Source: Streptomyces tendae
GTDB taxonomy: Bacteria; Actinomycetota; Actinomycetes; Streptomycetales; Streptomycetaceae
Assembly: GCF_008632955.1 (NCBI RefSeq)
Contig: NZ_CP043959.1
Coordinates: forward strand, 1,364,001 to 1,428,000
DNA: 64,000 bases
Reading direction: 5' to 3'
Shown here: piece after piece, positions 1 through 64,000 of the stretch
Layout of the letters: each line of letters starts with the position of its first letter
Position numbering within the stretch: position 1 is the stretch's first letter
The notes under the pieces: model-generated
What the model was told of the DNA's origin: nothing
Databases searched by the model: none
The model's input: the letters and a program-made list of their open reading frames with translations, nothing else
Made by a program: the position numbers and the translations under genes

Positions 1-349
1 GACGGCCATGGCCACGGCGGAGCTCGGCACCACGCTCGCGCTGCGGGTGCGGGTGGGGCTCGGCAGCCTGCGGCCGGAGGACGTGGAGGTGCAGGCGGTG
101 TCCGGGCGGGTGGACGAGGAGGATCGCATCACGGATGCGACCGCCGTGGCGCTGAAGCCGGTGGGGGCGCCCGCGCCGGGGGGAGGGTGGGTGTACGAGG
201 GCCCGTTGTCCCTGGACCGGACGGGGCCGTTCGGCTACACGGTGCGGATCCTGCCGAGCCATCGGATGCTGGCGTCCGGCGCGGAGCTGGGGCTGGTGGC
301 GGTGCCACCGGAGGACGTCGCCGAGGCGGCGGGCTTACTGATGCGGTGA
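1..349 (+). CDS. glgP: Glycogen (alpha-glucan) phosphorylase, C-terminal fragment
   Basis: This is the last ~116 codons of a gene that begins before the window; the frame is open to the left edge and stops with TGA at 347-349. The fragment carries the C-terminal motif of bacterial alpha-glucan phosphorylases: a GPFGYTVRILPSH stretch followed by an ELGLVAVP segment. The enzyme releases glucose-1-phosphate from glycogen in the cytoplasm; the PLP site lies outside the window. The fourth codon from the end (335-337) is TTA, the rare leucine codon read by the bldA tRNA in Streptomyces. glgX, which completes glycogen breakdown, lies about 18 kb downstream on the other strand. Family call is good; it rests on the tail only. 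Confidence 0.8.
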   Translation, partial: TAMATAELGTTLALRVRVGLGSLRPEDVEVQAVSGRVDEEDRITDATAVALKPVGAPAPGGGWVYEGPLSLDRTGPFGYTVRILPSHRMLASGAELGLVAVPPEDVAEAAGLLMR

Positions 350-390
350 CGCCGCGCCGGCCGGGCGGGGGTGCGGGTGCCGCCCGCTCC

Positions 391-1041
391 CTCAGGCCGG
401 GGCTGGGCCGCGCACCTTCAGGGGCGCGGGAACTGCGCGACCGGCCCCACCGGCCCGCACCCGGCGTGCGACAGTCCCTGGCACGCCGGTGGCCGTTGGG
501 GGCGTTGCGCTGCTCGGCGTTGCGGGGTGCCGCCTGCGCCCACCCGTGCCGCCCCAGCGGCACGACTGTCCGCAGGCGGCGGCTGGGCCGCGCCCTTCAG
601 GGGCGCGGGGAACTGCGCGACCGGGCCCCGGCGGGCCGCACCCGGCGTGCGACAGTCCCTGGCACGCCGGTGGCCGTTGGGGGCGTTGCGCTGCTCGGCG
701 TTGCGGGGTGCCGCCTGCGCCCACCCGTGCCGCCCCAGCGGCACGACTGTCCGCAGGCGGCGGCTGGGCCGCGCCCTTCAGGGGCGCGGGGAACTGCGCG
801 ACCGGGCCCCGGCGGGCCGCACCCGGCGTGCGACAGTCCCTGGCACCCCGGTGGCCGTTGGGGGCGTTGCGCTGCTCGGCGTTGCGGGGTGCCGCCTGCG
901 CCCACCCGTGCCGCCCCAGCGGCACGACTGCCCGCAGGCGGCGGCTGGGCCGCGCCCTTCAGGAGCGCGGGAAACTGCGCGACCGGCCCCCACCGGCCCG
1001 CACCCGGCGTGCGACAGTGCCCGGCACCCCGGTGGCCGCAG
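391..1041. repeat. Tandem array of ~181-bp direct repeats
   Basis: This fills the 758-bp gap between the glycogen phosphorylase gene and the DUF1990 gene. The landmark TTCAGG(G/A)GCGCGG occurs at 417, 596, 777 and 958, so the period is 179, 181 and 181 bp. Three near-identical full units are followed by a partial copy that diverges after about 1040. Each unit contains the GGGGCGCGGGGAACTGCGCG motif that recurs, inverted, at 57441-57605. Because 181 is not a multiple of 3 and the DNA is very GC-rich, long open frames appear here on both strands, but they only translate the repeat. I see no gene in this stretch. Confidence 0.9.
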
Positions 1042-1107
1042 GCGGCGGGGGCTGCCGCGATCGCCCTCCCCCGGGACGCCGGACAGTCCCCTGCGTCCCG
1101 GGGGAGG

Positions 1108-1629
1108 TCAGGTGTCGGAGACACCGTGGGTGGCCAGGCGGCGGAGCGTCTTGCCGCAGTGGCGCGCATACGCCTGCTGAAGCCGCCGCGTAGCGGGCCC
1201 ACCCGCACGGCTGTACCACCGCGCCGCCTTGCTGAACGCCGAGACCGTCAGCCACACCGTCCCGTCCCCCGTGCGGTGCACGACGAACGCCTCCTCGCCG
1301 CACTCGGGGTGCCCGGCCAGCGTGCCGTAGGCCCAGCCCGCCCTGCGGTGCTCCTCCACCGTCCACACCACCCGGCAGGGCGCCTTCACCACTCCGGCAA
1401 GGGTGACGGTGACGTCGACGTCCGGCGCCGCCCGCTCCGCGGAGGCGTCGATGCCGACCCCCATCTCCCGGTGCAGCTCCCAGGTGAGCAGCGCCTCCGC
1501 CGCCTGCCGGAAGACCTTCTCCCCCTCGCCGAGCCGGGTGCGCTCCCTGAGGTGGTGGAACCCGGGAGGGCAGAAGTCGGGATCGCGGCTCGCGCCGACG
1601 TGGTCGTAGGTGAAGTCCGCCGAAGACAT
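1108..1629 (-). CDS. DUF1990 family protein
   Basis: A cytoplasmic protein of 173 residues. It matches my recollection of the DUF1990 family, with an FHHLRER segment near the N terminus, a central PCRVVW strand, and a GTLAGHPECGEEAF motif followed by a VWLTVSAFS strand. No signal peptide or membrane segment is visible and no function is established. The open frame extends three codons further to a TTG at 1638, but the internal ATG at 1627-1629 is the more natural start. It is separated from the upstream metalloprotease gene by a strong inverted repeat, so it probably has its own promoter. Confidence 0.75.
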   Translation of the reverse strand: MSSADFTYDHVGASRDPDFCPPGFHHLRERTRLGEGEKVFRQAAEALLTWELHREMGVGIDASAERAAPDVDVTVTLAGVVKAPCRVVWTVEEHRRAGWAYGTLAGHPECGEEAFVVHRTGDGTVWLTVSAFSKAARWYSRAGGPATRRLQQAYARHCGKTLRRLATHGVSDT

Positions 1630-1662
1630 GGGACACAAGCCTAGGTGGTGGGCCCACGTGCC

Positions 1663-1703
1663 CGGGCGGCACCCGGAGCGCGATGCGCTCAGGATGCCGC
1701 CCG
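1663..1703 (-). terminator. Two-stage hairpin downstream of metalloprotease 1
   Basis: The outer arms CGGGCGGCA (1663-1671) and TGCCGCCCG (1695-1703) are perfect complements. Inside them GAGCGC and GCGCTC form a second stem around a GAT loop. It lies 20 bp after the stop of the M4 protease at 1723. There is no T tract, which is common for Streptomyces terminators. Confidence 0.6.
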
Positions 1704-1722
1704 GTGTGCCCGCCGCGACGCG

Positions 1723-3372
1723 TCAGCTGACGTTGATCGCCTTCCAGGCCGCCGCGACGGCCTTGTACTCGGTGCTGCTGGAGCCGTACAGCGCCGACGC
1801 CGCGTTCAGGGTGCCCGTACGGGCCGCCTTGTAGTTGGTCGTCGAGGTGAAGTACGTGGTCAGTGCCTTGTACCAGATCTGCAGCGCCTTGGCGCGGCCG
1901 ATGCCGGTGACCGTGGAGCCGTCGTACGTCGGCGAGTTGTAGCTCACGCCGTTGACGGTCTTGCTGCCGCTGCCCTCGGCGAGCAGGTAGAAGAAGTGGT
2001 TCGCCGGGCCCGAGGAGTAGTGCACGTCGACCGAGCCGAGGCTGGAGGACCAGTAGTCCTTGGAGGCGCCGTCCTTGCTCGGCTTGTCCATGTGGCGCAG
2101 CGGCGTGCCGTTGCCGTTGATGTCGATCTTCTCGCCGATGAGGTAGTCACCGGCGTCGGAGGAGTTGGCCGCGTAGAACTCCGCGCCCGTGCCGAAGATG
2201 TCGCTGGTCGCCTCGTTGAGGCCGCCGGACTCGCCGCTGTAGCGCAGGCCCGCGGTGTTGGAGGTGACGCCGTGGCTCATCTCGTGGCCCGCCACGTCCA
2301 GCGAGGTCAGCGGATGGGTGTTGCCCGAGCCGTCGCCGTAGGTCATGCAGAAGCAGCTGTCCTGCCAGAAGGCGTTGACGTAGTTGCTGCCGTAGTGGAC
2401 GCGGGAGTAGGCGGCCTTGCCGTCGTTCTTGATGCCGTTGCGGCCGAAGGTGTTCTTGTAGAAGTCCCACGTGATCTGGGCGCCGTAGGCGGCGTCCACG
2501 GCGGCGGTCTGGTCGCTGGAGGAGCTGGAGGCGGTGCCGGTGCCCCAGGTGTCGTCCGCGTCGGTGAACAGCGTGCCGGTGCCGGAGGTGCCGCGCGCCA
2601 GGTTGTACGTCTTGTGACCGCCGCGTGAGGTGTCGTACAGCTGGTACGTCGAGCCGGACTTGTGGGTGCCCAGGGTGACCGTGCCCGAGTACAGGCCCTT
2701 GCCGGTGCCGGTGTGCACGCCCTGCCACTCGTGGAGCTTCTCGCCGGTGGTGGCGTCGGTGATCACGTGCAGCTCGTTCGGGGTGCCGTCCGCCTGCAGG
2801 CCGCCGACGACGGTCTCGTAGGCGAGGACGGGCGTGCCCTGGGCGGCCCAGACCACCTTGCGGGGCGCGGAGCCGGCCTCGGCCCGCTCCGACCCGGCGG
2901 CCTCGGCGGCGGCGAGCGCCTGCGTCTTCGCCTTGCCCGCGGTGACCTCGGGCGTCACGGAGGAGACCTTGACGGCGGCCTTCACGGCCTTGGTGACGGT
3001 TCTGGTGCCGCCGGCCGGCTCGTGCACGACGAGGTCGCCGCCGAGCACGGGAAGTCCGTCGTAGGTGCGCTCGTAGCGGGTGTGGACGGTGCCGTCCACG
3101 TCCCGCACGACGTCCTTGACGATCAGCTTCTCCTTGGCGCCGAGGCCTATCGCCTCGGCGGTTTCGGTGGCCGTCGCCTCCCGCTCCTGGATGAGGGAGG
3201 TGCGGGCGGCGGCGGACAGCAGCACGGGGGCCCCGCCCAGGACCGGCTTGCCGGCCGGGGCGGAGTCGGCGGTCGCGGCACCGGTGGCCAGGCCGGTGGT
3301 GAGCAGGGCACCGGCCACGACGGCGGTGGCGGCGGCCAGGGCGGTACGGCGACGCGCGTGGAGGGGAGTCAC
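1723..3372 (-). CDS. Secreted M4 (thermolysin-family) neutral metalloprotease 1
   Basis: A 549-residue preproenzyme for an extracellular zinc endopeptidase. Residues 1-36 are a Sec signal peptide (basic start, Ala/Val-rich core). The FTP/PepSY-type propeptide runs to about residue 220 and the M4 catalytic domain to the end. Visible active-site features are HEMSH (zinc ligands H363 and H367, catalytic E364), NEATSD (third ligand E387), the substrate-binding NAFW motif near 333, and HYSSG (H451, equivalent to the thermolysin transition-state histidine). The GTG start at 3370-3372 has GAGGAG six bases upstream. It is a close paralogue of the neighbouring protease but lacks the P domain. Confidence 0.93.
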   Translation of the reverse strand: MTPLHARRRTALAAATAVVAGALLTTGLATGAATADSAPAGKPVLGGAPVLLSAAARTSLIQEREATATETAEAIGLGAKEKLIVKDVVRDVDGTVHTRYERTYDGLPVLGGDLVVHEPAGGTRTVTKAVKAAVKVSSVTPEVTAGKAKTQALAAAEAAGSERAEAGSAPRKVVWAAQGTPVLAYETVVGGLQADGTPNELHVITDATTGEKLHEWQGVHTGTGKGLYSGTVTLGTHKSGSTYQLYDTSRGGHKTYNLARGTSGTGTLFTDADDTWGTGTASSSSSDQTAAVDAAYGAQITWDFYKNTFGRNGIKNDGKAAYSRVHYGSNYVNAFWQDSCFCMTYGDGSGNTHPLTSLDVAGHEMSHGVTSNTAGLRYSGESGGLNEATSDIFGTGAEFYAANSSDAGDYLIGEKIDINGNGTPLRHMDKPSKDGASKDYWSSSLGSVDVHYSSGPANHFFYLLAEGSGSKTVNGVSYNSPTYDGSTVTGIGRAKALQIWYKALTTYFTSTTNYKAARTGTLNAASALYGSSSTEYKAVAAAWKAINVS

Positions 3373-3444
3373 TCGAAGCTCCTCGGGGGGTGAGTGGGGG
3401 TGCGGACGGCTGGGGGGCCGTCCGGTGGTGCGCCGAGCGAGGGA

Positions 3445-3499
3445 AGACTGACACCTGCGACGCGTACATGTCAGGAGGGTCGAATGATGTTGGCCGAAA
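3445..3499 (-). promoter_or_regulatory. Conserved promoter of metalloprotease 1
   Basis: Read on the minus strand: TTTCGGCCAAC (3489-3499), 11 variable bases, CTCCTGACA (3469-3477), 18 bases, then CAGTCT followed by TCCC (down to 3441). The same blocks with the same spacings lie upstream of the paralogous protease at 5840-5894. CTGACA and CAGTCT are plausible -35 and -10 boxes with an 18-bp spacer. That would leave a leader of about 70 nt before the GTG at 3372. Confidence 0.55.
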
Positions 3500-3582
3500 G
3501 GTGACGTCCGAACGAACGGTGCGCGCGGGTGGACCCGCCTGACCTCGGTAAAGGCGCAACCCGACGGACGTATGGGAACGGC

Positions 3583-3629
3583 AAAAAGCGGCGCCGCCCC
3601 GGGCGGTGTGAACCACCCGGAGCGGCGCC
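3583..3629 (-). terminator. Rho-independent terminator of metalloprotease 2
   Basis: An 18-bp stem (3590-3607 with 3612-3629, two wobble pairs) closes a GTGA loop. It is followed on the minus strand by CTTTTTG. It lies just after the stop of the 3644-5689 gene and is one of the few canonical stem-plus-T-tract terminators in the window. Confidence 0.85.
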
Positions 3630-3643
3630 CCGACCTCCGCTGT

Positions 3644-5689
3644 CTACGGGAAGGTCAGGCTCCAGCCGTTGATGTAGCCGGTGTCGTAGCGGGCCGTGTC
3701 CTGCACCCGCAGCCGCCAGGTGCCGTTGGCCGTCTCCGACGAGGCGTCGACCGTGTACGTCTCGTTGATGTTGTCCGCCGAGCCGCCGGTGCGGTTGCGC
3801 AGCCGGTACGCCGTGCCGTCCGGGGCCACCAGGTCGACCACCAGGTCACCGCTCCAGGTGTGCACGATGTCCACCGCGACCTGGAGGTTGCCGGGCGCGT
3901 TGCCGGTCCGGCCGGAGACGGTGATCGAGGACGTCACCGCGGCGCCGGCGTCGGGGATCGCCACGTCGGCGGTGTTCTCGAAGGTGGTGCCGCCGCCTCC
4001 GCCGCCACCGGAGCGCGCGCCCACGTTGACGCCCGCCCACGCGTCCTGCACCGCCTTGTACTCGGCGCTGTCCGTGCCGTACAGCTCACCGGTGGCCGCC
4101 AGGGTGCCGGTGCGGGCGCCCGCGTAGTTGGTGGTCGAGGTGAACTTGGTGGTCAGCGCGCGGAACCAGATCTTCTCCGCCTTGGCGCGGCCGATGCCGG
4201 TGACCGGAAGGCCGTCCGACGTGGGCGAGTTGTAGGTCACCCCGTTGATGGTCTTGGTGCCGCTGCCCTCGCTGAGCAGGTAGAAGAAGTGGTTCGCCGG
4301 GCCCGAGGAGTAGTGCACGTCGACCGACCCGATGCCGGAGTACCAGCTGTCCTTGGAGGCGCCGTCCTTGCTCGGCTTGTCCATGTAGCGCAGCGGCGTG
4401 CCGTCGCCGTTGATGTCGATCTCCTCGCCGATGAGGTAGTCACCGACGTCCTCGGAGTTGTTCGCGCCGAACTCCACCGCCGAGCCGAAGATGTCGCTGG
4501 TCGCCTCGTTCAGACCGCCGGACTCGCCGCTGTAGACCAGGCGGGCGGTGACCGACGTCAGGCCGTGCGTCATCTCGTGGCCGGCCACGTCGATGGCGGT
4601 GAGCGGGTTGACGTTGCCGGAGCCGTCGCCGTAGGTCATGCAGAAGCAGCTGTCCTGCCAGAAGGCGTTGACGTAGTTGTTGCCGTAGTGGACCCGGGAG
4701 TAGGCGCCCACACCGTCACCGCGGATGCCGGAACGGCCGTGCACGTTCTTGTAGTAGTCCCAGGTCAGCGCGGCCCCGTAGTGGGCGTCGGCGGCGGCCG
4801 ACTCCGCGTTCGACGGGGAGCCGTTGCCCCAGACGTCGTCCGGGCCGGAGAACAGCGTGCCGGTGCCGGAGCTGCCCCGGTTCAGGTTGTACGTCTTGTG
4901 CCCGCCGCGCGCGCCGTCGGTGAGGTTGTACGTCGACCCGGACTGGGTGGTCGTCAGGTCGACGGTGCCGCTGTAGACGGTGTGGCCGGTGCCGTTCTGC
5001 ACGGCCTGCCACTCGAAGAGCTTCTCGCCGGTGGTGGCGTCGGTGACGACGTGCAGCTCCTGCGGGGTGCCGTCGTGCTGGAGACCGCCGACGACCGTCT
5101 CGTAGGCCACGACCGGCCTGCCGTCGGCGGCCCAGATCACCTTGCGCGGCGCCCGGTCGACGTCCGCGCCCTCGGCCTGCTCGGCCTTCGCGGCGGACAG
5201 GGCCTGCTGCTCGGCCTTCGCGGCCGGCACCTTCGCGGTGGTGGTGGCGGGCTTCACCGCGGCCCGGGTGGCCTTGACGACAGAGTCGGCCTCGCCGGCG
5301 TGGTCGCCCTGGACGACCAGGTCGCCGCCGAGGACGGGCAGTCCGTCGTAGGTGCGCTCGTAGCGCACGTGCACGGTGCCGTCGCGGTCCTTGAGGACGT
5401 CACGGACGACGAGCTTCTCCTTCGCGCCGAGCCCGAGGTCACGGGCGGTCCGCGCGGTGCCGGCGCTCGCCTCGCGGATCAGCTCGGCGCGCTGGGCGGG
5501 GGTGAGCCGGACCGGCTCCGTGCCCGGGGCGGCCGCGCTCTGCGCCCGGGGCGTCTGCTCCGGGGCGGCGGTGGCGGTGCCGGACTGCACGGCCGTGGCG
5601 ATCAGCGCGGCCACCCCGGCGAGGGCGACGGCGGCGGCACGGCGGTGTGTGGCGTGGGGGGTGCGTCTGTGGGACGTCCTGCTTCTCAA
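3644..5689 (-). CDS. Secreted M4 metalloprotease 2 with C-terminal P domain
   Basis: A 681-residue extracellular zinc protease. It has a signal peptide (about 1-41), an FTP/PepSY propeptide (about 50-235), an M4 domain (about 240-558), a glycine linker (561-567) and a proprotein-convertase P domain (about 570-681, with a WSGDLVVDLVAPDG strand and ending NGWSLTFP). Active-site residues are H371/E372/H375 (HEMTH), E395 (NEATSD) and H459 (HYSSG). The TTG start at 5687-5689 is supported by GAAGGAG six bases upstream (5696-5702). It is a tandem duplicate of the 1723-3372 gene; gain or loss of the P domain is the main difference. Such P domains often stabilise the enzyme or aid substrate binding. 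Confidence 0.93.
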   Translation of the reverse strand: MRSRTSHRRTPHATHRRAAAVALAGVAALIATAVQSGTATAAPEQTPRAQSAAAPGTEPVRLTPAQRAELIREASAGTARTARDLGLGAKEKLVVRDVLKDRDGTVHVRYERTYDGLPVLGGDLVVQGDHAGEADSVVKATRAAVKPATTTAKVPAAKAEQQALSAAKAEQAEGADVDRAPRKVIWAADGRPVVAYETVVGGLQHDGTPQELHVVTDATTGEKLFEWQAVQNGTGHTVYSGTVDLTTTQSGSTYNLTDGARGGHKTYNLNRGSSGTGTLFSGPDDVWGNGSPSNAESAAADAHYGAALTWDYYKNVHGRSGIRGDGVGAYSRVHYGNNYVNAFWQDSCFCMTYGDGSGNVNPLTAIDVAGHEMTHGLTSVTARLVYSGESGGLNEATSDIFGSAVEFGANNSEDVGDYLIGEEIDINGDGTPLRYMDKPSKDGASKDSWYSGIGSVDVHYSSGPANHFFYLLSEGSGTKTINGVTYNSPTSDGLPVTGIGRAKAEKIWFRALTTKFTSTTNYAGARTGTLAATGELYGTDSAEYKAVQDAWAGVNVGARSGGGGGGGTTFENTADVAIPDAGAAVTSSITVSGRTGNAPGNLQVAVDIVHTWSGDLVVDLVAPDGTAYRLRNRTGGSADNINETYTVDASSETANGTWRLRVQDTARYDTGYINGWSLTFP

Positions 5690-5839
5690 CGCGTACTCCT
5701 TCTGCGGGGCCGCGGGGTGCGCGGCCTGGGGAGACCGGTCGGCGGGTCAGCCGGCCGGGCAGAACGGAAGTGCTCTGAGCAGTGGCCGCCGGACAACAGG
5801 CAGACGAAGCTGTGGGGTTGCTGTGAAGCGGCCGTGGGA

Positions 5840-5894
5840 AGAGTGGCAGGGGATCGCGGTTTCTGTCAGGAGCGCGTCAGAAAGTTGGCCGGAA
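5840..5894 (-). promoter_or_regulatory. Conserved promoter of metalloprotease 2, within the 340-bp gap 5690-6029
   Basis: Read on the minus strand: TTCCGGCCAAC (5884-5894), 11 bases, CTCCTGACA (5864-5872), 18 bases, CACTCT then TCCC. It matches the arrangement upstream of protease 1. Just beyond it are two operator-like motifs: GTTCGGTGTCC at 5898 and GTTCGGTATAC at 5919, 21 bp apart. The second sits in a palindrome with arms GTTCG/CGAAC (5919-5933). No gene is visible in 5690-6029. Confidence 0.55.
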
Positions 5895-6029
5895 CCCGTT
5901 CGGTGTCCGGGAGGCGGGGTTCGGTATACGAACGGGGAGAGCGGGCGGTCGCCCGGGGCCCGGCGGACGGAGACCCGGCCGACGCGGGTCCGCCACCGTC
6001 ACCCCGGTGACGGACCCGTGTCGCCGACG

Positions 6030-7793
6030 TCACGGCGCGGTGGCCGGCCGGTCCCCGTGCCAGGACCGCCACAGCGCGGCGTACACCCCGTCCGCCGCCA
6101 CCAGGGCGTCGTGCGTGCCGAGTTCGGAGAGCCGGCCGTCCTCCATCACCGCCACCCGGTCCGCGTCGTGCGCGGTCTGCAGCCGGTGCGCGACGGCGAT
6201 GACCGTACGGCCCCGGAGCACGGCGCCCAGGGCGCGCTCGGTGTGCCGGGCGGTCGTCGGGTCGAGCAGCGCGGTGGCCTCGTCGAGGATCAGCGTGTGC
6301 GGATCGGCCAGCACCACACGCGCCAGCGCCAGCTGCTGGGCCTGCGGGCCGTCCGTGGCGTGACCGCCCTCACCCAGCTCGGTGTCCAGGCCGTGCGGCA
6401 GCTCCCGTACCCAGCCGTCCGCGCCGACCACGGCCAGCGCCGCCCACAACTCCGCGTCCCCGGCGGCCGGTTCGGCGATCCGCAGATTGTCCCGTACCGA
6501 CCCCAGGAAGACGTGGTGTTCCTGGGTCACCAGCACCACCTGCCGGCGCAGCCGCTCCGGGTCCAGCGACGCCACCGGTACCCCGCCCACGGTCACGCTC
6601 CCGGCGGTCGGCGCGTCCACGCCCGCCAGCAGCCGGCTCAGCGTGGTCTTGCCCGCGCCCGACGGTCCCACCACCGCCATCCGTTCGCCCGGCCGCACCG
6701 TCAGATCGACCCCGCACAGCACCTCGCCGCCCCCGTCGTAGGCGTAGCGCACCCCGGTCACGTCGATACGGTCCCCGTCCGGATCCGGGCCGGCGCCCCG
6801 CTCCGCCGCGCGCGGCGCCAGCGCCAGCCCCTCCACGCGCGCGAACGAGGCGCCGCTGCTCTGCAGTTGCTCCAGCACCATCAGCACCTCGTCCAGCGGA
6901 CCGGCGAGCTGCAGCAGGTACAGCGAGGTGGCCACCACCGCCCCGAGACTCACCGCGCCCTGCCCGTGCAGCCAGCCCCCGCACAGCAGCACCCCGGCCA
7001 CCGGCACCACGTACGACACCTCGACCACGGGGAAGAACACCGAGCGCAGGTACAGCGTGCGGAACCGGGTGCGGCGGGAGGCCTCCAGCGCCTCGCGGCT
7101 CGCGCGGACCCGCCGCTCCTGGAGCCGGAACGCCTCCACCGTGCGCGCGCCCGACGCCGTCGACGCGACCACCTCCGCTACGTCCGAGTTCGCCGCGCCC
7201 TCGGCGAGATAGGCGCCGCGGGCCCGTCGCAGGTACCAGCGCAGCACCGGCCCGATCGGGGCGAGGCAGAGCAGTCCCAGCGCGCCCAGCAGCGGGTCCA
7301 CCGCGAGGACCGCACCCATGACGAACAGCGACTGCACCAGGTTGACCAGCAGCGACGGTCCGGCGTCCCGCAGCGTGGTGCCGACGGTCGTCACGTCGGC
7401 CGTGCCCCGGGTGGTCAGGTCGCCGGTGCCCGCCCGCTCCACCACGGCGGACGGCAGCGCCAGCGCCCGGTCCACGAACCGCTCCCGCACCCGCGCCAGC
7501 GTCCGCTCCCCGAACCGGTGCCCCACGTAGCGGGCCCAGCGCGCCAGCAGCAACTGCGCCACCGCGCACGCCAGGATCACCGGCGCCAGCCGGTCCACCA
7601 CCGCGGTCCCGCCGCCCGCCCGCACCTCGTCGACGATCCGCCCGAGCAGCCACGGCCCGGCCAGCCCGGCCAGGGCCGCCGCGCCGTTCAGCGCCAGCAC
7701 CCCCGCGAAGGCCCGCCGGTCCGCCCGCACCAGCTCCCCGGCCGCCCGGCGCACCTCGGCCCGCCCCGCCAGGGGAAGCCGCCCCCCGCTCAT
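6030..7793 (-). CDS. ABC exporter half-transporter, catalytic subunit of an asymmetric heterodimer
   Basis: A 587-residue protein with a type I exporter membrane domain (about 25-310) fused to a nucleotide-binding domain. Walker A is GPSGAGKT (376-383), the Q-loop is Q424, Walker B is LILDEA with D504 and catalytic E505, and the H-loop is H536. The signature motif is degenerate: TDGPQAQQ (480-487) replaces LSGGQRQR. It overlaps the upstream half-transporter by ATGA (7790-7793), so the two are almost certainly translated together and pair. The substrate is unknown; drug, lipid or peptide export are all possible. See the finding on site complementarity. Confidence 0.92.
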   Translation of the reverse strand: MSGGRLPLAGRAEVRRAAGELVRADRRAFAGVLALNGAAALAGLAGPWLLGRIVDEVRAGGGTAVVDRLAPVILACAVAQLLLARWARYVGHRFGERTLARVRERFVDRALALPSAVVERAGTGDLTTRGTADVTTVGTTLRDAGPSLLVNLVQSLFVMGAVLAVDPLLGALGLLCLAPIGPVLRWYLRRARGAYLAEGAANSDVAEVVASTASGARTVEAFRLQERRVRASREALEASRRTRFRTLYLRSVFFPVVEVSYVVPVAGVLLCGGWLHGQGAVSLGAVVATSLYLLQLAGPLDEVLMVLEQLQSSGASFARVEGLALAPRAAERGAGPDPDGDRIDVTGVRYAYDGGGEVLCGVDLTVRPGERMAVVGPSGAGKTTLSRLLAGVDAPTAGSVTVGGVPVASLDPERLRRQVVLVTQEHHVFLGSVRDNLRIAEPAAGDAELWAALAVVGADGWVRELPHGLDTELGEGGHATDGPQAQQLALARVVLADPHTLILDEATALLDPTTARHTERALGAVLRGRTVIAVAHRLQTAHDADRVAVMEDGRLSELGTHDALVAADGVYAALWRSWHGDRPATAP

Positions 7794-9511
7794 CCCGCCA
7801 CCTCCTCGGCCGCGCCCCGTCCGGCGTCCCTGGCCACCAGCTCGCGGTATCCCGCCTCACCGTCCAGCAGTTCGCGGTGGGTGCCGCTCGCCACCACCTT
7901 GCCGTCGACCAGGAAGAGCACCCGGTCGGCCCGGTCCAGCACCAGCGGAGAGCTGGTGGCCAGCACCGTCGTACGGCCCTCGCGCGCGGCGCGCAGCCGG
8001 TCGGCGACCAGGGCCTCGGTGTGCGCGTCGAGCGCCGAGGTCGGCTCCACCGCCAGCAGCACCTCCGGTTCGGCGAGCAGGGCCCGGGCCAGCCGGACCC
8101 GCTGCCGCTGCCCGCCGGAGAGGCTGCGGCCCTGCGCGGACACCACCGAGTCCAGCCCGTCCGGCAGCCCGCGCACCACGTCGTCGGCGGCCGCCGCGTG
8201 CAGCGCGCCCAGCACCTCCTCGTCCGACGCCCCGCCCCGGCCCGCGACGACCTCGCGCAGCGGGCCGGCGAACAGCGCGGCCTCCGGGTCGGCGACCAGG
8301 ATCCGCTCCCGCACCCGCGCCAGCGCGATCTCGTCCAGCCGGACCTTGCCCCAGATGACGTCCGACGGCGTGTACCGGCCCAGCCGGTCCACCACGGCGA
8401 GCGCGTCGGCGGGCCGGGCGCACACCAGGGCGGTCAGCCGCCCCGGCAGCACCCGCACCCCGGACTCCGGGTCCTCCAGCGCGGACGGTTCGGACGGCGC
8501 GTCCGCGGTGGCCCGGTCGGCCGGCGGCTCCAGGCGCAGCAGCGCCGTCACCCGCCGGGCCGCCACCACGCCCCTGCTCAGCTGGTAGCCGCACTCGATC
8601 AGGAACATCACGGGCCACACCAGGACGGTCACATAGCCGTACACCGACACCAGTTCGCCCACGCTGATCCGGCCCTGCGCGGCCATCCGCGCCGCCATCC
8701 AGGTCACCACCGCGAGGAACAGCGTCGGCAGCCCCGCCGCCAGCGCCTGCATCCAGCTCGTCACGGCCCCGACCCGGTACCCCTGCTCCCGCAGCCTCCC
8801 CGAGTCACGGCGGAACGCCTCCGCGACCAGCCCCTTGCCGCCCAGCCCGCTCAGCACCCGCAGCCCGCCCGCCAGGTCCCCGATGCGCGCGGTCAGCACA
8901 CCCTGCCGCTCCCGGTACTCCGTCTCGGTGCCCTGGAGCCGTCCGCTCAGCGGCCCCACGACCAGCCCGATCACCGGCACCCCCAGCAGTACGACCAGGG
9001 CCAGCGCCGGCGACACCGTCAGCAGCAGGCCCGCGACCACCGCGTACGCCACGACCGCGCCGATGCCCGGTCCGACCGCGGTGAGCGACTGGGCGATCAC
9101 CTGCACGTCGCCCACCCCGATGGTCACCACCTCCCCGGCCCCCGTCCGCCGCTCCAGCGCCGAGCCGAGCTTCACCGTGTGCCCGACGACCACCTTCACC
9201 GTGCGGAAGTTGGCGTCCATCCGGACCAGGGTCATCGTGCGGTGGCGCATGAGGCCCAGCCAGGCGTTGAAGCCGCTCACCAGGACCAGGGCGCCCGTCC
9301 AGCCAGCCAGCGCGGCCGTGTCGCCCGTCTGCAGCCCGTCGTCCACCGCCCGCGCCATCAGGTACGGCGTCGCCGCCAGCAGCACCAGCCACGCACTGCC
9401 GTACACCGCCCCCGCCGCGCACCGCCCCGGCTGCTGCCGCACCAGCCACCACAGATACCGCGCCCCTCCCCGCCGGTCGGGCGTGCCCGGATCCTCGTAC
9501 GCGTCGATCAC
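7790..9511 (-). CDS. ABC exporter half-transporter with a dead nucleotide-binding domain
   Basis: A 573-residue type I exporter half with six predicted membrane helices (about 30-310) and a nucleotide-binding domain that keeps LSGGQRQR (464-471) but has lost the rest of the ATP site. The Walker A region reads LVCARPADALAVVD (about 362-375) with no GxxGxGK(S/T). Walker B is LLAVEP with V488 in place of Asp, and the H-loop position is Ser (about S521). The frame is intact and the domain is full length, so this looks like specialisation rather than decay. The GTG start at 9509-9511 is preceded by GGGAGGAAA. It is translationally coupled to the catalytic half. Confidence 0.9.
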   Translation of the reverse strand: MIDAYEDPGTPDRRGGARYLWWLVRQQPGRCAAGAVYGSAWLVLLAATPYLMARAVDDGLQTGDTAALAGWTGALVLVSGFNAWLGLMRHRTMTLVRMDANFRTVKVVVGHTVKLGSALERRTGAGEVVTIGVGDVQVIAQSLTAVGPGIGAVVAYAVVAGLLLTVSPALALVVLLGVPVIGLVVGPLSGRLQGTETEYRERQGVLTARIGDLAGGLRVLSGLGGKGLVAEAFRRDSGRLREQGYRVGAVTSWMQALAAGLPTLFLAVVTWMAARMAAQGRISVGELVSVYGYVTVLVWPVMFLIECGYQLSRGVVAARRVTALLRLEPPADRATADAPSEPSALEDPESGVRVLPGRLTALVCARPADALAVVDRLGRYTPSDVIWGKVRLDEIALARVRERILVADPEAALFAGPLREVVAGRGGASDEEVLGALHAAAADDVVRGLPDGLDSVVSAQGRSLSGGQRQRVRLARALLAEPEVLLAVEPTSALDAHTEALVADRLRAAREGRTTVLATSSPLVLDRADRVLFLVDGKVVASGTHRELLDGEAGYRELVARDAGRGAAEEVAG

Positions 9512-9578
9512 GTGTGTTTCCTCCCCCGTGCGGCCTGCCGGCCGGAGTCCGTCGCGTCCTCGAGCCGCTCCGTCGTCC

Positions 9579-10463
9579 TCACCGGCGCTTGCGGAACGGG
9601 GCGAGGGTGGCGCGCACGAGATCGGCGGCGCCCCAGTCCGGATCGAACTGCGCGACGACGGCCAGATGCTGACGCAGCTGCAGGACCGGCATCCGCTCGC
9701 GCCAGCCGGCGTCGAGCCCGGTCAGCTCCGCGTACCGTTCGAAGAACACCCGCGCCTCGGGCGGCGGCGAGGTCGTCCACAGGTGGGCCAGGTCGACCTC
9801 GGCCCAGGTGTACGACACGGCCGGGTCGATCAGCGCGGGCCGGCCGTCGGGGGCGGCCATGACGTTCTGCGTCCACAGGTCGCCGTGCGTCAGGCAGGCC
9901 GGCGCGGCCGGCAGCAGCTCGGGCAGGCGGTCGCACAGTCGCTCCAGCGCCGCCCGGTCCTCGGCGTCGAGCGCCTGGCGGACCCGCGGTTCGCCGAGCC
10001 AGCGCAGCAGCCGGTGCCGGGCGAAGAACTCGAAGCCGTCGTCGGTCCAGGTGTTGACCTGCCGGCGGCGGCCCAGCCAGTTGTCCCGGTGCCAGCCGAA
10101 CCGGTCGTGCCGTGTGCTGGTGTGCAGCCGGGCGAACGCGTGCGCGCACTCCTCCCAGAACGCCTCCGTGTCCGGCCGGGGACGCAGCGCCGACAGCACG
10201 AGCAGGTCCCGGTCCGCGAGGACGACGTCGGGCGTGGCGACGCCGCCCGCCTCACGCAGCACGGCCAGCCCTTCCGCCTCGGCGGCGAAGGCCTCGTCGG
10301 ACGGCGGCTCGTCGAACGCCTTGACGAACAGCGGCGTGCCGTCCGCGCGGCGGGCGAGGCCCGCGGTCGCGGCGAGGCCCCCGACGGCCGGCTCGACCGC
10401 CACGACGTCCGTCACACCGGCCGCGTGAAGACGTGCGCGCAGCATCGACGTCGCCTCGGTCAC
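9579..10463 (-). CDS. Fructosamine-kinase family protein
   Basis: A 294-residue cytoplasmic kinase-like protein. It has the aminoglycoside-phosphotransferase fold hallmarks HGDLWTQN (193-200, catalytic loop with D195) and LIDPAVSY (D213, metal-binding Asp), plus the fructosamine-kinase GWHRDNWLG segment. Members phosphorylate sugar-derived amines, such as fructosamines or ribulosamines, for deglycation. The start is taken as GTG 10461-10463 because GAGAGGAG sits seven bases upstream; an in-frame extension to 10556 has no such site. It lies 67 bp upstream of the asymmetric ABC exporter on the same strand and may be cotranscribed with it, but a functional link is only a guess. Confidence 0.85.
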   Translation of the reverse strand: MTEATSMLRARLHAAGVTDVVAVEPAVGGLAATAGLARRADGTPLFVKAFDEPPSDEAFAAEAEGLAVLREAGGVATPDVVLADRDLLVLSALRPRPDTEAFWEECAHAFARLHTSTRHDRFGWHRDNWLGRRRQVNTWTDDGFEFFARHRLLRWLGEPRVRQALDAEDRAALERLCDRLPELLPAAPACLTHGDLWTQNVMAAPDGRPALIDPAVSYTWAEVDLAHLWTTSPPPEARVFFERYAELTGLDAGWRERMPVLQLRQHLAVVAQFDPDWGAADLVRATLAPFRKRR

Positions 10464-10534
10464 GGGTGTGCTCCTCTCGGTCGGTCCCGCCGAGGCACCG
10501 GAAGCGGGCCCGCGGCGGCTCTCGGGACGGGGCG

Positions 10535-12388
10535 TCAGGCCAGGCTGTCCCGCCACGCCCGGTGCAGGTCCGCGAACCGGCCCGTGCCGGCGATCAGTTC
10601 GGCCGGGCTGCCGTCCTCCACGACGCGGCCCTTCTCCATCACCAGCACCCGGTCCGCGATCTCCACGGTGGACAGCCGGTGCGCGATGACCACCGCGGTA
10701 CGGCCCCGCAGCACCGTGGCCATGGCCCGCTGCACCGCCCGCTCCCCGGGGACGTCCAGCGAACTGGTCGCCTCGTCCAGGATCAGCACCGCCGGGTCCG
10801 CGAGCAGCGCCCGCGCGAACGCCACCAGCTGGCGCTGACCGGCCGAGATACGGCCGCCCCGCTTGCGCACGTCCGTGTCGTAGCCGTCGGGCAGCGCCGC
10901 GATGAAGTCGTGCGCGCCGATCTCCTTGGCCGCCTGCTCGATCTCCTCGCGGGTGGCCTCCGGACGCCCGATCGAGATGTTCTCGGCGACCGTGCCGGAG
11001 AACAGGAACGCCTCCTGGGTCACCATCACCACCTCGCGCCGCAGATCCCGTCCCGTCAGGTCGCGCAGGTCCACCCCGTCCAGCAGCACCCGCCCGTCGG
11101 AGGGGTCGTAGAACCGGGCGAGCAGCTTCGCCAGCGTCGACTTGCCGGCGCCGGTGGACCCGACGACCGCGACGGTCTGCCCGGCAGGCAAGGTGAGGGC
11201 GAAGCGGGGCAGCACCTCGCCGCCGGTGCGGTACGCGAACCGCACGTCGTCGAAGACCACGTCCCGGCCGGGCAGGCCGGTACGCCGCTCCGGCAGCTCA
11301 CGGGCCACCGCCGGCTCGGGAACGGACGGGGTCTGCGCCAGCAGTCCGGCGATCTTCTCCAGCGAGGCCGCCGCCGACTGGTAGGAGTTCAGGAACATGC
11401 CCAGCCGGTCGATCGGGTCGTACAGGCGCCGCAGGTACAGCACCGCCGCCGCCAGCACACCGAGCGCCAGCGTGTCCTCGGCGACCCGGTAGGCGCCCCA
11501 CAGCACGATCAGCGCGACGGTGGTGTTGGCGGTCACCCGGGAGCCGACGACGTAGCGGGCCATCTCGATCAGCGCGTCGCCGTTGGTCCGCTCGTGCCGC
11601 CGGTTCAGCACCGCGAAGTCGGCGTCGTTGGCGGCCTCGCGGCGGAAGGCGCGCACCGGCCGGATGCCGTTCATCGTCTCGACGAACTTCACGATCACCG
11701 CGGCGATCGCCGTCGACCGCAGGCGGTACACCCGCCCGGCCCGCCGCTGGTACGACCGCACCAGCAGGTACAGCGGCACGAACGACGCCACCGCGACCGC
11801 GCCGAGCCCCAGGTCCAGCCACAGCAGCAGCGCCGAGATGTACACGGCGGACAGGATGACCATGACCAGTTCCTGCAGGCCCTCCTCCAGCAGCTCCCGC
11901 AGCGACTCGACGTCGGTGGTGGAGCGGGAGATGATCCGCCCCGAGGTGTAGCGCTCGTGGAAGTCCACGCTCAGCGCCTGCGCGTGACGGAAGATCCGCC
12001 CGCGCAGGTCCAGCAGCACGTCCTGGCTGACCCGGGCGGAGGCGGTGACGAACAGGTACTGCAGCCCGCCGGCCGCCGACGCGCACAGCAGATAGCCCGC
12101 CGCGACCGCGATCAGCGGCCCGTGGTCGTCGGCGCGGAACGCGGGCACGGCGCGGTCGATCGCGTACGCCACCAGCAGCGGGCCGGCCTGCACGGCGGCC
12201 TGCTGGAGCAGCAGCAACAGCGCGGTCACCGCGACCCGGCCGCGCATCGGCGCGAGCAGGGAGCGCAGCAGCGTGCCGGTGGCGCCCGGGGGAGTGGGCA
12301 GCACGTCCTGGTCGAAGGGGTCGCCGGACTCCTTCGGTGTCCGGTCGTCGTCCTCGTCCCGGACGGGTGCGGTGGTGGCCGCGGTCAT
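10535..12388 (-). CDS. ABC exporter half-transporter, catalytic-type ATPase domain
   Basis: A 617-residue multidrug-type exporter half with a charged N-terminal extension (about 1-35), a membrane domain (about 45-345) and an ATPase domain. Walker A is GSTGAGKS (410-417), the Q-loop is Q458, Walker B is LILDEA (D538, E539), and the H-loop is H570. The signature is altered to ISAGQ (514-518). The ATG at 12386-12388 is preceded by AGGAGG seven bases upstream and overlaps the stop of the previous gene (ATGA). It should form a heterodimer with the 12385-14172 product; substrate unknown. Confidence 0.92.
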   Translation of the reverse strand: MTAATTAPVRDEDDDRTPKESGDPFDQDVLPTPPGATGTLLRSLLAPMRGRVAVTALLLLLQQAAVQAGPLLVAYAIDRAVPAFRADDHGPLIAVAAGYLLCASAAGGLQYLFVTASARVSQDVLLDLRGRIFRHAQALSVDFHERYTSGRIISRSTTDVESLRELLEEGLQELVMVILSAVYISALLLWLDLGLGAVAVASFVPLYLLVRSYQRRAGRVYRLRSTAIAAVIVKFVETMNGIRPVRAFRREAANDADFAVLNRRHERTNGDALIEMARYVVGSRVTANTTVALIVLWGAYRVAEDTLALGVLAAAVLYLRRLYDPIDRLGMFLNSYQSAAASLEKIAGLLAQTPSVPEPAVARELPERRTGLPGRDVVFDDVRFAYRTGGEVLPRFALTLPAGQTVAVVGSTGAGKSTLAKLLARFYDPSDGRVLLDGVDLRDLTGRDLRREVVMVTQEAFLFSGTVAENISIGRPEATREEIEQAAKEIGAHDFIAALPDGYDTDVRKRGGRISAGQRQLVAFARALLADPAVLILDEATSSLDVPGERAVQRAMATVLRGRTAVVIAHRLSTVEIADRVLVMEKGRVVEDGSPAELIAGTGRFADLHRAWRDSLA

Positions 12389-14172
12389 CGCTGGTCCTCC
12401 TGTTCCCCCGCCGGGTCGCCGGACATGAGGTGGGCGTACTCGGGGTTGCCGCGCAGCAGTTCGTGATGGGTGCCGACCGCGGTGATCCGCCCGCCGGAGA
12501 GCAGCGCGACACGGTCGGCGAGCAGGACCGTGGACGGGCGGTGCGCCACGATCAGCGCCGTGGTGTCGGCGAGCACCCGGCGCAGCGCGGCCTCGACCGC
12601 GGCCTCGGTGTGCACGTCCAGCGCGGACAGCGGGTCGTCCAGCACCAGGAAGTCGGGCTGCCCGACGACGGCCCGGGCGAGCGCGAGGCGCTGCCGCTGT
12701 CCGCCGGAGAGGCTGAGGCCCTGCTCCCCGACCTGGGTGCCGGTGCCCCGGGGCAGGGCGTGGGCGAAGTCGGCCTGGGCGACGGACAGGGCGCGCGCCA
12801 GGTCCTCCTCGCCGCTGCCCCCGCCCATCAGGACGTTCTCGCCGACGCTCGCGGAGAACAGGGTCGGCTCCTCGAAGGCCACGGCGACCTTGGAGCGCAG
12901 TTCCTCCCGGGACATCGCGGTGATGTCCTGCCCGTCGAGGGTGATGCGCCCCTCGGTGACCTCGTGCAGCCGCGGCACGAGCGCCGTGAGCGTCGTCTTG
13001 CCGCTGCCGGTCGCCCCGACCAGCGCGAGCGACTCCCCGGGCCGGATGTGCAGGTCGACGCGGTCCAGCACGGGGGGCGACCCCTCGGGGGCGTCGGGGT
13101 AGCGGAAGGTGACGTTCTCGAACCGCAGCCCGCCCTCCCGGGGCCGGCCGTGTCCCCCGGCGGACGCCGTGGCCTTCGACTCCGGCTCGGCGTCCATCAC
13201 CTCGAAGTACCGTTCGGTGGCCGTCGCCGCCTCCTGGCTCATCGCCAGCAGGAAGCCGATCGAGTCCACCGGCCAGCGCAGCGCCAGTGCCGTGGACAGG
13301 AACGCCACCAGCGTGCCCGCCGACAGGGCGCCGTCCGCCACCTGCACGGCGCCCAGCACCAGCGCCGCCCCGACGGCCAGTTCGGGCAGCGTCACGATCA
13401 CGCCGAGGATCGTCGCCAGCAGCCGGGCCTTGTGCAGCTCCGTGCCCCGCAGCTGCCCGGACAGCTCGCGGAACGCGCGCGCCTGGGTGCGGTGCCGGCC
13501 GAACCCCTTGATGATGCGGATGCCGAGGACGCTCTCCTCCACGACGGTCGTCAGGTCGCCCACCTGGTCCTGGGCGAGCCGCGCCGCGCGCGAGTACCGC
13601 TTCTCGAAGACCACACAGGTGATCAGCACGGGCACGGCGGGCACCAGGACGACCAGCCCCAGCGTCCAGTCCTGCACCAGCATGATGGTCACGCCGACCA
13701 GGATCGTCACCCCGTTGACCAGCAGGAAGGTCAGCGGGAAGGCGAGGAACATGCGCAGCAGCATCAGGTCCGTGGTGGCCCGGGACAGCAACTGGCCCGA
13801 GGGCCAGCGGTCGTGGAAGGCGATCGGCAGCCGCTGCAGATGCCGGTACAGGTCCGCCCGCATCTCCGCCTCGACGTGCGACAGCGGCCGGGCGACCAGC
13901 CAGCGCCGGAACCCGAACAGCAGCGCCTCCGCGAGCCCGAGCAGCAGCAGGCACAGGGCGCCGAGCCACACTCCCGCCGGATCGCGGTCGGCGATCGGCC
14001 CGTCGACCATCCACTTGAGCACGAGCGGGATGACCAGCCCGATGCAGGACGCCAGGACGGCGATGAACGCGGCGGTGAACAGACGCGTCCGCACGGGCCG
14101 CACGTACGGCCACAGCCGCAGCAGCGTCCGCACGGCGGAGCGGGGTTCCCGGGGAGAGGGTGTAGTGGCCAT
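12385..14172 (-). CDS. ABC exporter half-transporter, non-catalytic-type ATPase domain
   Basis: A 595-residue exporter half with six predicted membrane helices (about 30-310). Walker A is GATGSGKT (386-393), the signature is LSGGQ (488-492) and the H-loop is H544. Two catalytic positions are changed: the Q-loop is E434, and Walker B reads VLDDP so D513 replaces the catalytic Glu. These substitutions are typical of the degenerate site in heterodimeric exporters such as LmrCD and TM287/288. Together with the partner's ISAGQ signature they imply one weak and one active ATP site. It is the first gene of a two-gene operon. The 231-bp gap 14173-14403 must hold divergent promoters, but I cannot assign the boxes. 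Confidence 0.92.
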   Translation of the reverse strand: MATTPSPREPRSAVRTLLRLWPYVRPVRTRLFTAAFIAVLASCIGLVIPLVLKWMVDGPIADRDPAGVWLGALCLLLLGLAEALLFGFRRWLVARPLSHVEAEMRADLYRHLQRLPIAFHDRWPSGQLLSRATTDLMLLRMFLAFPLTFLLVNGVTILVGVTIMLVQDWTLGLVVLVPAVPVLITCVVFEKRYSRAARLAQDQVGDLTTVVEESVLGIRIIKGFGRHRTQARAFRELSGQLRGTELHKARLLATILGVIVTLPELAVGAALVLGAVQVADGALSAGTLVAFLSTALALRWPVDSIGFLLAMSQEAATATERYFEVMDAEPESKATASAGGHGRPREGGLRFENVTFRYPDAPEGSPPVLDRVDLHIRPGESLALVGATGSGKTTLTALVPRLHEVTEGRITLDGQDITAMSREELRSKVAVAFEEPTLFSASVGENVLMGGGSGEEDLARALSVAQADFAHALPRGTGTQVGEQGLSLSGGQRQRLALARAVVGQPDFLVLDDPLSALDVHTEAAVEAALRRVLADTTALIVAHRPSTVLLADRVALLSGGRITAVGTHHELLRGNPEYAHLMSGDPAGEQEDQR

Positions 14173-14403
14173 CAGCAGTGAGAGTACGGTTCGCCACTGA
14201 CGCTGCCCACCGAGTTTCGGCCCGGTCCGCCTCGGTCATGGGTCCTACGACCGGCGGGGCCGGAAGCCCGTACGCAGGGGGAACGGCGGCCGGACGCCCG
14301 CGCGGACCGGGGAGTCGTACCACTCCATCAGCCGATCGGACGATGCGCGGTCGAGCGTGACGGCCGATGTCCGCGCGCCCCGCCCGCCGGAACACTGACC
14401 GTC

Positions 14404-15302
<899 letters not shown>

Positions 15303-15306
<4 letters not shown>

Positions 15307-16052
15307 GTACCGCCCTCGTGAACACCGCTGTGCTCAAGACGGAGTTGAAGCTCTTCCGGCGCGAACCCGGCGGCATCTTCTGGATCATGCTCTTCCCGAC
15401 CCTGCTGCTGGTGATCCTGGGCTCCATCCCGTCCTTCCGGGAGGCCGACCCCGCCCTCGGCGGGCTGCGCCCGGTCGACGCCTACGTCCCGGTCGCCGTC
15501 CTCCTCGGGCTGATCATCGGCGGGCTCCAGGGCATGCCGCCCACCCTCACCGGTTACCGGGAGACCGGCATCCTGCGCCGGATGTCGACCACACCGGTCC
15601 GTCCCTCCGCCCTGCTCACCGCGCAGATGCTGGTGCTCGGCGCCGCCTCGCTGGTCTCCGCCCTGCTCAGCCTCGCCGTCGGCCGGATCGCGTTCGACGT
15701 GGCCCTGCCCCGGCAGCCGCTCGGCCACCTGCTCGCCCTGCTGCTGGCCCTGCTCGCCTCGCTCGCCCTGGGCGCGCTGGTGAGCGCCCTGTCCCGCACC
15801 GCGAAGATCGCCACCGCGATCGGCTCGACCGCGCTGTTCCCGTCCATGTTCACCGCGGGCGTGTGGCTGCCGGTCGAGGCCATGCCGGACCTGATGGCCG
15901 ACATCGTCGGCTGGACCCCGTTCGGCGCCGCCGCGCAGGCCCTCGACGCGGCCGCGGCGGGCGACTGGCCCGGCACGGACCACCTCGCCGTGGTGGCGGG
16001 CTGGGCGGTGCTGCTCACCGCCGCGGCGGTGCGCTGGTTCCGCTGGGAGTGA
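15303..16052 (+). CDS. ABC-2 type transporter permease
   Basis: A 249-residue membrane protein with about six hydrophobic segments, beginning after a short cytoplasmic N terminus that carries FRREPGG. It has the usual ABC2_membrane organisation, including a conserved GYRETGILRRM loop. The start ATG (15303-15305) overlaps the TGA of the ATPase gene, which implies translational coupling and a 2+2 complex. The exported compound is unknown. Confidence 0.9.
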
Positions 16053-16099
16053 GGGCCGCACCGACGGCCGGGACGACGACCCCGGAAGGACGCACGGAC

Positions 16100-17374
16100 G
16101 TGGCCGACAATGACACCATGACGGAATCGGCCCGACTCGAGGACCGCTGGGCGGTCTTCGACCGCTGGGGCCCCTACGGTCTGCTGGTGCTGGGTGTCGT
16201 GTTGGCCTGGGCGACCGCCGACGCCCTCGGCATGAGCACCGGCGAACGGCGGGCCTCCGGCGCCCTCGTCGCCGTGGCGGTCGCCGTGGAGCTGTGGTGG
16301 GGCGTGCGGTCGCGCACCCGGCCGCCCGGACCGTCCGCGGCGGGCATCCGGCAGTACGCCCTGCGCTGGGGCATCGGCTTCGCCCTCACCTGGCTGAACC
16401 CGCTGTTCGCCTTCTACGCCGTCATCGGCTACTTCAGCACCGAGCGCCTGCTGCCGCGTTCGCTGCGCAAGGCGGGCCTGTGCGCCACCGCGGTGACCCT
16501 GGCCGGTTCCCAGTCGGGCGGACTGCCGCCGCACGACGGGCTCGGCTGGACGCTCTTCGGGGCCCTCCTGGCCGCCAACGGCGCCCTGGTCCTGCTCTTC
16601 GGGCACTTCGCCGACCTGGAGGAGGACCGCGGCCGGGCCCGCGTGGAGACCATCTCCGAACTGGAGCGCACCAACACCGCGTTGCAGCAGGCCCTCGACG
16701 AGAACGCCGCCCTGCACTCCCAGCTCCTCGTCCAGGCGCGTGAGGCCGGGGTCGCCCACGAGCGCCGGAGGCTGGCCGCCGAGATCCACGACACCCTGGC
16801 CCAGGGGCTCACCGGCATTATCGCGCAGCTCCAGGTCACTGCCAACACCCCCGACCCGGCCGCGGCCCGCGTCCACCTGGACCGGGCCCTCGCCCTGGCC
16901 CGCGAGAACCTCGGCGAGGCCCGCCGCTCCGTGCACAACCTGTCCCCGGTCGCGCTGGCCGACGGCGGACTGCCCGAGGCGCTGAAGCGGACCGTCACCG
17001 AGTGGGGCGAGCGCACCGGGGTGCGCGCCGAGTTCACGGTCACCGGGACCGCCGAGCCGCTGCACGACGAGATGGCGGCCACCCTGCTGCGCATCGCCCA
17101 GGAGGCCCTGTCCAACACGGCACGGCACGCGCGGGCCGGCCGGGCCGGCGTCACCCTCTCCTACATGGGGGACGAGATCGTCCTCGACGTCCGCGACGAC
17201 GGCCGCGGTTTCGACCCGCTCGCCCTCCGGGCCCGCACCTCCGCCGGGGGCTTCGGCCTCGACGGCATGCGGGCCCGCGCCGAACGCGTCGCCGGGTCCC
17301 TCACCGTGGAGTCCGAACCCGGCGGCGGCACGGCGGTCTCGGCCCGCGTACCGTTGGTCCGCCATGACCCATGA
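16100..17374 (+). CDS. NarL-family sensor histidine kinase
   Basis: A 424-residue membrane kinase. The N-terminal third has about five hydrophobic segments (about 23-170), then a coiled-coil linker (about 172-215). The HisKA_3 domain contains the AEIHDTLAQG phosphoacceptor motif (H230). The C-terminal HATPase_c has N- and G-box features (EALSNTARHA, DDGRGFD, GFGLDGMRAR). The GTG start at 16100-16102 has GGAAGGA nine bases upstream; an in-frame ATG at 16118 is the alternative. It is 47 bp downstream of the ABC-2 permease and overlaps the response regulator gene by 11 bp, so all four genes probably form one operon. Confidence 0.93.
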   Translation: MADNDTMTESARLEDRWAVFDRWGPYGLLVLGVVLAWATADALGMSTGERRASGALVAVAVAVELWWGVRSRTRPPGPSAAGIRQYALRWGIGFALTWLNPLFAFYAVIGYFSTERLLPRSLRKAGLCATAVTLAGSQSGGLPPHDGLGWTLFGALLAANGALVLLFGHFADLEEDRGRARVETISELERTNTALQQALDENAALHSQLLVQAREAGVAHERRRLAAEIHDTLAQGLTGIIAQLQVTANTPDPAAARVHLDRALALARENLGEARRSVHNLSPVALADGGLPEALKRTVTEWGERTGVRAEFTVTGTAEPLHDEMAATLLRIAQEALSNTARHARAGRAGVTLSYMGDEIVLDVRDDGRGFDPLALRARTSAGGFGLDGMRARAERVAGSLTVESEPGGGTAVSARVPLVRHDP

Positions 17375-18083
17375 CGCCGTGTCCGAAGAGGCCGTGCCCG
17401 AAGAGGCCGTGTCCGCGAAGGGTGTGTCCGCGGAAGCCGTGTCCGAAGAGGCCGTGATCTCCCTGCTGGTCGTCGACGACCACCCGGTCGTACGGGACGG
17501 CCTGCGGGGCATGTTCGAGTCCGCGCCCGGCTTCCGCGTCCTCGGCGAGGCGGCCGACGGCGCGGCGGCGCTGGAGCGGGCCAAGGCCCTGGACCCCGAC
17601 GTGATCCTCATGGACCTGCGGATGCCCGGCACGGGCGGCGTGGAGGCGATCCGGGAGCTGACCCGTAGGGGCGCCCGTGCCCGGGTCCTCGTACTGACCA
17701 CGTACGACACCGACTCCGACACCCTCCCCGCGATCGAGGCGGGCGCCACCGGCTATCTGCTCAAGGACGCGCCGCGCGAGGAGCTGTTCGCCGCCGTCCG
17801 GGCCGCCGCCGAGGGCCGTTCCGTGTTGTCCCCGGCCGTCGCCTCCCGTCTCGTGTCCGCCGTCCGCGCGCCCCGCACCGCCGGCGGCGAACCGCTCTCC
17901 GCACGCGAGAGGGAGGTGCTAACGCTGGTTGCCAAGGGCACCTCCAACCGGGAGATCGCCCGCGAGCTGTTCATCAGCGAGGCCACGGTCAAGACGCACC
18001 TCACCCACATCTTCGGCAAGCTCGGCGCCAAGGACCGGGCGGCCGCCGTGGCGGTGGCGTACGACCGGGGCATCCTCGGCTGA
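17364..18083 (+). CDS. NarL/LuxR-type response regulator with repeat-encoded N-terminal extension
   Basis: A 239-residue cognate regulator of the preceding kinase. The receiver domain (about 33-150) has acidic DD at 38-39, phosphoacceptor D84, switch T and K in LVLTTYD and LLKDAP. The C-terminal LuxR helix-turn-helix (about 172-235) has TSNREIARELFISEATVKTH. Residues 5-31 are an unusual low-complexity tail made by five 15-bp repeats. The start shown (ATG 17364) overlaps the kinase stop. Alternative GTG starts occur in every repeat, the last at 17454 directly before the receiver domain, so the true N terminus is uncertain. Confidence 0.9.
   Translation: MTHDAVSEEAVPEEAVSAKGVSAEAVSEEAVISLLVVDDHPVVRDGLRGMFESAPGFRVLGEAADGAAALERAKALDPDVILMDLRMPGTGGVEAIRELTRRGARARVLVLTTYDTDSDTLPAIEAGATGYLLKDAPREELFAAVRAAAEGRSVLSPAVASRLVSAVRAPRTAGGEPLSAREREVLTLVAKGTSNREIARELFISEATVKTHLTHIFGKLGAKDRAAAVAVAYDRGILG
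17376..17450 (+). repeat. Five 15-bp tandem repeats inside the response regulator gene
   Basis: Units with consensus GCCGTGTCCGAAGAG lie at 17376, 17391, 17406, 17421 and 17436, followed by GCCGTG at 17451. The fourth unit is the most diverged. Every unit has GTG in frame, and four of the six GTGs are closely preceded by GAAGAG or GCGGAA, so the array repeats a start-site-like sequence. Confidence 0.9.
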
Positions 18084-18107
18084 CGACACGCCGCCGGACG
18101 CCGGCCG

Positions 18108-18111
<4 letters not shown>
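18080..18111. terminator. Possible bidirectional terminator between convergent genes
   Basis: CTGACG (18080) pairs with CGTCAG (18106-18111). An inner GCCGG/CCGGC stem with an ACG loop stacks on the 3' side. It sits exactly between the stop of the response regulator and the stop of glgX. There is no T tract. Confidence 0.35.
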
Positions 18112-20375
<2,264 letters not shown>

Positions 20376-20565
20376 CTGTCAGCCTCCCGCGGCTCGTGGG
20401 GGACGACGGCGGACGGGGGAGCCACGGCCCGTGCGGCTCCGGCCGTGGCCCCCCGGTGCGTCGTCCTCCCCACAGTTCTGCCCAGAGCGTGCCTCGCACT
20501 CACGTTTCCCCGAGGGGCGGCATGGTCGTTTCCCGGAGGCGACGCCCGTCGTTGGGTACCGCGTG

Positions 20566-21789
20566 ATGCACGTACAAGGGCGCGCACGGCGCGCGAGGGC
20601 CGCGCTGGCCGTCGTAGTGGCATGGGCAGGACTGCTGACCGGAACCGCCGGATGCAGCTCGGAGGGCCCCGTCACCGGGGCGTACGGGCCGCCAGGACGC
20701 GGGGAGACCATCCAGGTGGCGCCGCGCGACGGCAGCACCGACGTCCGCCCCGACGGACGGCTGCGGGTCCGGGTGGCGGAGGGCCGGCTGGAGTCGGTGA
20801 AGGTGGTGGTCTCGCAGGACGCGCGTGAGTCACCGGTCCCGGGCCGCGTCGACGACGACGGGCGGACCTGGACACCCGACGAGAAACGGCTGGCGCTCGC
20901 CGCCAAGTACACCGTCGACGCGGTCGCCGTGGACGGCGCGGGACGCCGCTCCGCCCGGCACACCACGTTCACCACCCACGTCCCGGCGGAACGCTTCATC
21001 GGCTACGTCGCCCCCGAGGACCGCTCCACCGTCGGCACCGGCATGATCGTCTCCCTGGAGTTCAACCGGAAGATCACCCGCCGGGCCGCCGTGGAACGCG
21101 CGATCCGGGTCACCGCCCGCCCCGCCGTCGAGATCCGGCCCCACTGGTTCGGCTCCACCCGCCTCGACTTCCGCCCCGAGGACTACTGGAAACCCGGCAC
21201 CGAGGTCACCGTCGACCTGAACCTGCGCGACGTCGAGGGCGCGCCCGGCGTCTACGGCCTCCAACAGCGCACCTTCACCTTCACCGTCGGCCGCAGCCAG
21301 GTGTCCGTGGTCGACGCCGCCGCGCACACCATGCGGGTACGGCGGGACGGGGAGCTGCTGGCCACCGTGCCGATCACGGCGGGTGCCGCCAAGACGCCCA
21401 CGTACAACGGCAAGATGGTGATCACCGAGATGCTCGAGGTCACCCGCATGAACAGCCGCACGGTCGGCTTCGGCGGCGAGTACGACATCCCCGACGTCCC
21501 GCACGCCGTCCGGCTGACCAGCTCCGGCACCTTCCTGCACGGCAACTACTGGGCCGCTCCCGAGGTGTTCGGCAGCGGCAACGTCAGTCACGGGTGCGTG
21601 GGCCTGCGCGACGTGAAGGGCGGCGGCGCGGACACCCCGGCGGGCTGGTTCTTCGACCGCAGTCTCATCGGCGACGTCGTCGAGGTCGTCAACAGCAAGG
21701 ACCGGACGGTGGCACCGGACAACGGCCTCGGCGGCTGGAACATGAACTGGAAGGAATGGAAGGCGGGCGGCGCGGTGAACCGGCGCTGA
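20566..21789 (+). CDS. Lipoprotein L,D-transpeptidase 1 (YkuD with Ig-like domains)
   Basis: A 407-residue cell-envelope enzyme. A lipoprotein signal peptide ends in the lipobox LTGTAGC (C30). Two Ig-like/BIG domains (about 45-240) are followed by a YkuD catalytic domain (about 243-375) with FLHGNYW (H325) and SHGCVGLRD (nucleophile C344). Such enzymes form 3-3 meso- or LL-DAP cross-links in peptidoglycan. The C-terminal GWNMNWKEW tail is shared with the next gene. The start is uncertain: ATG 20566 and GTG 20563 are adjacent, and neither has a well-spaced ribosome site (GGAGG is about 26 bases away). Confidence 0.9.
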   Translation: MHVQGRARRARAALAVVVAWAGLLTGTAGCSSEGPVTGAYGPPGRGETIQVAPRDGSTDVRPDGRLRVRVAEGRLESVKVVVSQDARESPVPGRVDDDGRTWTPDEKRLALAAKYTVDAVAVDGAGRRSARHTTFTTHVPAERFIGYVAPEDRSTVGTGMIVSLEFNRKITRRAAVERAIRVTARPAVEIRPHWFGSTRLDFRPEDYWKPGTEVTVDLNLRDVEGAPGVYGLQQRTFTFTVGRSQVSVVDAAAHTMRVRRDGELLATVPITAGAAKTPTYNGKMVITEMLEVTRMNSRTVGFGGEYDIPDVPHAVRLTSSGTFLHGNYWAAPEVFGSGNVSHGCVGLRDVKGGGADTPAGWFFDRSLIGDVVEVVNSKDRTVAPDNGLGGWNMNWKEWKAGGAVNRR

Positions 21790-21942
21790 CCGCACCCCTC
21801 CGGCGGACCGTTGAACTTGGAACGGAACGGTGACAAAACCGCCGCCTCGCACGCTCCTGGCCTGTGGTTACCATTCGCCGTGTGCGCGAGGGGCGCGCTG
21901 GGGGGGGCCGGGTCCGGCCAGACCCGCCGAGGGGAGAAACAA

Positions 21943-23187
21943 GTGAACGTGGGGCCGATATCGGGGGCGTCGGTGGGCGCGCGGCGCGGGGGCAGGAAGC
22001 TCGCGGCGCTGGCACTCGGGGTGATGCTGGCGGTCACCGCCTGTGGCGGCGGGGGATCGGAGCCGGGCTCCGACGGGGGCGACGGCAAGGGCAAGGGCAA
22101 GGACTCCACGGCGGCGCGGAGCGCGCAGTCCGAGGCGGCGGTCACCATCGCGCCGGAGAACGGCGCCAAGTCGGTCGCGACCAGCGGCGCCTTGAAGGTG
22201 ACGGCCGCCAAGGGCAAGCTCACCGAGGTCGTCGTCAAGAACCCGGACGGCAAGGCGGTCGACGGGGCGATATCCGGCGACGGCGCCACCTGGACGCCGT
22301 CCACCCACCTGGCCGCCTCCACCACCTACACGGTGCACGCGGTCGCCAAGGACGCCGAGGGCCGCACCACCGCCGAGGACTCCCGCTTCACCACACTGAC
22401 GCCGGAGAACACCTTCATCGGCCACTTCACCCCCGAGGACGGCTCCACGGTCGGCGTCGGAATGCCGTTCTCGCTCCGCTTCACCCGGGGCATCACCAAC
22501 CCCGAGGACGTCGAGAAGGCCATCCGCATCACCACCGTGCCGGCCGTCGAGGTCGAGGGCCACTGGTTCGGCAACGACCGCCTCGACTTCCGCCCCGAGA
22601 CGTACTGGAAGGCCGGCACCAAGGTCACCGTCGACCTCAACCTCGACGGCGTCGAGGGCCGCGACGGCGTCTACGGCAAGCAGGCCAAGACCGTCTCCTT
22701 CACCATCGGCCGCAGCCAGGTGTCCGTGGTGGACGCCAAGAAGCTCACCATGAAGGTGATGCGGGACGGCAAGCTGATCAAGAAGATCCCGGTCACCACC
22801 GGCGCCCCGGGCTACGAGACCTGGAACGGCAAGATGGTCATCAGCGAGAAGCTGGCGGTCACCCGGATGAACGGCGACACGGTCGGCTACGGCGGCGAGT
22901 ACGACATCAAGGACGTGCCGCACGCGATGCGCCTGTCCACCTCCGGCACCTTCATCCACGGCAACTACTGGGGCGGCGACGTCTTCGGCAACCGTAACGA
23001 CAGCCACGGCTGCGTGGGGCTGCGTGACGTGCGCGGCGGCTGGGACAAGAAGGCGCCGGCGGCCTGGTTCTTCGAGAACTCGCTGATCGGCGACGTGGTC
23101 GAGGTCAAGAACAGCGACGACGCGGTCATCGCCCCGGACAACGGCCTCAACGGCTGGAACATGTCCTGGGAGAAGTGGAAGGCGTAA
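21943..23187 (+). CDS. Lipoprotein L,D-transpeptidase 2 (YkuD with Ig-like domains)
   Basis: A 414-residue paralogue of the preceding gene with the same order: lipobox (VTAC, C34), a Gly/Ser/Lys-rich linker, Ig-like domains, and a YkuD domain with FIHGNYW and SHGCVGLRD (C357). The GTG at 21943-21945 is chosen because GGGGAG lies six bases upstream; an in-frame TTG at 21811 would add 44 residues ahead of the signal peptide and is unlikely. The 153 bp between the two genes show no gene. It probably remodels peptidoglycan cross-links on the outer face of the membrane. Confidence 0.93.
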   Translation: MNVGPISGASVGARRGGRKLAALALGVMLAVTACGGGGSEPGSDGGDGKGKGKDSTAARSAQSEAAVTIAPENGAKSVATSGALKVTAAKGKLTEVVVKNPDGKAVDGAISGDGATWTPSTHLAASTTYTVHAVAKDAEGRTTAEDSRFTTLTPENTFIGHFTPEDGSTVGVGMPFSLRFTRGITNPEDVEKAIRITTVPAVEVEGHWFGNDRLDFRPETYWKAGTKVTVDLNLDGVEGRDGVYGKQAKTVSFTIGRSQVSVVDAKKLTMKVMRDGKLIKKIPVTTGAPGYETWNGKMVISEKLAVTRMNGDTVGYGGEYDIKDVPHAMRLSTSGTFIHGNYWGGDVFGNRNDSHGCVGLRDVRGGWDKKAPAAWFFENSLIGDVVEVKNSDDAVIAPDNGLNGWNMSWEKWKA

Positions 23188-23210
23188 GGTCTCAGCAGTC
23201 CGACCGACGA

Positions 23211-23236
23211 AGGCCCCGGTGTCCGCACCGGGGCCT
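23211..23236 (+). terminator. Terminator after L,D-transpeptidase 2
   Basis: A perfect 11-bp stem AGGCCCCGGTG / CACCGGGGCCT with a TCCG tetraloop begins 24 bp after the stop codon. No T tract follows. Confidence 0.75.
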
Positions 23237-23318
23237 CCGTCGTGCCTCCGCGGGAGACCCCCGGACCCCCGGCCGGGATGTGAGCCACCGCACCGGCACG
23301 GGTGCCGTTAGTGGCCGT

Positions 23319-23324
23319 TAACCT
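23319..23324 (+). promoter_or_regulatory. -10-like TAACCT just before the enoyl-CoA hydratase ATG
   Basis: TAACCT ends six bases before the ATG at 23331 and no ribosome-binding sequence is visible. This is the pattern expected for a leaderless mRNA. Confidence 0.35.
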
Positions 23325-23330
23325 GCTGGC

Positions 23331-24098
23331 ATGACCGTACATCTCGAAGTCGCCGAGGGCGTCGGCACGCTGCGCCTGGACCGCCCGCCCATGAACGCGC
23401 TGGACGTCGCCACGCAGGACCGTCTGAAGGAGCTCGCCGAGGAGGCCACGCGCCGCGAGGACGTGCGCGCCGTGGTGATCTACGGCGGCGAGAAGGTGTT
23501 CGCGGCGGGCGCGGACATCAAGGAGATGCAGGCCATGGACCACGCGGCGATGGTCCTGCGCGCCCGCGCCCTGCAGGACTCCTTCACCGCCGTGGCCCGC
23601 ATCCCCAAGCCGGTCGTCGCCGCCGTCACCGGTTACGCACTCGGCGGGGGCTGCGAGCTCGCCCTCTGCGCCGACTACCGGATCGCCGGGGAGAACGCCA
23701 AGCTCGGTCAGCCGGAGATCCTGCTCGGCCTGATCCCGGGCGCCGGCGGCACCCAGCGGCTGTCCCGGCTGATCGGCCCGTCCAAGGCCAAGGACCTGAT
23801 CTTCACGGGCCGGCAGGTCCGCGCCGACGAGGCCCTGGCCCTCGGCCTCGTGGACCGCGTGGTCCCCGCCGACGAGGTCCACACCCAGGCGCACGCCTGG
23901 GCCGCCAAGCTGGCCCAGGGGCCGGCGATCGCGCTGCGGGCCGCCAAGGAGGCGGTCGACACCGGGCTGGAGACGGACATCGAGACCGGTCTCGCGGTCG
24001 AGCGCAACTGGTTCGCGGGCCTGTTCGCCACGGAGGACCGTGAGCGGGGCATGCGCAGCTTCGTGGAGGAGGGCCCGGGCAAGGCGAAGTTCCTGTGA
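23331..24098 (+). CDS. Enoyl-CoA hydratase/isomerase family protein
   Basis: A 255-residue crotonase-fold enzyme, usual length for the family. The oxyanion-hole segment FAAGADIKEM (about 57-66) and GYALGGGCELAL (101-112) are intact, and both catalytic glutamates of hydratases are present: E109 and E129 (LGQPEILLGLIPGAGGTQ). It is therefore probably a true 2-enoyl-CoA hydratase of fatty-acid beta-oxidation or a related acyl-CoA pathway rather than an inactive crotonase relative. There is no recognisable ribosome site. Confidence 0.92.
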   Translation: MTVHLEVAEGVGTLRLDRPPMNALDVATQDRLKELAEEATRREDVRAVVIYGGEKVFAAGADIKEMQAMDHAAMVLRARALQDSFTAVARIPKPVVAAVTGYALGGGCELALCADYRIAGENAKLGQPEILLGLIPGAGGTQRLSRLIGPSKAKDLIFTGRQVRADEALALGLVDRVVPADEVHTQAHAWAAKLAQGPAIALRAAKEAVDTGLETDIETGLAVERNWFAGLFATEDRERGMRSFVEEGPGKAKFL

Positions 24099-24223
24099 CG
24101 AGCTGTTGAAATTCCCGCACAGACCTTGCAATTGACGGCATGTCTGATCCGGCCCCCTCGGCGGAACGCATTATGGGAGCCTTAACGCGCCCTTAAGCCG
24201 TATCCGTCGAGGGAGCCCGTCGA

Positions 24224-24886
24224 TTGCCCGAGCGTGAGCCGTTGTCGCAGGTCGAGCAGGCCGTCGGAGCCGCCGAAATGCCGTTGGCATATGTCGTGGG
24301 CCCACGGTCGGACGGGGGCGCGCGGGGGGCGTATTCCCCTGGAACGGCCCCGGGCGGCTCCGGGCCCCGCCATGATGAGGTCATGGCGGGGCTGGAGGGC
24401 ATGGAACAGCCGCGGGGAGACGGGCGCGCCATCGCGTCGCGCTGGTCGCCGACGGTCGAGGACGAACGTGCCGTGCGGGCACTGGAGTTGTACGGAGACC
24501 CGGCGGAGCGTGAAATTCCGCTCCCTTCTCTTCCCGAGTCCGCCGCCACCGCCCGCCGCCTGGTGCAGATCGTCATCCTGCGCCGCTGGGGCCTGACCGC
24601 GAAGATCACCGAGGACGCCGTCCTGCTGGTCTCGGAACTGGTCGGCAACGCCGTCCGCCACACCGGTGCCCGTGTCTTCGGTCTGCGCATGCGTCACCGG
24701 CGCGGCTGGATCCGCATCGAGGTCCGTGACCCGTCCAGGGCCCTGCCCTGCCTCATTCCGGTGCAGGAGATGGACATCAGCGGCCGCGGGCTCTTCCTCG
24801 TCGACAAGCTCGCCGACCGCTGGGGCGTCGACCTCCTCTCCCACGGCAAGACCACGTGGTTCGAGATGCGGGTCTCCGACCGCTGA
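24224..24886 (+). CDS. RsbW-like ATP-binding regulatory protein (HATPase_c)
   Basis: A 220-residue protein with a disordered N-terminal region (about 1-90) and a GHKL-type ATPase domain of the anti-sigma/serine-kinase class so numerous in Streptomyces. Visible motifs are the N-box LLVSELVGNAVRHTG and the G-box GRGLFLVDKLADRWG. No phosphoacceptor or membrane segment is present, so it likely acts by binding a sigma factor, an anti-sigma antagonist or another regulator. The TTG start at 24224-24226 is preferred because GAGGGA lies at 24209-24214; ATG 24383 is a fallback. No sigma-factor gene is adjacent. Confidence 0.85.
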   Translation: MPEREPLSQVEQAVGAAEMPLAYVVGPRSDGGARGAYSPGTAPGGSGPRHDEVMAGLEGMEQPRGDGRAIASRWSPTVEDERAVRALELYGDPAEREIPLPSLPESAATARRLVQIVILRRWGLTAKITEDAVLLVSELVGNAVRHTGARVFGLRMRHRRGWIRIEVRDPSRALPCLIPVQEMDISGRGLFLVDKLADRWGVDLLSHGKTTWFEMRVSDR

Positions 24887-24950
24887 GTCCCCGCCGCAGG
24901 CAGGTGGGCCGCGGTGGGTGGCCGCCGCACGGCGGGTCCCTCGGGCCGGA

Positions 24951-24956
24951 TAATCT
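24951..24956 (+). promoter_or_regulatory. -10-like TAATCT upstream of the EF-hand gene
   Basis: TAATCT is a good Streptomyces -10 sequence. It lies about 40 bp before the GTG start, leaving room for the GGAGG ribosome site. No clear -35 box is seen. Confidence 0.45.
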
Positions 24957-24995
24957 TGGCCGCGTCAGAACCAGTACCAACGGAGGGGCGGATCG

Positions 24996-25208
24996 GTGGC
25001 GGACATCGAGGAAGCACGCAAGCAGTTCGAGCGGATCGACACGAACGGGGACGGCTACATCACCGCTGCCGAGTTCAAGACCGCGCTGGCGCAGGGCGGC
25101 GACTGGAACGTCACCGAGGCGGTCGCCGACGCCCTGATCAAGTCGCGGGACCTCGACGGCGACAAGCTGCTGTCCTTCGACGAGTTCTGGGCGCACCTGG
25201 ACAAGTAG
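24996..25208 (+). CDS. Small EF-hand calcium-binding protein
   Basis: A 70-residue soluble protein consisting of one pair of EF-hands and nothing else. Loop 1 is DTNGDGYITAAE (residues 15-26) and loop 2 is DLDGDKLLSFDE (52-63). Both have acidic residues at positions 1, 3 or 5 and 12, so calcium binding is credible. The GTG start at 24996 has GGAGG about nine bases upstream. Actinobacteria encode several such calmodulin-like proteins (the Cab proteins of S. coelicolor, from memory), thought to buffer or sense Ca2+. No partner gene is adjacent. Confidence 0.92.
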   Translation: MADIEEARKQFERIDTNGDGYITAAEFKTALAQGGDWNVTEAVADALIKSRDLDGDKLLSFDEFWAHLDK

Positions 25209-25377
25209 GGCCGCGAGATCTCCGGCGCCGGTACGACCGGCGCCGGACATGCTGTGGGGCCGGACGGGCGAACGGGGACGGAATAGTCCCCCTGTCCGTG
25301 CGGTTGGCGCCGATCATGGGGATTTCTCACGGAAATCCAGCCGGACATCGATCCCCGGAAGGGCGAGGCGAGCGGAC

Positions 25378-26040
25378 ATGAAGATCGGCATCATCGGCGC
25401 GGGCAACATCGGCGGGAATCTCACACGGCGGCTCACGGCCCTCGGCCACGACGTGTCCGTCGCCAACTCCCGCGGCCCGCACACCCTGAAGGCACTGGCC
25501 GAGGAGACCGGGGCGACCCCGGTACGGGTCGAGGAGGCCGCCCGCGGCGCCGAGATCGCCGTGGTCACGGTGCCCATGAAGGCCGTGCCCGACCTGCCGT
25601 CCGGGCTGTTCGACGAGGCCGCCCCGGGCGTGGTCGTCATCGACACCGGCAACTACTACCCGCGGCAGCGCGACGGCCGGATCGCCGGCATCGAGGACGA
25701 GGGCCTCACCGAGAGCCGCTGGACCGAGCGCCAGATCGGCCACCCCGTGATCAAGGCGTTCAACGGCACGTTCGCCCAGGACCTGCTGGACCGCCACCGT
25801 CCGGCCGGCGACCCCGACCGCATGGCGCTGCCCGTCGCCGGGGACGACGAGGCCGCCAAGCGCAAGGTCCGGGACCTGATCGAGGAACTCGGCTTCGACA
25901 CCGTCGACACGGGCGGCCTCGACGACTCCTGGCGCCAGCAGCCCGGCACCCCGGTCTACGGCCTGCGCGGCGGCGTCGACGCCGTCACCCGGGCCCTCGC
26001 CGAGGCACCCCCGGAGCGCCCGGCGGACTTCCGCGGCTAG
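25378..26040 (+). CDS. NAD(P)-binding reductase (F420-dependent NADP oxidoreductase-like)
   Basis: A 220-residue Rossmann protein. It starts directly with the dinucleotide-binding motif GIIGAGNIGGN (4-14) and an NSRGP segment that can contact the 2'-phosphate of NADP. Its domain arrangement resembles NADPH:F420 oxidoreductase and the related NAD-binding domain-2 proteins. The substrate is unproven. The ATG at 25378-25380 is preceded by a purine-rich stretch (GGAAGGGCGAGGCGAG). The open frame extends upstream to 25249, but that part does not resemble the family. It is convergent with the GH25 gene, whose stop is only 12 bp away. Confidence 0.82.
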   Translation: MKIGIIGAGNIGGNLTRRLTALGHDVSVANSRGPHTLKALAEETGATPVRVEEAARGAEIAVVTVPMKAVPDLPSGLFDEAAPGVVVIDTGNYYPRQRDGRIAGIEDEGLTESRWTERQIGHPVIKAFNGTFAQDLLDRHRPAGDPDRMALPVAGDDEAAKRKVRDLIEELGFDTVDTGGLDDSWRQQPGTPVYGLRGGVDAVTRALAEAPPERPADFRG

Positions 26041-26051
26041 GCCTCAGAACG

Positions 26052-26606
26052 TCAGGCTCCGGCCCATTCCCGCAGTGCCGACCCGCTGGAGAAGTCCGCG
26101 ACATTCTTGTCCAGCGGGTCGTCGGTGTACTGGTGGAAACGCCAGTCCGCCTTGATGCGGGGTTTCCCGGCGGTGACGTAGTCGGCGATCCAGAGCCCGT
26201 CACCGGCGTAGGACGTGGTGTCGACGTTCAGCCAGAAATCCCGGTTGGAGTACAGGACCACCTTGTTGTGGGGCCGCAGCTCCTTCACCTCGCGGATGAA
26301 GCGGTCCTTCTCCGCGTTGCTGGCCCGGGTGCCGCTTCCCGTCCTCTCCCAGTCCACGGCGAGGATGTCGCCCCGCTTCTCGGGCGCCTTGCTGACGAAG
26401 TACGCGGCCTGTTCGGTGAGATTCCCCGGCCAGAGGAAGTGGTAGAACCCGACCACCAGACCGGCGTCCCGGCCTCTCTTGGTCTGGGCGCTCAATTTCG
26501 AGTTCACGTACGAACGCCCCTCCGTCGCCTTGATGAAGACGAAGGAAAGGCCGTCCGTGTCGTACGTTTCGGACTGGTGGGAACTGACGTCGATGCCGTG
26601 CAGCAT
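26052..26606 (-). CDS. Glycoside hydrolase family 25 (lysozyme-like) domain protein without signal peptide
   Basis: A 184-residue protein that is essentially only a GH25 barrel. Family landmarks are GIDVSSHQ at the extreme N terminus (D6), FIKATEG, GFYHFLWPG, and the catalytic VDWE (D85 and E87), then LYSNRDFW and WIADYV. GH25 enzymes cleave the MurNAc-GlcNAc bond of peptidoglycan. The product seems to start at ATG 26604-26606 (AGGGAG a few bases upstream), so there is no signal peptide, Tat motif or wall-binding domain. An in-frame extension to 26837 is Arg/Gly/Pro-rich and not signal-like. How it reaches the wall, if it does, is unclear. Confidence 0.85.
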   Translation of the reverse strand: MLHGIDVSSHQSETYDTDGLSFVFIKATEGRSYVNSKLSAQTKRGRDAGLVVGFYHFLWPGNLTEQAAYFVSKAPEKRGDILAVDWERTGSGTRASNAEKDRFIREVKELRPHNKVVLYSNRDFWLNVDTTSYAGDGLWIADYVTAGKPRIKADWRFHQYTDDPLDKNVADFSSGSALREWAGA

Positions 26607-26834
26607 GGGGCTCCCTGAAGGTGCTGGTGGGGGGCGGGGAGTCGAACGCATCATTCCCCGTTCCGGCGCCGGTGACCCGTTCGGGAGCGGGGCGACCGGA
26701 TCTTCGGAACCACCGTCTCCGGATCGCGCGCCCCTCGCACGCCACCCCCTGTCGGAGTACCACCCCCGGCCGACACCCGCCCCCACCCCTCGGGATGCGG
26801 GACGCCGGGTGTGCGGCGCCTCGTCCGGGCGCAG

Positions 26835-26861
26835 CAACTAAGCTGGTGATGCGCGTAGTTG
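26835..26861. promoter_or_regulatory. Inverted repeat and -10-like box in the 311-bp divergent region 26607-26917
   Basis: CAACTA (26835-26840) and TAGTTG (26856-26861) are inverted repeats flanking a TAAGCT -10-like box (26839-26844) that points toward the 26918 gene. The arrangement would suit an operator over a promoter. The rest of the divergent gap shows no further recognisable element. Confidence 0.4.
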
Positions 26862-26917
26862 AGGGACAACAGGGGGCGCCGCACGGGGCCCGGCGACATC
26901 CGCGAAGGAGCGTGCTG

Positions 26918-28156
26918 GTGCAGCGCACCGGACTGTACTACCCGTACGTCCACTTCCGTGACGCGGCGTGGATCAAGGCCGCCGCGCTCTACCTGCCGGA
27001 GATGGCCCGTGTGGTGCCCGACGGGTTCCGCGTGGCGGACCCGGACCACGTCCGTGTCCTGCGGGACGAGCTCGGCTTCGTTCAGGACATCGACCCCGCC
27101 CTCGCCGTCGAGGCGGCGTCCGGGCACCTGCTGCGGCTTGTGGCCGAGCACGGCGAGGAATTGCGGAACCGTTTCGGAGTGACCGTCCGGCAGGACGTGG
27201 TGGACGCCGAACCCGCGCCCCCCGGCGCCCGGACGCCAGCCGGCAGTCATGGGCATCGCTCCGGCCCGCCCTGGGAGCGACCGTTGGCGGGCCTGTATCC
27301 GGGGGAGATGTCACCGGCGCTCAGGCAGGCGCTGTCCGCCACCGGGCTGGCGGGCAGGCGCGTGCGCAGCAGCTTCAGCCATGGTGAGCCCGGTGTCTGG
27401 CTGGGCATGGACCCGGCGCTCGCCTGGGTGTACAAATGCGCGCTGACGGCCGAACTGGCGGCCGATACCGCCTTCCTGCCCGTCACCGACCAGGAAGCCG
27501 CCCACACCGCGGCCGACCCCTGGGACACCGAGCGGATGGCGGCGGTCCTCCTGGAGGGTGCTCCGGCCCCGGCCGGAACCGGTGACCTCACCGCACGGAT
27601 CGGGGTGCTGTCCGTGCGGTGTGTGCTTCCTGCAGGGCTCGACGGGGTGCCGGCGGAGAAGATCGTGGCACTGCGCAAGAAGTACGAGCCGGAGTTCCTC
27701 GCCTACACGGACACCATCGACCGGACGGCGGCGGACCTCCGCGACGCGCTGGCCGGCATCCGCAGTCCGCACGCCCTGGACACGTACGTGCGGCAAGCGG
27801 TGCACAGGGAGTTCGAGGTGGCGCTGGTGAGTCTGCGCAAGGCCATGAACGGCGTCGGTCTCCAGACGATCACCACCTCCGTCAGCACCACGTTCGACAC
27901 CCCCACCTCGGCGGCCCTGCTGAGCGGGCTGATCGGCACGGTCGGCGGGACCGTGGCGGGCAGTGCGGCGGGCATAGTGTCCGGCGTCGGCGCGACGGCC
28001 GTGGGCATCCTCGGGGCAGCCCGCTGCCGACGCGACGAAGTGCTCGCCGCCTCCCCGGTCAGCTTCCTGCTGCGGGTCGAGAACGGGCTGAACCCCCGCA
28101 CGGCGGTTCGCCGGATCGGCCGCGCCCTGCGGCGGGGCGCCGGCGCGGGCGTGTAA
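26918..28156 (+). CDS. DUF6236-like protein with C-terminal glycine-rich hydrophobic hairpin
   Basis: A 412-residue protein of unknown function. The N terminus ([20 protein letters not shown]) recalls the actinobacterial DUF6236 family; this is from memory. A proline-rich hinge (about 95-125) separates two soluble regions. A Lys/Arg-rich helix pair around 245-310 is followed at about 330-372 by a Gly/Ala/Thr-rich hydrophobic stretch with repeated GxxxG spacing ([16 protein letters not shown]), then a basic tail. There is no signal peptide. GTG 26918 is chosen because GAAGGAG (26904-26910) is seven bases away; GTG 26912 would leave a one-base gap. It is divergent from the GH25 gene. Confidence 0.75.
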
Positions 28157-28175
28157 GGGGCGCAACGGTGACCGC

Positions 28176-28203
28176 GGGCCGTCCGCCCGACCGGCGACGG
28201 CCC
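28176..28203. terminator. Hairpin between convergent genes
   Basis: GGGCCGTC (28176-28183) pairs with GACGGCCC (28196-28203). It lies between the stop of the DUF6236-like gene and the stop of sdaA, so it could serve both directions. There is no T tract. Confidence 0.5.
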
Positions 28204-29571
<1,368 letters not shown>

Positions 29572-29735
29572 GGGAGGACTCCTCAGGGTTCGGCGGACGA
29601 CGCTGTCCACCGGGGGAAGGCGGTTCAGTGGATCGGGGGCGGTGAATCGTTCATGCGCTGCATGGTGCGGGGCACCGCGCCCACCGACCCAGTGTGCGCG
29701 ATGCCCCGGATGTCCGTACAAAAAAGCGGACGAAT

Positions 29736-30995
29736 TTACCGCAGACCGGGGTACAGCGGGTGCTTCGCGGCCAGCGCCGCGACCCGGCCGCGGAGCGCCT
29801 CGGTGTCGTACGACGGCTTCAGCGCCTCGGCGATCACGTCCGCGACCTCGGCGAAGTCCTCGGCCGTGAAGCCGCGGGTGGCCAGGGCGGGCGTGCCGAT
29901 GCGCAGACCCGAGGTGACCATCGGCGGACGCGGGTCGTTCGGGATCGCGTTCCGGTTGACGGTGATGCCGACCTCGTGGAGCCGGTCCTCGGCCTGCTGG
30001 CCGTCCAGCTCCGAGTTCCGCAGGTCCACCAGCACCAGGTGCACGTCCGTGCCGCCGGACAGCACGTCCACGCCCACGGCCTTGACGTCGTCCCGCACCA
30101 GGCGCTCGGCCAGGATGCGCGCGCCCTCCAGGGTGCGGCGCTGGCGCTCCTTGAACTCCTCCGAGGCGCACACCTTGAAGGCGACCGCCTTGGCGGCGAC
30201 CACGTGCTCCAGCGGACCGCCCTGCTGGCCCGGGAACACCGCGGAGTTGATCTTCTTGGCCAGCTCGGCCGTGGAGAGGATCACCCCGCCGCGCGGACCG
30301 CCGAGGGTCTTGTGCGTGGTGGTGGTCACCACGTGGGCGTGCGGCACCGGGTTCGGGTGCAGGCCCGCGGCGACCAGACCGGCGAAGTGTGCCATGTCGA
30401 CCATGAGGTACGCGCCGACCTCGTCCGCGATCCGGCGGAACGCGGCGAAGTCCAGCTGACGCGGGTACGCCGACCAGCCGGCGACGATCAGCTTCGGCTT
30501 GTTCTCCTTGGCGAGGCGCTCGACCTCGGCCATGTCCACGACGCCGGTGTCGTCCACGTGGTACGCGACCACGTTGTAGAGCTTCCCGGAGAAGTTGATC
30601 TTCATGCCGTGGGTCAGGTGCCCGCCGTGCGCGAGGTTCAGACCCATGATCGTGTCGCCCGGCTTGAGCAGCGCGAACATCGCGGCCGCGTTGGCCTGGG
30701 CGCCCGAGTGCGGCTGGACGTTGGCGTGCTCGGCGCCGAAGAGCTCCTTGACCCGGTCGATCGCGATCTGCTCGATCACGTCGACGTGCTCGCAGCCGCC
30801 GTAGTAACGGCGGCCGGGGTAGCCCTCGGCGTACTTGTTGGTCAGGACCGAGCCCTGGGCCTCCATGACCGCGACCGGGGCGAAGTTCTCCGAGGCGATC
30901 ATCTCGAGGGTGGACTGCTGCCGGTGCAGCTCCGCGTCGACCGCGGCGGCCACCGCCGGGTCGAGCTCGTGCAGGGGCGTGTTCAGAAGCGACAT
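29736..30995 (-). CDS. glyA: Serine hydroxymethyltransferase
   Basis: A 419-residue PLP enzyme interconverting serine and glycine with tetrahydrofolate/methylene-THF. The chain has full family length. Motifs are ASENF near 34-38, the [18 protein letters not shown] substrate loop, the D200-x-x-H203 cofactor pair in VDMAHFAGL, and the PLP lysine K229 in [14 protein letters not shown]. The gene starts only 14 bp after gcvH (GAGGAG upstream), so it is cotranscribed with it. Under glycine excess it would take methylene-THF made by the cleavage system to turn a second glycine into serine. Confidence 0.97.
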
Positions 30996-31009
30996 GCGGC
31001 TACGGCTCC

Positions 31010-31387
31010 TCAGCCCGCGATGAACGCGTCGTACTCGGCGGCGGACAGCAGGTCGGCAGGCTCGTCGGTGACTCGCACCTTGAACAGCCAGCCGCCCTCG
31101 AAGGGGGCCGAGTTCACCAGCGACGGGTCGTTCACCACGTCCTCGTTGATCTCGGTGACCTCGCCGGAGACGGGGGAGTACAGGTCGCTGACCGACTTGG
31201 TGGACTCCAGCTCGCCGCAGGTCTCGCCCGCGCTCACCGTGTCACCCGCCTCGGGGAGCTGGACGTAGACCACGTCGCCGAGCGCGTTGGCCGCGTGCTC
31301 CGTGATCCCGATGGTCGACACGCCGTCCTCGGCGGCCGACAGCCACTCGTGCTCCTTGCTGTAACGCAGCTGCTGGGGGTTGCTCAT
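31010..31387 (-). CDS. gcvH: Glycine cleavage system H protein
   Basis: A 125-residue lipoyl carrier that shuttles the aminomethyl group between the P, T and L proteins. The lipoylated lysine is K64 in the motif [13 protein letters not shown]. The size is typical. ATG 31385-31387 is preceded by AGGAG about ten bases upstream. It lies 124 bp after gcvT and 14 bp before glyA on the same strand. gcvP is not in the window. Confidence 0.97.
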
Positions 31388-31511
31388 GGCCTGAATTCTC
31401 CTGTACGCGGAAGACTGCTGATGACGGGGGACAGCGCGGAGCGCGGCGGGGCGGGGACGAGGTGCCCGGTCCGGACGCGCGGGTCTGCCCGGGGGGTCGG
31501 CTACGACGGTG

Positions 31512-32630
31512 TCACTTCTGCCGCTTGTAGAACGGCAGCGCCACGACGTCGTACGGCTCGTGGCTGCCGCGGATGTCCACGCCGACACCCTCGGTGCCCG
31601 GCGCGGCGTGCCGCGCGTCGACGTAGGCCATGGCGATCGGCTTGCCCAGGGTGGGGGAGGGGGCACCGGAGGTGACCTCGCCGATCACCTCGCCGCCGGC
31701 CACCACCGGGTACCCGGCGCGCGGTACCCGGCGGCCCCGCGCGACCAGGCCGACCAGGACGCGGGGCGGGTTCTGCTCGGCACGCCCGGCGGCCTCGGCG
31801 AGGGCGGCGCGGCCCACGAAGTCGCCCTCCTTCTCGAACTTCACCACCCGGCCCAGACCGGCGTCGAACGGCGTGAGCGCGGTGCTCAGCTCGTTGCCGT
31901 ACAGCGGCATGCCCGCCTCCAGGCGGAGCGTGTCACGGCAGGACAGGCCGCAGGGGACCAGGCCGTGGCCCTCGCCCGCCTTGGTCAGCGCCTGCCACAG
32001 CTCCACGGCGTGCTCCGGCTTCACGAACAGCTCGAACCCGTCCTCGCCGGTGTAGCCGGTGCGGGCGATGAGCGCGGGGACGCCCGCCACGGTGCCCGGC
32101 AGACCGGCGTAGTACTTCAGGCCGTCCAGGTCGGCGTCGGTGAGGCCGGCGAGGATGGCCGGGGACTCGGGGCCCTGCACGGCGAGCAGCGCGTAGGCGT
32201 CGCGGTCGTCGCGCACCTCGGCGTCGAAGCCGGCGGCCCTCTCGGTGAGCGCGTCCAGCACCACCTGGGCGTTGGAGGCGTTGGCCACGACCATGTACTC
32301 GGTCTCGCCGAGGCGGTAGACGATCAGGTCGTCCAGGATGCCGCCGTCCTCGCGGCAGATCATCGTGTAGCGGGCGCGGCCGGGCTTGACCCCGCCGATG
32401 TTGCCCACCAGGGCGTGGTCGAGCAGGGCGGCGGCCTGCGGTCCGGTCACCGCGATCTCGCCCATGTGGGAGAGGTCGAACAGGCCGGCCCGCGTGCGCA
32501 CGGCGTTGTGCTCGTCGCGCTCGGAGCCGTAGCGCAGGGGCATGTCCCAGCCGGCGAAGTCGGTCATCGTCGCGCCGAGCGACCGGTGCAGGGCATCGAG
32601 CGCGGTGCGACGGGGTTCGGTACTGCTCAT
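31512..32630 (-). CDS. gcvT: Glycine cleavage system T protein (aminomethyltransferase)
   Basis: A 372-residue enzyme that releases ammonia and transfers the one-carbon unit from the H protein to tetrahydrofolate. Family features are [10 protein letters not shown] (folate-binding Asp, about residues 25-34), [24 protein letters not shown], and the C-terminal [12 protein letters not shown] segment. The start is ATG 32628-32630 with GGGAG eight bases upstream. A longer frame to 32894 would translate the riboswitch and is rejected. It is the first gene after a tandem glycine riboswitch, so expression should respond to glycine. Confidence 0.96.
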
Positions 32631-32671
32631 CGGTCGGTCTCCCAGGGGCAACGGGGGAAGCGAGGTCGTTC

Positions 32672-32889
32672 CTCCCCATCTGTCATCGGAACCTGAGAGG
32701 TTCGCCATGACCACCGACGGACGGCGGTCAGGACTTGCACCTTGGGTGGGGCCACTGGAGCACTGCTGCAGCGGCCCGCTTTTCAGATGTGCCTCGCCCG
32801 CGCGGTAACGGTGCCTGAGAGATTCAAGGGAGGGACTTGCTCCTTCGGCGCCCCGGCGGCACAGGGTGCCGGGGACTCTCCCGCGCGGA
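32672..32889 (-). promoter_or_regulatory. Tandem glycine riboswitch in the gcvT leader
   Basis: Read on the minus strand, aptamer 1 (about 32889-32800) has GCGGGAGAG, then CGCCGAAGGAGCAAG (32836-32850), then AATCTCTCAGGCA (about 32810-32825). Aptamer 2 (about 32790-32672) has ACCCAAGGTGCAAGTCC (32731-32747) and CCTCTCAGG followed by ACAGATGGGGAGG. These are the conserved cores of the glycine aptamer in the usual two-aptamer arrangement. About 40 nt separate aptamer 2 from the gcvT start, too little for a large terminator, so control may be at translation initiation or by a compact expression platform. Confidence 0.92.
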
Positions 32890-33116
32890 TTCAAACGGCC
32901 GGTATGCAGTTGGCGGGCTCATCATTGCACGCATCGCCGGGGCGTGGCAGGGGGACCCTTATCAGGGGGTGCACAGGTCGTACGGGTCCGGTCACGGTGA
33001 GCTGTGACAGGGCTGTAGCGGTAAAGGCACGGAAACACGGGCGACCTGGCATTACCTTCTCTTTACACGCGGCGGGGATCGGACCCCATATCCGGCCCCA
33101 GGGGAGGACGACCACG

Positions 33117-33776
33117 GTGAACAGGCCCACGGCGTACGCCGGCACCCCAGGCGTCGCACTGCCGCGACAGCACGCGGACCGGGCCGACGGCACGGCTCCC
33201 GCGCCCGTCGTGCGCGATCTGCGCGACCGCGGCGGCCGCAGCCCGCGCGCCCTCCTCTTCGGCCCCCGCGACCTCGTCGTGGTCACCGGACTGCCCGGCA
33301 GCGGCAAGTCCACCCTGATGCGGCGCACGGTGCCCGGCACCCGCGTCGACTCCCAGGACACCCGTGACCGCTGGGACCACCGCATGCCGCGCCTGCTGCC
33401 CTACGCCGTGTACCGCCCGCTGGTCCGCCTCGCCCACTACGCGGGGCTGCGGCGCGCCCTGCGCTCCGGGGAGCCGGTCGTCGTGCACGACTGCGGCACG
33501 CAGGCCTGGGTGCGGCGCTGGCTGGCCCGCGAGGCCCGGCGGCGGGGCGCGGGCCTGCATCTGCTGTTACTGGACGTCACCCCCCAGCAGGCCCTCGCCG
33601 GGCAGCGCGAGCGCGGGCGGGGCGTGTCGCGCTACGCCTTCCGCCGCCACCGCACGGCCGGCAGGCGGCTGTTGCACGCGGTCGAGCGCGGCCTGCTGCC
33701 GGCGGGCTGCGCGTCGGCGGTGCTGGTCGACCGGGACGCGGCGGAGGCCCTGCGCCGGATCGGGTTCACCGGCTGA
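33117..33776 (+). CDS. P-loop kinase-like protein (AAA/zeta-type fold), TTA-containing
   Basis: A 219-residue predicted nucleotide-binding protein. Walker A is GLPGSGKST (about residue 61), a Walker-B-like strand VVVHDCGTQ follows (about 121), and an Arg-rich LID-like segment (RERGRGVSRYAFRRHRTAGRR) lies near 165-185. This layout suits a small-molecule kinase. The GTG start at 33117-33119 has GGAGG about ten bases upstream. Codon 151 (33567-33569) is TTA, so full translation should need the bldA tRNA. It is divergent from the riboswitch-gcvT operon; a link to glycine metabolism is not evident. Confidence 0.78.
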   Translation: MNRPTAYAGTPGVALPRQHADRADGTAPAPVVRDLRDRGGRSPRALLFGPRDLVVVTGLPGSGKSTLMRRTVPGTRVDSQDTRDRWDHRMPRLLPYAVYRPLVRLAHYAGLRRALRSGEPVVVHDCGTQAWVRRWLAREARRRGAGLHLLLLDVTPQQALAGQRERGRGVSRYAFRRHRTAGRRLLHAVERGLLPAGCASAVLVDRDAAEALRRIGFTG

Positions 33777-33852
33777 CCGCGGATCGGGCGCCCGGCCGAC
33801 CGGCTAGCCTTTCCAGCCACAGCAGTGGTACCAGGCAGGCGGTAGGCGACAG

Positions 33853-34629
33853 ATGGACTTCCCGGCGGACTTCCCGGACCGGACGCACTCCCACCCGCAC
33901 GGCGGGTGGCCCGGCAACGAACTGGAGGAGGCACTCTCCGCCTCCCTCGGCGTGCCCTCGGCAGCGGGGCGGATCGTCGAGGTGCTCGGCCGCAGCTTGC
34001 TGTGGGTGCCGCTGCCGAACGGCGGTGGTCCGCACAGCGGCCCGCTGGACCTGCCCACCATGGAACTGGACGGCCAGGCCTACGTGCCCGTCTTCAGCTC
34101 CGAGGAGCAGTTCCGCCAGGCCGTCGGCTCCCACATGGGCTTCACCGTCGCGCCCGCCGTGGAGTTCGCCCGCGGCCTGCCGCCGCAGGCCGGGATCGTG
34201 GTCAACCCCGGCGGCGTGGTCGCCGTACCGCTGCCCCCGCCGGCGGTGGCCGATCTGTGCCGGGCGGGGCACACCTCGCTGGACGGCCGGTCGAGCGGCG
34301 GCCGGGTCCGGCTGTTCGAACCGGACTGGCAGGACGACCCGGTGGACTTCCTCGCCGCGGCCTCGCAGGAGTTCGACGCGATCGGCGTGGTGACCACCGC
34401 CCGCCGCTGCCTGGCCGCCGTCGAGACGGCCGACCCGGTGCTGTTCGTCGGGGTGGAACTGCTGCACTGGGAGGGCGACCCCCGGGCGCTGCCGCTCGAC
34501 GCCCTCGGCCGGGCGCTGGGCCGCAGCCCCGCCCGCTGGCCGGTCAGCCTCGTCGTCCTGGACGTGGCCCAGGACCCGGTGGCCGACTGGCTGCGCGCCA
34601 AGGTCCGGCCGTTCTACCAACGCGCCTGA
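33853..34629 (+). CDS. SseB-domain protein 1
   Basis: A 258-residue soluble protein of the SseB family (enhanced serine sensitivity). An N-terminal domain contains LLWVPLPNGGG, AYVPVFSSEEQF and the GIVVNPGG strand. The C-terminal half ends with QDPVADWLRAKVRPFY, which recurs in the next gene. Biochemical function is unknown for the family. A TAGCCT -10-like sequence sits at 33805-33810. It lies near the glycine/serine catabolic genes, which is suggestive only because of the family name. Confidence 0.82.
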   Translation: MDFPADFPDRTHSHPHGGWPGNELEEALSASLGVPSAAGRIVEVLGRSLLWVPLPNGGGPHSGPLDLPTMELDGQAYVPVFSSEEQFRQAVGSHMGFTVAPAVEFARGLPPQAGIVVNPGGVVAVPLPPPAVADLCRAGHTSLDGRSSGGRVRLFEPDWQDDPVDFLAAASQEFDAIGVVTTARRCLAAVETADPVLFVGVELLHWEGDPRALPLDALGRALGRSPARWPVSLVVLDVAQDPVADWLRAKVRPFYQRA

Positions 34630-34745
34630 GCGACCGGGGCGGGTCCGTGCCGCATCCTTGCGCGCACTGACCGCAGACCGCCGGAGGCCGTCGGCTTAAG
34701 CTAGACGCATTGGCCGGCTGGGTGTTGTACGGAGGGGCGATACAA

Positions 34746-35546
34746 GTGAGCGCTGGCACCGCGGCGGCCGGACAGGTCGAGCACATGCTGCGCCAGGTGA
34801 CGCCCGGGCGTTACGACGCCTACGAGGCGTTGCTGCGCGCCCTGGCGACCCCGTCGTCCGGCCGGATCTGGATGCTGCTCTGGCACGGCCAGGCCGGCTC
34901 ACCCGACGCCCAGTACGGAACCATGGAGGTCGACGGCCTCGGCTACGCGCCCTGCGTGACCTCCGCCCAGGAGCTGTCCGCCAGCGGCTGGAACCGTTCG
35001 TACGAGGTCGTCGACGGCCTCGAGGTGGCCCGCGCCCTGTACCCGGACCGCTACGGGCTCTGGCTCAACCCGCACGCGCCCGGCGGTGGTGTGGGCATCC
35101 CCTGGCTGGACCTGCGCCGGATCGCGAGCGGGCTGGACAGCCAGCCCGCCGGACCGCTGAGGCTGTCCGAACCGGCCATCGAGATCCCGCAGTTCTACGC
35201 CCTCCTCGCGCAGAACGCCCACCGCACCCCGGCCGTGCGGGCGCTGCGCCGCGCCTGGGTGCAGCCCGCGCTGGGCGCGCCCTACCTCGCCATCGGCCTG
35301 GAGGTCTACGACACCTCCCCGCCGGCCGTGGAGTCGGTGCGGACGATGATGCAGCAGTCGCTCGCCGCCGTGCCCGACGGGCTTCCGGTGTCCACCGTCG
35401 CCGTGTCCGACGAGCACGACCCGGTGGCGATGTGGCTGCGCGTCAACGCGCGCCCGTTCTACGACCGCGAGGCGCACGCCCCGGCTCCCGCTCCCGCCCC
35501 CGCGGCGGGGTACGGCTACCCGCAGGCGCCGCCCGCCCGTTTCTGA
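34746..35546 (+). CDS. SseB-domain protein 2
   Basis: A 266-residue homologue of the preceding protein, with GRIWMLLWHG, GYAPCVTSAQEL, GLWLNPHAPGG and a C-terminal HDPVAMWLRVNARPFYDRE that parallels the first copy. A short Pro/Ala repeat (PAPAPAPAAGYGYPQ) forms the tail. GTG 34746-34748 is chosen because GGAGGGG lies eight bases upstream; the frame opens earlier at 34710. The two sseB genes appear to be a divergent tandem duplication. A TAAGCT at 34697-34702 could be this gene's own -10 box. Confidence 0.8.
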   Translation: MSAGTAAAGQVEHMLRQVTPGRYDAYEALLRALATPSSGRIWMLLWHGQAGSPDAQYGTMEVDGLGYAPCVTSAQELSASGWNRSYEVVDGLEVARALYPDRYGLWLNPHAPGGGVGIPWLDLRRIASGLDSQPAGPLRLSEPAIEIPQFYALLAQNAHRTPAVRALRRAWVQPALGAPYLAIGLEVYDTSPPAVESVRTMMQQSLAAVPDGLPVSTVAVSDEHDPVAMWLRVNARPFYDREAHAPAPAPAPAAGYGYPQAPPARF

Positions 35547-35853
35547 GACGCGCTGCGGAAACTGCGACGGCGGGGGGAGTTCTCCGCGCGTAGAACCGAA
35601 CCAAAGGTCCGTATAAGTCTCCGATGTCCGAACTTGCCCCTGTCCGACCCCCGTTACCCCGCGTCCGCATAACGGAATCCCCCAGACAGCATCACGTTTA
35701 CGCATCCATTCATCGTCAAGTCTGGCAAGCCGACGTCGAAGCGTTGAAGACTCCCGCACCAGGGGCGTTCGCCCTTTTGTACGACAGAGTGATGATGCCG
35801 CTACAGCGGCAAGTCAGGGCCGGTCACCGCCGGTTGAGAGGGGTCCCTGCCAG
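35547..35853 (+). other. 307-bp leader region of the oligopeptide transporter operon
   Basis: No gene is supported here; a 77-codon TTG frame (35624-35857) shows no codon bias or homology I recognise. The region is less GC-rich than its surroundings and should contain the operon promoter, which I cannot place. A small hairpin, AGGGGC-GTTC-GCCCTT followed by TTG (about 35761-35779), looks like a weak terminator or attenuator. Confidence 0.4.
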
Positions 35854-36861
35854 ATGACGGCACCATTGCACGAGCCGACCGCCGAAGCGGCCCCGAGCGC
35901 GGCCGAGGAAGCGGCGGTCGCCGGCGACCGGAGCAAGGCGGTGCAGGGGCGTTCCCTGGGCCGGATCGCCTGGGAGCGTCTGAAGCGGGACAAGCTGGCC
36001 CTGACCGGTGGCGCCATCGTCGTGCTGCTCATCCTGGTCGCGGTGTTCGCGCCCCTGATCACCTCGCTCGTCGGGCAGGACCCCGAGACGCACCACGAGA
36101 ACCTGATCGACCCGCTCTTCGGCACCCCGGTCGGCAGCCTCGGCGGCATCAGTGGCGACCACCTCCTCGGCATCGAGCCGGTGAACGGCCGCGACATCTT
36201 CGCCCGCATCGTCTACGGCGCCCGCATCTCGCTGCTCGTCGGCTTCCTGTCGGCCGTGGTCGCCGTCGTCCTCGGCACCATCCTGGGCACGCTCGCCGGC
36301 TTCTTCGGCGGCTGGGTCGACTCCCTCATCAGCCGGGTCATGGACGGTCTGCTGGCCTTCCCGCAGCTGCTGTTCATCATCGCCCTGGTCTCGGTCATGC
36401 CGAACAACATGCTGGGCCTGTCCGGCACCGGCGTCCGCCTGTTCGTGATGATCCTCGTCATCGGGTTCTTCGGCTGGCCCTACATCGGCCGCGTGGTCCG
36501 CGGCCAGACCCTCTCCATGCGCGAACGGGAGTACGTCGAAGCGGCACGCTCCCTCGGTGCCGGGCGGTTCTACATCCTGTTCAAGGAACTGCTGCCCAAC
36601 CTGGTCGCGCCGATCATCGTGTACACGACGATGATGATCCCCACCAACATCCTCACCGAGGCGGCACTCAGCTTCCTGGGCGTGGGCGTCAAGCCGCCCA
36701 CGGCCTCCTGGGGGCAGATGCTCTCGAGCGCGATCGACTACTACAAGTCGGACCCGATGTACATGGTCATCCCGGGTGTGGCGATCTTCGTCACCGTGCT
36801 CGCCTTCAACCTCTTCGGCGACGGCGTGCGTGACGCGCTCGACCCGAAGGGCTCCCGCTGA
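35854..36861 (+). CDS. Oligopeptide ABC transporter permease (OppC/DppC type)
   Basis: A 335-residue inner-membrane permease. A charged N-terminal region (about 1-45) precedes the first helix, a periplasmic-type loop (about 75-125) and five further helices of a BPD_transp_1 domain. The ATPase-coupling EAA loop is seen as EAARSLGAGRFYILFKELLPN. It is the first gene of a five-gene importer operon. The order (C-type permease, binding protein, B-type permease, two ATPases) differs from the usual oppABCDF. Confidence 0.93.
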   Translation: MTAPLHEPTAEAAPSAAEEAAVAGDRSKAVQGRSLGRIAWERLKRDKLALTGGAIVVLLILVAVFAPLITSLVGQDPETHHENLIDPLFGTPVGSLGGISGDHLLGIEPVNGRDIFARIVYGARISLLVGFLSAVVAVVLGTILGTLAGFFGGWVDSLISRVMDGLLAFPQLLFIIALVSVMPNNMLGLSGTGVRLFVMILVIGFFGWPYIGRVVRGQTLSMREREYVEAARSLGAGRFYILFKELLPNLVAPIIVYTTMMIPTNILTEAALSFLGVGVKPPTASWGQMLSSAIDYYKSDPMYMVIPGVAIFVTVLAFNLFGDGVRDALDPKGSR

Positions 36862-36928
36862 ACTGCCGTACCGCACCACTTCCCGTGGCACCACGGGGTC
36901 TCTCATCTAATCCGGAGGATCCGAGATC

Positions 36929-38725
36929 GTGACTACCCAACGCACCTCAGGGCGGCGCAAGCAGGCCATGGCCGCTGCCGCAGTGGTCGCCGCGCTGCTG
37001 ACCACAGCGGCGTGCGGCGGCGGCGGTGACAGCGACGGCGGGGGATCGAAGAACGGCGCGGCCGGCTTCGACGCCGCGAACAACAAGGTCGCCCAGGCCG
37101 AAGCGGTCAAGAAGGGCGGCACCCTGAAGTTCGCCGGTGCCCAGGACGCCGACTCGTGGGACACCACGCGCGGCTACTACGGCTTCATGTGGAACTTCTC
37201 CCGCTACTACGCCCGCCAGCTGGTCACGAACGCCACGGAGCCGGGCGAGGCCGGCGCCGGTGTGGTTCCGGACCTGGCCACCTCCACCGCCAAGGTCACC
37301 GACGACGGCAAGACCTACACGTACACCCTGCGCGACGGTGTCACGTGGGAGGACGGCAAGCCGATCACGTCGAAGGACATCAAGTACGGCATCGAGCGCG
37401 TCTGGGCGCAGGACGTGCTGTCCGGCGGTCCGACGTACCTCAAGGAGGTGCTCGACCCCAAGGGTGAGTACGCCGGCCCGTACAAGGACAAGTCCAAGGA
37501 CAAGCTGGGCCTGAAGGCCATCGAGACGCCGGACGACAAGACCATCGTCTTCAAGCTCCCGAAGGCCAACTCGGACTTCGAGGAGATGCTGGCGCTCACC
37601 TCCGCCTCCCCGGTCCGCCAGGACAAGGACACCAAGTCCAAGTACGGCCTGCACCCGTTCTCCTCGGGTCCGTACAAGTTCGAGTCCTACAGCCCCGGCA
37701 AGGACCTGACCCTGGTCCGCAACACCGAGTGGAAGCAGGAGTCGGACCCGGTCCGCAAGGCGTACCCGGACAAGATCACGGTCAAGTTCTTCACGAACGC
37801 CAACGAGCTGGACGCCCGCCTCATCGCCGGTGACTACGACCTGGACATCAACCAGACCGGCATGTCGCCGCAGGGCCGCACCACCGCCCTGCAGGAGCAC
37901 AAGGGCAACCTGGACAACCCGGTCTCCGGTTACGTCCGTTACGCGGTCTTCCCGCAGAGCGTGAAGCCGTTCGACAACATCCACTGCCGCAAGGCGGTCC
38001 TCTACGGGGCCGACCACGTCTCGCTGCAGAACGCGCGCGGTGGCCCGGTCGCGGGTGGCGACATCGGCACCAACATGCTGCCGCCGTCCGTCCCGGGTGC
38101 CGAGGGCCAGAAGTACGACCCGTACGAGATGGCCGGTGCCAACAAGAGCGGCAACGTCGCCAAGGCCAAGGAGGAGCTGAAGCTCTGCGGCCAGCCCAAC
38201 GGCTTCAAGACCACCATCGCGGTGCGTAACAACAAGCCGGTCGAGGTGGCCACCGCCGAGTCGCTCCAGGCGTCGCTGAAGAAGGTCGGCATCACGGCCG
38301 AGATCGACCAGTACGACGGCTCGCAGACCGCCGGCATCATCGGCAGCCCGGCCAACGTGGTCAAGAAGAACTACGGCATCATCATCATGGGCTGGGGCCC
38401 GGACTTCCCGTCCGTCCAGGGCTACGGTCTCCCGCTGTGGCACAGCGACTACATCCTCGAGAGCGGCAACAACAACTACGCCCTCATCAAGGACAAGACG
38501 ATCGACGGCCTGTTCGACCAGTACGTCAACACGCTTGACGACGCCGGCAAGACCAAGATCGCCACGGAGATCAACCACAAGGTCATGGAGGGCGGCTACT
38601 ACCTGCCCTTCGTCTTCGAGAAGTTCATCAACTGGCGCTCCAGCCGACTGGCGAACGTGTACACCTCCGACGGCTACAGCGGAATGTACGACTTCGTCAA
38701 CCTCGGTCTGACGGACGCGAAGTAA
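36929..38725 (+). CDS. Oligopeptide-binding lipoprotein (extracellular solute-binding family 5)
   Basis: A 598-residue surface lipoprotein. A basic N terminus and Ala-rich core end in the lipobox LTTAAC (C29), followed by a Gly/Ser/Asp linker. The SBP_bac_5 domain fills the rest, with the TYTYTLRDGVTWEDGKPIT motif near 130-147 and the usual two-lobed length. It should deliver peptides or similar cargo to the two permeases. GTG 36929 has GGAGG ten bases upstream. It lies 67 bp after the first permease, and a strong hairpin separates it from the second permease. Confidence 0.94.
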   Translation: MTTQRTSGRRKQAMAAAAVVAALLTTAACGGGGDSDGGGSKNGAAGFDAANNKVAQAEAVKKGGTLKFAGAQDADSWDTTRGYYGFMWNFSRYYARQLVTNATEPGEAGAGVVPDLATSTAKVTDDGKTYTYTLRDGVTWEDGKPITSKDIKYGIERVWAQDVLSGGPTYLKEVLDPKGEYAGPYKDKSKDKLGLKAIETPDDKTIVFKLPKANSDFEEMLALTSASPVRQDKDTKSKYGLHPFSSGPYKFESYSPGKDLTLVRNTEWKQESDPVRKAYPDKITVKFFTNANELDARLIAGDYDLDINQTGMSPQGRTTALQEHKGNLDNPVSGYVRYAVFPQSVKPFDNIHCRKAVLYGADHVSLQNARGGPVAGGDIGTNMLPPSVPGAEGQKYDPYEMAGANKSGNVAKAKEELKLCGQPNGFKTTIAVRNNKPVEVATAESLQASLKKVGITAEIDQYDGSQTAGIIGSPANVVKKNYGIIIMGWGPDFPSVQGYGLPLWHSDYILESGNNNYALIKDKTIDGLFDQYVNTLDDAGKTKIATEINHKVMEGGYYLPFVFEKFINWRSSRLANVYTSDGYSGMYDFVNLGLTDAK

Positions 38726-38782
38726 CCGGTACACCCGCCGTACGGCACGAAAGGCAGGTGAAGGCCGGCGCGGCGTGAGCGT

Positions 38783-38857
38783 GGGCCGCCGGACGTCCCC
38801 CCATCGCCCACAAGGCGTGGGGGGACCCCACCGGCGGCCCGCGGTCCGCAGCGGGCC
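38783..38857 (+). promoter_or_regulatory. Two mutually exclusive hairpins between binding protein and permease genes
   Basis: Hairpin 1 (38783-38840) has outer arms GGGCCGCCGG/CCGGCGGCCC and an inner stem from GTCCCCCCATCGCC against GGCGTGGGGGGAC. Hairpin 2 pairs GGCCCGC (38836-38842) with GCGGGCC (38851-38857) and shares bases with hairpin 1. Hairpin 2 ends seven bases before the permease GTG. No T tract follows either. It may stabilise the upstream mRNA, attenuate transcription or mask translation initiation. Confidence 0.6.
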
Positions 38858-38864
38858 GTAAGCT

Positions 38865-39863
38865 GTGCTCGCTTACCTCATCAGGCGGCTGTTCGCCGCC
38901 GCAGTGATGCTCGTGGTCATCATCCTGGTGGTCTTCGGCATCTTCTTCCTCGTCCCGAAGTGGGCGGGGGTCGACATCGCCACGAGCTTCGTGGGCAAGC
39001 AGGCCGACCCCGCGGCCGTCGAGGGCGTGCGGCAGAAGCTGGGCCTCGACGAACCGATCTTCATCCAGGCCTGGGAGTTCTTCAAGGGCATCTTCGCCGG
39101 TCGCACCTACTCCGGCGGCGGAGACGTCACCCACTGCGCCGCGCCGTGCTTCGGCTACTCGTTCCGCAGTGAGCAGGCCGTCTGGCCGGTGCTGACCGAG
39201 CGTTTCCCGGTCACCCTGGCCCTGGCCCTCGGTGCGGCCGTGCTGTGGCTGATCTTCGGCCTGGCGGCGGGTGTGCTCTCCGCGCTCAAGCGCGGGACCC
39301 TGTGGGACCGCGGCGCGATGGTCGTCGCGCTGGCCGGCGTCTCCCTCCCGATCTACTTCACGGGCCTCATCAGCCTGGCGATCTTCTCCCACGGACTCGG
39401 CTGGATCGACGCGGAGTTCGTGCCCCTGGAGGACAGCTTCAGCGGCTGGGTCGGCGGCATGATCCTGCCCTGGATCACCCTGGCCTTCCTGTACGCCGCG
39501 ATGTACGCCCGGATCACCCGCGCGACGATGCTGGAGATCCTCGGTGAGGACTACATCCGCACCGCGCGCGCCAAGGGTCTGAAGGAACAGGTCGTCATCC
39601 GCAAGCACGCCATGCGCTCGACGATGACCCCGATCCTGACCATGCTCGGCATGGACATCGGCGCCCTGATGGGCGGCGCGATCCTGACCGAGACGACGTT
39701 CAGCCTCCCCGGCCTGGGCCAGAAGGTGCTGGACGCCATCCGCAACCAGGACCTGCCCTTCATCCTGGGCGTCGTCCTGATCACTTCTCTCGCGGTGCTG
39801 ATCGCCAACCTCGTGGTGGACATTCTGTACGCCGTGATCGACCCCCGAGTGAGGCTCGCATGA
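38865..39863 (+). CDS. Oligopeptide ABC transporter permease (OppB/DppB type)
   Basis: A 332-residue permease starting MLAYLIRRL, typical for OppB proteins, with six membrane segments and the EAA-type coupling loop RTARAKGLKEQVVIRKHAMRS. The GTG start at 38865 lacks a clear ribosome site and sits directly after a GC-rich hairpin, so its translation may be limited. It overlaps the following ATPase gene by ATGA (39860-39863). Confidence 0.93.
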   Translation: MLAYLIRRLFAAAVMLVVIILVVFGIFFLVPKWAGVDIATSFVGKQADPAAVEGVRQKLGLDEPIFIQAWEFFKGIFAGRTYSGGGDVTHCAAPCFGYSFRSEQAVWPVLTERFPVTLALALGAAVLWLIFGLAAGVLSALKRGTLWDRGAMVVALAGVSLPIYFTGLISLAIFSHGLGWIDAEFVPLEDSFSGWVGGMILPWITLAFLYAAMYARITRATMLEILGEDYIRTARAKGLKEQVVIRKHAMRSTMTPILTMLGMDIGALMGGAILTETTFSLPGLGQKVLDAIRNQDLPFILGVVLITSLAVLIANLVVDILYAVIDPRVRLA

Positions 39864-40957
39864 CCGACCTGAGCAAGACCGGCGCGGCCGTCGGCGAGCC
39901 CACCGCGGGCTCGCCGGCCCCCTCCGCCTTCCTGGAGGTCCGCGACCTCAAGGTGCACTTCCCCACCGACGACGGCCTGGTGAAGTCCGTCGACGGGCTG
40001 AGCTTCCAGCTGGAGAAGGGCAAGACCCTCGGCATCGTGGGCGAGTCCGGCTCCGGCAAGTCGGTGACCTCGCTCGGCATCATGGGTCTGCACACCGCCG
40101 GCCAGTACGGCAAGCGCAAGGCGCAGATATCCGGCGAGATCTGGCTGGACGGCACGGAGCTGCTGTCGGCCGACCCGGACCACGTCCGCCGGCTGCGCGG
40201 GCGTGAGATGGCGATGATCTTCCAGGACCCGCTGTCCGCGCTGCACCCGTACTACACGATCGGCCAGCAGATCGTGGAGGCGTACCGGATCCACCACGAC
40301 GTCGACAAGAAGACCGCCCGCCGCCGGGCCGTGGAGATGCTCGACCGTGTCGGCATCCCGCAGCCCGACAAGCGCGTGGACAACTACCCGCACGAGTTCT
40401 CCGGCGGTATGCGCCAGCGCGCGATGATCGCGATGTCGCTGGTGAACAACCCCGAGCTGCTCATCGCCGACGAGCCGACCACCGCGCTCGACGTGACGGT
40501 GCAGGCGCAGATCCTGGACCTGATCCGCGACCTGCAGAAGGAGTTCGGCTCCGCGGTCATCGTCATCACCCACGACCTGGGCGTCGTCGCCGAACTCGCC
40601 GACGACATCCTGGTGATGTACGGCGGCCGCTGCGTGGAGCGGGGCCCGGCGGAGAAGGTCTTCTACGAGCCGCGTCACCCCTACACCTGGGGTCTGCTCG
40701 GCTCGATGCCGCGACTGGACCGCGACCAGCAGGAGCGGCTGATCCCCGTCAAGGGATCCCCGCCCTCGCTGATCAACGTGCCGTCCGGCTGCGCCTTCAA
40801 CCCGCGCTGCCCGTACGCCGACGTCCCCAAGGACGACGTCACCCGCACCGTCCGCCCCGAGCTCACCGAGGTCGGCAGCCGGCACTGGGCCGCCTGCCAC
40901 ATGTCCGCGGAGCAGCGGGAGCGAATCTGGACCGAAGAGATTGCGCCGAAGCTGTGA
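39860..40957 (+). CDS. Oligopeptide ABC transporter ATPase (OppD/DppD type)
   Basis: A 365-residue ATPase with Walker A GESGSGKS (61-68), signature [12 protein letters not shown], Walker [14 protein letters not shown]-loop in [10 protein letters not shown], and a C-terminal oligo_HPY region with the cysteine pair [11 protein letters not shown]. It pairs with the next ATPase. The ATG overlaps the permease stop, and its own stop overlaps the next GTG, so the three genes are translationally coupled. Confidence 0.95.
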
Positions 40958-42695
40958 GCGAGAACTCCAAGGACGCAGCCGTGACGATTCCCGCCCAGAG
41001 CGACGGCGCCGCCGCCACCTCCGGCGGTGACGTCCTGCTGAAGGTGACGGGGCTGCAGAAGCACTTCCCGATCAAGAAGGGCCTGCTCCAGCGGCAGGTC
41101 GGCGCGGTGCACGCGGTGGACGGCCTGGACTTCGAGGTCCGCTCCGGCGAGACCCTCGGCGTGGTGGGCGAGTCGGGCTGCGGCAAGTCCACGATGGGCC
41201 GGCTGATCACCCGGCTGCTGGAGCCGACCGGCGGCACCATCGAGTTCGAGGGCAAGGACATCACGCACCTCGGCGTCTCGGGCATGCGCCCGATGCGCCG
41301 CGACGTGCAGATGATCTTCCAGGACCCGTACTCGTCGCTGAACCCGCGCCACACCATCGGCACCATCGTCGGCGCTCCCTTCAAGCTGCAGGGCGTCGAG
41401 CCCGAGGGCGGCGTGAAGAACGAGGTCCAGCGGCTGCTGTCGGTCGTGGGTCTGAACCCCGAGCACTACAACCGCTACCCGCACGAGTTCTCCGGCGGTC
41501 AGCGCCAGCGCATCGGCATCGCCCGCGCGCTCGCGCTCAAGCCGAAGCTGGTGGTGGCCGACGAGCCGGTGTCCGCCCTGGACGTCTCCATCCAGGCGCA
41601 GGTCGTCAACCTGCTGGACGACCTCCAGCAGGAGCTGGGCCTGACGTACGTCATCATCGCCCACGACCTGTCGGTGGTCCGGCACGTGTCGGACCGCATC
41701 GCGGTGATGTACCTCGGCAAGATCGTCGAGCTGGCCGACCGGGACGCGCTGTACCGGGCGCCGATGCACCCGTACACCAAGGCCCTGATGTCGGCCGTGC
41801 CGATCCCGGACCCCAAGCGCAGGGGCGCCAAGAGCGAGCGCATCCTGCTCAAGGGCGACGTGCCCTCGCCGATCTCCCCGCCGAGCGGCTGCCGCTTCCA
41901 CACGCGGTGCTGGAAGGCGACGGAGATCTGCCGGACCACGGAGCCGCCGCTGCTGGAGCTGCGTCCGGGCCAGCGCGTGGCCTGCCACCACCCGGAGAAC
42001 TTCGCGGACCAGGCCCCGCAGGACACCGTCCTGCTGACGGCCGCCAAGGAGGCCACGGAGCTGGTGGGCGCCGCCGCCCTGGAGGAGTCGGCGGAGACCT
42101 CGGCGGCGGTCGCCGCGGAGTCTGCGGCTTCCGAGCCGGCGAAGACGGAGAAGTCCGCCGCCGCGCCGGCCGTGGCGGAGAAGTCCGCGTCGGACGAGCC
42201 CGTCAAGGCGGAGAAGTCCGAGCCGGCGAAGCCCGCGAAGGACGAGCCGGCCGAGGTGGACAAGCCCGCGAAGGACGAGCTCGCCACGGCGGAGAAGCCC
42301 GAGCCGGCGAAGCCCGCCAAGGCGGAGAAGTCCGCTGCGGCGCAGGCCGAGGCGGATGCGTCCGCGTCGGAGGAGGCCGCCGTGGTGGAGAAGCCCGCGT
42401 CGGACGAGCCCGCCACGGCGGAGAAGCCCGCGTCGGACGAGCCCGTCAAGGCGGAGAAGTCCGAGCCGGCGAAGCCCGCGAAGGACGAGCCGGCCGAGGT
42501 GGACAAGCCGCGAAGGACGAGCTCGCCACGGCGGAGAAGCCCGAGCCGGCGAAGCCCGCCAAGGCGGAGAAGTCCGCTGCGGCGCAGGCCGAGGCGGATG
42601 CGTCCGCGTCGGAGGAGGCCGCCGGGGCGGAGGAGGCCGCCGCTGAGGAACCCGCCGCGGGGGAGACCTCCGGCGAGCAGTCCTCGGACAAGTAA
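40954..42695 (+). CDS. Oligopeptide ABC transporter ATPase (OppF/DppF type) with long KAPE-rich tail, frameshifted as read
   Basis: Residues 1 to about 350 are a complete OppF-like ATPase: Walker [10 protein letters not shown] (from 72), [37 protein letters not shown] and the [15 protein letters not shown] element. A low-complexity tail rich in Lys, Ala, Pro and Glu follows, built from units like [22 protein letters not shown]. In the second copy of an internal duplication one C is missing near 42509. As read, the frame switches to an Arg/Pro/Ser-rich sequence and runs to 42807, through the terminator and into the next gene. Restoring the base gives a 580-residue protein ending SSDK at the TAA 42693-42695, just before the terminator. 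Sequencing error and real mutation are both possible. Confidence 0.85.
42178..42623 (+). repeat. Internal direct duplication in the OppF-type gene (period 243 bp)
   Basis: The segment 42178-42381 recurs at 42421-42623 with very few differences. The second copy has AAGCCGCGAAGG (about 42506) where the first has AAGCCCGCGAAGG (about 42262), a one-base deletion that breaks the frame. The flanks are made of shorter related units. Confidence 0.9.
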
Positions 42696-42703
42696 GCCAG
42701 CCG

Positions 42704-42736
42704 AAGCCCCTGCCTTGCTTTGCAAGGCGGGGGCTT
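42704..42736 (+). terminator. Terminator of the oligopeptide transporter operon
   Basis: A 15-bp stem, AAGCCCCTGCCTTGC with GCAAGGCGGGGGCTT (one wobble pair), closes a TTT loop and is followed by TCGC. It begins nine bases after the TAA at 42695 and ends four bases before the next gene's ATG. Confidence 0.85.
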
Positions 42737-42740
42737 TCGC

Positions 42741-43427
42741 ATGGGTAAGAATGTATGGGTGCTCCAGCAACTGTTCAGCCCGTCCGTCCTGCATGTGCTC
42801 GACCTGATCGGCATCTTCGTGTTCGCCATCTCCGGCGCCCTGCTGGCCGTCCGGAAGAACTTCGACGTGTTCGGGATCGCCGTGGTCGCCGAGGTCACCG
42901 CCCTGGGCGGCGGCCTCTTCCGCGACCTGGTCATCGGCGCGGTGCCACCCGCCGCCTTCACGGACCTGGGGTACTTCGTCACCCCGCTGCTGGCCAGCAC
43001 CCTGGTGTTCTTCCTGCACCCGCACGTGGAGCGCATCCAGGCCGCCGTCAACGTCTTCGACGCGGCCGGCCTCGGCCTCTTCTGTGTCGTCGGCACCACC
43101 AAGGCGTACGACTACGGGCTGGGCCTGACCGCCTCCGCCTGCCTGGGGCTGGCCACGGCGGTCGGCGGCGGTGTGCTGCGCGACGTCCTCGCCAATGAGG
43201 TGCCCTCGCTGCTGCGCTGGGACCGCGACCTGTACGCCGTCCCCGCCATCGTCGGCGCCACCATGGTCGCGCTGTGCCTGCGCTTCGACGTGCTCAACGC
43301 GGCGACCAGCACCACGGCTGCCGTCACCGCCTTCATACTGCGGCTGCTCGCCATGCACTACCACTGGCGCGCGCCCCGCGCCTGGCACCGCCGGTCCACG
43401 GTCAGTGAGGAGCAGCCGCCCCTCTGA
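42741..43427 (+). CDS. TRIC/UPF0126-type membrane channel protein
   Basis: A 228-residue protein with about seven membrane segments and an internal duplication. Each half carries a Gly-rich motif followed by [13 protein letters not shown] (about 55-65) and [14 protein letters not shown] (about 142-155). This is the signature of the UPF0126/TRIC family, whose prokaryotic members form trimeric cation channels; annotation as glycine transporters is also found. The start is uncertain. ATG 42741 directly follows the terminator hairpin, whose 3' arm would supply the GGGGG ribosome site; GTG 42759 is an alternative. A dedicated promoter is not obvious. Confidence 0.85.
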
Positions 43428-43483
43428 GTCCGGAGGACGGAGCAAAGCTACCGCTTAGTATTATCTTCTTGTACTGTTCACCC

Positions 43484-44344
43484 ATGCCAGAAGCAGCCTC
43501 CGCCCAGGCCACCCGGGCCGTCATCGGCGCCAGTGAGTTCGACCGCGACACCACGCTCACCGCGCGGGCGCCCGGCGTCTACGACATCGACCTCTCCGCC
43601 GGCTGGACGATCATCAACGCCGTCAACGGCGGCTACCTGCTGGCCGTCCTGGGCCGCGCGCTCGCGGACACGCTGCCGCACTCCGACCCGTTCACCGTCT
43701 CCGCGCACTATCTGACGGCCTCCCAGCCGGGTCCGGCGGTCGTCCGTACCGAGACCGTGCGCACCGGGCGGACGCTGTCCACCGGCCAGGCCTCCCTGTT
43801 CCAGCTCGACGAGCAGGGCAACGAGGTGGAGCGCATCCGCGTCCTCGCCTCCTACGGCGACCTCGGCTCCCTCCCGGACGACGTCCGTACGACGGCCCGG
43901 CCGCCCGCGCTGCCGCCCATGGACCAGTGCTTCGGTCCCGAGGACGGCCCCGCCCCCGTCGACGGGAGCTCCGCCATCACCGGCCGGCTGATGCTGAAGC
44001 TGGACCCGTCGACACTCGGCTGGGCGCTCGGCAAGCCCTCCGGCAAGGGAGAGATGCGGGCCTGGTTCGGTCTGGCCGACGGCCGGGACCCCGACCCGCT
44101 GGCGCTGCTGCTCGCGGTGGACGCGCTGCCGCCGACCGCCTTCGAGATGGGCCTGACCGGCTGGGTGCCGACGGTGGAGCTGACCGTCCACGTGCGCTGC
44201 CGCCCGGCCCCGGGTCCGCTGCGTGTCTCGATCACCACCCGCAACCTCGCGGGCGGCTTCCTGGAGGAGGATGCCGAGGTCTGGGACAGCGCCGACCGCC
44301 TCGTCGCGCAGTCCCGGCAGCTGGCACGGGTCCGGCTGAGCTGA
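43484..44344 (+). CDS. Acyl-CoA thioesterase family protein (double hotdog)
   Basis: A 286-residue cytoplasmic protein with two hotdog halves. The N-terminal one has NAVNGGYLLAVLGRAL, FTVSAHYL and LSTGQASLFQ; the C-terminal one has DPLALLLAVDALPPTAF and WVPTVELTVHVRC. This matches the thioesterase-like superfamily that hydrolyses acyl-CoA, substrate unknown. ATG 43484 has no ribosome site. The 40 bp before it are unusually AT-rich, with TACTGT (43472-43477) six bases upstream, so a leaderless start is possible. A FabR-like regulator lies convergently downstream. Confidence 0.85.
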   Translation: MPEAASAQATRAVIGASEFDRDTTLTARAPGVYDIDLSAGWTIINAVNGGYLLAVLGRALADTLPHSDPFTVSAHYLTASQPGPAVVRTETVRTGRTLSTGQASLFQLDEQGNEVERIRVLASYGDLGSLPDDVRTTARPPALPPMDQCFGPEDGPAPVDGSSAITGRLMLKLDPSTLGWALGKPSGKGEMRAWFGLADGRDPDPLALLLAVDALPPTAFEMGLTGWVPTVELTVHVRCRPAPGPLRVSITTRNLAGGFLEEDAEVWDSADRLVAQSRQLARVRLS

Positions 44345-44353
44345 GCCGACGAC

Positions 44354-44392
44354 GAAGGGCGGCGGAGGCGGTCGTCCACTCCGCCGCCCTTC
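44354..44392. terminator. Bidirectional terminator between the thioesterase and tetR genes
   Basis: A perfect 14-bp stem, GAAGGGCGGCGGAG with CTCCGCCGCCCTTC, surrounds an 11-base loop between the two convergent stops. Five 8-bp repeats (consensus GTGCCGTC, 44396-44435) follow it. Confidence 0.75.
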
Positions 44393-44395
44393 GCC

Positions 44396-44435
44396 GTGCC
44401 GTCGTGCCGTCGTGCGGTCATGCGGTCGTGCCGTC
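44396..44435. repeat. 8-bp tandem repeat in a convergent gap
   Basis: Five units of (G/A)TGC(C/G)GTC at 44396, 44404, 44412, 44420 and 44428. It is intergenic, with no coding meaning seen. Confidence 0.7.
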
Positions 44436-44452
44436 GGGTGTCGTGCTGCCGG

Positions 44453-45103
44453 TCACCGGCCGCCGGCCGCGTCCGGCTCGTCGAGCCAGTGCCGCCGTCC
44501 GACGTGGATGAGCCGCAACTGCCGCTCCGCGAGCCGCGACACCCGCTCCCGTGCCGCCGCCGCACCCGCCGGCGCCTCCAGGAAGAGCGACGCGGTGATC
44601 AGCATCTGGTCCACGTAGAGCTGCGCCAGCATCAGCAGGTCCTCCTCGCTCCAGCCCGCCGACTCCGCGTCCCCGGCCAGCGCCTCCCCGACCTCCGCCG
44701 TGAACCGGGCGAGCTGCCGCTGTATCGCCTCGCGGACCGGGCGGACCCCGCCGTGCCGTTCCCGCGCGATGAACCGGACGTGGGCGGGGTACGCGTCCAC
44801 ATGACCGGCGATCAACTCGATGGCGCGTGCGATGCGTTCCGGTCCGTCGCCGGCCGGGGTCACCGTCGTCCGGATCATCGGGTGCAGACTGCCCAGGGCC
44901 TGCTCGACCAGGGCCACGCCCAGGTCCTCGATCGAGCGGAAGTGCCGGTAGAAGGCGGTCGGCGCGATGCCGACGGCACGGGTCACCTCACGCAGGCCCA
45001 GGCTGCTCAGACTCTGTCCCTCCAGCAGCTCCAGCGCCGCGTCGAGGAGCGCCTGCCGGGTCTTCTGCTTCTGGGCCTGGCGGATGCCGGACGTGTGACT
45101 CAT
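44453..45103 (-). CDS. TetR-family regulator resembling FabR/DesT
   Basis: A 216-residue repressor-type protein. The N-terminal helix-turn-helix (about 15-62) includes LREVTRAVGIAPTAFYRHF, nearly the FabR recognition helix. The all-alpha ligand domain has RERHGG and a C-terminal RLIHVGRRHW segment, again as in FabR, a sensor of unsaturated acyl-CoA that controls fatty-acid desaturation or synthesis. The ligand here is inferred. ATG 45101-45103 sits 12 bp from an AACAACTGTT motif overlapping its likely promoter, which suggests autorepression. Divergent small membrane genes follow on the other side. Confidence 0.9.
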   Translation of the reverse strand: MSHTSGIRQAQKQKTRQALLDAALELLEGQSLSSLGLREVTRAVGIAPTAFYRHFRSIEDLGVALVEQALGSLHPMIRTTVTPAGDGPERIARAIELIAGHVDAYPAHVRFIARERHGGVRPVREAIQRQLARFTAEVGEALAGDAESAGWSEEDLLMLAQLYVDQMLITASLFLEAPAGAAAARERVSRLAERQLRLIHVGRRHWLDEPDAAGGR

Positions 45104-45114
45104 ACCATGCAGTT

Positions 45115-45181
45115 AACAACTGTTCTCCCAAATTGAAAAGTGATGAGGCGCGCTAGGCTGGGAAGTCAGTGAACAAGTGTT
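45115..45181. promoter_or_regulatory. Two AACA-NN-TGTT operator-like sites and a -10 box in the tetR divergent region
   Basis: AACAACTGTT (45115-45124, extended palindrome CAGTTAACAACTG) and AACAAGTGTT (45172-45181) share the same arms. TAGGCT (45154-45159) is a -10-like box facing the small gene at 45218, with the second site just after its expected start point. The first site overlaps the probable promoter of the regulator gene. Confidence 0.5.
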
Positions 45182-45217
45182 ACTACAACCGTTCACCCAA
45201 CTTGGGGGATCCGACTC

Positions 45218-45385
45218 ATGCTGTTCCTCGTCGCCGCTCTGCTGCTGCTCGGCCTCGTCCTGGGCGCCGTCGCACACGCGCCGCTGACCTTCTCCGTCGC
45301 CGTCGGCGCGGTCATCGCCGTCTGGCTCGGTGTCTTCGCCCTGCGCGAGCACCAGGGCCGCAACCGCGGCACCTCGGCGCGCTGA
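45218..45385 (+). CDS. Small membrane protein (55 aa)
   Basis: A short gene encoding two closely spaced hydrophobic helices (about 1-20 and 24-42) and a basic tail ending [16 protein letters not shown] 45218 is preceded by GGGGGATCC. Third codon positions are almost all G or C, which supports coding. No family is recognised. It is divergent from the tetR gene, shares its putative operator region, and is followed 71 bp later by a DUF4190-like gene. Confidence 0.65.
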
Positions 45386-45456
45386 CCGGCGCCCGCACCC
45401 CGGGCGTCCCGCCACGCCCCACCACCAGCCCCTTTCGACCCAAGGAGCCGAACACC

Positions 45457-45723
45457 ATGCAGCTCACCGCAGAGGCCGGCCGCCGCACCGGGATCCGGGA
45501 CACCGACGGCATGGCCGTCGCGTCCTTCGTCCTCGGCCTGCTCGGCCTGCTCGTCCTCAACGTCTTCCTCGGCCCGAGCGCCATCGTGCTGGCCTCGGTG
45601 GCCCTGTGGCGCGGCACCGCCCGCCGCGGCCGGGCCCTGCTCGGGCTCGGACTGGGCGTCGCCGACCTCGTCGTCCTCGTCGCGTTCATGCAGGCCGACG
45701 GCACGATCTCCTGGAGCTTCTGA
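45457..45723 (+). CDS. DUF4190-like small membrane protein
   Basis: An 88-residue protein with a short polar N terminus ([18 protein letters not shown]) and two hydrophobic helices (about 19-50 and 60-80) around an [16 protein letters not shown] loop, the typical DUF4190 arrangement. ATG 45457 has AAGGAG nine bases upstream. Function is unknown. It may be cotranscribed with the preceding small gene under the FabR-like regulator. Confidence 0.75.
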
Positions 45724-45799
45724 CCAGGCGTCCCGCCGCGGCCCCCGGCTGCGCCGCACCCCGGCCCACCGTGATCCGTGTGTGGTGCACCGGGCCCCG

Positions 45800-45805
45800 T
45801 AGAAT
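45800..45805 (+). promoter_or_regulatory. -10-like TAGAAT before the cysteine desulfurase gene
   Basis: TAGAAT ends ten bases before the ATG at 45816 with no ribosome site between. The transcript would be leaderless or nearly so. Confidence 0.45.
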
Positions 45806-45815
45806 CGGCCCCACC

Positions 45816-46985
45816 ATGGCTTACCTCGACCACGCCGCGACCACCCCGATGCTTCCCGAGGCAGTCGAGGCGCTCACCGCGCACCTGGGCGTCACCGGCA
45901 ACGCCTCCTCCCTGCACGCGGCCGGCCGCCGCGCCCGGCGCACCGTCGAGGAGGCCCGCGAGACCCTCGCCGAAGCACTCGGCGCACGCCCCAGCGAGAT
46001 CGTGTTCACCTCTGGCGGGACGGAGGCCGACAACCTCGCCGTGAAGGGCCTGTACTGGGCCCGCCGCGACGCGGACCCGGCCCGCACCCGGGTCCTCGCC
46101 AGCCCCGTCGAGCATCACGCCGTCCTGGACGCCGTCCACTGGCTCGGCGAGCACGAGGGCGCCACCGTCGAGTACCTCCCCGTGGACCCGCACGGCCGGG
46201 TCCACCCCGACGCCCTGCGCGAGGCCGTCGCCCGCAACCCCGACGACGTCGCCCTCGCCACCGTCATGTGGGCCAACAACGAGATCGGGACGCTCCTGCC
46301 GGTCACCGAACTCGCGGCGGTCGCCGCCGAGTTCGGTGTCCCCCTGCACTCCGACGCGGTCCAGGCCTTCGGCCAGGTGCCGGTGGACTTCGGCGCGTCC
46401 GGGCTCGCCGCGATGACCGTCTCCGGCCACAAGATCGGCGGTCCGTACGGCATCGGCGCCCTGGTCCTCGGCCGCGAGCACACCCCCGTGCCCGTGCTGC
46501 ACGGCGGGGGACAGGAGCGTCATGTGCGCTCCGGCACCCTCGACGTGCCCGCCGTCGCCTCGTTCGCCGTCGCCGGGCGGCTCGCCGCCGAGCAGCGGGA
46601 GTGGTTCGCCCGCGAGATCGGACGGCTGCGCGACGACCTGGTCGCCGCGGTGCTCGAGGCCGTCCCCGACGCGATCCTGGGCGGCGACCCCGCCCCCGGC
46701 GGCCGGCTTCCGGCCAACGCCCACTTCACCTTCCCCGGCTGCGAGGGCGACTCCCTGCTGCTCCTCCTGGACGCGCAGGGCATCGAGTGCTCCACCGGCT
46801 CCGCCTGCACCGCGGGCGTGGCCCAGCCCAGCCACGTTCTCCTCGCCACCGGCACCGACCCCGACCTGGCCCGCGGCACCCTGCGCTTCTCCCTCGGCCA
46901 CACCTCGACCGACGCCGACGTGACAGCCCTGGCCAAGGCCATCGGCCCCGCGGTGGAACGCGCCCGGGCGGCGGGCCTGAGCTGA
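45816..46985 (+). CDS. Cysteine desulfurase (IscS/NifS family)
   Basis: A 389-residue PLP enzyme that takes sulfur from cysteine as an enzyme persulfide. It starts with YLDHAATTP. The PLP lysine is K206 in [10 protein letters not shown]. The catalytic cysteine is C331 in [11 protein letters not shown], within the class I loop. The bound-cofactor contacts [13 protein letters not shown] and NNEIGTL are intact. mnmA lies about 0.8 kb downstream on the same strand and needs such a sulfur donor, so this copy probably serves tRNA thiolation; an Fe-S role is possible. One convergent amidase gene intervenes. Confidence 0.94.
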
Positions 46986-47005
46986 GGCGCCGGCGCTCCG
47001 GGGCC

Positions 47006-47713
47006 CTAGCCGCCCGTGCCGTCGGCCGTGGTGGCCGTGCGGCCCTGGTCCGCCTGGGCGGTGCCGGCGCGGCGGACCAGTTTCAGGTAGCGGTTCCAGT
47101 CCCAGTGCGGGCCCGGGTCGGTGTGGTCGGTGCCGGGCACCTCGACGTGCCCGATGATGTGCTCACGGTCGACCGGGATGTCGTACCGCGCGCATATCCG
47201 GGCCGTCAGGCGGGCCGAGGCCGCGTACATCGCGTCGGTGAAGTCCTCCGGGCGGTCCACGAAGCCCTCGTGCTCGATGCCGACACTGCGTTCGTTGTAG
47301 TCGCGGTTGCCCGCGTGGTACGCCACGTCCAGCTCGCGGATCATCTGCGTGATCCGGCCGTCCTTGCCGACGATGTAGTGCGCCGCCGCCTTGTGCCCCG
47401 GGTTCTGGAACGCCTTCACCGCGCTGTCCAGGCTCCCTTGGGTGACATGCACGACCACCATGTCGATGCCGAAGTCGTCCGGCCGGTCCGCGCCGCGCCA
47501 GTTGGCGTCCGAGGCCGCGACCCAGCGGGCGCCCGCGAAGTCGACCGCGCCGGGCGTGCGCGGCTTGTCGACGCCGGGAAGCCGCCACCACAGCCGCCCC
47601 AGCTCGTCGCGCGCCAGCGCCGCCGTGCCTGCCGCGGCCGCCAGTCCGCCCACGATCAGTGCGCGCCGGCCTATGCGCCGATCGCCGTCCTCGCCCGCTC
47701 CCTTGGCCCCCAT
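47006..47713 (-). CDS. N-acetylmuramoyl-L-alanine amidase (Amidase_2/PGRP type), Tat-like signal
   Basis: A 235-residue protein. The N terminus has RRIGRRALIVGG followed by an Ala-rich helix (about 11-35), a plausible Tat signal or anchor. The zinc amidase domain follows, with VVVHVTQG (H89) and HVEVPGTDHTDPG (H197) as zinc ligands and VGIEHEG near 144-150. It would cleave the bond between MurNAc and the stem peptide outside the membrane. It sits convergently between the desulfurase and mnmA with no evident link to either. Confidence 0.9.
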   Translation of the reverse strand: MGAKGAGEDGDRRIGRRALIVGGLAAAAGTAALARDELGRLWWRLPGVDKPRTPGAVDFAGARWVAASDANWRGADRPDDFGIDMVVVHVTQGSLDSAVKAFQNPGHKAAAHYIVGKDGRITQMIRELDVAYHAGNRDYNERSVGIEHEGFVDRPEDFTDAMYAASARLTARICARYDIPVDREHIIGHVEVPGTDHTDPGPHWDWNRYLKLVRRAGTAQADQGRTATTADGTGG

Positions 47714-47774
47714 GTGATCGTGAACGGATATCCGGGGGCCGTGGTTCCCGCGGCCCCCTTACCCTGGAGGGGCT

Positions 47775-48905
47775 ATGACTGACACCCCGCAGCGCACCCG
47801 CCCCCTCCGCGTCCTGGCCGCCATGTCCGGAGGCGTCGACTCCGCCGTCGCCGCCGCCCGTGCCGCCGAAGCGGGCCACGACGTGACCGGCGTCCACCTC
47901 GCGCTCTCCGCGAACCCGCAGTCGTTCCGCACCGGCGCCCGGGGCTGCTGCACCATCGAGGACTCCCGCGACGCCCGCCGGGCCGCCGACGTCATCGGCA
48001 TCCCGTTCTACGTGTGGGACCTCGCCGACCGCTTCCGCGAGGACGTCGTCGAGGACTTCGTCGCCGAGTACGAGGCCGGCCGCACCCCCAACCCGTGCCT
48101 GCGCTGCAACGAGAAGATCAAGTTCGCGGCGCTGCTCGACAAGGCGCTCGCGCTGGGCTTCGACGCCGTCTGCACCGGCCACTACGCCAAGGTGATCCTG
48201 CGCGAGGACGGTACCCGCGAACTGCACCGCGCCTCCGACATGGCCAAGGACCAGAGCTACGTCCTCGGCGTGCTCGACGACCGCCAGCTCGCCCACGCCC
48301 TGTTCCCGCTCGGCGACACGGTCACCACCAAGGACGAGATCCGTGCCGAGGCCGAGCGCCGGGGCCTGGCCGTGGCCAAGAAGCCCGACTCGCACGACAT
48401 CTGCTTCATCGCCGACGGCGACACCCAGGGCTTCCTCGCGCGCCGCCTCGGCCGCGCCGAGGGCGACATCGTCGACGAGTCCGGCAGCAAGATCGGCACC
48501 CACGAGGGCGCGTACGGCTTCACCATCGGCCAGCGCAAGGGCCTGCGGATCGGCACCCCCGCCCCCGACGGCAAGCCCCGCTACGTCCTGGACATCTCCC
48601 CGGTGGACAACACCGTCACCGTCGGCCCGGCGGCCTCCCTGGACGTCACCGCGCTCACCGCGATCCGCCCCCGCTGGTGCGGCGCCGCCCCGACAGGCCC
48701 CGGCACCTACACCGCCCAGTTGCGCGCCCACGGCGGCGAGACCGAGGTGACGGCCGAACTGGTCGGCGAGGAGCTGCGCGTGCGCTTCACCGAGCCCGTG
48801 CGCGGCGTCGCCCCCGGCCAGGCGGTCGTGCTGTACGACGGGACGCGCGTGGTGGGTTCGGCGACCATCGCCTCGACGGAGCGGGCGACGGCGGACGTGG
48901 CCTGA
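47775..48905 (+). CDS. mnmA: tRNA-specific 2-thiouridylase MnmA
   Basis: A 376-residue ATP-dependent enzyme that thiolates U34 of Lys, Glu and Gln tRNAs. It has the PP-loop SGGVDS (18-23), NPCLRCN with nucleophile C108, and the second catalytic cysteine C210 in SHDICFI. The long central and C-terminal beta-barrel domains are present (GQRKGL, YVLDI). ATG 47775 has GGAGG just upstream, and TACCCT nearby could be the -10 box. The upstream desulfurase likely supplies sulfur. Confidence 0.95.
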
Positions 48906-48924
48906 CCCGGCCCGCCCGCGCGGC

Positions 48925-48999
48925 GGTCACCGTGGGAGGACCGCGTAGGGGTCACCGTGCGGGGACCGTGCGGCGGTCGCCGTGCGAGGACGACGCGGC
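48925..48999. repeat. Three 25-bp tandem repeats between convergent genes
   Basis: Units starting GGTC(A/G)CCGTG lie at 48925, 48950 and 48975. The gap 48906-49002 between mnmA and the hydrolase contains nothing else recognisable. Confidence 0.7.
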
Positions 49000-49002
49000 G
49001 CT

Positions 49003-49782
49003 TCACCGCGCGAAGAACTCCGCCAGCACCGGTGCCAGCACGTCCGGTTCGGCCATGTGGGTCTGGCCCCCCAGGGTGCGGTACGCGCCCCGGGGGACCG
49101 ACTCGGCGATCGCCCGCGCCGCCTGCCGCATCCACGCCGGGCTCGCGTCGCCCGCGATCGACAGCACCGGCACCGGGATCGACGCCAGCAGCTCCCGCGG
49201 CACGCCCCCGCCGCCCATCACGGCGTCGTCGTACGCGAGGCTCGGCGCCATCGACTCCATGCCGCCCCACATCGGCGACTGCCGCGCGCTCCCGATCACC
49301 CCGTCGCCCAGCCCGGTCAGCCGCAGGAAGAGCTCCACCGCGTCGCCACGGCGCCCCTCCTCCAGGGCCGCCGTCAGCCGCTCGGTGTACCGGGCGCGCT
49401 CCGCGAGGTCGTCCTCCGACATGGCGTACGGCGTCTCGTACACCGCGACCTGGCGTACCGGCAGTCCGCTCGCCGCCGCCCGCAGCGCCAGCGCGCCGCC
49501 CGAGGAGACGCCGTACAGCGCCGCCTCGCCGCCCACCGCCTCGATCAGCGCCGCCAGGTCCTCCACCTCGCGCTCCACCGCGTACGGAGGCGTGTCGCCG
49601 CTCGCGCCCCGGCCACGGCGGTCGTAGACGACCACCCGGAACCGCTCGGAGAGCGGGGCGGCCAGCGGCGCCACCGTGGCGCCCGTCGACATGGCGCCGC
49701 TGACGAGGACGATCGTGGCGCCGCGCCCGGCGCTCTCGTACGCCAGGGAGGTGCCGTCGCGCGAGGAGATGTTCTTGTCCAT
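49003..49782 (-). CDS. Alpha/beta hydrolase
   Basis: A 259-residue soluble alpha/beta hydrolase. An IVLVSGAMSTGA oxyanion strand is followed by VVVYDRRGRGASG, the nucleophile elbow GVSSGG (about S94), a lid region, a late acidic strand (IAGDASP) and the catalytic His in LGGQTHMAEP. Substrate unknown; no pathway genes are adjacent. It reads convergently with mnmA. Confidence 0.88.
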   Translation of the reverse strand: MDKNISSRDGTSLAYESAGRGATIVLVSGAMSTGATVAPLAAPLSERFRVVVYDRRGRGASGDTPPYAVEREVEDLAALIEAVGGEAALYGVSSGGALALRAAASGLPVRQVAVYETPYAMSEDDLAERARYTERLTAALEEGRRGDAVELFLRLTGLGDGVIGSARQSPMWGGMESMAPSLAYDDAVMGGGGVPRELLASIPVPVLSIAGDASPAWMRQAARAIAESVPRGAYRTLGGQTHMAEPDVLAPVLAEFFAR

Positions 49783-49878
49783 GTCTCACCAGACTGCCGC
49801 ACGGCGCGGTGTTCGTCGGTGAGGCGGGCGGCGCGTCAGCCGATCGCAACCCTCGGGGCGACCGGCCGGGCCGGCCGG

Positions 49879-50202
49879 TCAGTCCAGCTCCACCTCGTAG
49901 AAGCACAGGTGGTCCTTGATCGCGGCCACGCCCGGCTTCGGCTCGGGGTACGCCCACACCAGGTCCGCCGCGTCCGGCAGCGACCAGTACGACGCGGTCC
50001 CCTTGAACGGGCAGTGCGTGTGCGTCGCGGACGGCGTCAGCAGATCCAGGCGCACGTCCTGCGGCGGGATGTAGTAGCGCGCGGGGCAGCCCGTCTCGTG
50101 CAGCACCAGCGCGCGGTCGCTCTCCGCCAGCACCTGCCCGTCGCGCACCACGCGCACGTGCCGGTCGCTGGGCTCGACGGTGATGCGATGGCCTGTGGTC
50201 AC
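49879..50202 (-). CDS. DUF427 family protein
   Basis: A 107-residue single-domain protein of the DUF427 family: HVRVVRDGQVLAES, then YYIPPQDV, the HCPFKGTASYW motif with the conserved Cys, and WAYPEP. The fold is known but function is not. Its start is close to the divergent LOG-family gene, giving an 80-bp shared promoter region. Confidence 0.88.
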   Translation of the reverse strand: MTTGHRITVEPSDRHVRVVRDGQVLAESDRALVLHETGCPARYYIPPQDVRLDLLTPSATHTHCPFKGTASYWSLPDAADLVWAYPEPKPGVAAIKDHLCFYEVELD

Positions 50203-50268
50203 GGCGTCCTCCTCGGTGATCGGGTCCGACGGTTACAGCACGCCCCGGGGCGGCCTTCTTCCCGAGCG

Positions 50269-50274
50269 TAGGCT
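50269..50274 (+). promoter_or_regulatory. -10-like TAGGCT before the LOG-family gene
   Basis: TAGGCT ends seven bases before the GTG at 50282 and no ribosome site intervenes, as expected for a leaderless message. Confidence 0.45.
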
Positions 50275-50281
50275 GGCCCCC

Positions 50282-50821
50282 GTGAACATCTGCGTCTTCC
50301 TCTCCGCCGCCGACCTCGCCGACCGCTACACCACTCCCGCGCGCGAGTTCGCGCGGCTGATCGGCAAGGGCGGGCACACCCTGGTCTGGGGCGGCTCCGA
50401 CGTCGGCCTGATGAAGGTCGTCGCCGACGGGGTGGAGGAGACCGGCGGCCGGCTCCTCGGCGTCTCGGTGGAGTTCCTCTCCGCGAAGGCCCGCCAGGGC
50501 GTCGACGAGATGGTCGTCGCCAAGGACCTCGCCGAGCGCAAGCGGCTGCTGCTGGAGAAGGCCGACGCGGTCGTCATCATGGTGGGCGGCACCGGCACCC
50601 TCGACGAGGCGACGGAGATCCTGGAGCTGAAGAAGCACGGGCACACCGACATGCCCGTGGTGCTGCTCAACACCGCCGGGTTCTACGACGGGCTCAAGGA
50701 GCAGTTCCACCGCATGGAGGCGGAGGGCTTCCTGCCCCGCCCGCTGAACGAGCTGGTCTTCTTCGCCGAGGAGCCGGTGGGCGCGCTGGCCTACCTGGAG
50801 GAGAGCCGGGGCATCGCCTGA
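50282..50821 (+). CDS. LOG-family nucleotide-binding protein
   Basis: A 179-residue Rossmann-like protein of the LOG/TIGR00730 group (often mislabelled lysine decarboxylase). It begins VNICVFLSAADLAD, has LVWGGSDVGLM near 35-45 and VGGTGTLDEATEI, a variant of PGGxGTxxE with Val for Pro. Typical members are cytokinin riboside 5'-monophosphate phosphoribohydrolases acting on nucleoside monophosphates. The first-position change means activity should not be assumed. Confidence 0.82.
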   Translation: MNICVFLSAADLADRYTTPAREFARLIGKGGHTLVWGGSDVGLMKVVADGVEETGGRLLGVSVEFLSAKARQGVDEMVVAKDLAERKRLLLEKADAVVIMVGGTGTLDEATEILELKKHGHTDMPVVLLNTAGFYDGLKEQFHRMEAEGFLPRPLNELVFFAEEPVGALAYLEESRGIA

Positions 50822-50838
50822 CCGGCGAGGGTGCGAGC

Positions 50839-51537
50839 ATGGCGGTCATGGCTACACATGTGATCACCGGAGCCGGCTCCGGCATCGGCGGGGCCGTCGC
50901 CCGCCGTCTGCACGCGCGCGGGGACGACCTCGTGCTGCACGCGCGCGACGCGGGCCGCGCGAAGGAACTGGCCGCCGAGTTCCCCGGTGCCCGCACCCTG
51001 GTCGGCGACCTCGCCGACCCCGACCGGCTCAGCTGGGCCTTCTCGCACCAGTCGCTGCCCGACCGGGTGGACTCGCTGCTGCACATCGCGGGCGTCGTCG
51101 ACCTCGGCCCGGTCGGCGAGCTCACCCCCAAGAGCTGGCGCCACCAGCTCAATGTCAACCTCGTCGCCCCCGCCGAGTTGACCCGTCACTTCCTGCCCCA
51201 GCTCCGCGCGAGCCGGGGCCACGTGCTCTTCGTCAACTCCGGCGCGGGCCTGAACGCGCACGCGGACTGGTCCGCCTACGCCGCCTCCAAGCACGGCTTG
51301 AAGGCCCTCGCCGACTCCCTGCGCCACGAGGAGCACGCGAACGGCGTCCGCGTCACCTCGGTCTACCCCGGCCGCACCGCCAGCCCCATGCAGGCCAAGG
51401 TCCACCAGCAGGAGGGCAAGGAGTACGACCCCGAGAAGTGGATCGACCCCGAGTCGGTCGCCACGACGATCGTCATGGCCCTCGACCTCCCGAGGGACGC
51501 CGAGGTCAACGACCTGACGGTCCGCCCGGGGAGGTAG
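50839..51537 (+). CDS. Short-chain dehydrogenase/reductase
   Basis: A 232-residue classical SDR. TGAGSGIG cofactor motif (about 10-17), NVNL strand, Ser in FVNSGAG and the catalytic YAASK are all present; the substrate is unknown. ATG 50839 is supported by GAGGG seven bases upstream, although ATG 50848 is more usual in position relative to the Rossmann strand. It lies 17 bp after the LOG-family gene and is probably cotranscribed. Confidence 0.9.
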   Translation: MAVMATHVITGAGSGIGGAVARRLHARGDDLVLHARDAGRAKELAAEFPGARTLVGDLADPDRLSWAFSHQSLPDRVDSLLHIAGVVDLGPVGELTPKSWRHQLNVNLVAPAELTRHFLPQLRASRGHVLFVNSGAGLNAHADWSAYAASKHGLKALADSLRHEEHANGVRVTSVYPGRTASPMQAKVHQQEGKEYDPEKWIDPESVATTIVMALDLPRDAEVNDLTVRPGR

Positions 51538-51668
51538 TTCCCGACATTCAGCCCGTCCGGCGCCTGCGGACGAGGCCCGGAGGGCCGAAGGGGGGGTCCG
51601 GGGGCGCAGCCCTCGGGGCCGGGACGGGAAGGGGCGGCGGGGGCGAAAACCCCCCGCCGCCCACTGCG

Positions 51669-51674
51669 TACGCT
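51669..51674 (+). promoter_or_regulatory. -10-like TACGCT before the MetE-like gene
   Basis: TACGCT ends six bases before the GTG at 51681 with no ribosome site, the leaderless pattern. The rest of the gap 51538-51668 is GC-rich with runs of G and C and nothing else recognisable. Confidence 0.45.
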
Positions 51675-51680
51675 TCCCCT

Positions 51681-54898
<3,218 letters not shown>

Positions 54899-55158
54899 CG
54901 GTTGAAGGCCACCCGATCGGCGCATACCAGATGCATACGGGTGGCTGGGGCGCATTCGGGCAACCGTCGGCGACCGGTGCCCGTGGAAGCGCTCTGCGGC
55001 CTACTGTTGAGATGTGCGCCTGCCGTGCCCAGTTGCGGTCGGGGCAACCCCCGTACCCGTGAGGGGTCCGGGGAAGGGCTTTCCACCGCGGAGCCGCTGA
55101 GGGTTGTCGGGCATCGGGCCGCGTGGCGTGGGCACCGCCGGCTGTGAGAGGGACGGGA

Positions 55159-57405
55159 ATGGAACCGACCGAGAGCGCCGCCCCGGGCTCACGGCTGCGC
55201 CTGCGCCGCATGGCGGTCGTCTGGCGGCGCGGCCGCGAGAACGGGCGGCCCGCGGGGCGTCCGGACGCGCGGGGGCGCACCGGTGCGGGCACCGCGGACG
55301 CGCGCGACGCCGGGCGCCCGGCCGGCGGGACCGGCCTCGGGCCGGAAGGGTCGGAGACCGAACGCCACCCGTCCTGGCCCGCGTTGCCCACGGCCGTCGT
55401 CGCCGCGGCCGCCTTCGTCCTCGGCGCCGGCTTCCTGCGCGCCTTCACCGGAGGGCACGCCCTCTTCCCGTCCGGCACCGTCGGCTGGTCGCTCGCGGTG
55501 CTCACCGGCATCGTCGTCGGCCACCTGGTGATGCTGGGCCGCTCCCGCTGGTGGGGCGGCACCGGCTCCGGCGCCGCCCTCACCCTCGCCGTGCTGCTGC
55601 TCTACGGCTGGGTCGCCGCCGGCATGGTCAGCCTCACCGTCGTCGTGCTGGTCGGCATAGCCCGGCGGGGCCGCTGGCGGCAGGGCGTGCTGCACGGCGC
55701 GGCCGACCTGCTCGGCATCGGTGCCGGAGCGCTGGTGCTGGCCGCGTTCGGTTCCGTCCCGTCCGTCGAGTCGCCGTCCACCCCCGACACCTGGACCCTC
55801 TACACCGGCCCCGGGGTGGTGCTGGTCGCCGCCGCCTATCTCGCGGTCACCCGCGCCCTGTTCTGGTACCTGCACACCCCCCGCTCGGGCCTGCCCACGG
55901 TCGCCCGCACCGCCCTGGTCCGGCAGGGGCTCGTCGCGGTCGCCCTGCTCGGCATAGCGCCGCTGATCTGCGTGGTCGCCGACGCCAAGCCCGTCCTGCT
56001 GCCGCTGTTCTCCATCCCGCTGATCGCCCTCGACTCCACCCTGTGGATAGCCAGGGCGCGGGCCGAGGAGCAACTGCGCGACCCGCTCACCGGACTGCCC
56101 AACCGGCAGTGGCTGCAGGAGCGCATCTGGACCGCGCTGGACGACGCGGAGCGGGTCGGCTCCCGGGCCGCGCTCATGCTCATCGACCTCGACCGTTTCC
56201 GGTCGGTCAACGACACCCTGGGCCATCTCGCCGGCGACCGGCTGCTGCTGCAGATCGCCGACCGGCTGAGACTGGCCCTGCCGCGCGGGGCGGAGGCCGC
56301 GCGACTCGGCGGTGACGAGTTCGCCGTGTTACTGCCCGCGGCCGACTCCACGACGTCCGCGACCCGCGCCGCCCGCGGCCTGGTCGCCGCCCTCAGCTCC
56401 CCGCTCGACCTCGACGGGCTCACCCTCGTCCTGGAGGCGAGCGCGGGAGTCGCCGTGTTCCCCGACCACGCGGCCGACGCCGAGGGGCTGCTGCGGCGGG
56501 CGGACGTGGCGATGTACCAGGCCAAGCGGGACCGTACGGGAGTCGAGGCGTACGAGTCCAAGCGGGACTCCAACACCCCTGACCGGCTCGGCCTGCTGGG
56601 CGATCTGCGCCGCGCCCTGGACGCCCACGAGGTCGAGCTGCACTACCAGCCGAAGGTCCGCTTCGACGGCCAGGTCGCGGGCCTGGAGGCGCTGGTGCGC
56701 TGGGTGCACCCGGAGCGGGGCCGGGTGCCGCCGGACGAGTTCATAGCGATAGCCGAGTCGTCCGGGCTGATGCCGCAGCTCACCGAGTACGTGCTGGAGA
56801 CCGCGCTCGGGCAGGTCGCCCGGTGGCGCGCGCAGGGGCTGTTCGTGCCGGTCGCCGTCAACGTCTCGCCGCGCGACGTCCACAGCCCCGGCTTCGCGGG
56901 CTCCGTCGCGGCCCGGCTGGCCCGGCACGGGGTGCCCGCGGGAGCGCTCCAGCTGGAGATCACCGAGCACGTCCTGCTGGAGGACCCGACGCGCGCCGCC
57001 GACACCCTCAACGCGCTGACCGGACACGGCGTGAAGATGTCGCTCGACGACTTCGGCACCGGCTACTCCTCGCTGGTGCACCTGCGGCGGCTGCCGGTGA
57101 GCGAACTGAAGATCGACCGGTCGTTCGTGGCCCGGCTGGCGATCGACACGGAGGACGCGGAGATCGTCCGCTGCACGATCGACCTGGCCCACTCGCTGGG
57201 CCTGCTGGTGGTCGCGGAGGGTGTCGAGGACGACGAGACCTGGGAGCGGCTGCGCGACCTGCGCTGCGACGCGGTCCAGGGCTGGCTGGTCGCGGCGGCG
57301 ATGCCGCCGGACGAGACGACGGCCTGGCTGCTCGCCCGGGGGTCGCGGGGGTGGCAGCGGCCGGCGGCGGCGCTGCCGGCGGCGACGGGCACGGCGGAGG
57401 ACTAG
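55159..57405 (+). CDS. rmdB: Membrane GGDEF/EAL cyclic-di-GMP protein, TTA-containing
   Basis: A 748-residue protein with a disordered N terminus (1-70), about seven to eight membrane helices (about 75-300), a GGDEF domain (GGDEF at 384-388) and an EAL domain (EALVRW at 510-515). The EAL catalytic set looks complete: [27 protein letters not shown] and EGVED, so phosphodiesterase activity is expected. The GGDEF active-site motif is intact, but the inhibitory RxxD site reads RGAE. Codon 391 (56329-56331), three codons after GGDEF, is TTA. The position after ligA matches rmdB of S. coelicolor as I recall, a c-di-GMP phosphodiesterase affecting development. ATG 55159 has GAGGG upstream; the 260-bp gap before it shows nothing else. 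Confidence 0.85.
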
Positions 57406-57440
57406 CCCTCCGCCGGCAGGATGCACGCCGAACTCCCGGT

Positions 57441-57491
57441 GCGGGTCCGCTGTGGCTGGTCGCGCAGTTCCCCGCGCCCCTATCGGGCGCC
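57441..57491. repeat. Dispersed GC-rich repeat, copy A
   Basis: GCGGGTCCGCTGTGGCTGGT is followed by CGCGCAGTTCCCCGCGCCCC. The second part is the inverse complement of the core of the 181-bp array at 391-1041. It lies in the 295-bp gap before gatC. Confidence 0.85.
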
Positions 57492-57554
57492 AGGAGTGGC
57501 CCGCGCGGTGCCCCGTGCGGACGTGGCCGCTTCGTGAGGTGGCCGTACTGCGAC

Positions 57555-57605
57555 CGCGGGTTCGCTGTGGCTGGTCGCGCGGTCCCCGCGCCCCTTTCGG
57601 GGTCC
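57555..57605. repeat. Dispersed GC-rich repeat, copy B
   Basis: A second copy in the same orientation 114 bp downstream, differing by a few bases (CGCGGTCCCCGCGCCCC). Between the copies I see no gene. Confidence 0.85.
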
Positions 57606-57654
57606 TACGGGGGGTGCCGGGTGGAGGGTTTCACGGGCAGGGGTGCCCGCCCCA

Positions 57655-57660
57655 TAGGAT
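57655..57660 (+). promoter_or_regulatory. -10-like TAGGAT upstream of gatC
   Basis: TAGGAT lies about 40 bp before the gatC ATG, leaving a short leader with an AGAGGA ribosome site. It is the best -10 candidate for the gat operon. Confidence 0.45.
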
Positions 57661-57700
57661 TGGTCCCAAACCACACACACTCACCCCAGAGGATCGCTGC

Positions 57701-57997
57701 ATGCCTGGCATCACGCGCGAGGAGGTCGCCCACCTCGCCCGGCTGGCGCGTCTGGAGCTGAAGCCCGAAGAGCTCGACCACTTCGCAGGCCAGCTCGACG
57801 ACATCATCGGCGCGGTCGCCCGCGTCAGTGAGGTCGCCGACCAAGACGTCCCGCCGACCTCGCACCCGCTCCCGCTGACGAATGTCATGCGGGCCGACGA
57901 GGTCCGTCCCTCGCTCACCCCCGAGCAGGCGCTCTCCGGCGCCCCGGCCCAGGAGCAGCAGCGTTTCAAGGTGCCGCAGATCCTGGGGGAGGAGTAA
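57701..57997 (+). CDS. gatC: Aspartyl/glutamyl-tRNA amidotransferase subunit C
   Basis: A 98-residue subunit that wraps around GatA in the GatCAB complex. It begins [20 protein letters not shown] and ends [11 protein letters not shown], both typical of the family. ATG 57701 has AGAGGA seven bases upstream. gatA follows after 6 bp. Confidence 0.96.
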
Positions 57998-58003
57998 ACC
58001 GCC

Positions 58004-59496
<1,493 letters not shown>

Positions 59497-59500
<4 letters not shown>

Positions 59501-59736
59501 GTGCACTGACCAAGGCCAAGGGATTCAAGAAGTCCCGGTCCGGTACGTACCTGTCCATGGCCGCCACCGCGTTCGGCGCGTTCGGCGTCGCCAAGCGGCT
59601 GAAGACGGCGCGCGCCGAGAAGGACACCCTGGTCCTCATCGACGCGACCGTGTCCGCCGCCGCCATCGTCACCGGCCTCGCCATCCTCTACCGCGAGCTG
59701 AAGCGGCTGGGCGACGACGACGTCCTGCTGGGCTGA
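59497..59736 (+). CDS. Small single-helix membrane protein between gatA and gatB
   Basis: A 79-residue protein of no recognised family. A basic N terminus ([14 protein letters not shown]), a small-residue segment ([13 protein letters not shown]), a Lys/Arg patch, then a clear hydrophobic helix (about 48-65) and a charged end ([12 protein letters not shown]). GTG 59497 overlaps the gatA stop (GTGA), so translation should be coupled, and gatB starts 16 bp after its stop. This makes it a true operon member whose role in or near GatCAB is unknown. Confidence 0.8.
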
Positions 59737-59752
59737 GAGGGAAGTTTTCACC

Positions 59753-61264
59753 GTGACCACCACGACCGACCTGGTGTCGTACGAGGACGCACTCGCGTCG
59801 TACGACCCCGTCATGGGCCTCGAGGTCCATGTCGAACTCGGCACCGCCACCAAGATGTTCTGCGGCTGCTCCACCGCGCTCGGTGCCGACCCCAACACCC
59901 AGACCTGCCCGGTCTGCCTCGGCCTGCCCGGCGCGCTCCCGGTCGTCAACGCGACCGGCGTCGAGTCCGCCGTCAAGATCGGTCTCGCGCTCAACTGCGA
60001 GATCGCCGAGTGGTGCCGCTTTGCCCGGAAGAACTACTTCTATCCGGACATGCCGAAGAACTTCCAGACCTCCCAGTACGACGAGCCGATCGCCTTCAAC
60101 GGCTACCTCGACGTGCAGCTGGAGGACGGCGAGACCTTCCGCGTGGAGATCGAGCGCGCCCACATGGAGGAGGACACCGGCAAGTCGCTGCACGTCGGCG
60201 GCGCCACCGGCCGTATCCACGGCGCTTCGCACTCCCTCCTCGACTACAACCGCGCCGGCATCCCGCTCATCGAGATCGTCACCAAGCCGATCGAGGGAGC
60301 GGGCGAGCGCGCCCCCGAGGTGGCCCGGGCCTACGTCCGTGAGCTGCGTGAACTCATCCGGGCGCTCGGTGTGTCCGAGGCCCGCATGGAGATGGGCCAG
60401 ATGCGCTGCGACGTGAACCTGTCGCTGCGCCCGCACGGCACCGAGAAGTTCGGTACGCGCTCGGAGACGAAGAACGTCAACTCGCTGCGTTCCGTCGAGC
60501 GCGCCGCCCGCTTCGAGATCCAGCGGCACGCGGCGGTGCTGTCCTCCGGCGGGACGATCGTCCAGGAGACCCGGCACTTCCACGAGGACACGGGGTCCAC
60601 GACCTCGGGCCGCGTGAAGGAGGAGGCCGAGGACTACCGGTACTTCCCGGAGCCGGACCTGGTGCCCGTGGCGCCGTCCCGGGAGTGGGTCGAGGAGATC
60701 CGCGCCCAGCTGCCCGAGCTGCCGCTGGTGCGGCGCAACCGGCTCCGCGAGGAGTGGGGCGTCTCCGGCACCGACATGCAGGCCATCCTGAACGCCGGTG
60801 CGCTGGACCTGATCGTCGCGACGATCGACGCCGGCGCCGACGCGGCCTCCGCCCGCAAGTGGTGGATGGGCGAGCTGGCCCGCAGCGCCAACGAGTCGCA
60901 GAAGGCGCTGGACGAGCTGGCGATCACCCCGGCTCAGGTGGCCCGGGTCACCGAGCTGGTGGCCAAGGGTGAGCTGAACGACAAGCTGGCCCGCCAGGTC
61001 ATCGAGGGTGTCCTCGCCGGCGAGGGCACGCCGGACGAGGTCGTGGAGAAGCGCGGCCTGAAGGTCGTCTCCGACGAGGGCGCGCTCACCGCCGCCGTCG
61101 ACGAGGCGATCGCCGGCAACCCGGGCGTCGCGGACAAGATCCGCGGCGGCAAGGTCGCGGCGGCCGGCGCGCTGGTCGGCGCGGTCATGAAGGCCACGCG
61201 CGGCCAGGCGGACGCGGCCCGGGTGAAGGAACTGATCCTGCAGAAGCTGGGCGTCGAGGGCTGA
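59753..61264 (+). CDS. gatB: Aspartyl/glutamyl-tRNA amidotransferase subunit B
   Basis: A 503-residue subunit that binds the misacylated tRNA and performs the kinase/transamidase step. It has [16 protein letters not shown] near the start, paired cysteines (FCGC ... CPVC, about 38-58) of the zinc site, a cradle domain and a C-terminal helical plus YqeY-like tail domain (about 355-503). The GTG at 59753 has GAGGGAAG upstream. Its presence with gatC and gatA implies indirect synthesis of Gln-tRNA and/or Asn-tRNA. Confidence 0.97.
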
Positions 61265-61282
61265 GGCCCGTACGGCGTGAGG

Positions 61283-61313
61283 AAGGGGACGCACCCGCCG
61301 GGTGCGTCCCCTT
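61283..61313. terminator. Bidirectional terminator between gatB and the methyltransferase gene
   Basis: A perfect 14-bp stem, AAGGGGACGCACCC with GGGTGCGTCCCCTT, and a GCC loop lie between the convergent stops. The arms give a short A/T run in each direction. Confidence 0.8.
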
Positions 61314-61336
61314 CGCGTGTCACGGGCGTCCGCGGG

Positions 61337-62140
61337 TCAGCGGCGGCGGCCCACCACGCGCGTGAAGCCCAGCGTGCGGCCCCGGTCGGCGCGCACCAGC
61401 CGGGCGTTCTCCCGGCCCATCCGCCGGTGGAACTCGTCCGTGTGGTGTTCGGCGACGACGTCGGACCAGAGCAGCCATTCGCGCCAGCCGTCCTCCAGCC
61501 AGTCGGCCGTCTCGACCTCCACGGCGCCGCTGCGGGTCCAGTGGCGACGCCACCAGGCGGGGCTGTGGAAGCACCAGAACGCGGGCTCCCAGAAGGCCTT
61601 CAGGTGGTCCGGCGGCTCGGTCCCGTCGATCTCCTCGGTGAGCGACGGCACGACGACCCCGATCCGTCCGCCCGGCTTCAGCAGCCGGGTCAGCGTCGGC
61701 AGGTAGAGGTCGTCGGTACCGAAGTACTGGTACGCGTCGACCGAGACGATCGCGTCGAAGCTCTCCTCCCCGAAGGGCAGGTCGTGCGCCTCGGCGAGGA
61801 CGGGCAGGACGCGGTCGGCGACGCCCGCCTCGGCGATCCGGCGGGCGTTCTCGTCCGGCCTGATCCACAGGTCGGCGGCGGTGACCTGGACGTCGTACTC
61901 CCGGGCCAGGAAGACCGAGGTCATGGCGCGTCCGCAGCCCAGGTCGAGCACCCGGGCGCCGGGAGGCAGGGTGTCGAGGCCGAGGGCGGGGGCGAGCCAC
62001 TCCAGCAGCCACAGCGCGTGGGGGCCCATCTGGTTGTCGATGGCCCACCGCGCGTCGTAGGTGCCGCTGCGGGGGTACCGGGGCAGGGCGAGGCGGTTAG
62101 CGAGGTCGTTGTGCGGGGTGTTCGGTGTGCGGTCCGACAT
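61337..62140 (-). CDS. SAM-dependent methyltransferase
   Basis: A 267-residue class I methyltransferase. Motif I is VLDLGCGRAMTS (about residue 64), an acidic motif II occurs in VTAADLWI, and post-motif segments FDAIVSVDAYQYFG and LKPGGRIGVVVP are clear. The substrate is unknown. Its Trp-rich C-terminal half (FWEPAFWCFHSPAWWRRHW) is distinctive. ATG 62138-62140 has AAGGAG about eleven bases upstream. It is convergent with gatB. Confidence 0.88.
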   Translation of the reverse strand: MSDRTPNTPHNDLANRLALPRYPRSGTYDARWAIDNQMGPHALWLLEWLAPALGLDTLPPGARVLDLGCGRAMTSVFLAREYDVQVTAADLWIRPDENARRIAEAGVADRVLPVLAEAHDLPFGEESFDAIVSVDAYQYFGTDDLYLPTLTRLLKPGGRIGVVVPSLTEEIDGTEPPDHLKAFWEPAFWCFHSPAWWRRHWTRSGAVEVETADWLEDGWREWLLWSDVVAEHHTDEFHRRMGRENARLVRADRGRTLGFTRVVGRRR

Positions 62141-62312
62141 CGGTGAACGGGCTCCTTGAGGCCGTGAAGAGGGGAAGAGTCGCGTCGGAGATCGGACGGA
62201 CAAGCATCAAAGCACCTGCTTCGGCCGGCGGCGGACTGCCGCGGGGAGTCGGAGCGACGGACGCTAGCAGCCGCCGGGGTGCCCCGCATCCAGGTTTCCG
62301 GGGCCGGGGCGC

Positions 62313-62318
62313 TACGCT
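62313..62318 (+). promoter_or_regulatory. -10-like TACGCT before the 62327 gene
   Basis: TACGCT ends eight bases before the ATG with no ribosome site, another leaderless candidate. Confidence 0.4.
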
Positions 62319-62326
62319 CCGGCGCC

Positions 62327-62800
62327 ATGAGTGGACGCCCTGATTCCGACATACGCCCGGACACCCGGACCGTCGAGAAGGACGGGAAAGCCGGAGAAAC
62401 GGAATCGGCGGACGATACCGGCGCCAGGAATTCCGGAATATCCATAATGGACGAGATATCCGGAGCGGCTGAGCGCGGTGAGGACGCCGAGCGTACCGGG
62501 TCGCCCGAATCCGCCGAGGTCTTCGAGGAGGCGGACGACGACGCCCTCCTCGTCGAGCAGGCGAGGCGGGCCCGGTGGGCCGCGGCCGGTACCGGGGTCG
62601 TGCTCGCCCTGGCCGGTGTCGCCGCCGCCCTGCTGCGGGCCGCCGGCGCGGCGCCGGTCCTTGTCGCGACGGCCTACGCCGGCGGAGCGGCGGTCTGTGC
62701 GCTGGCGGCGGTCCTGGGTGCGCGCGGGCGGACCCGCAGGGCGCTGTGGACGACGATCGCGGGCGTCATGGTCATGGCGCTGGGGGACCAGTTCGACTGA
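62327..62800 (+). CDS. Acidic protein with C-terminal membrane helices
   Basis: A 157-residue protein of no recognised family. The first ~85 residues are hydrophilic, acidic and probably disordered (many Asp, Glu, Ser, Arg). They are followed by three hydrophobic segments (about 86-103, 105-124 and 137-150) around an RGRTRR loop. It contains rare ATA codons near 62450 (ATA-ATG, ATA-TCC), unlike its neighbours. There is no ribosome site, and a -10-like box sits just upstream. Confidence 0.7.
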   Translation: MSGRPDSDIRPDTRTVEKDGKAGETESADDTGARNSGISIMDEISGAAERGEDAERTGSPESAEVFEEADDDALLVEQARRARWAAAGTGVVLALAGVAAALLRAAGAAPVLVATAYAGGAAVCALAAVLGARGRTRRALWTTIAGVMVMALGDQFD

Positions 62801-62968
62801 TTCCGCGGGCTTGGCGGGAAATGTGAGTTAGTCCACGAAAGGGGCAAACGATCATTTCCACCTGCAACAGTGGCAGGGCATTGCTCATGCGTTCTTTGCG
62901 GGCTGTTCGATCGTTCATCGGCTGTACCCGGTCAAAGATCCACCCCGAGCCATACCGGGAGCACGCCT

Positions 62969-64000
62969 GTGGCAGCCCTAGCACGTTGGTGCGTTCAACG
63001 CCGTCTGTTCACCGTTCTGCTGTGGCTCCTCGCCCTGGTCGGGATCGCGGCAGGCGCCTTCGTCGCCGGCTCCGCCTACTCGAACGACTACAAGGTGCCC
63101 GGCACCGAGTCGGGGCGCGCCACCGAACTGCTGAAGGAGGGCTTCCCGGGCCTCGAGGGCGACAGCGACAGCGTCGTCTGGCACACCTCGTCCGGCACGG
63201 TCCGGGACAGCGGCGTCGAGCAGACCATGACCCGCACCCTCGACCGCATCGAGGACCTGCCCGGCGTCGCCTCCGTCAGCACCCCGTACGACGACACGGG
63301 CGCCGGACAGATCAGCCAGGACGGCCGCACCGCCTACGCCACGGTGACCTTCGAGCACCAGACCAAGGACATGTCCCCAGGTCAGGCCGGTGCCGTGGTC
63401 AAGGAGGCCAAGGCGGCCGAGACCGACGGCCTGAGCGTCGATCTGGGCGGCAGCGCCGTCGAGCTGAGCGAGCCGTCCGGCGGGCACATGGCCGAGATCG
63501 TCGGCGTGGCCGTCGCGGCCGTGGTGCTGTTCCTCGCCTTCGGCTCGCTCGCCGCCTCCCTGCTGCCGATCGCCACCGCGCTGGTGAGTGTCGGCACCGC
63601 CTACGCGGGCATCGTCCTGCTCGGCCACCTGATGACCGTCGCGGACTTCGCACCCATGCTCGGCCTGCTGATCGGGCTCGGCGTGGGCATCGACTACGCG
63701 CTGTTCATCGTCACCCGGCACCGGCGCGGACTGAAGCGCGGCCTGAGCGTCACCGAGGCCGCCACCGACGCCGTCGCCACCACCGGCCGCGCCGTGGTGT
63801 TCGCGGGTGCGACCGTGTGCATCGCCCTGCTGGGCATGCTGATCCTGCGCCTGAACTTCCTCAACGGCGTGGCCGTGGCCGCCTCGCTCACCGTGGTGCT
63901 CACCGTCGGCGCCTCCGTCACCCTGCTGCCCGCCCTGCTGTCGCTGATCGGCACCCGGGCGCTCAGCCGCCGCGAGCGGCGCCGGCTGGCCGAGCACGGC
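62969..64000 (+). CDS. MMPL-family RND transporter, N-terminal part (runs off the window)
   Basis: 344 codons of an MMPL/actinorhodin-transporter-like protein, open to the right edge. The first helix follows a short basic N terminus (ALARWCVQRRL). An extracytoplasmic domain (about 35-165) precedes helices 2-6, including the hallmark LIGLGVGIDYALFIVTRHR near 225-243. Such proteins export lipids or antibiotics using the proton gradient. GTG 62969 has GGGAG seven bases upstream. The 168-bp gap before it holds CCTGC/GCAGG arms and GTTCGATCGTTC, possible operator motifs that I cannot assign. Confidence 0.9.
   Translation, partial: MAALARWCVQRRLFTVLLWLLALVGIAAGAFVAGSAYSNDYKVPGTESGRATELLKEGFPGLEGDSDSVVWHTSSGTVRDSGVEQTMTRTLDRIEDLPGVASVSTPYDDTGAGQISQDGRTAYATVTFEHQTKDMSPGQAGAVVKEAKAAETDGLSVDLGGSAVELSEPSGGHMAEIVGVAVAAVVLFLAFGSLAASLLPIATALVSVGTAYAGIVLLGHLMTVADFAPMLGLLIGLGVGIDYALFIVTRHRRGLKRGLSVTEAATDAVATTGRAVVFAGATVCIALLGMLILRLNFLNGVAVAASLTVVLTVGASVTLLPALLSLIGTRALSRRERRRLAEHG

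Follow-up and report, generated by a model that had tools for sequence, protein, structure and literature searches.

A predicted heterodimeric ABC exporter pair of actinobacteria with one consensus ATP site and a dismantled counterpart

The window, a 64,000-nucleotide stretch of Streptomyces tendae DNA, encodes two overlapping ABC half-transporter genes, designated h1 and h2, beside a second exporter pair, CANA/CANB.

7790..9511, minus strand: h1, half-transporter (TMD plus NBD), 573 aa, own ATP site dismantled
6030..7793, minus strand: h2, half-transporter, 587 aa, Walker A/B and A-, Q- and H-loops intact, signature lost
7790..7793, minus strand: overlap of the h1 stop and the h2 start, 4 bp, translational coupling expected
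10535-14172: CANA/CANB, ABC exporter pair adjoining h1/h2

Both proteins matched PF00664 (ABC_membrane) above the cut-off over nearly the whole profile, and both matched PF00005 above the cut-off, the h1 match spanning profile positions 91 to 137 only. The TMD precedes the NBD in two separate half genes according to both sequence and domain search; h1 and h2 are a half pair of a type I (type IV fold) ABC exporter, with the TMD fused to the NBD in each. Four of nine records of h1 homologues from a plasmid search were annotated, all as “ABC transporter ATP-binding protein,” a label that is misleading for h1.

The nucleotide-binding motifs of the two halves are located as follows.

8396..8422, minus strand: former P-loop of h1, CARPADALA (aa 364-372), at the Walker A position
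8279..8296, minus strand: former Q-loop of h1, VADPEA (aa 406-411), no Gln
8099..8122, minus strand: signature of h1, LSGGQRQR (aa 464-471), intact
8027..8062, minus strand: Walker B/D-loop of h1, VLLAVEPTSALD (aa 484-495), V488 for Asp, Glu489 and D-loop Asp kept
7943..7963, minus strand: former H-loop of h1, LATSSPL (aa 517-523), S520 for His
6642..6668, minus strand: Walker A of h2, GPSGAGKTT (aa 376-384)
6333..6356, minus strand: former signature of h2, TDGPQAQQ (aa 480-487), a conserved Gln-rich replacement
6261..6293, minus strand: Walker B/D-loop of h2, LILDEATALLD (aa 501-511), D-loop Asp511 kept
6177..6197, minus strand: H-loop of h2, AVAHRLQ (aa 533-539)

The A-loop (YAY) and Q-loop (VTQEH) of h2 are both intact, and motif inspection in the window found the A-loop aromatic missing from h1. 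The initial annotation had described h1 as a 573-residue half with LSGGQRQR that lacks Walker A and carries V488 and a Ser at the H-loop, and h2 as retaining Walker A, the Walker B Glu and the H-loop His with TDGPQAQQ as its signature; open reading frames, coordinates and motifs bear out each of these points. The losses that it listed are real, but it passed over those of the A-loop and the Q-loop Gln. Read from these motifs, the predicted live composite site joins the A-loop, Walker A/B, Q-loop and H-loop of h2 with LSGGQ and the D-loop of h1 in trans, while the mirror site has lost P-loop, A-loop, Q-loop Gln and H-loop His together with the signature.

This division was followed across homologues in an alignment of 276 census rows, 230 of them distinct. 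The Walker A Lys, the Gly triad, the A-loop, the Q-loop Gln and the H-loop His are missing from all 90 distinct h1 homologues, each an open frame that contains the SGG of the signature, and the 92 distinct h2 homologues show the reverse pattern, with SGG absent and the Walker side kept in every one. By contrast, all 48 exporter halves in this alignment that lie outside the family have both the Lys and the Gly triad of Walker A. The initial annotation had named sharing of the losses among orthologues as its check and an intact Walker A at this position as evidence against it; the losses are shared throughout (90/90 h1, 92/92 h2), and no h1 homologue has the Lys or the Gly triad (0/90). Complementary halves were found in all 87 adjacent h1/h2 pairs, in which h1 and h2 distances are correlated (0.94). 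The annotation had also claimed exact complementarity with everything contributing to the second site gone. The first part stands in 87/87 pairs, but the second is too strong, as Glu489 of h1 and the D-loop Asp511 of h2 are kept. Similarly, its loss of the Walker B Asp is correct for the window (V488), but the Asp survives in 25/90 h1 homologues. The catalytic position of Walker B in h1 is Glu in 68/90 and Asp in 22/90, so that an acidic residue is kept in 90/90. The D-loop Asp is retained by h1 in 90/90 and has been lost by h2 in one subfamily (19/92), a loss that again falls on what is predicted to be the dead-site side. At the former P-loop of h1, Pro occupies the fourth position in 76/90 homologues, Ser-Pro at the former H-loop is invariant (90/90), and the stretch ahead of the P-loop is about 12 alignment columns shorter in h1 than in h2.

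The census covers open frames, with broken copies left out. It excludes ORFs of <330 aa, duplicates of the central region, and ORFs for which the local alignment with the four queries taken from the window starts after residue 110 or ends before 540. Six h1-type rows dropped by position (L102, L107, L109, L122, L124 and L126) are all in the lost state; L069, with its h2 signature masked, and L223, with a split h2, lie outside the 87 pairs. Loci L009-L037 are outside the census, and those among them that fit the motif pattern search show the same h1 state. Regions were hand-picked from search matches, and some of them are closest orthologues or known members taken with more flanking sequence; motif states were known beforehand for ten and for a paralogue in the window’s own genome. 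A few h1 matches are fragments or contain a stop (e.g., G009:C1:6880528 and G078:C1:5932511). Sequencing error, chance and local mutation are ruled out as sources of the h1 state by the same pattern in homologues and adjacent pairs.

Eighteen of the 20 regions taken from a phylum search came from genomes outside the class and two from the genus. Family members showing the complete set of h1 losses were present in nine of the 20; the other 11 contained ordinary exporters with Walker A in every half seen. A scan of genome contigs returned at least 80 loci, of which 24 (L118-L141) were inspected; 11 of these (L118-L126, L131 and L132) were family members, all from actinobacteria. The class and phylum searches for intermediates did not find a partly lost Walker A. 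Other motifs degenerate by degrees: the H-loop His is replaced by Tyr in the ordinary first halves of L233 and L237, and in that of L233 Asn additionally replaces the Walker B Glu. In a tree built without the motif columns, the h1 and the h2 sequences each fall together on one side of a branch with an SH-aLRT of 100, and h2 groups with three TM288-like halves that include CANB of the window (99). By sequence, the loss is ancestral to an actinobacterial family.

The h1 NBD is under purifying selection, with dN/dS of 0.30 to 0.38 in eight comparisons; the values for the h2 NBD are 0.14 to 0.27, and the h1 NBD is thus less constrained than its partner. Mean entropy is similar in h1 and h2 at the signature (1.09 versus 1.12) and in the Walker B/D-loop region (0.76 versus 0.82) and is higher in h1 at Walker A (1.94 versus 0.78) and the Q-loop (1.61 versus 0.74). 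Constraint on h1 persists at the signature and the Walker B/D-loop region, which act in trans, and has eased at Walker A and the Q-loop. General decay of h1 is contradicted by dN/dS and conservation, although a few matches are broken.

A model of h1 alone, built from 12 sequences (pTM 0.58), keeps the ABC fold in its NBD, with an rmsd of 1.9 Å over 221 residues to the NBD of 3vx4. It matched exporters both in Foldseek (TM-score of about 0.6) and in a structural second look. In place of the P-loop it has a two-residue turn followed by a helix at residues 367-377. From motifs and model together, we infer with some force that the dismantled h1 site would be unable to bind ATP.

We consider it probable that h1/h2 is an obligate heterodimeric exporter with one working ATP site, the other acting as a nucleotide-free protein hinge. 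Neither an h1 homodimer nor an h2 homodimer would build an active site. ATP would be bound and hydrolyzed solely between the h2 Walker motifs and the h1 LSGGQ, one molecule per cycle, with the NBDs opening and closing like a clamshell at this live site, while the dismantled site would stay free of nucleotide and act as a hinge between the two proteins. Within that hinge, a short turn leading into a helix that begins with Pro would take the place of the P-loop, an invariant Ser-Pro that of the H-loop and a Gln-rich motif that of the h2 signature. The broader proposition, that a large and ancient actinobacterial family uses exactly one nucleotide per transporter with a nucleotide-free hinge as its second site, so that an ATP-bound hinge is dispensable, seems to us somewhat better than an even bet. 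The Glu/Asp kept in the h1 Walker B of every homologue would not obviously be required by a purely structural hinge, and the constraint that persists in the h1 H-loop region (entropy 1.02) leaves room for a different role or ligand at the dead site.

The degenerate site might instead still hold nucleotide as a stable hinge, as in TM287/288, BmrCD and Pdr5, through contacts other than a P-loop. Pdr5 holds ATP despite changes in all NBS1 motifs, with a linker domain helping, according to the excerpts available of its structural study (PMC8421411), and the conserved Walker B acid and H-loop Ser-Pro indicate that the h1 pocket is not free of constraint. However, the portion consulted of a 2020 review gives Lys to Cys as the change in Walker A of Pdr5 (PMC7756269), whereas h1 lacks the Gly triad, Lys, A-loop aromatic and Q-loop Gln in 90/90 homologues, SGG is absent from 92/92 h2 homologues, the segment before the P-loop is shortened, and the modeled turn replaces the loop itself. 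We regard retention of nucleotide as unlikely. A regulatory or other non-transport assembly, in which the h1 NBD senses a different ligand at the former ATP site, would suit the invariant Ser-Pro and the retained acid, but with nearly full-length ABC_membrane domains in both halves, exporter matches for the h1 model and one subfamily in siderophore loci, it is very improbable. That h1 is a pseudogene in the making and h2 pairs with another half, such as a neighboring TM287-like one, is hardly credible: the weaker constraint on the h1 NBD, its few broken copies and a TM287/288-like pair directly upstream in 13 of the 27 loci examined fit it, but h1 dN/dS is 0.30 to 0.38, SGG persists in every open h1 frame, the family extends beyond the class, and the halves stay together in 87/87 loci that have both, including loci without a CANA/CANB-like half.

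Those loci are L208-L217 (10 of 27 with flanks checked), in which the pair is kept together and the flanks contain no half with >40% identity to CANA or CANB. Adjacency of h1 and h2 is not universal. In L122 and L124, h1 directly follows an NRPS gene (shown by search for L122), and the fetched flanks contain no h2. In both genomes, an h2-type half that likewise lacks the signature (LDVTKVAQ) and keeps Walker A is encoded some 11 kb upstream of h1 on the same contig number and strand, so the pair is split around the NRPS gene. Siderophore loci contain one h1/h2 subfamily, and related members occur in other natural-product loci; therefore, small-molecule export is our best guess at the putative function. 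RamA/RamB and StrV/StrW are possible relatives.

A natural family without the Walker half of the degenerate site offers a direct test of the ATP-hinge model. If h1/h2 transports with one ATP, the second nucleotide would be dispensable for alternating access in this fold, and the former P-loop Pro, the H-loop Ser-Pro and the h2 Gln-rich motif are candidate parts of a protein-only hinge that can be mutated. In the parts consulted of the 2020 review, the purpose of the degenerate site and the need for its ATP as a hinge are described as unclear (PMC7756269). In the open-access literature, as far as partial texts go, we recognized no paper describing an exporter NBD that lacks the P-loop, or describing the h1/h2 family; two leads (PMC7230496 and PMC10763038) proved unrelated in their accessible portions.

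Comparison with LmrCD, TM287/288 and BmrCD was by PDB sequence and fold matches. In Foldseek, the h1 model matched best to TM287/288, BmrCD, TmrAB and mycobacterial Rv1273c/Rv1272c, which, like h1/h2, consist of two halves with one consensus site, built from the Walker motifs of one half and the signature of the other. A single consensus composite site, which defines degenerate-site heterodimers, is present in all 87 adjacent pairs, and a noncanonical signature at the other site, part of the noncanonical residues reported for all human cases in the review excerpts (PMC7756269), is found in all 92 h2 homologues. The replaced catalytic Glu that is frequent, not universal, in degenerate Walker B motifs is not seen in the window, where E489 is kept, and the P-loop, a common but non-defining property of degenerate sites, is absent from 90/90 h1 homologues. 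The initial annotation was right that known degenerate-site exporters normally bind ATP at the weak site: this is described in the consulted parts of the review (PMC7756269) and of papers on Pdr5 (PMC8421411), MsRv1273c/72c (PMC12038006) and BSEP (PMC10638440). TM287/288-type exporters have Walker A and ATP in the degenerate half, per those excerpts (PMC7756269; PMC12038006), while in h1/h2 the P-loop and nearly all contacts are gone. The adjoining CANA/CANB pair has the same polarity, its upstream half having a weak Walker B (LDDP) and Q-loop (AFEEP) and its downstream half ISAGQ for LSGGQ, but both halves have an intact Walker A, A-loop and H-loop, the ordinary TM287/288-like state. The heme exporter CydDC (7zdt) was among the tied best Z for the h1 model (Z 28.6, rmsd 7.2, 546 aligned); as excerpted, it is a heterodimer that hydrolyzes ATP at one site and, unlike h1/h2, has Walker A in both halves (PMC13337084). 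In Pdr5, a yeast PDR/ABCG transporter, every main motif of one site deviates, as in h1/h2 (Cys for the Walker A Lys, Asn for the Walker B Glu, Tyr for the His and LNVEQ as signature, from the review excerpts, PMC7756269), yet the site holds ATP in cryo-EM structures, per the study’s available text (PMC8421411). Pdr5 differs in being a single full-length protein with the other domain order, in which Lys alone is the named Walker A change; the NBD-before-TMD, full-length arrangement of the PDR subfamily is not found in h1/h2. The h1/h2 family is an extreme variant among degenerate exporters.

The exporter half h1, whose own ATP site is dismantled, and its partner h2, which has lost its signature, are encoded by ORFs that overlap by 4 bp:

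7790-9511, minus strand, h1, 573 aa, GTG start
6030-7793, minus strand, h2, 587 aa

PF00664 (ABC_membrane) matches both halves over nearly the full profile length. The PF00005 (ABC_tran) match in h2 covers profile positions 3 to 137 of 137, and that in h1 is confined to positions 91 to 137, approximately from the signature onwards. The initial annotation had described one abolished ATP site with complementary losses, and the motifs that it named were confirmed. CARPADALA occupies the Walker A position of h1, V488 replaces the Walker B Asp, and S520 replaces the H-loop His, while the LSGGQRQR signature is intact; in h2, Walker A, Walker B, and the H-loop are all intact and the signature reads TDGPQAQQ. 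The A-loop and the Q-loop Gln are two further losses in h1 that had not been listed. The statement that the whole second site is gone goes slightly too far, as Glu489 in the h1 Walker B and Asp511 in the h2 D-loop are retained.

Orthologs share the losses. The alignment comprised 230 distinct exporter halves with open frames, taken from the window and from most of the loci fetched; each was assigned by its best match among four window proteins (h1, h2, and the neighboring ordinary exporter pair CANA/CANB), without using motifs for sorting. An aromatic A-loop residue, the Walker A Lys, the Walker A Gly triad, the Q-loop Gln, and the H-loop His were each found in 0 of 90 h1-type halves. All 90 have SGG, the D-loop Asp, and Glu or Asp at the catalytic Walker B position (Glu in 68), and 25 retain the Walker B Asp, the loss of which is limited to some branches. 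The A-loop Tyr, Walker A, Q-loop Gln, Walker B Asp, and H-loop His are each present in 92/92 h2-type halves, the Walker B Glu in 91 (the remaining one has an unreadable letter), the D-loop Asp in 73, and SGG in none. Walker A is present in all 48 halves of neither type. The pair is complementary, with h2 immediately after h1, at 87/87 loci with both halves, and the correlation between the distance matrices of the two halves is 0.94. The dismantled site is a family trait.

Six h1 rows removed by a position filter have the same motif state. In two of them, at L122 and L124, h2 is missing from the adjacent position, and an h2-type half is found ∼11 kb upstream, beyond NRPS sequence (NRPS shown for L122). 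These are split pairs, with h1 after an NRPS gene and the h2-type partner on the other side.

A second h1 (41% identity) and its partner are present in the same genome. Searches with h1 matched 87 of 101 genus genomes (E ≤ 1e−60). At E ≤ 1e−42, they matched 137 of 147 genomes drawn from the order, most belonging to that genus, as well as 95 of 196 drawn from the class; at E ≤ 1e−40, they matched 40 of 246 drawn from the phylum. The looser cutoffs also admitted ordinary exporters. Among 20 regions retrieved from the phylum-level matches, nine contained family members, eight of these in genomes outside the class, and the other 11 contained ordinary exporters.

In a tree of 105 halves from which motif columns were excluded, 43 h1 rows form one side of a branch and 40 h2 rows one side of another (SH-aLRT of 100 for each). 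h2 groups with three TM288-like halves, including CANB (SH-aLRT of 99), and h1 adjoins TM287-like halves with weak support (90, an open fork). The simplest account is a single ancestral pair whose site was already mildly degenerate, as in TM287/288, followed by loss of the rest. In one subfamily (19 of 92 h2-type halves), the h2 D-loop ends in Gly (AEAG or ADAG) and lacks the Asp (L059, L099-L105, L107-L110, L114, L115, L121, L123, L125, L126, L131, L132, and L216). In the part of PMC12038006 consulted, the D-loop of one half is drawn at the site built by the Walker motifs of the other; if so assigned, this loss would lie on the dead-site side.

A decaying h1 gene was rejected on the basis of NBD dN/dS values of 0.30 to 0.38 (eight ortholog comparisons) and of conservation of the signature helix and Walker B/D-loop equal to that in h2. 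Ortholog comparisons gave 0.26 to 0.34 for the h1 TMD and 0.14 to 0.27 for the h2 NBD; conservation of the Walker A and Q-loop regions is lower in h1 than in h2. The lost motifs have given way to new conserved features: a Pro in the fourth position of the former P-loop (76/90), Ser-Pro at the former H-loop (90/90), and a Gln-rich h2 signature replacement with Gln at the seventh position (92/92). Two invariant elements stand out in h1 although the site is dead:

7943-7963, Ser-Pro at the former H-loop
8027-8062, Walker B Glu/Asp

Since a few h1 matches in the genus and order searches are fragments or contain a stop, single copies can be lost.

The h1 chain, modeled alone with AlphaFold2 on 12 sequences (mean pLDDT of 83, pTM of 0.58), is predicted to be a normal half-exporter, with TM287/288, MsRv1273c/72c, and TmrAB as top Foldseek matches. 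The modeled NBD superimposes on those of ComA (3vx4; 1.9 Å over 221 residues) and TAP1 (2ixe; 2.1 Å over 228 residues). Strand 359-364 is followed by two residues and then helix 367-377, and the P-loop is therefore predicted to be a short turn.

The surroundings of the pair were surveyed at 27 loci with wider flanks. In the window, they include:

1723-5689, a tandem pair of metallopeptidase genes located downstream of h2; the M4 type was read by eye from the HEMSHG/HEMTHG motifs
9579-10556, fructosamine-kinase-family gene (PF03881) between CANB and h1
10535-14172, minus strand, CANA/CANB, a second, TM287/288-like heterodimeric exporter directly upstream of h1/h2

CANA, CANB, h1, and h2 occur in this order on one strand at 13 loci. 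The CANA/CANB pair is inverted at L202, CANB is ∼5.5 kb away at L205, and L218 has neither. At least one homolog of the window's M4 metallopeptidases lies downstream at 15/27 loci, and an ABC-2 ATPase and permease lie beyond CANA at 8/27. The window's kinase-family gene looks like an insertion, because, at the 13 loci where CANB immediately precedes h1, the two are <200 bp apart, and no kinase match (E ≤ 1e−15) was found at any of the 27 loci. At L206 (G056:C1:6993400-7009400), one genome carries a tandem of two family pairs, with h1/h2 identities to the window pair of 65/70% and 35/47%.

At L208-L217, the ten loci that are more distant, h1-h2 occurs outside the window-type context. The subfamily lacking the h2 D-loop Asp adjoins iron-siderophore genes at 6/6 loci scanned, with some neighbors per locus picked by hand: ornithine/lysine monooxygenase (L121 and L126), siderophore-interacting protein and NRPS domains (L131), FecCD permease (L132), and Peripla_BP_2 binding protein (L123 and L216), the last two of which we take to be iron-siderophore uptake components. 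An NRPS module lies near the L210 pair, radical-SAM and DegT-aminotransferase genes near L208, and a DegT aminotransferase near L211; scanned neighbors of L213, L214, and L217 gave no natural-product hints. Because siderophore, NRPS, radical-SAM, and DegT genes are among the neighbors, the family likely exports small molecules.

Each ABC site takes Walker A/B and the A-, Q-, and H-loops from one NBD and the signature and X-loop from the other, according to the portion of PMC7756269 consulted. On this basis, h1 with h2 would form one complete site, and neither h1 with h1 nor h2 with h2 would form any, so the heterodimer is probably obligate. The model in that review has ATP held in the weak site of degenerate exporters as a hinge (PMC7756269). 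Because h1 has lost the phosphate-gripping loop, we infer that in this family the dead site would be a nucleotide-free hinge of protein contacts and that one ATP would be used per transport cycle.

Searches of an open-access library gave no description that we recognized as this family, and closed-access work could exist. Pdr5, in which all main motifs are changed, still shows ATP at its weak site in the part of PMC8421411 consulted, whereas the h1/h2 family lacks the phosphate-gripping loop. The family probably works like the degenerate-site heterodimeric exporters, shares their descent by the tree, and is an extreme variant of them.
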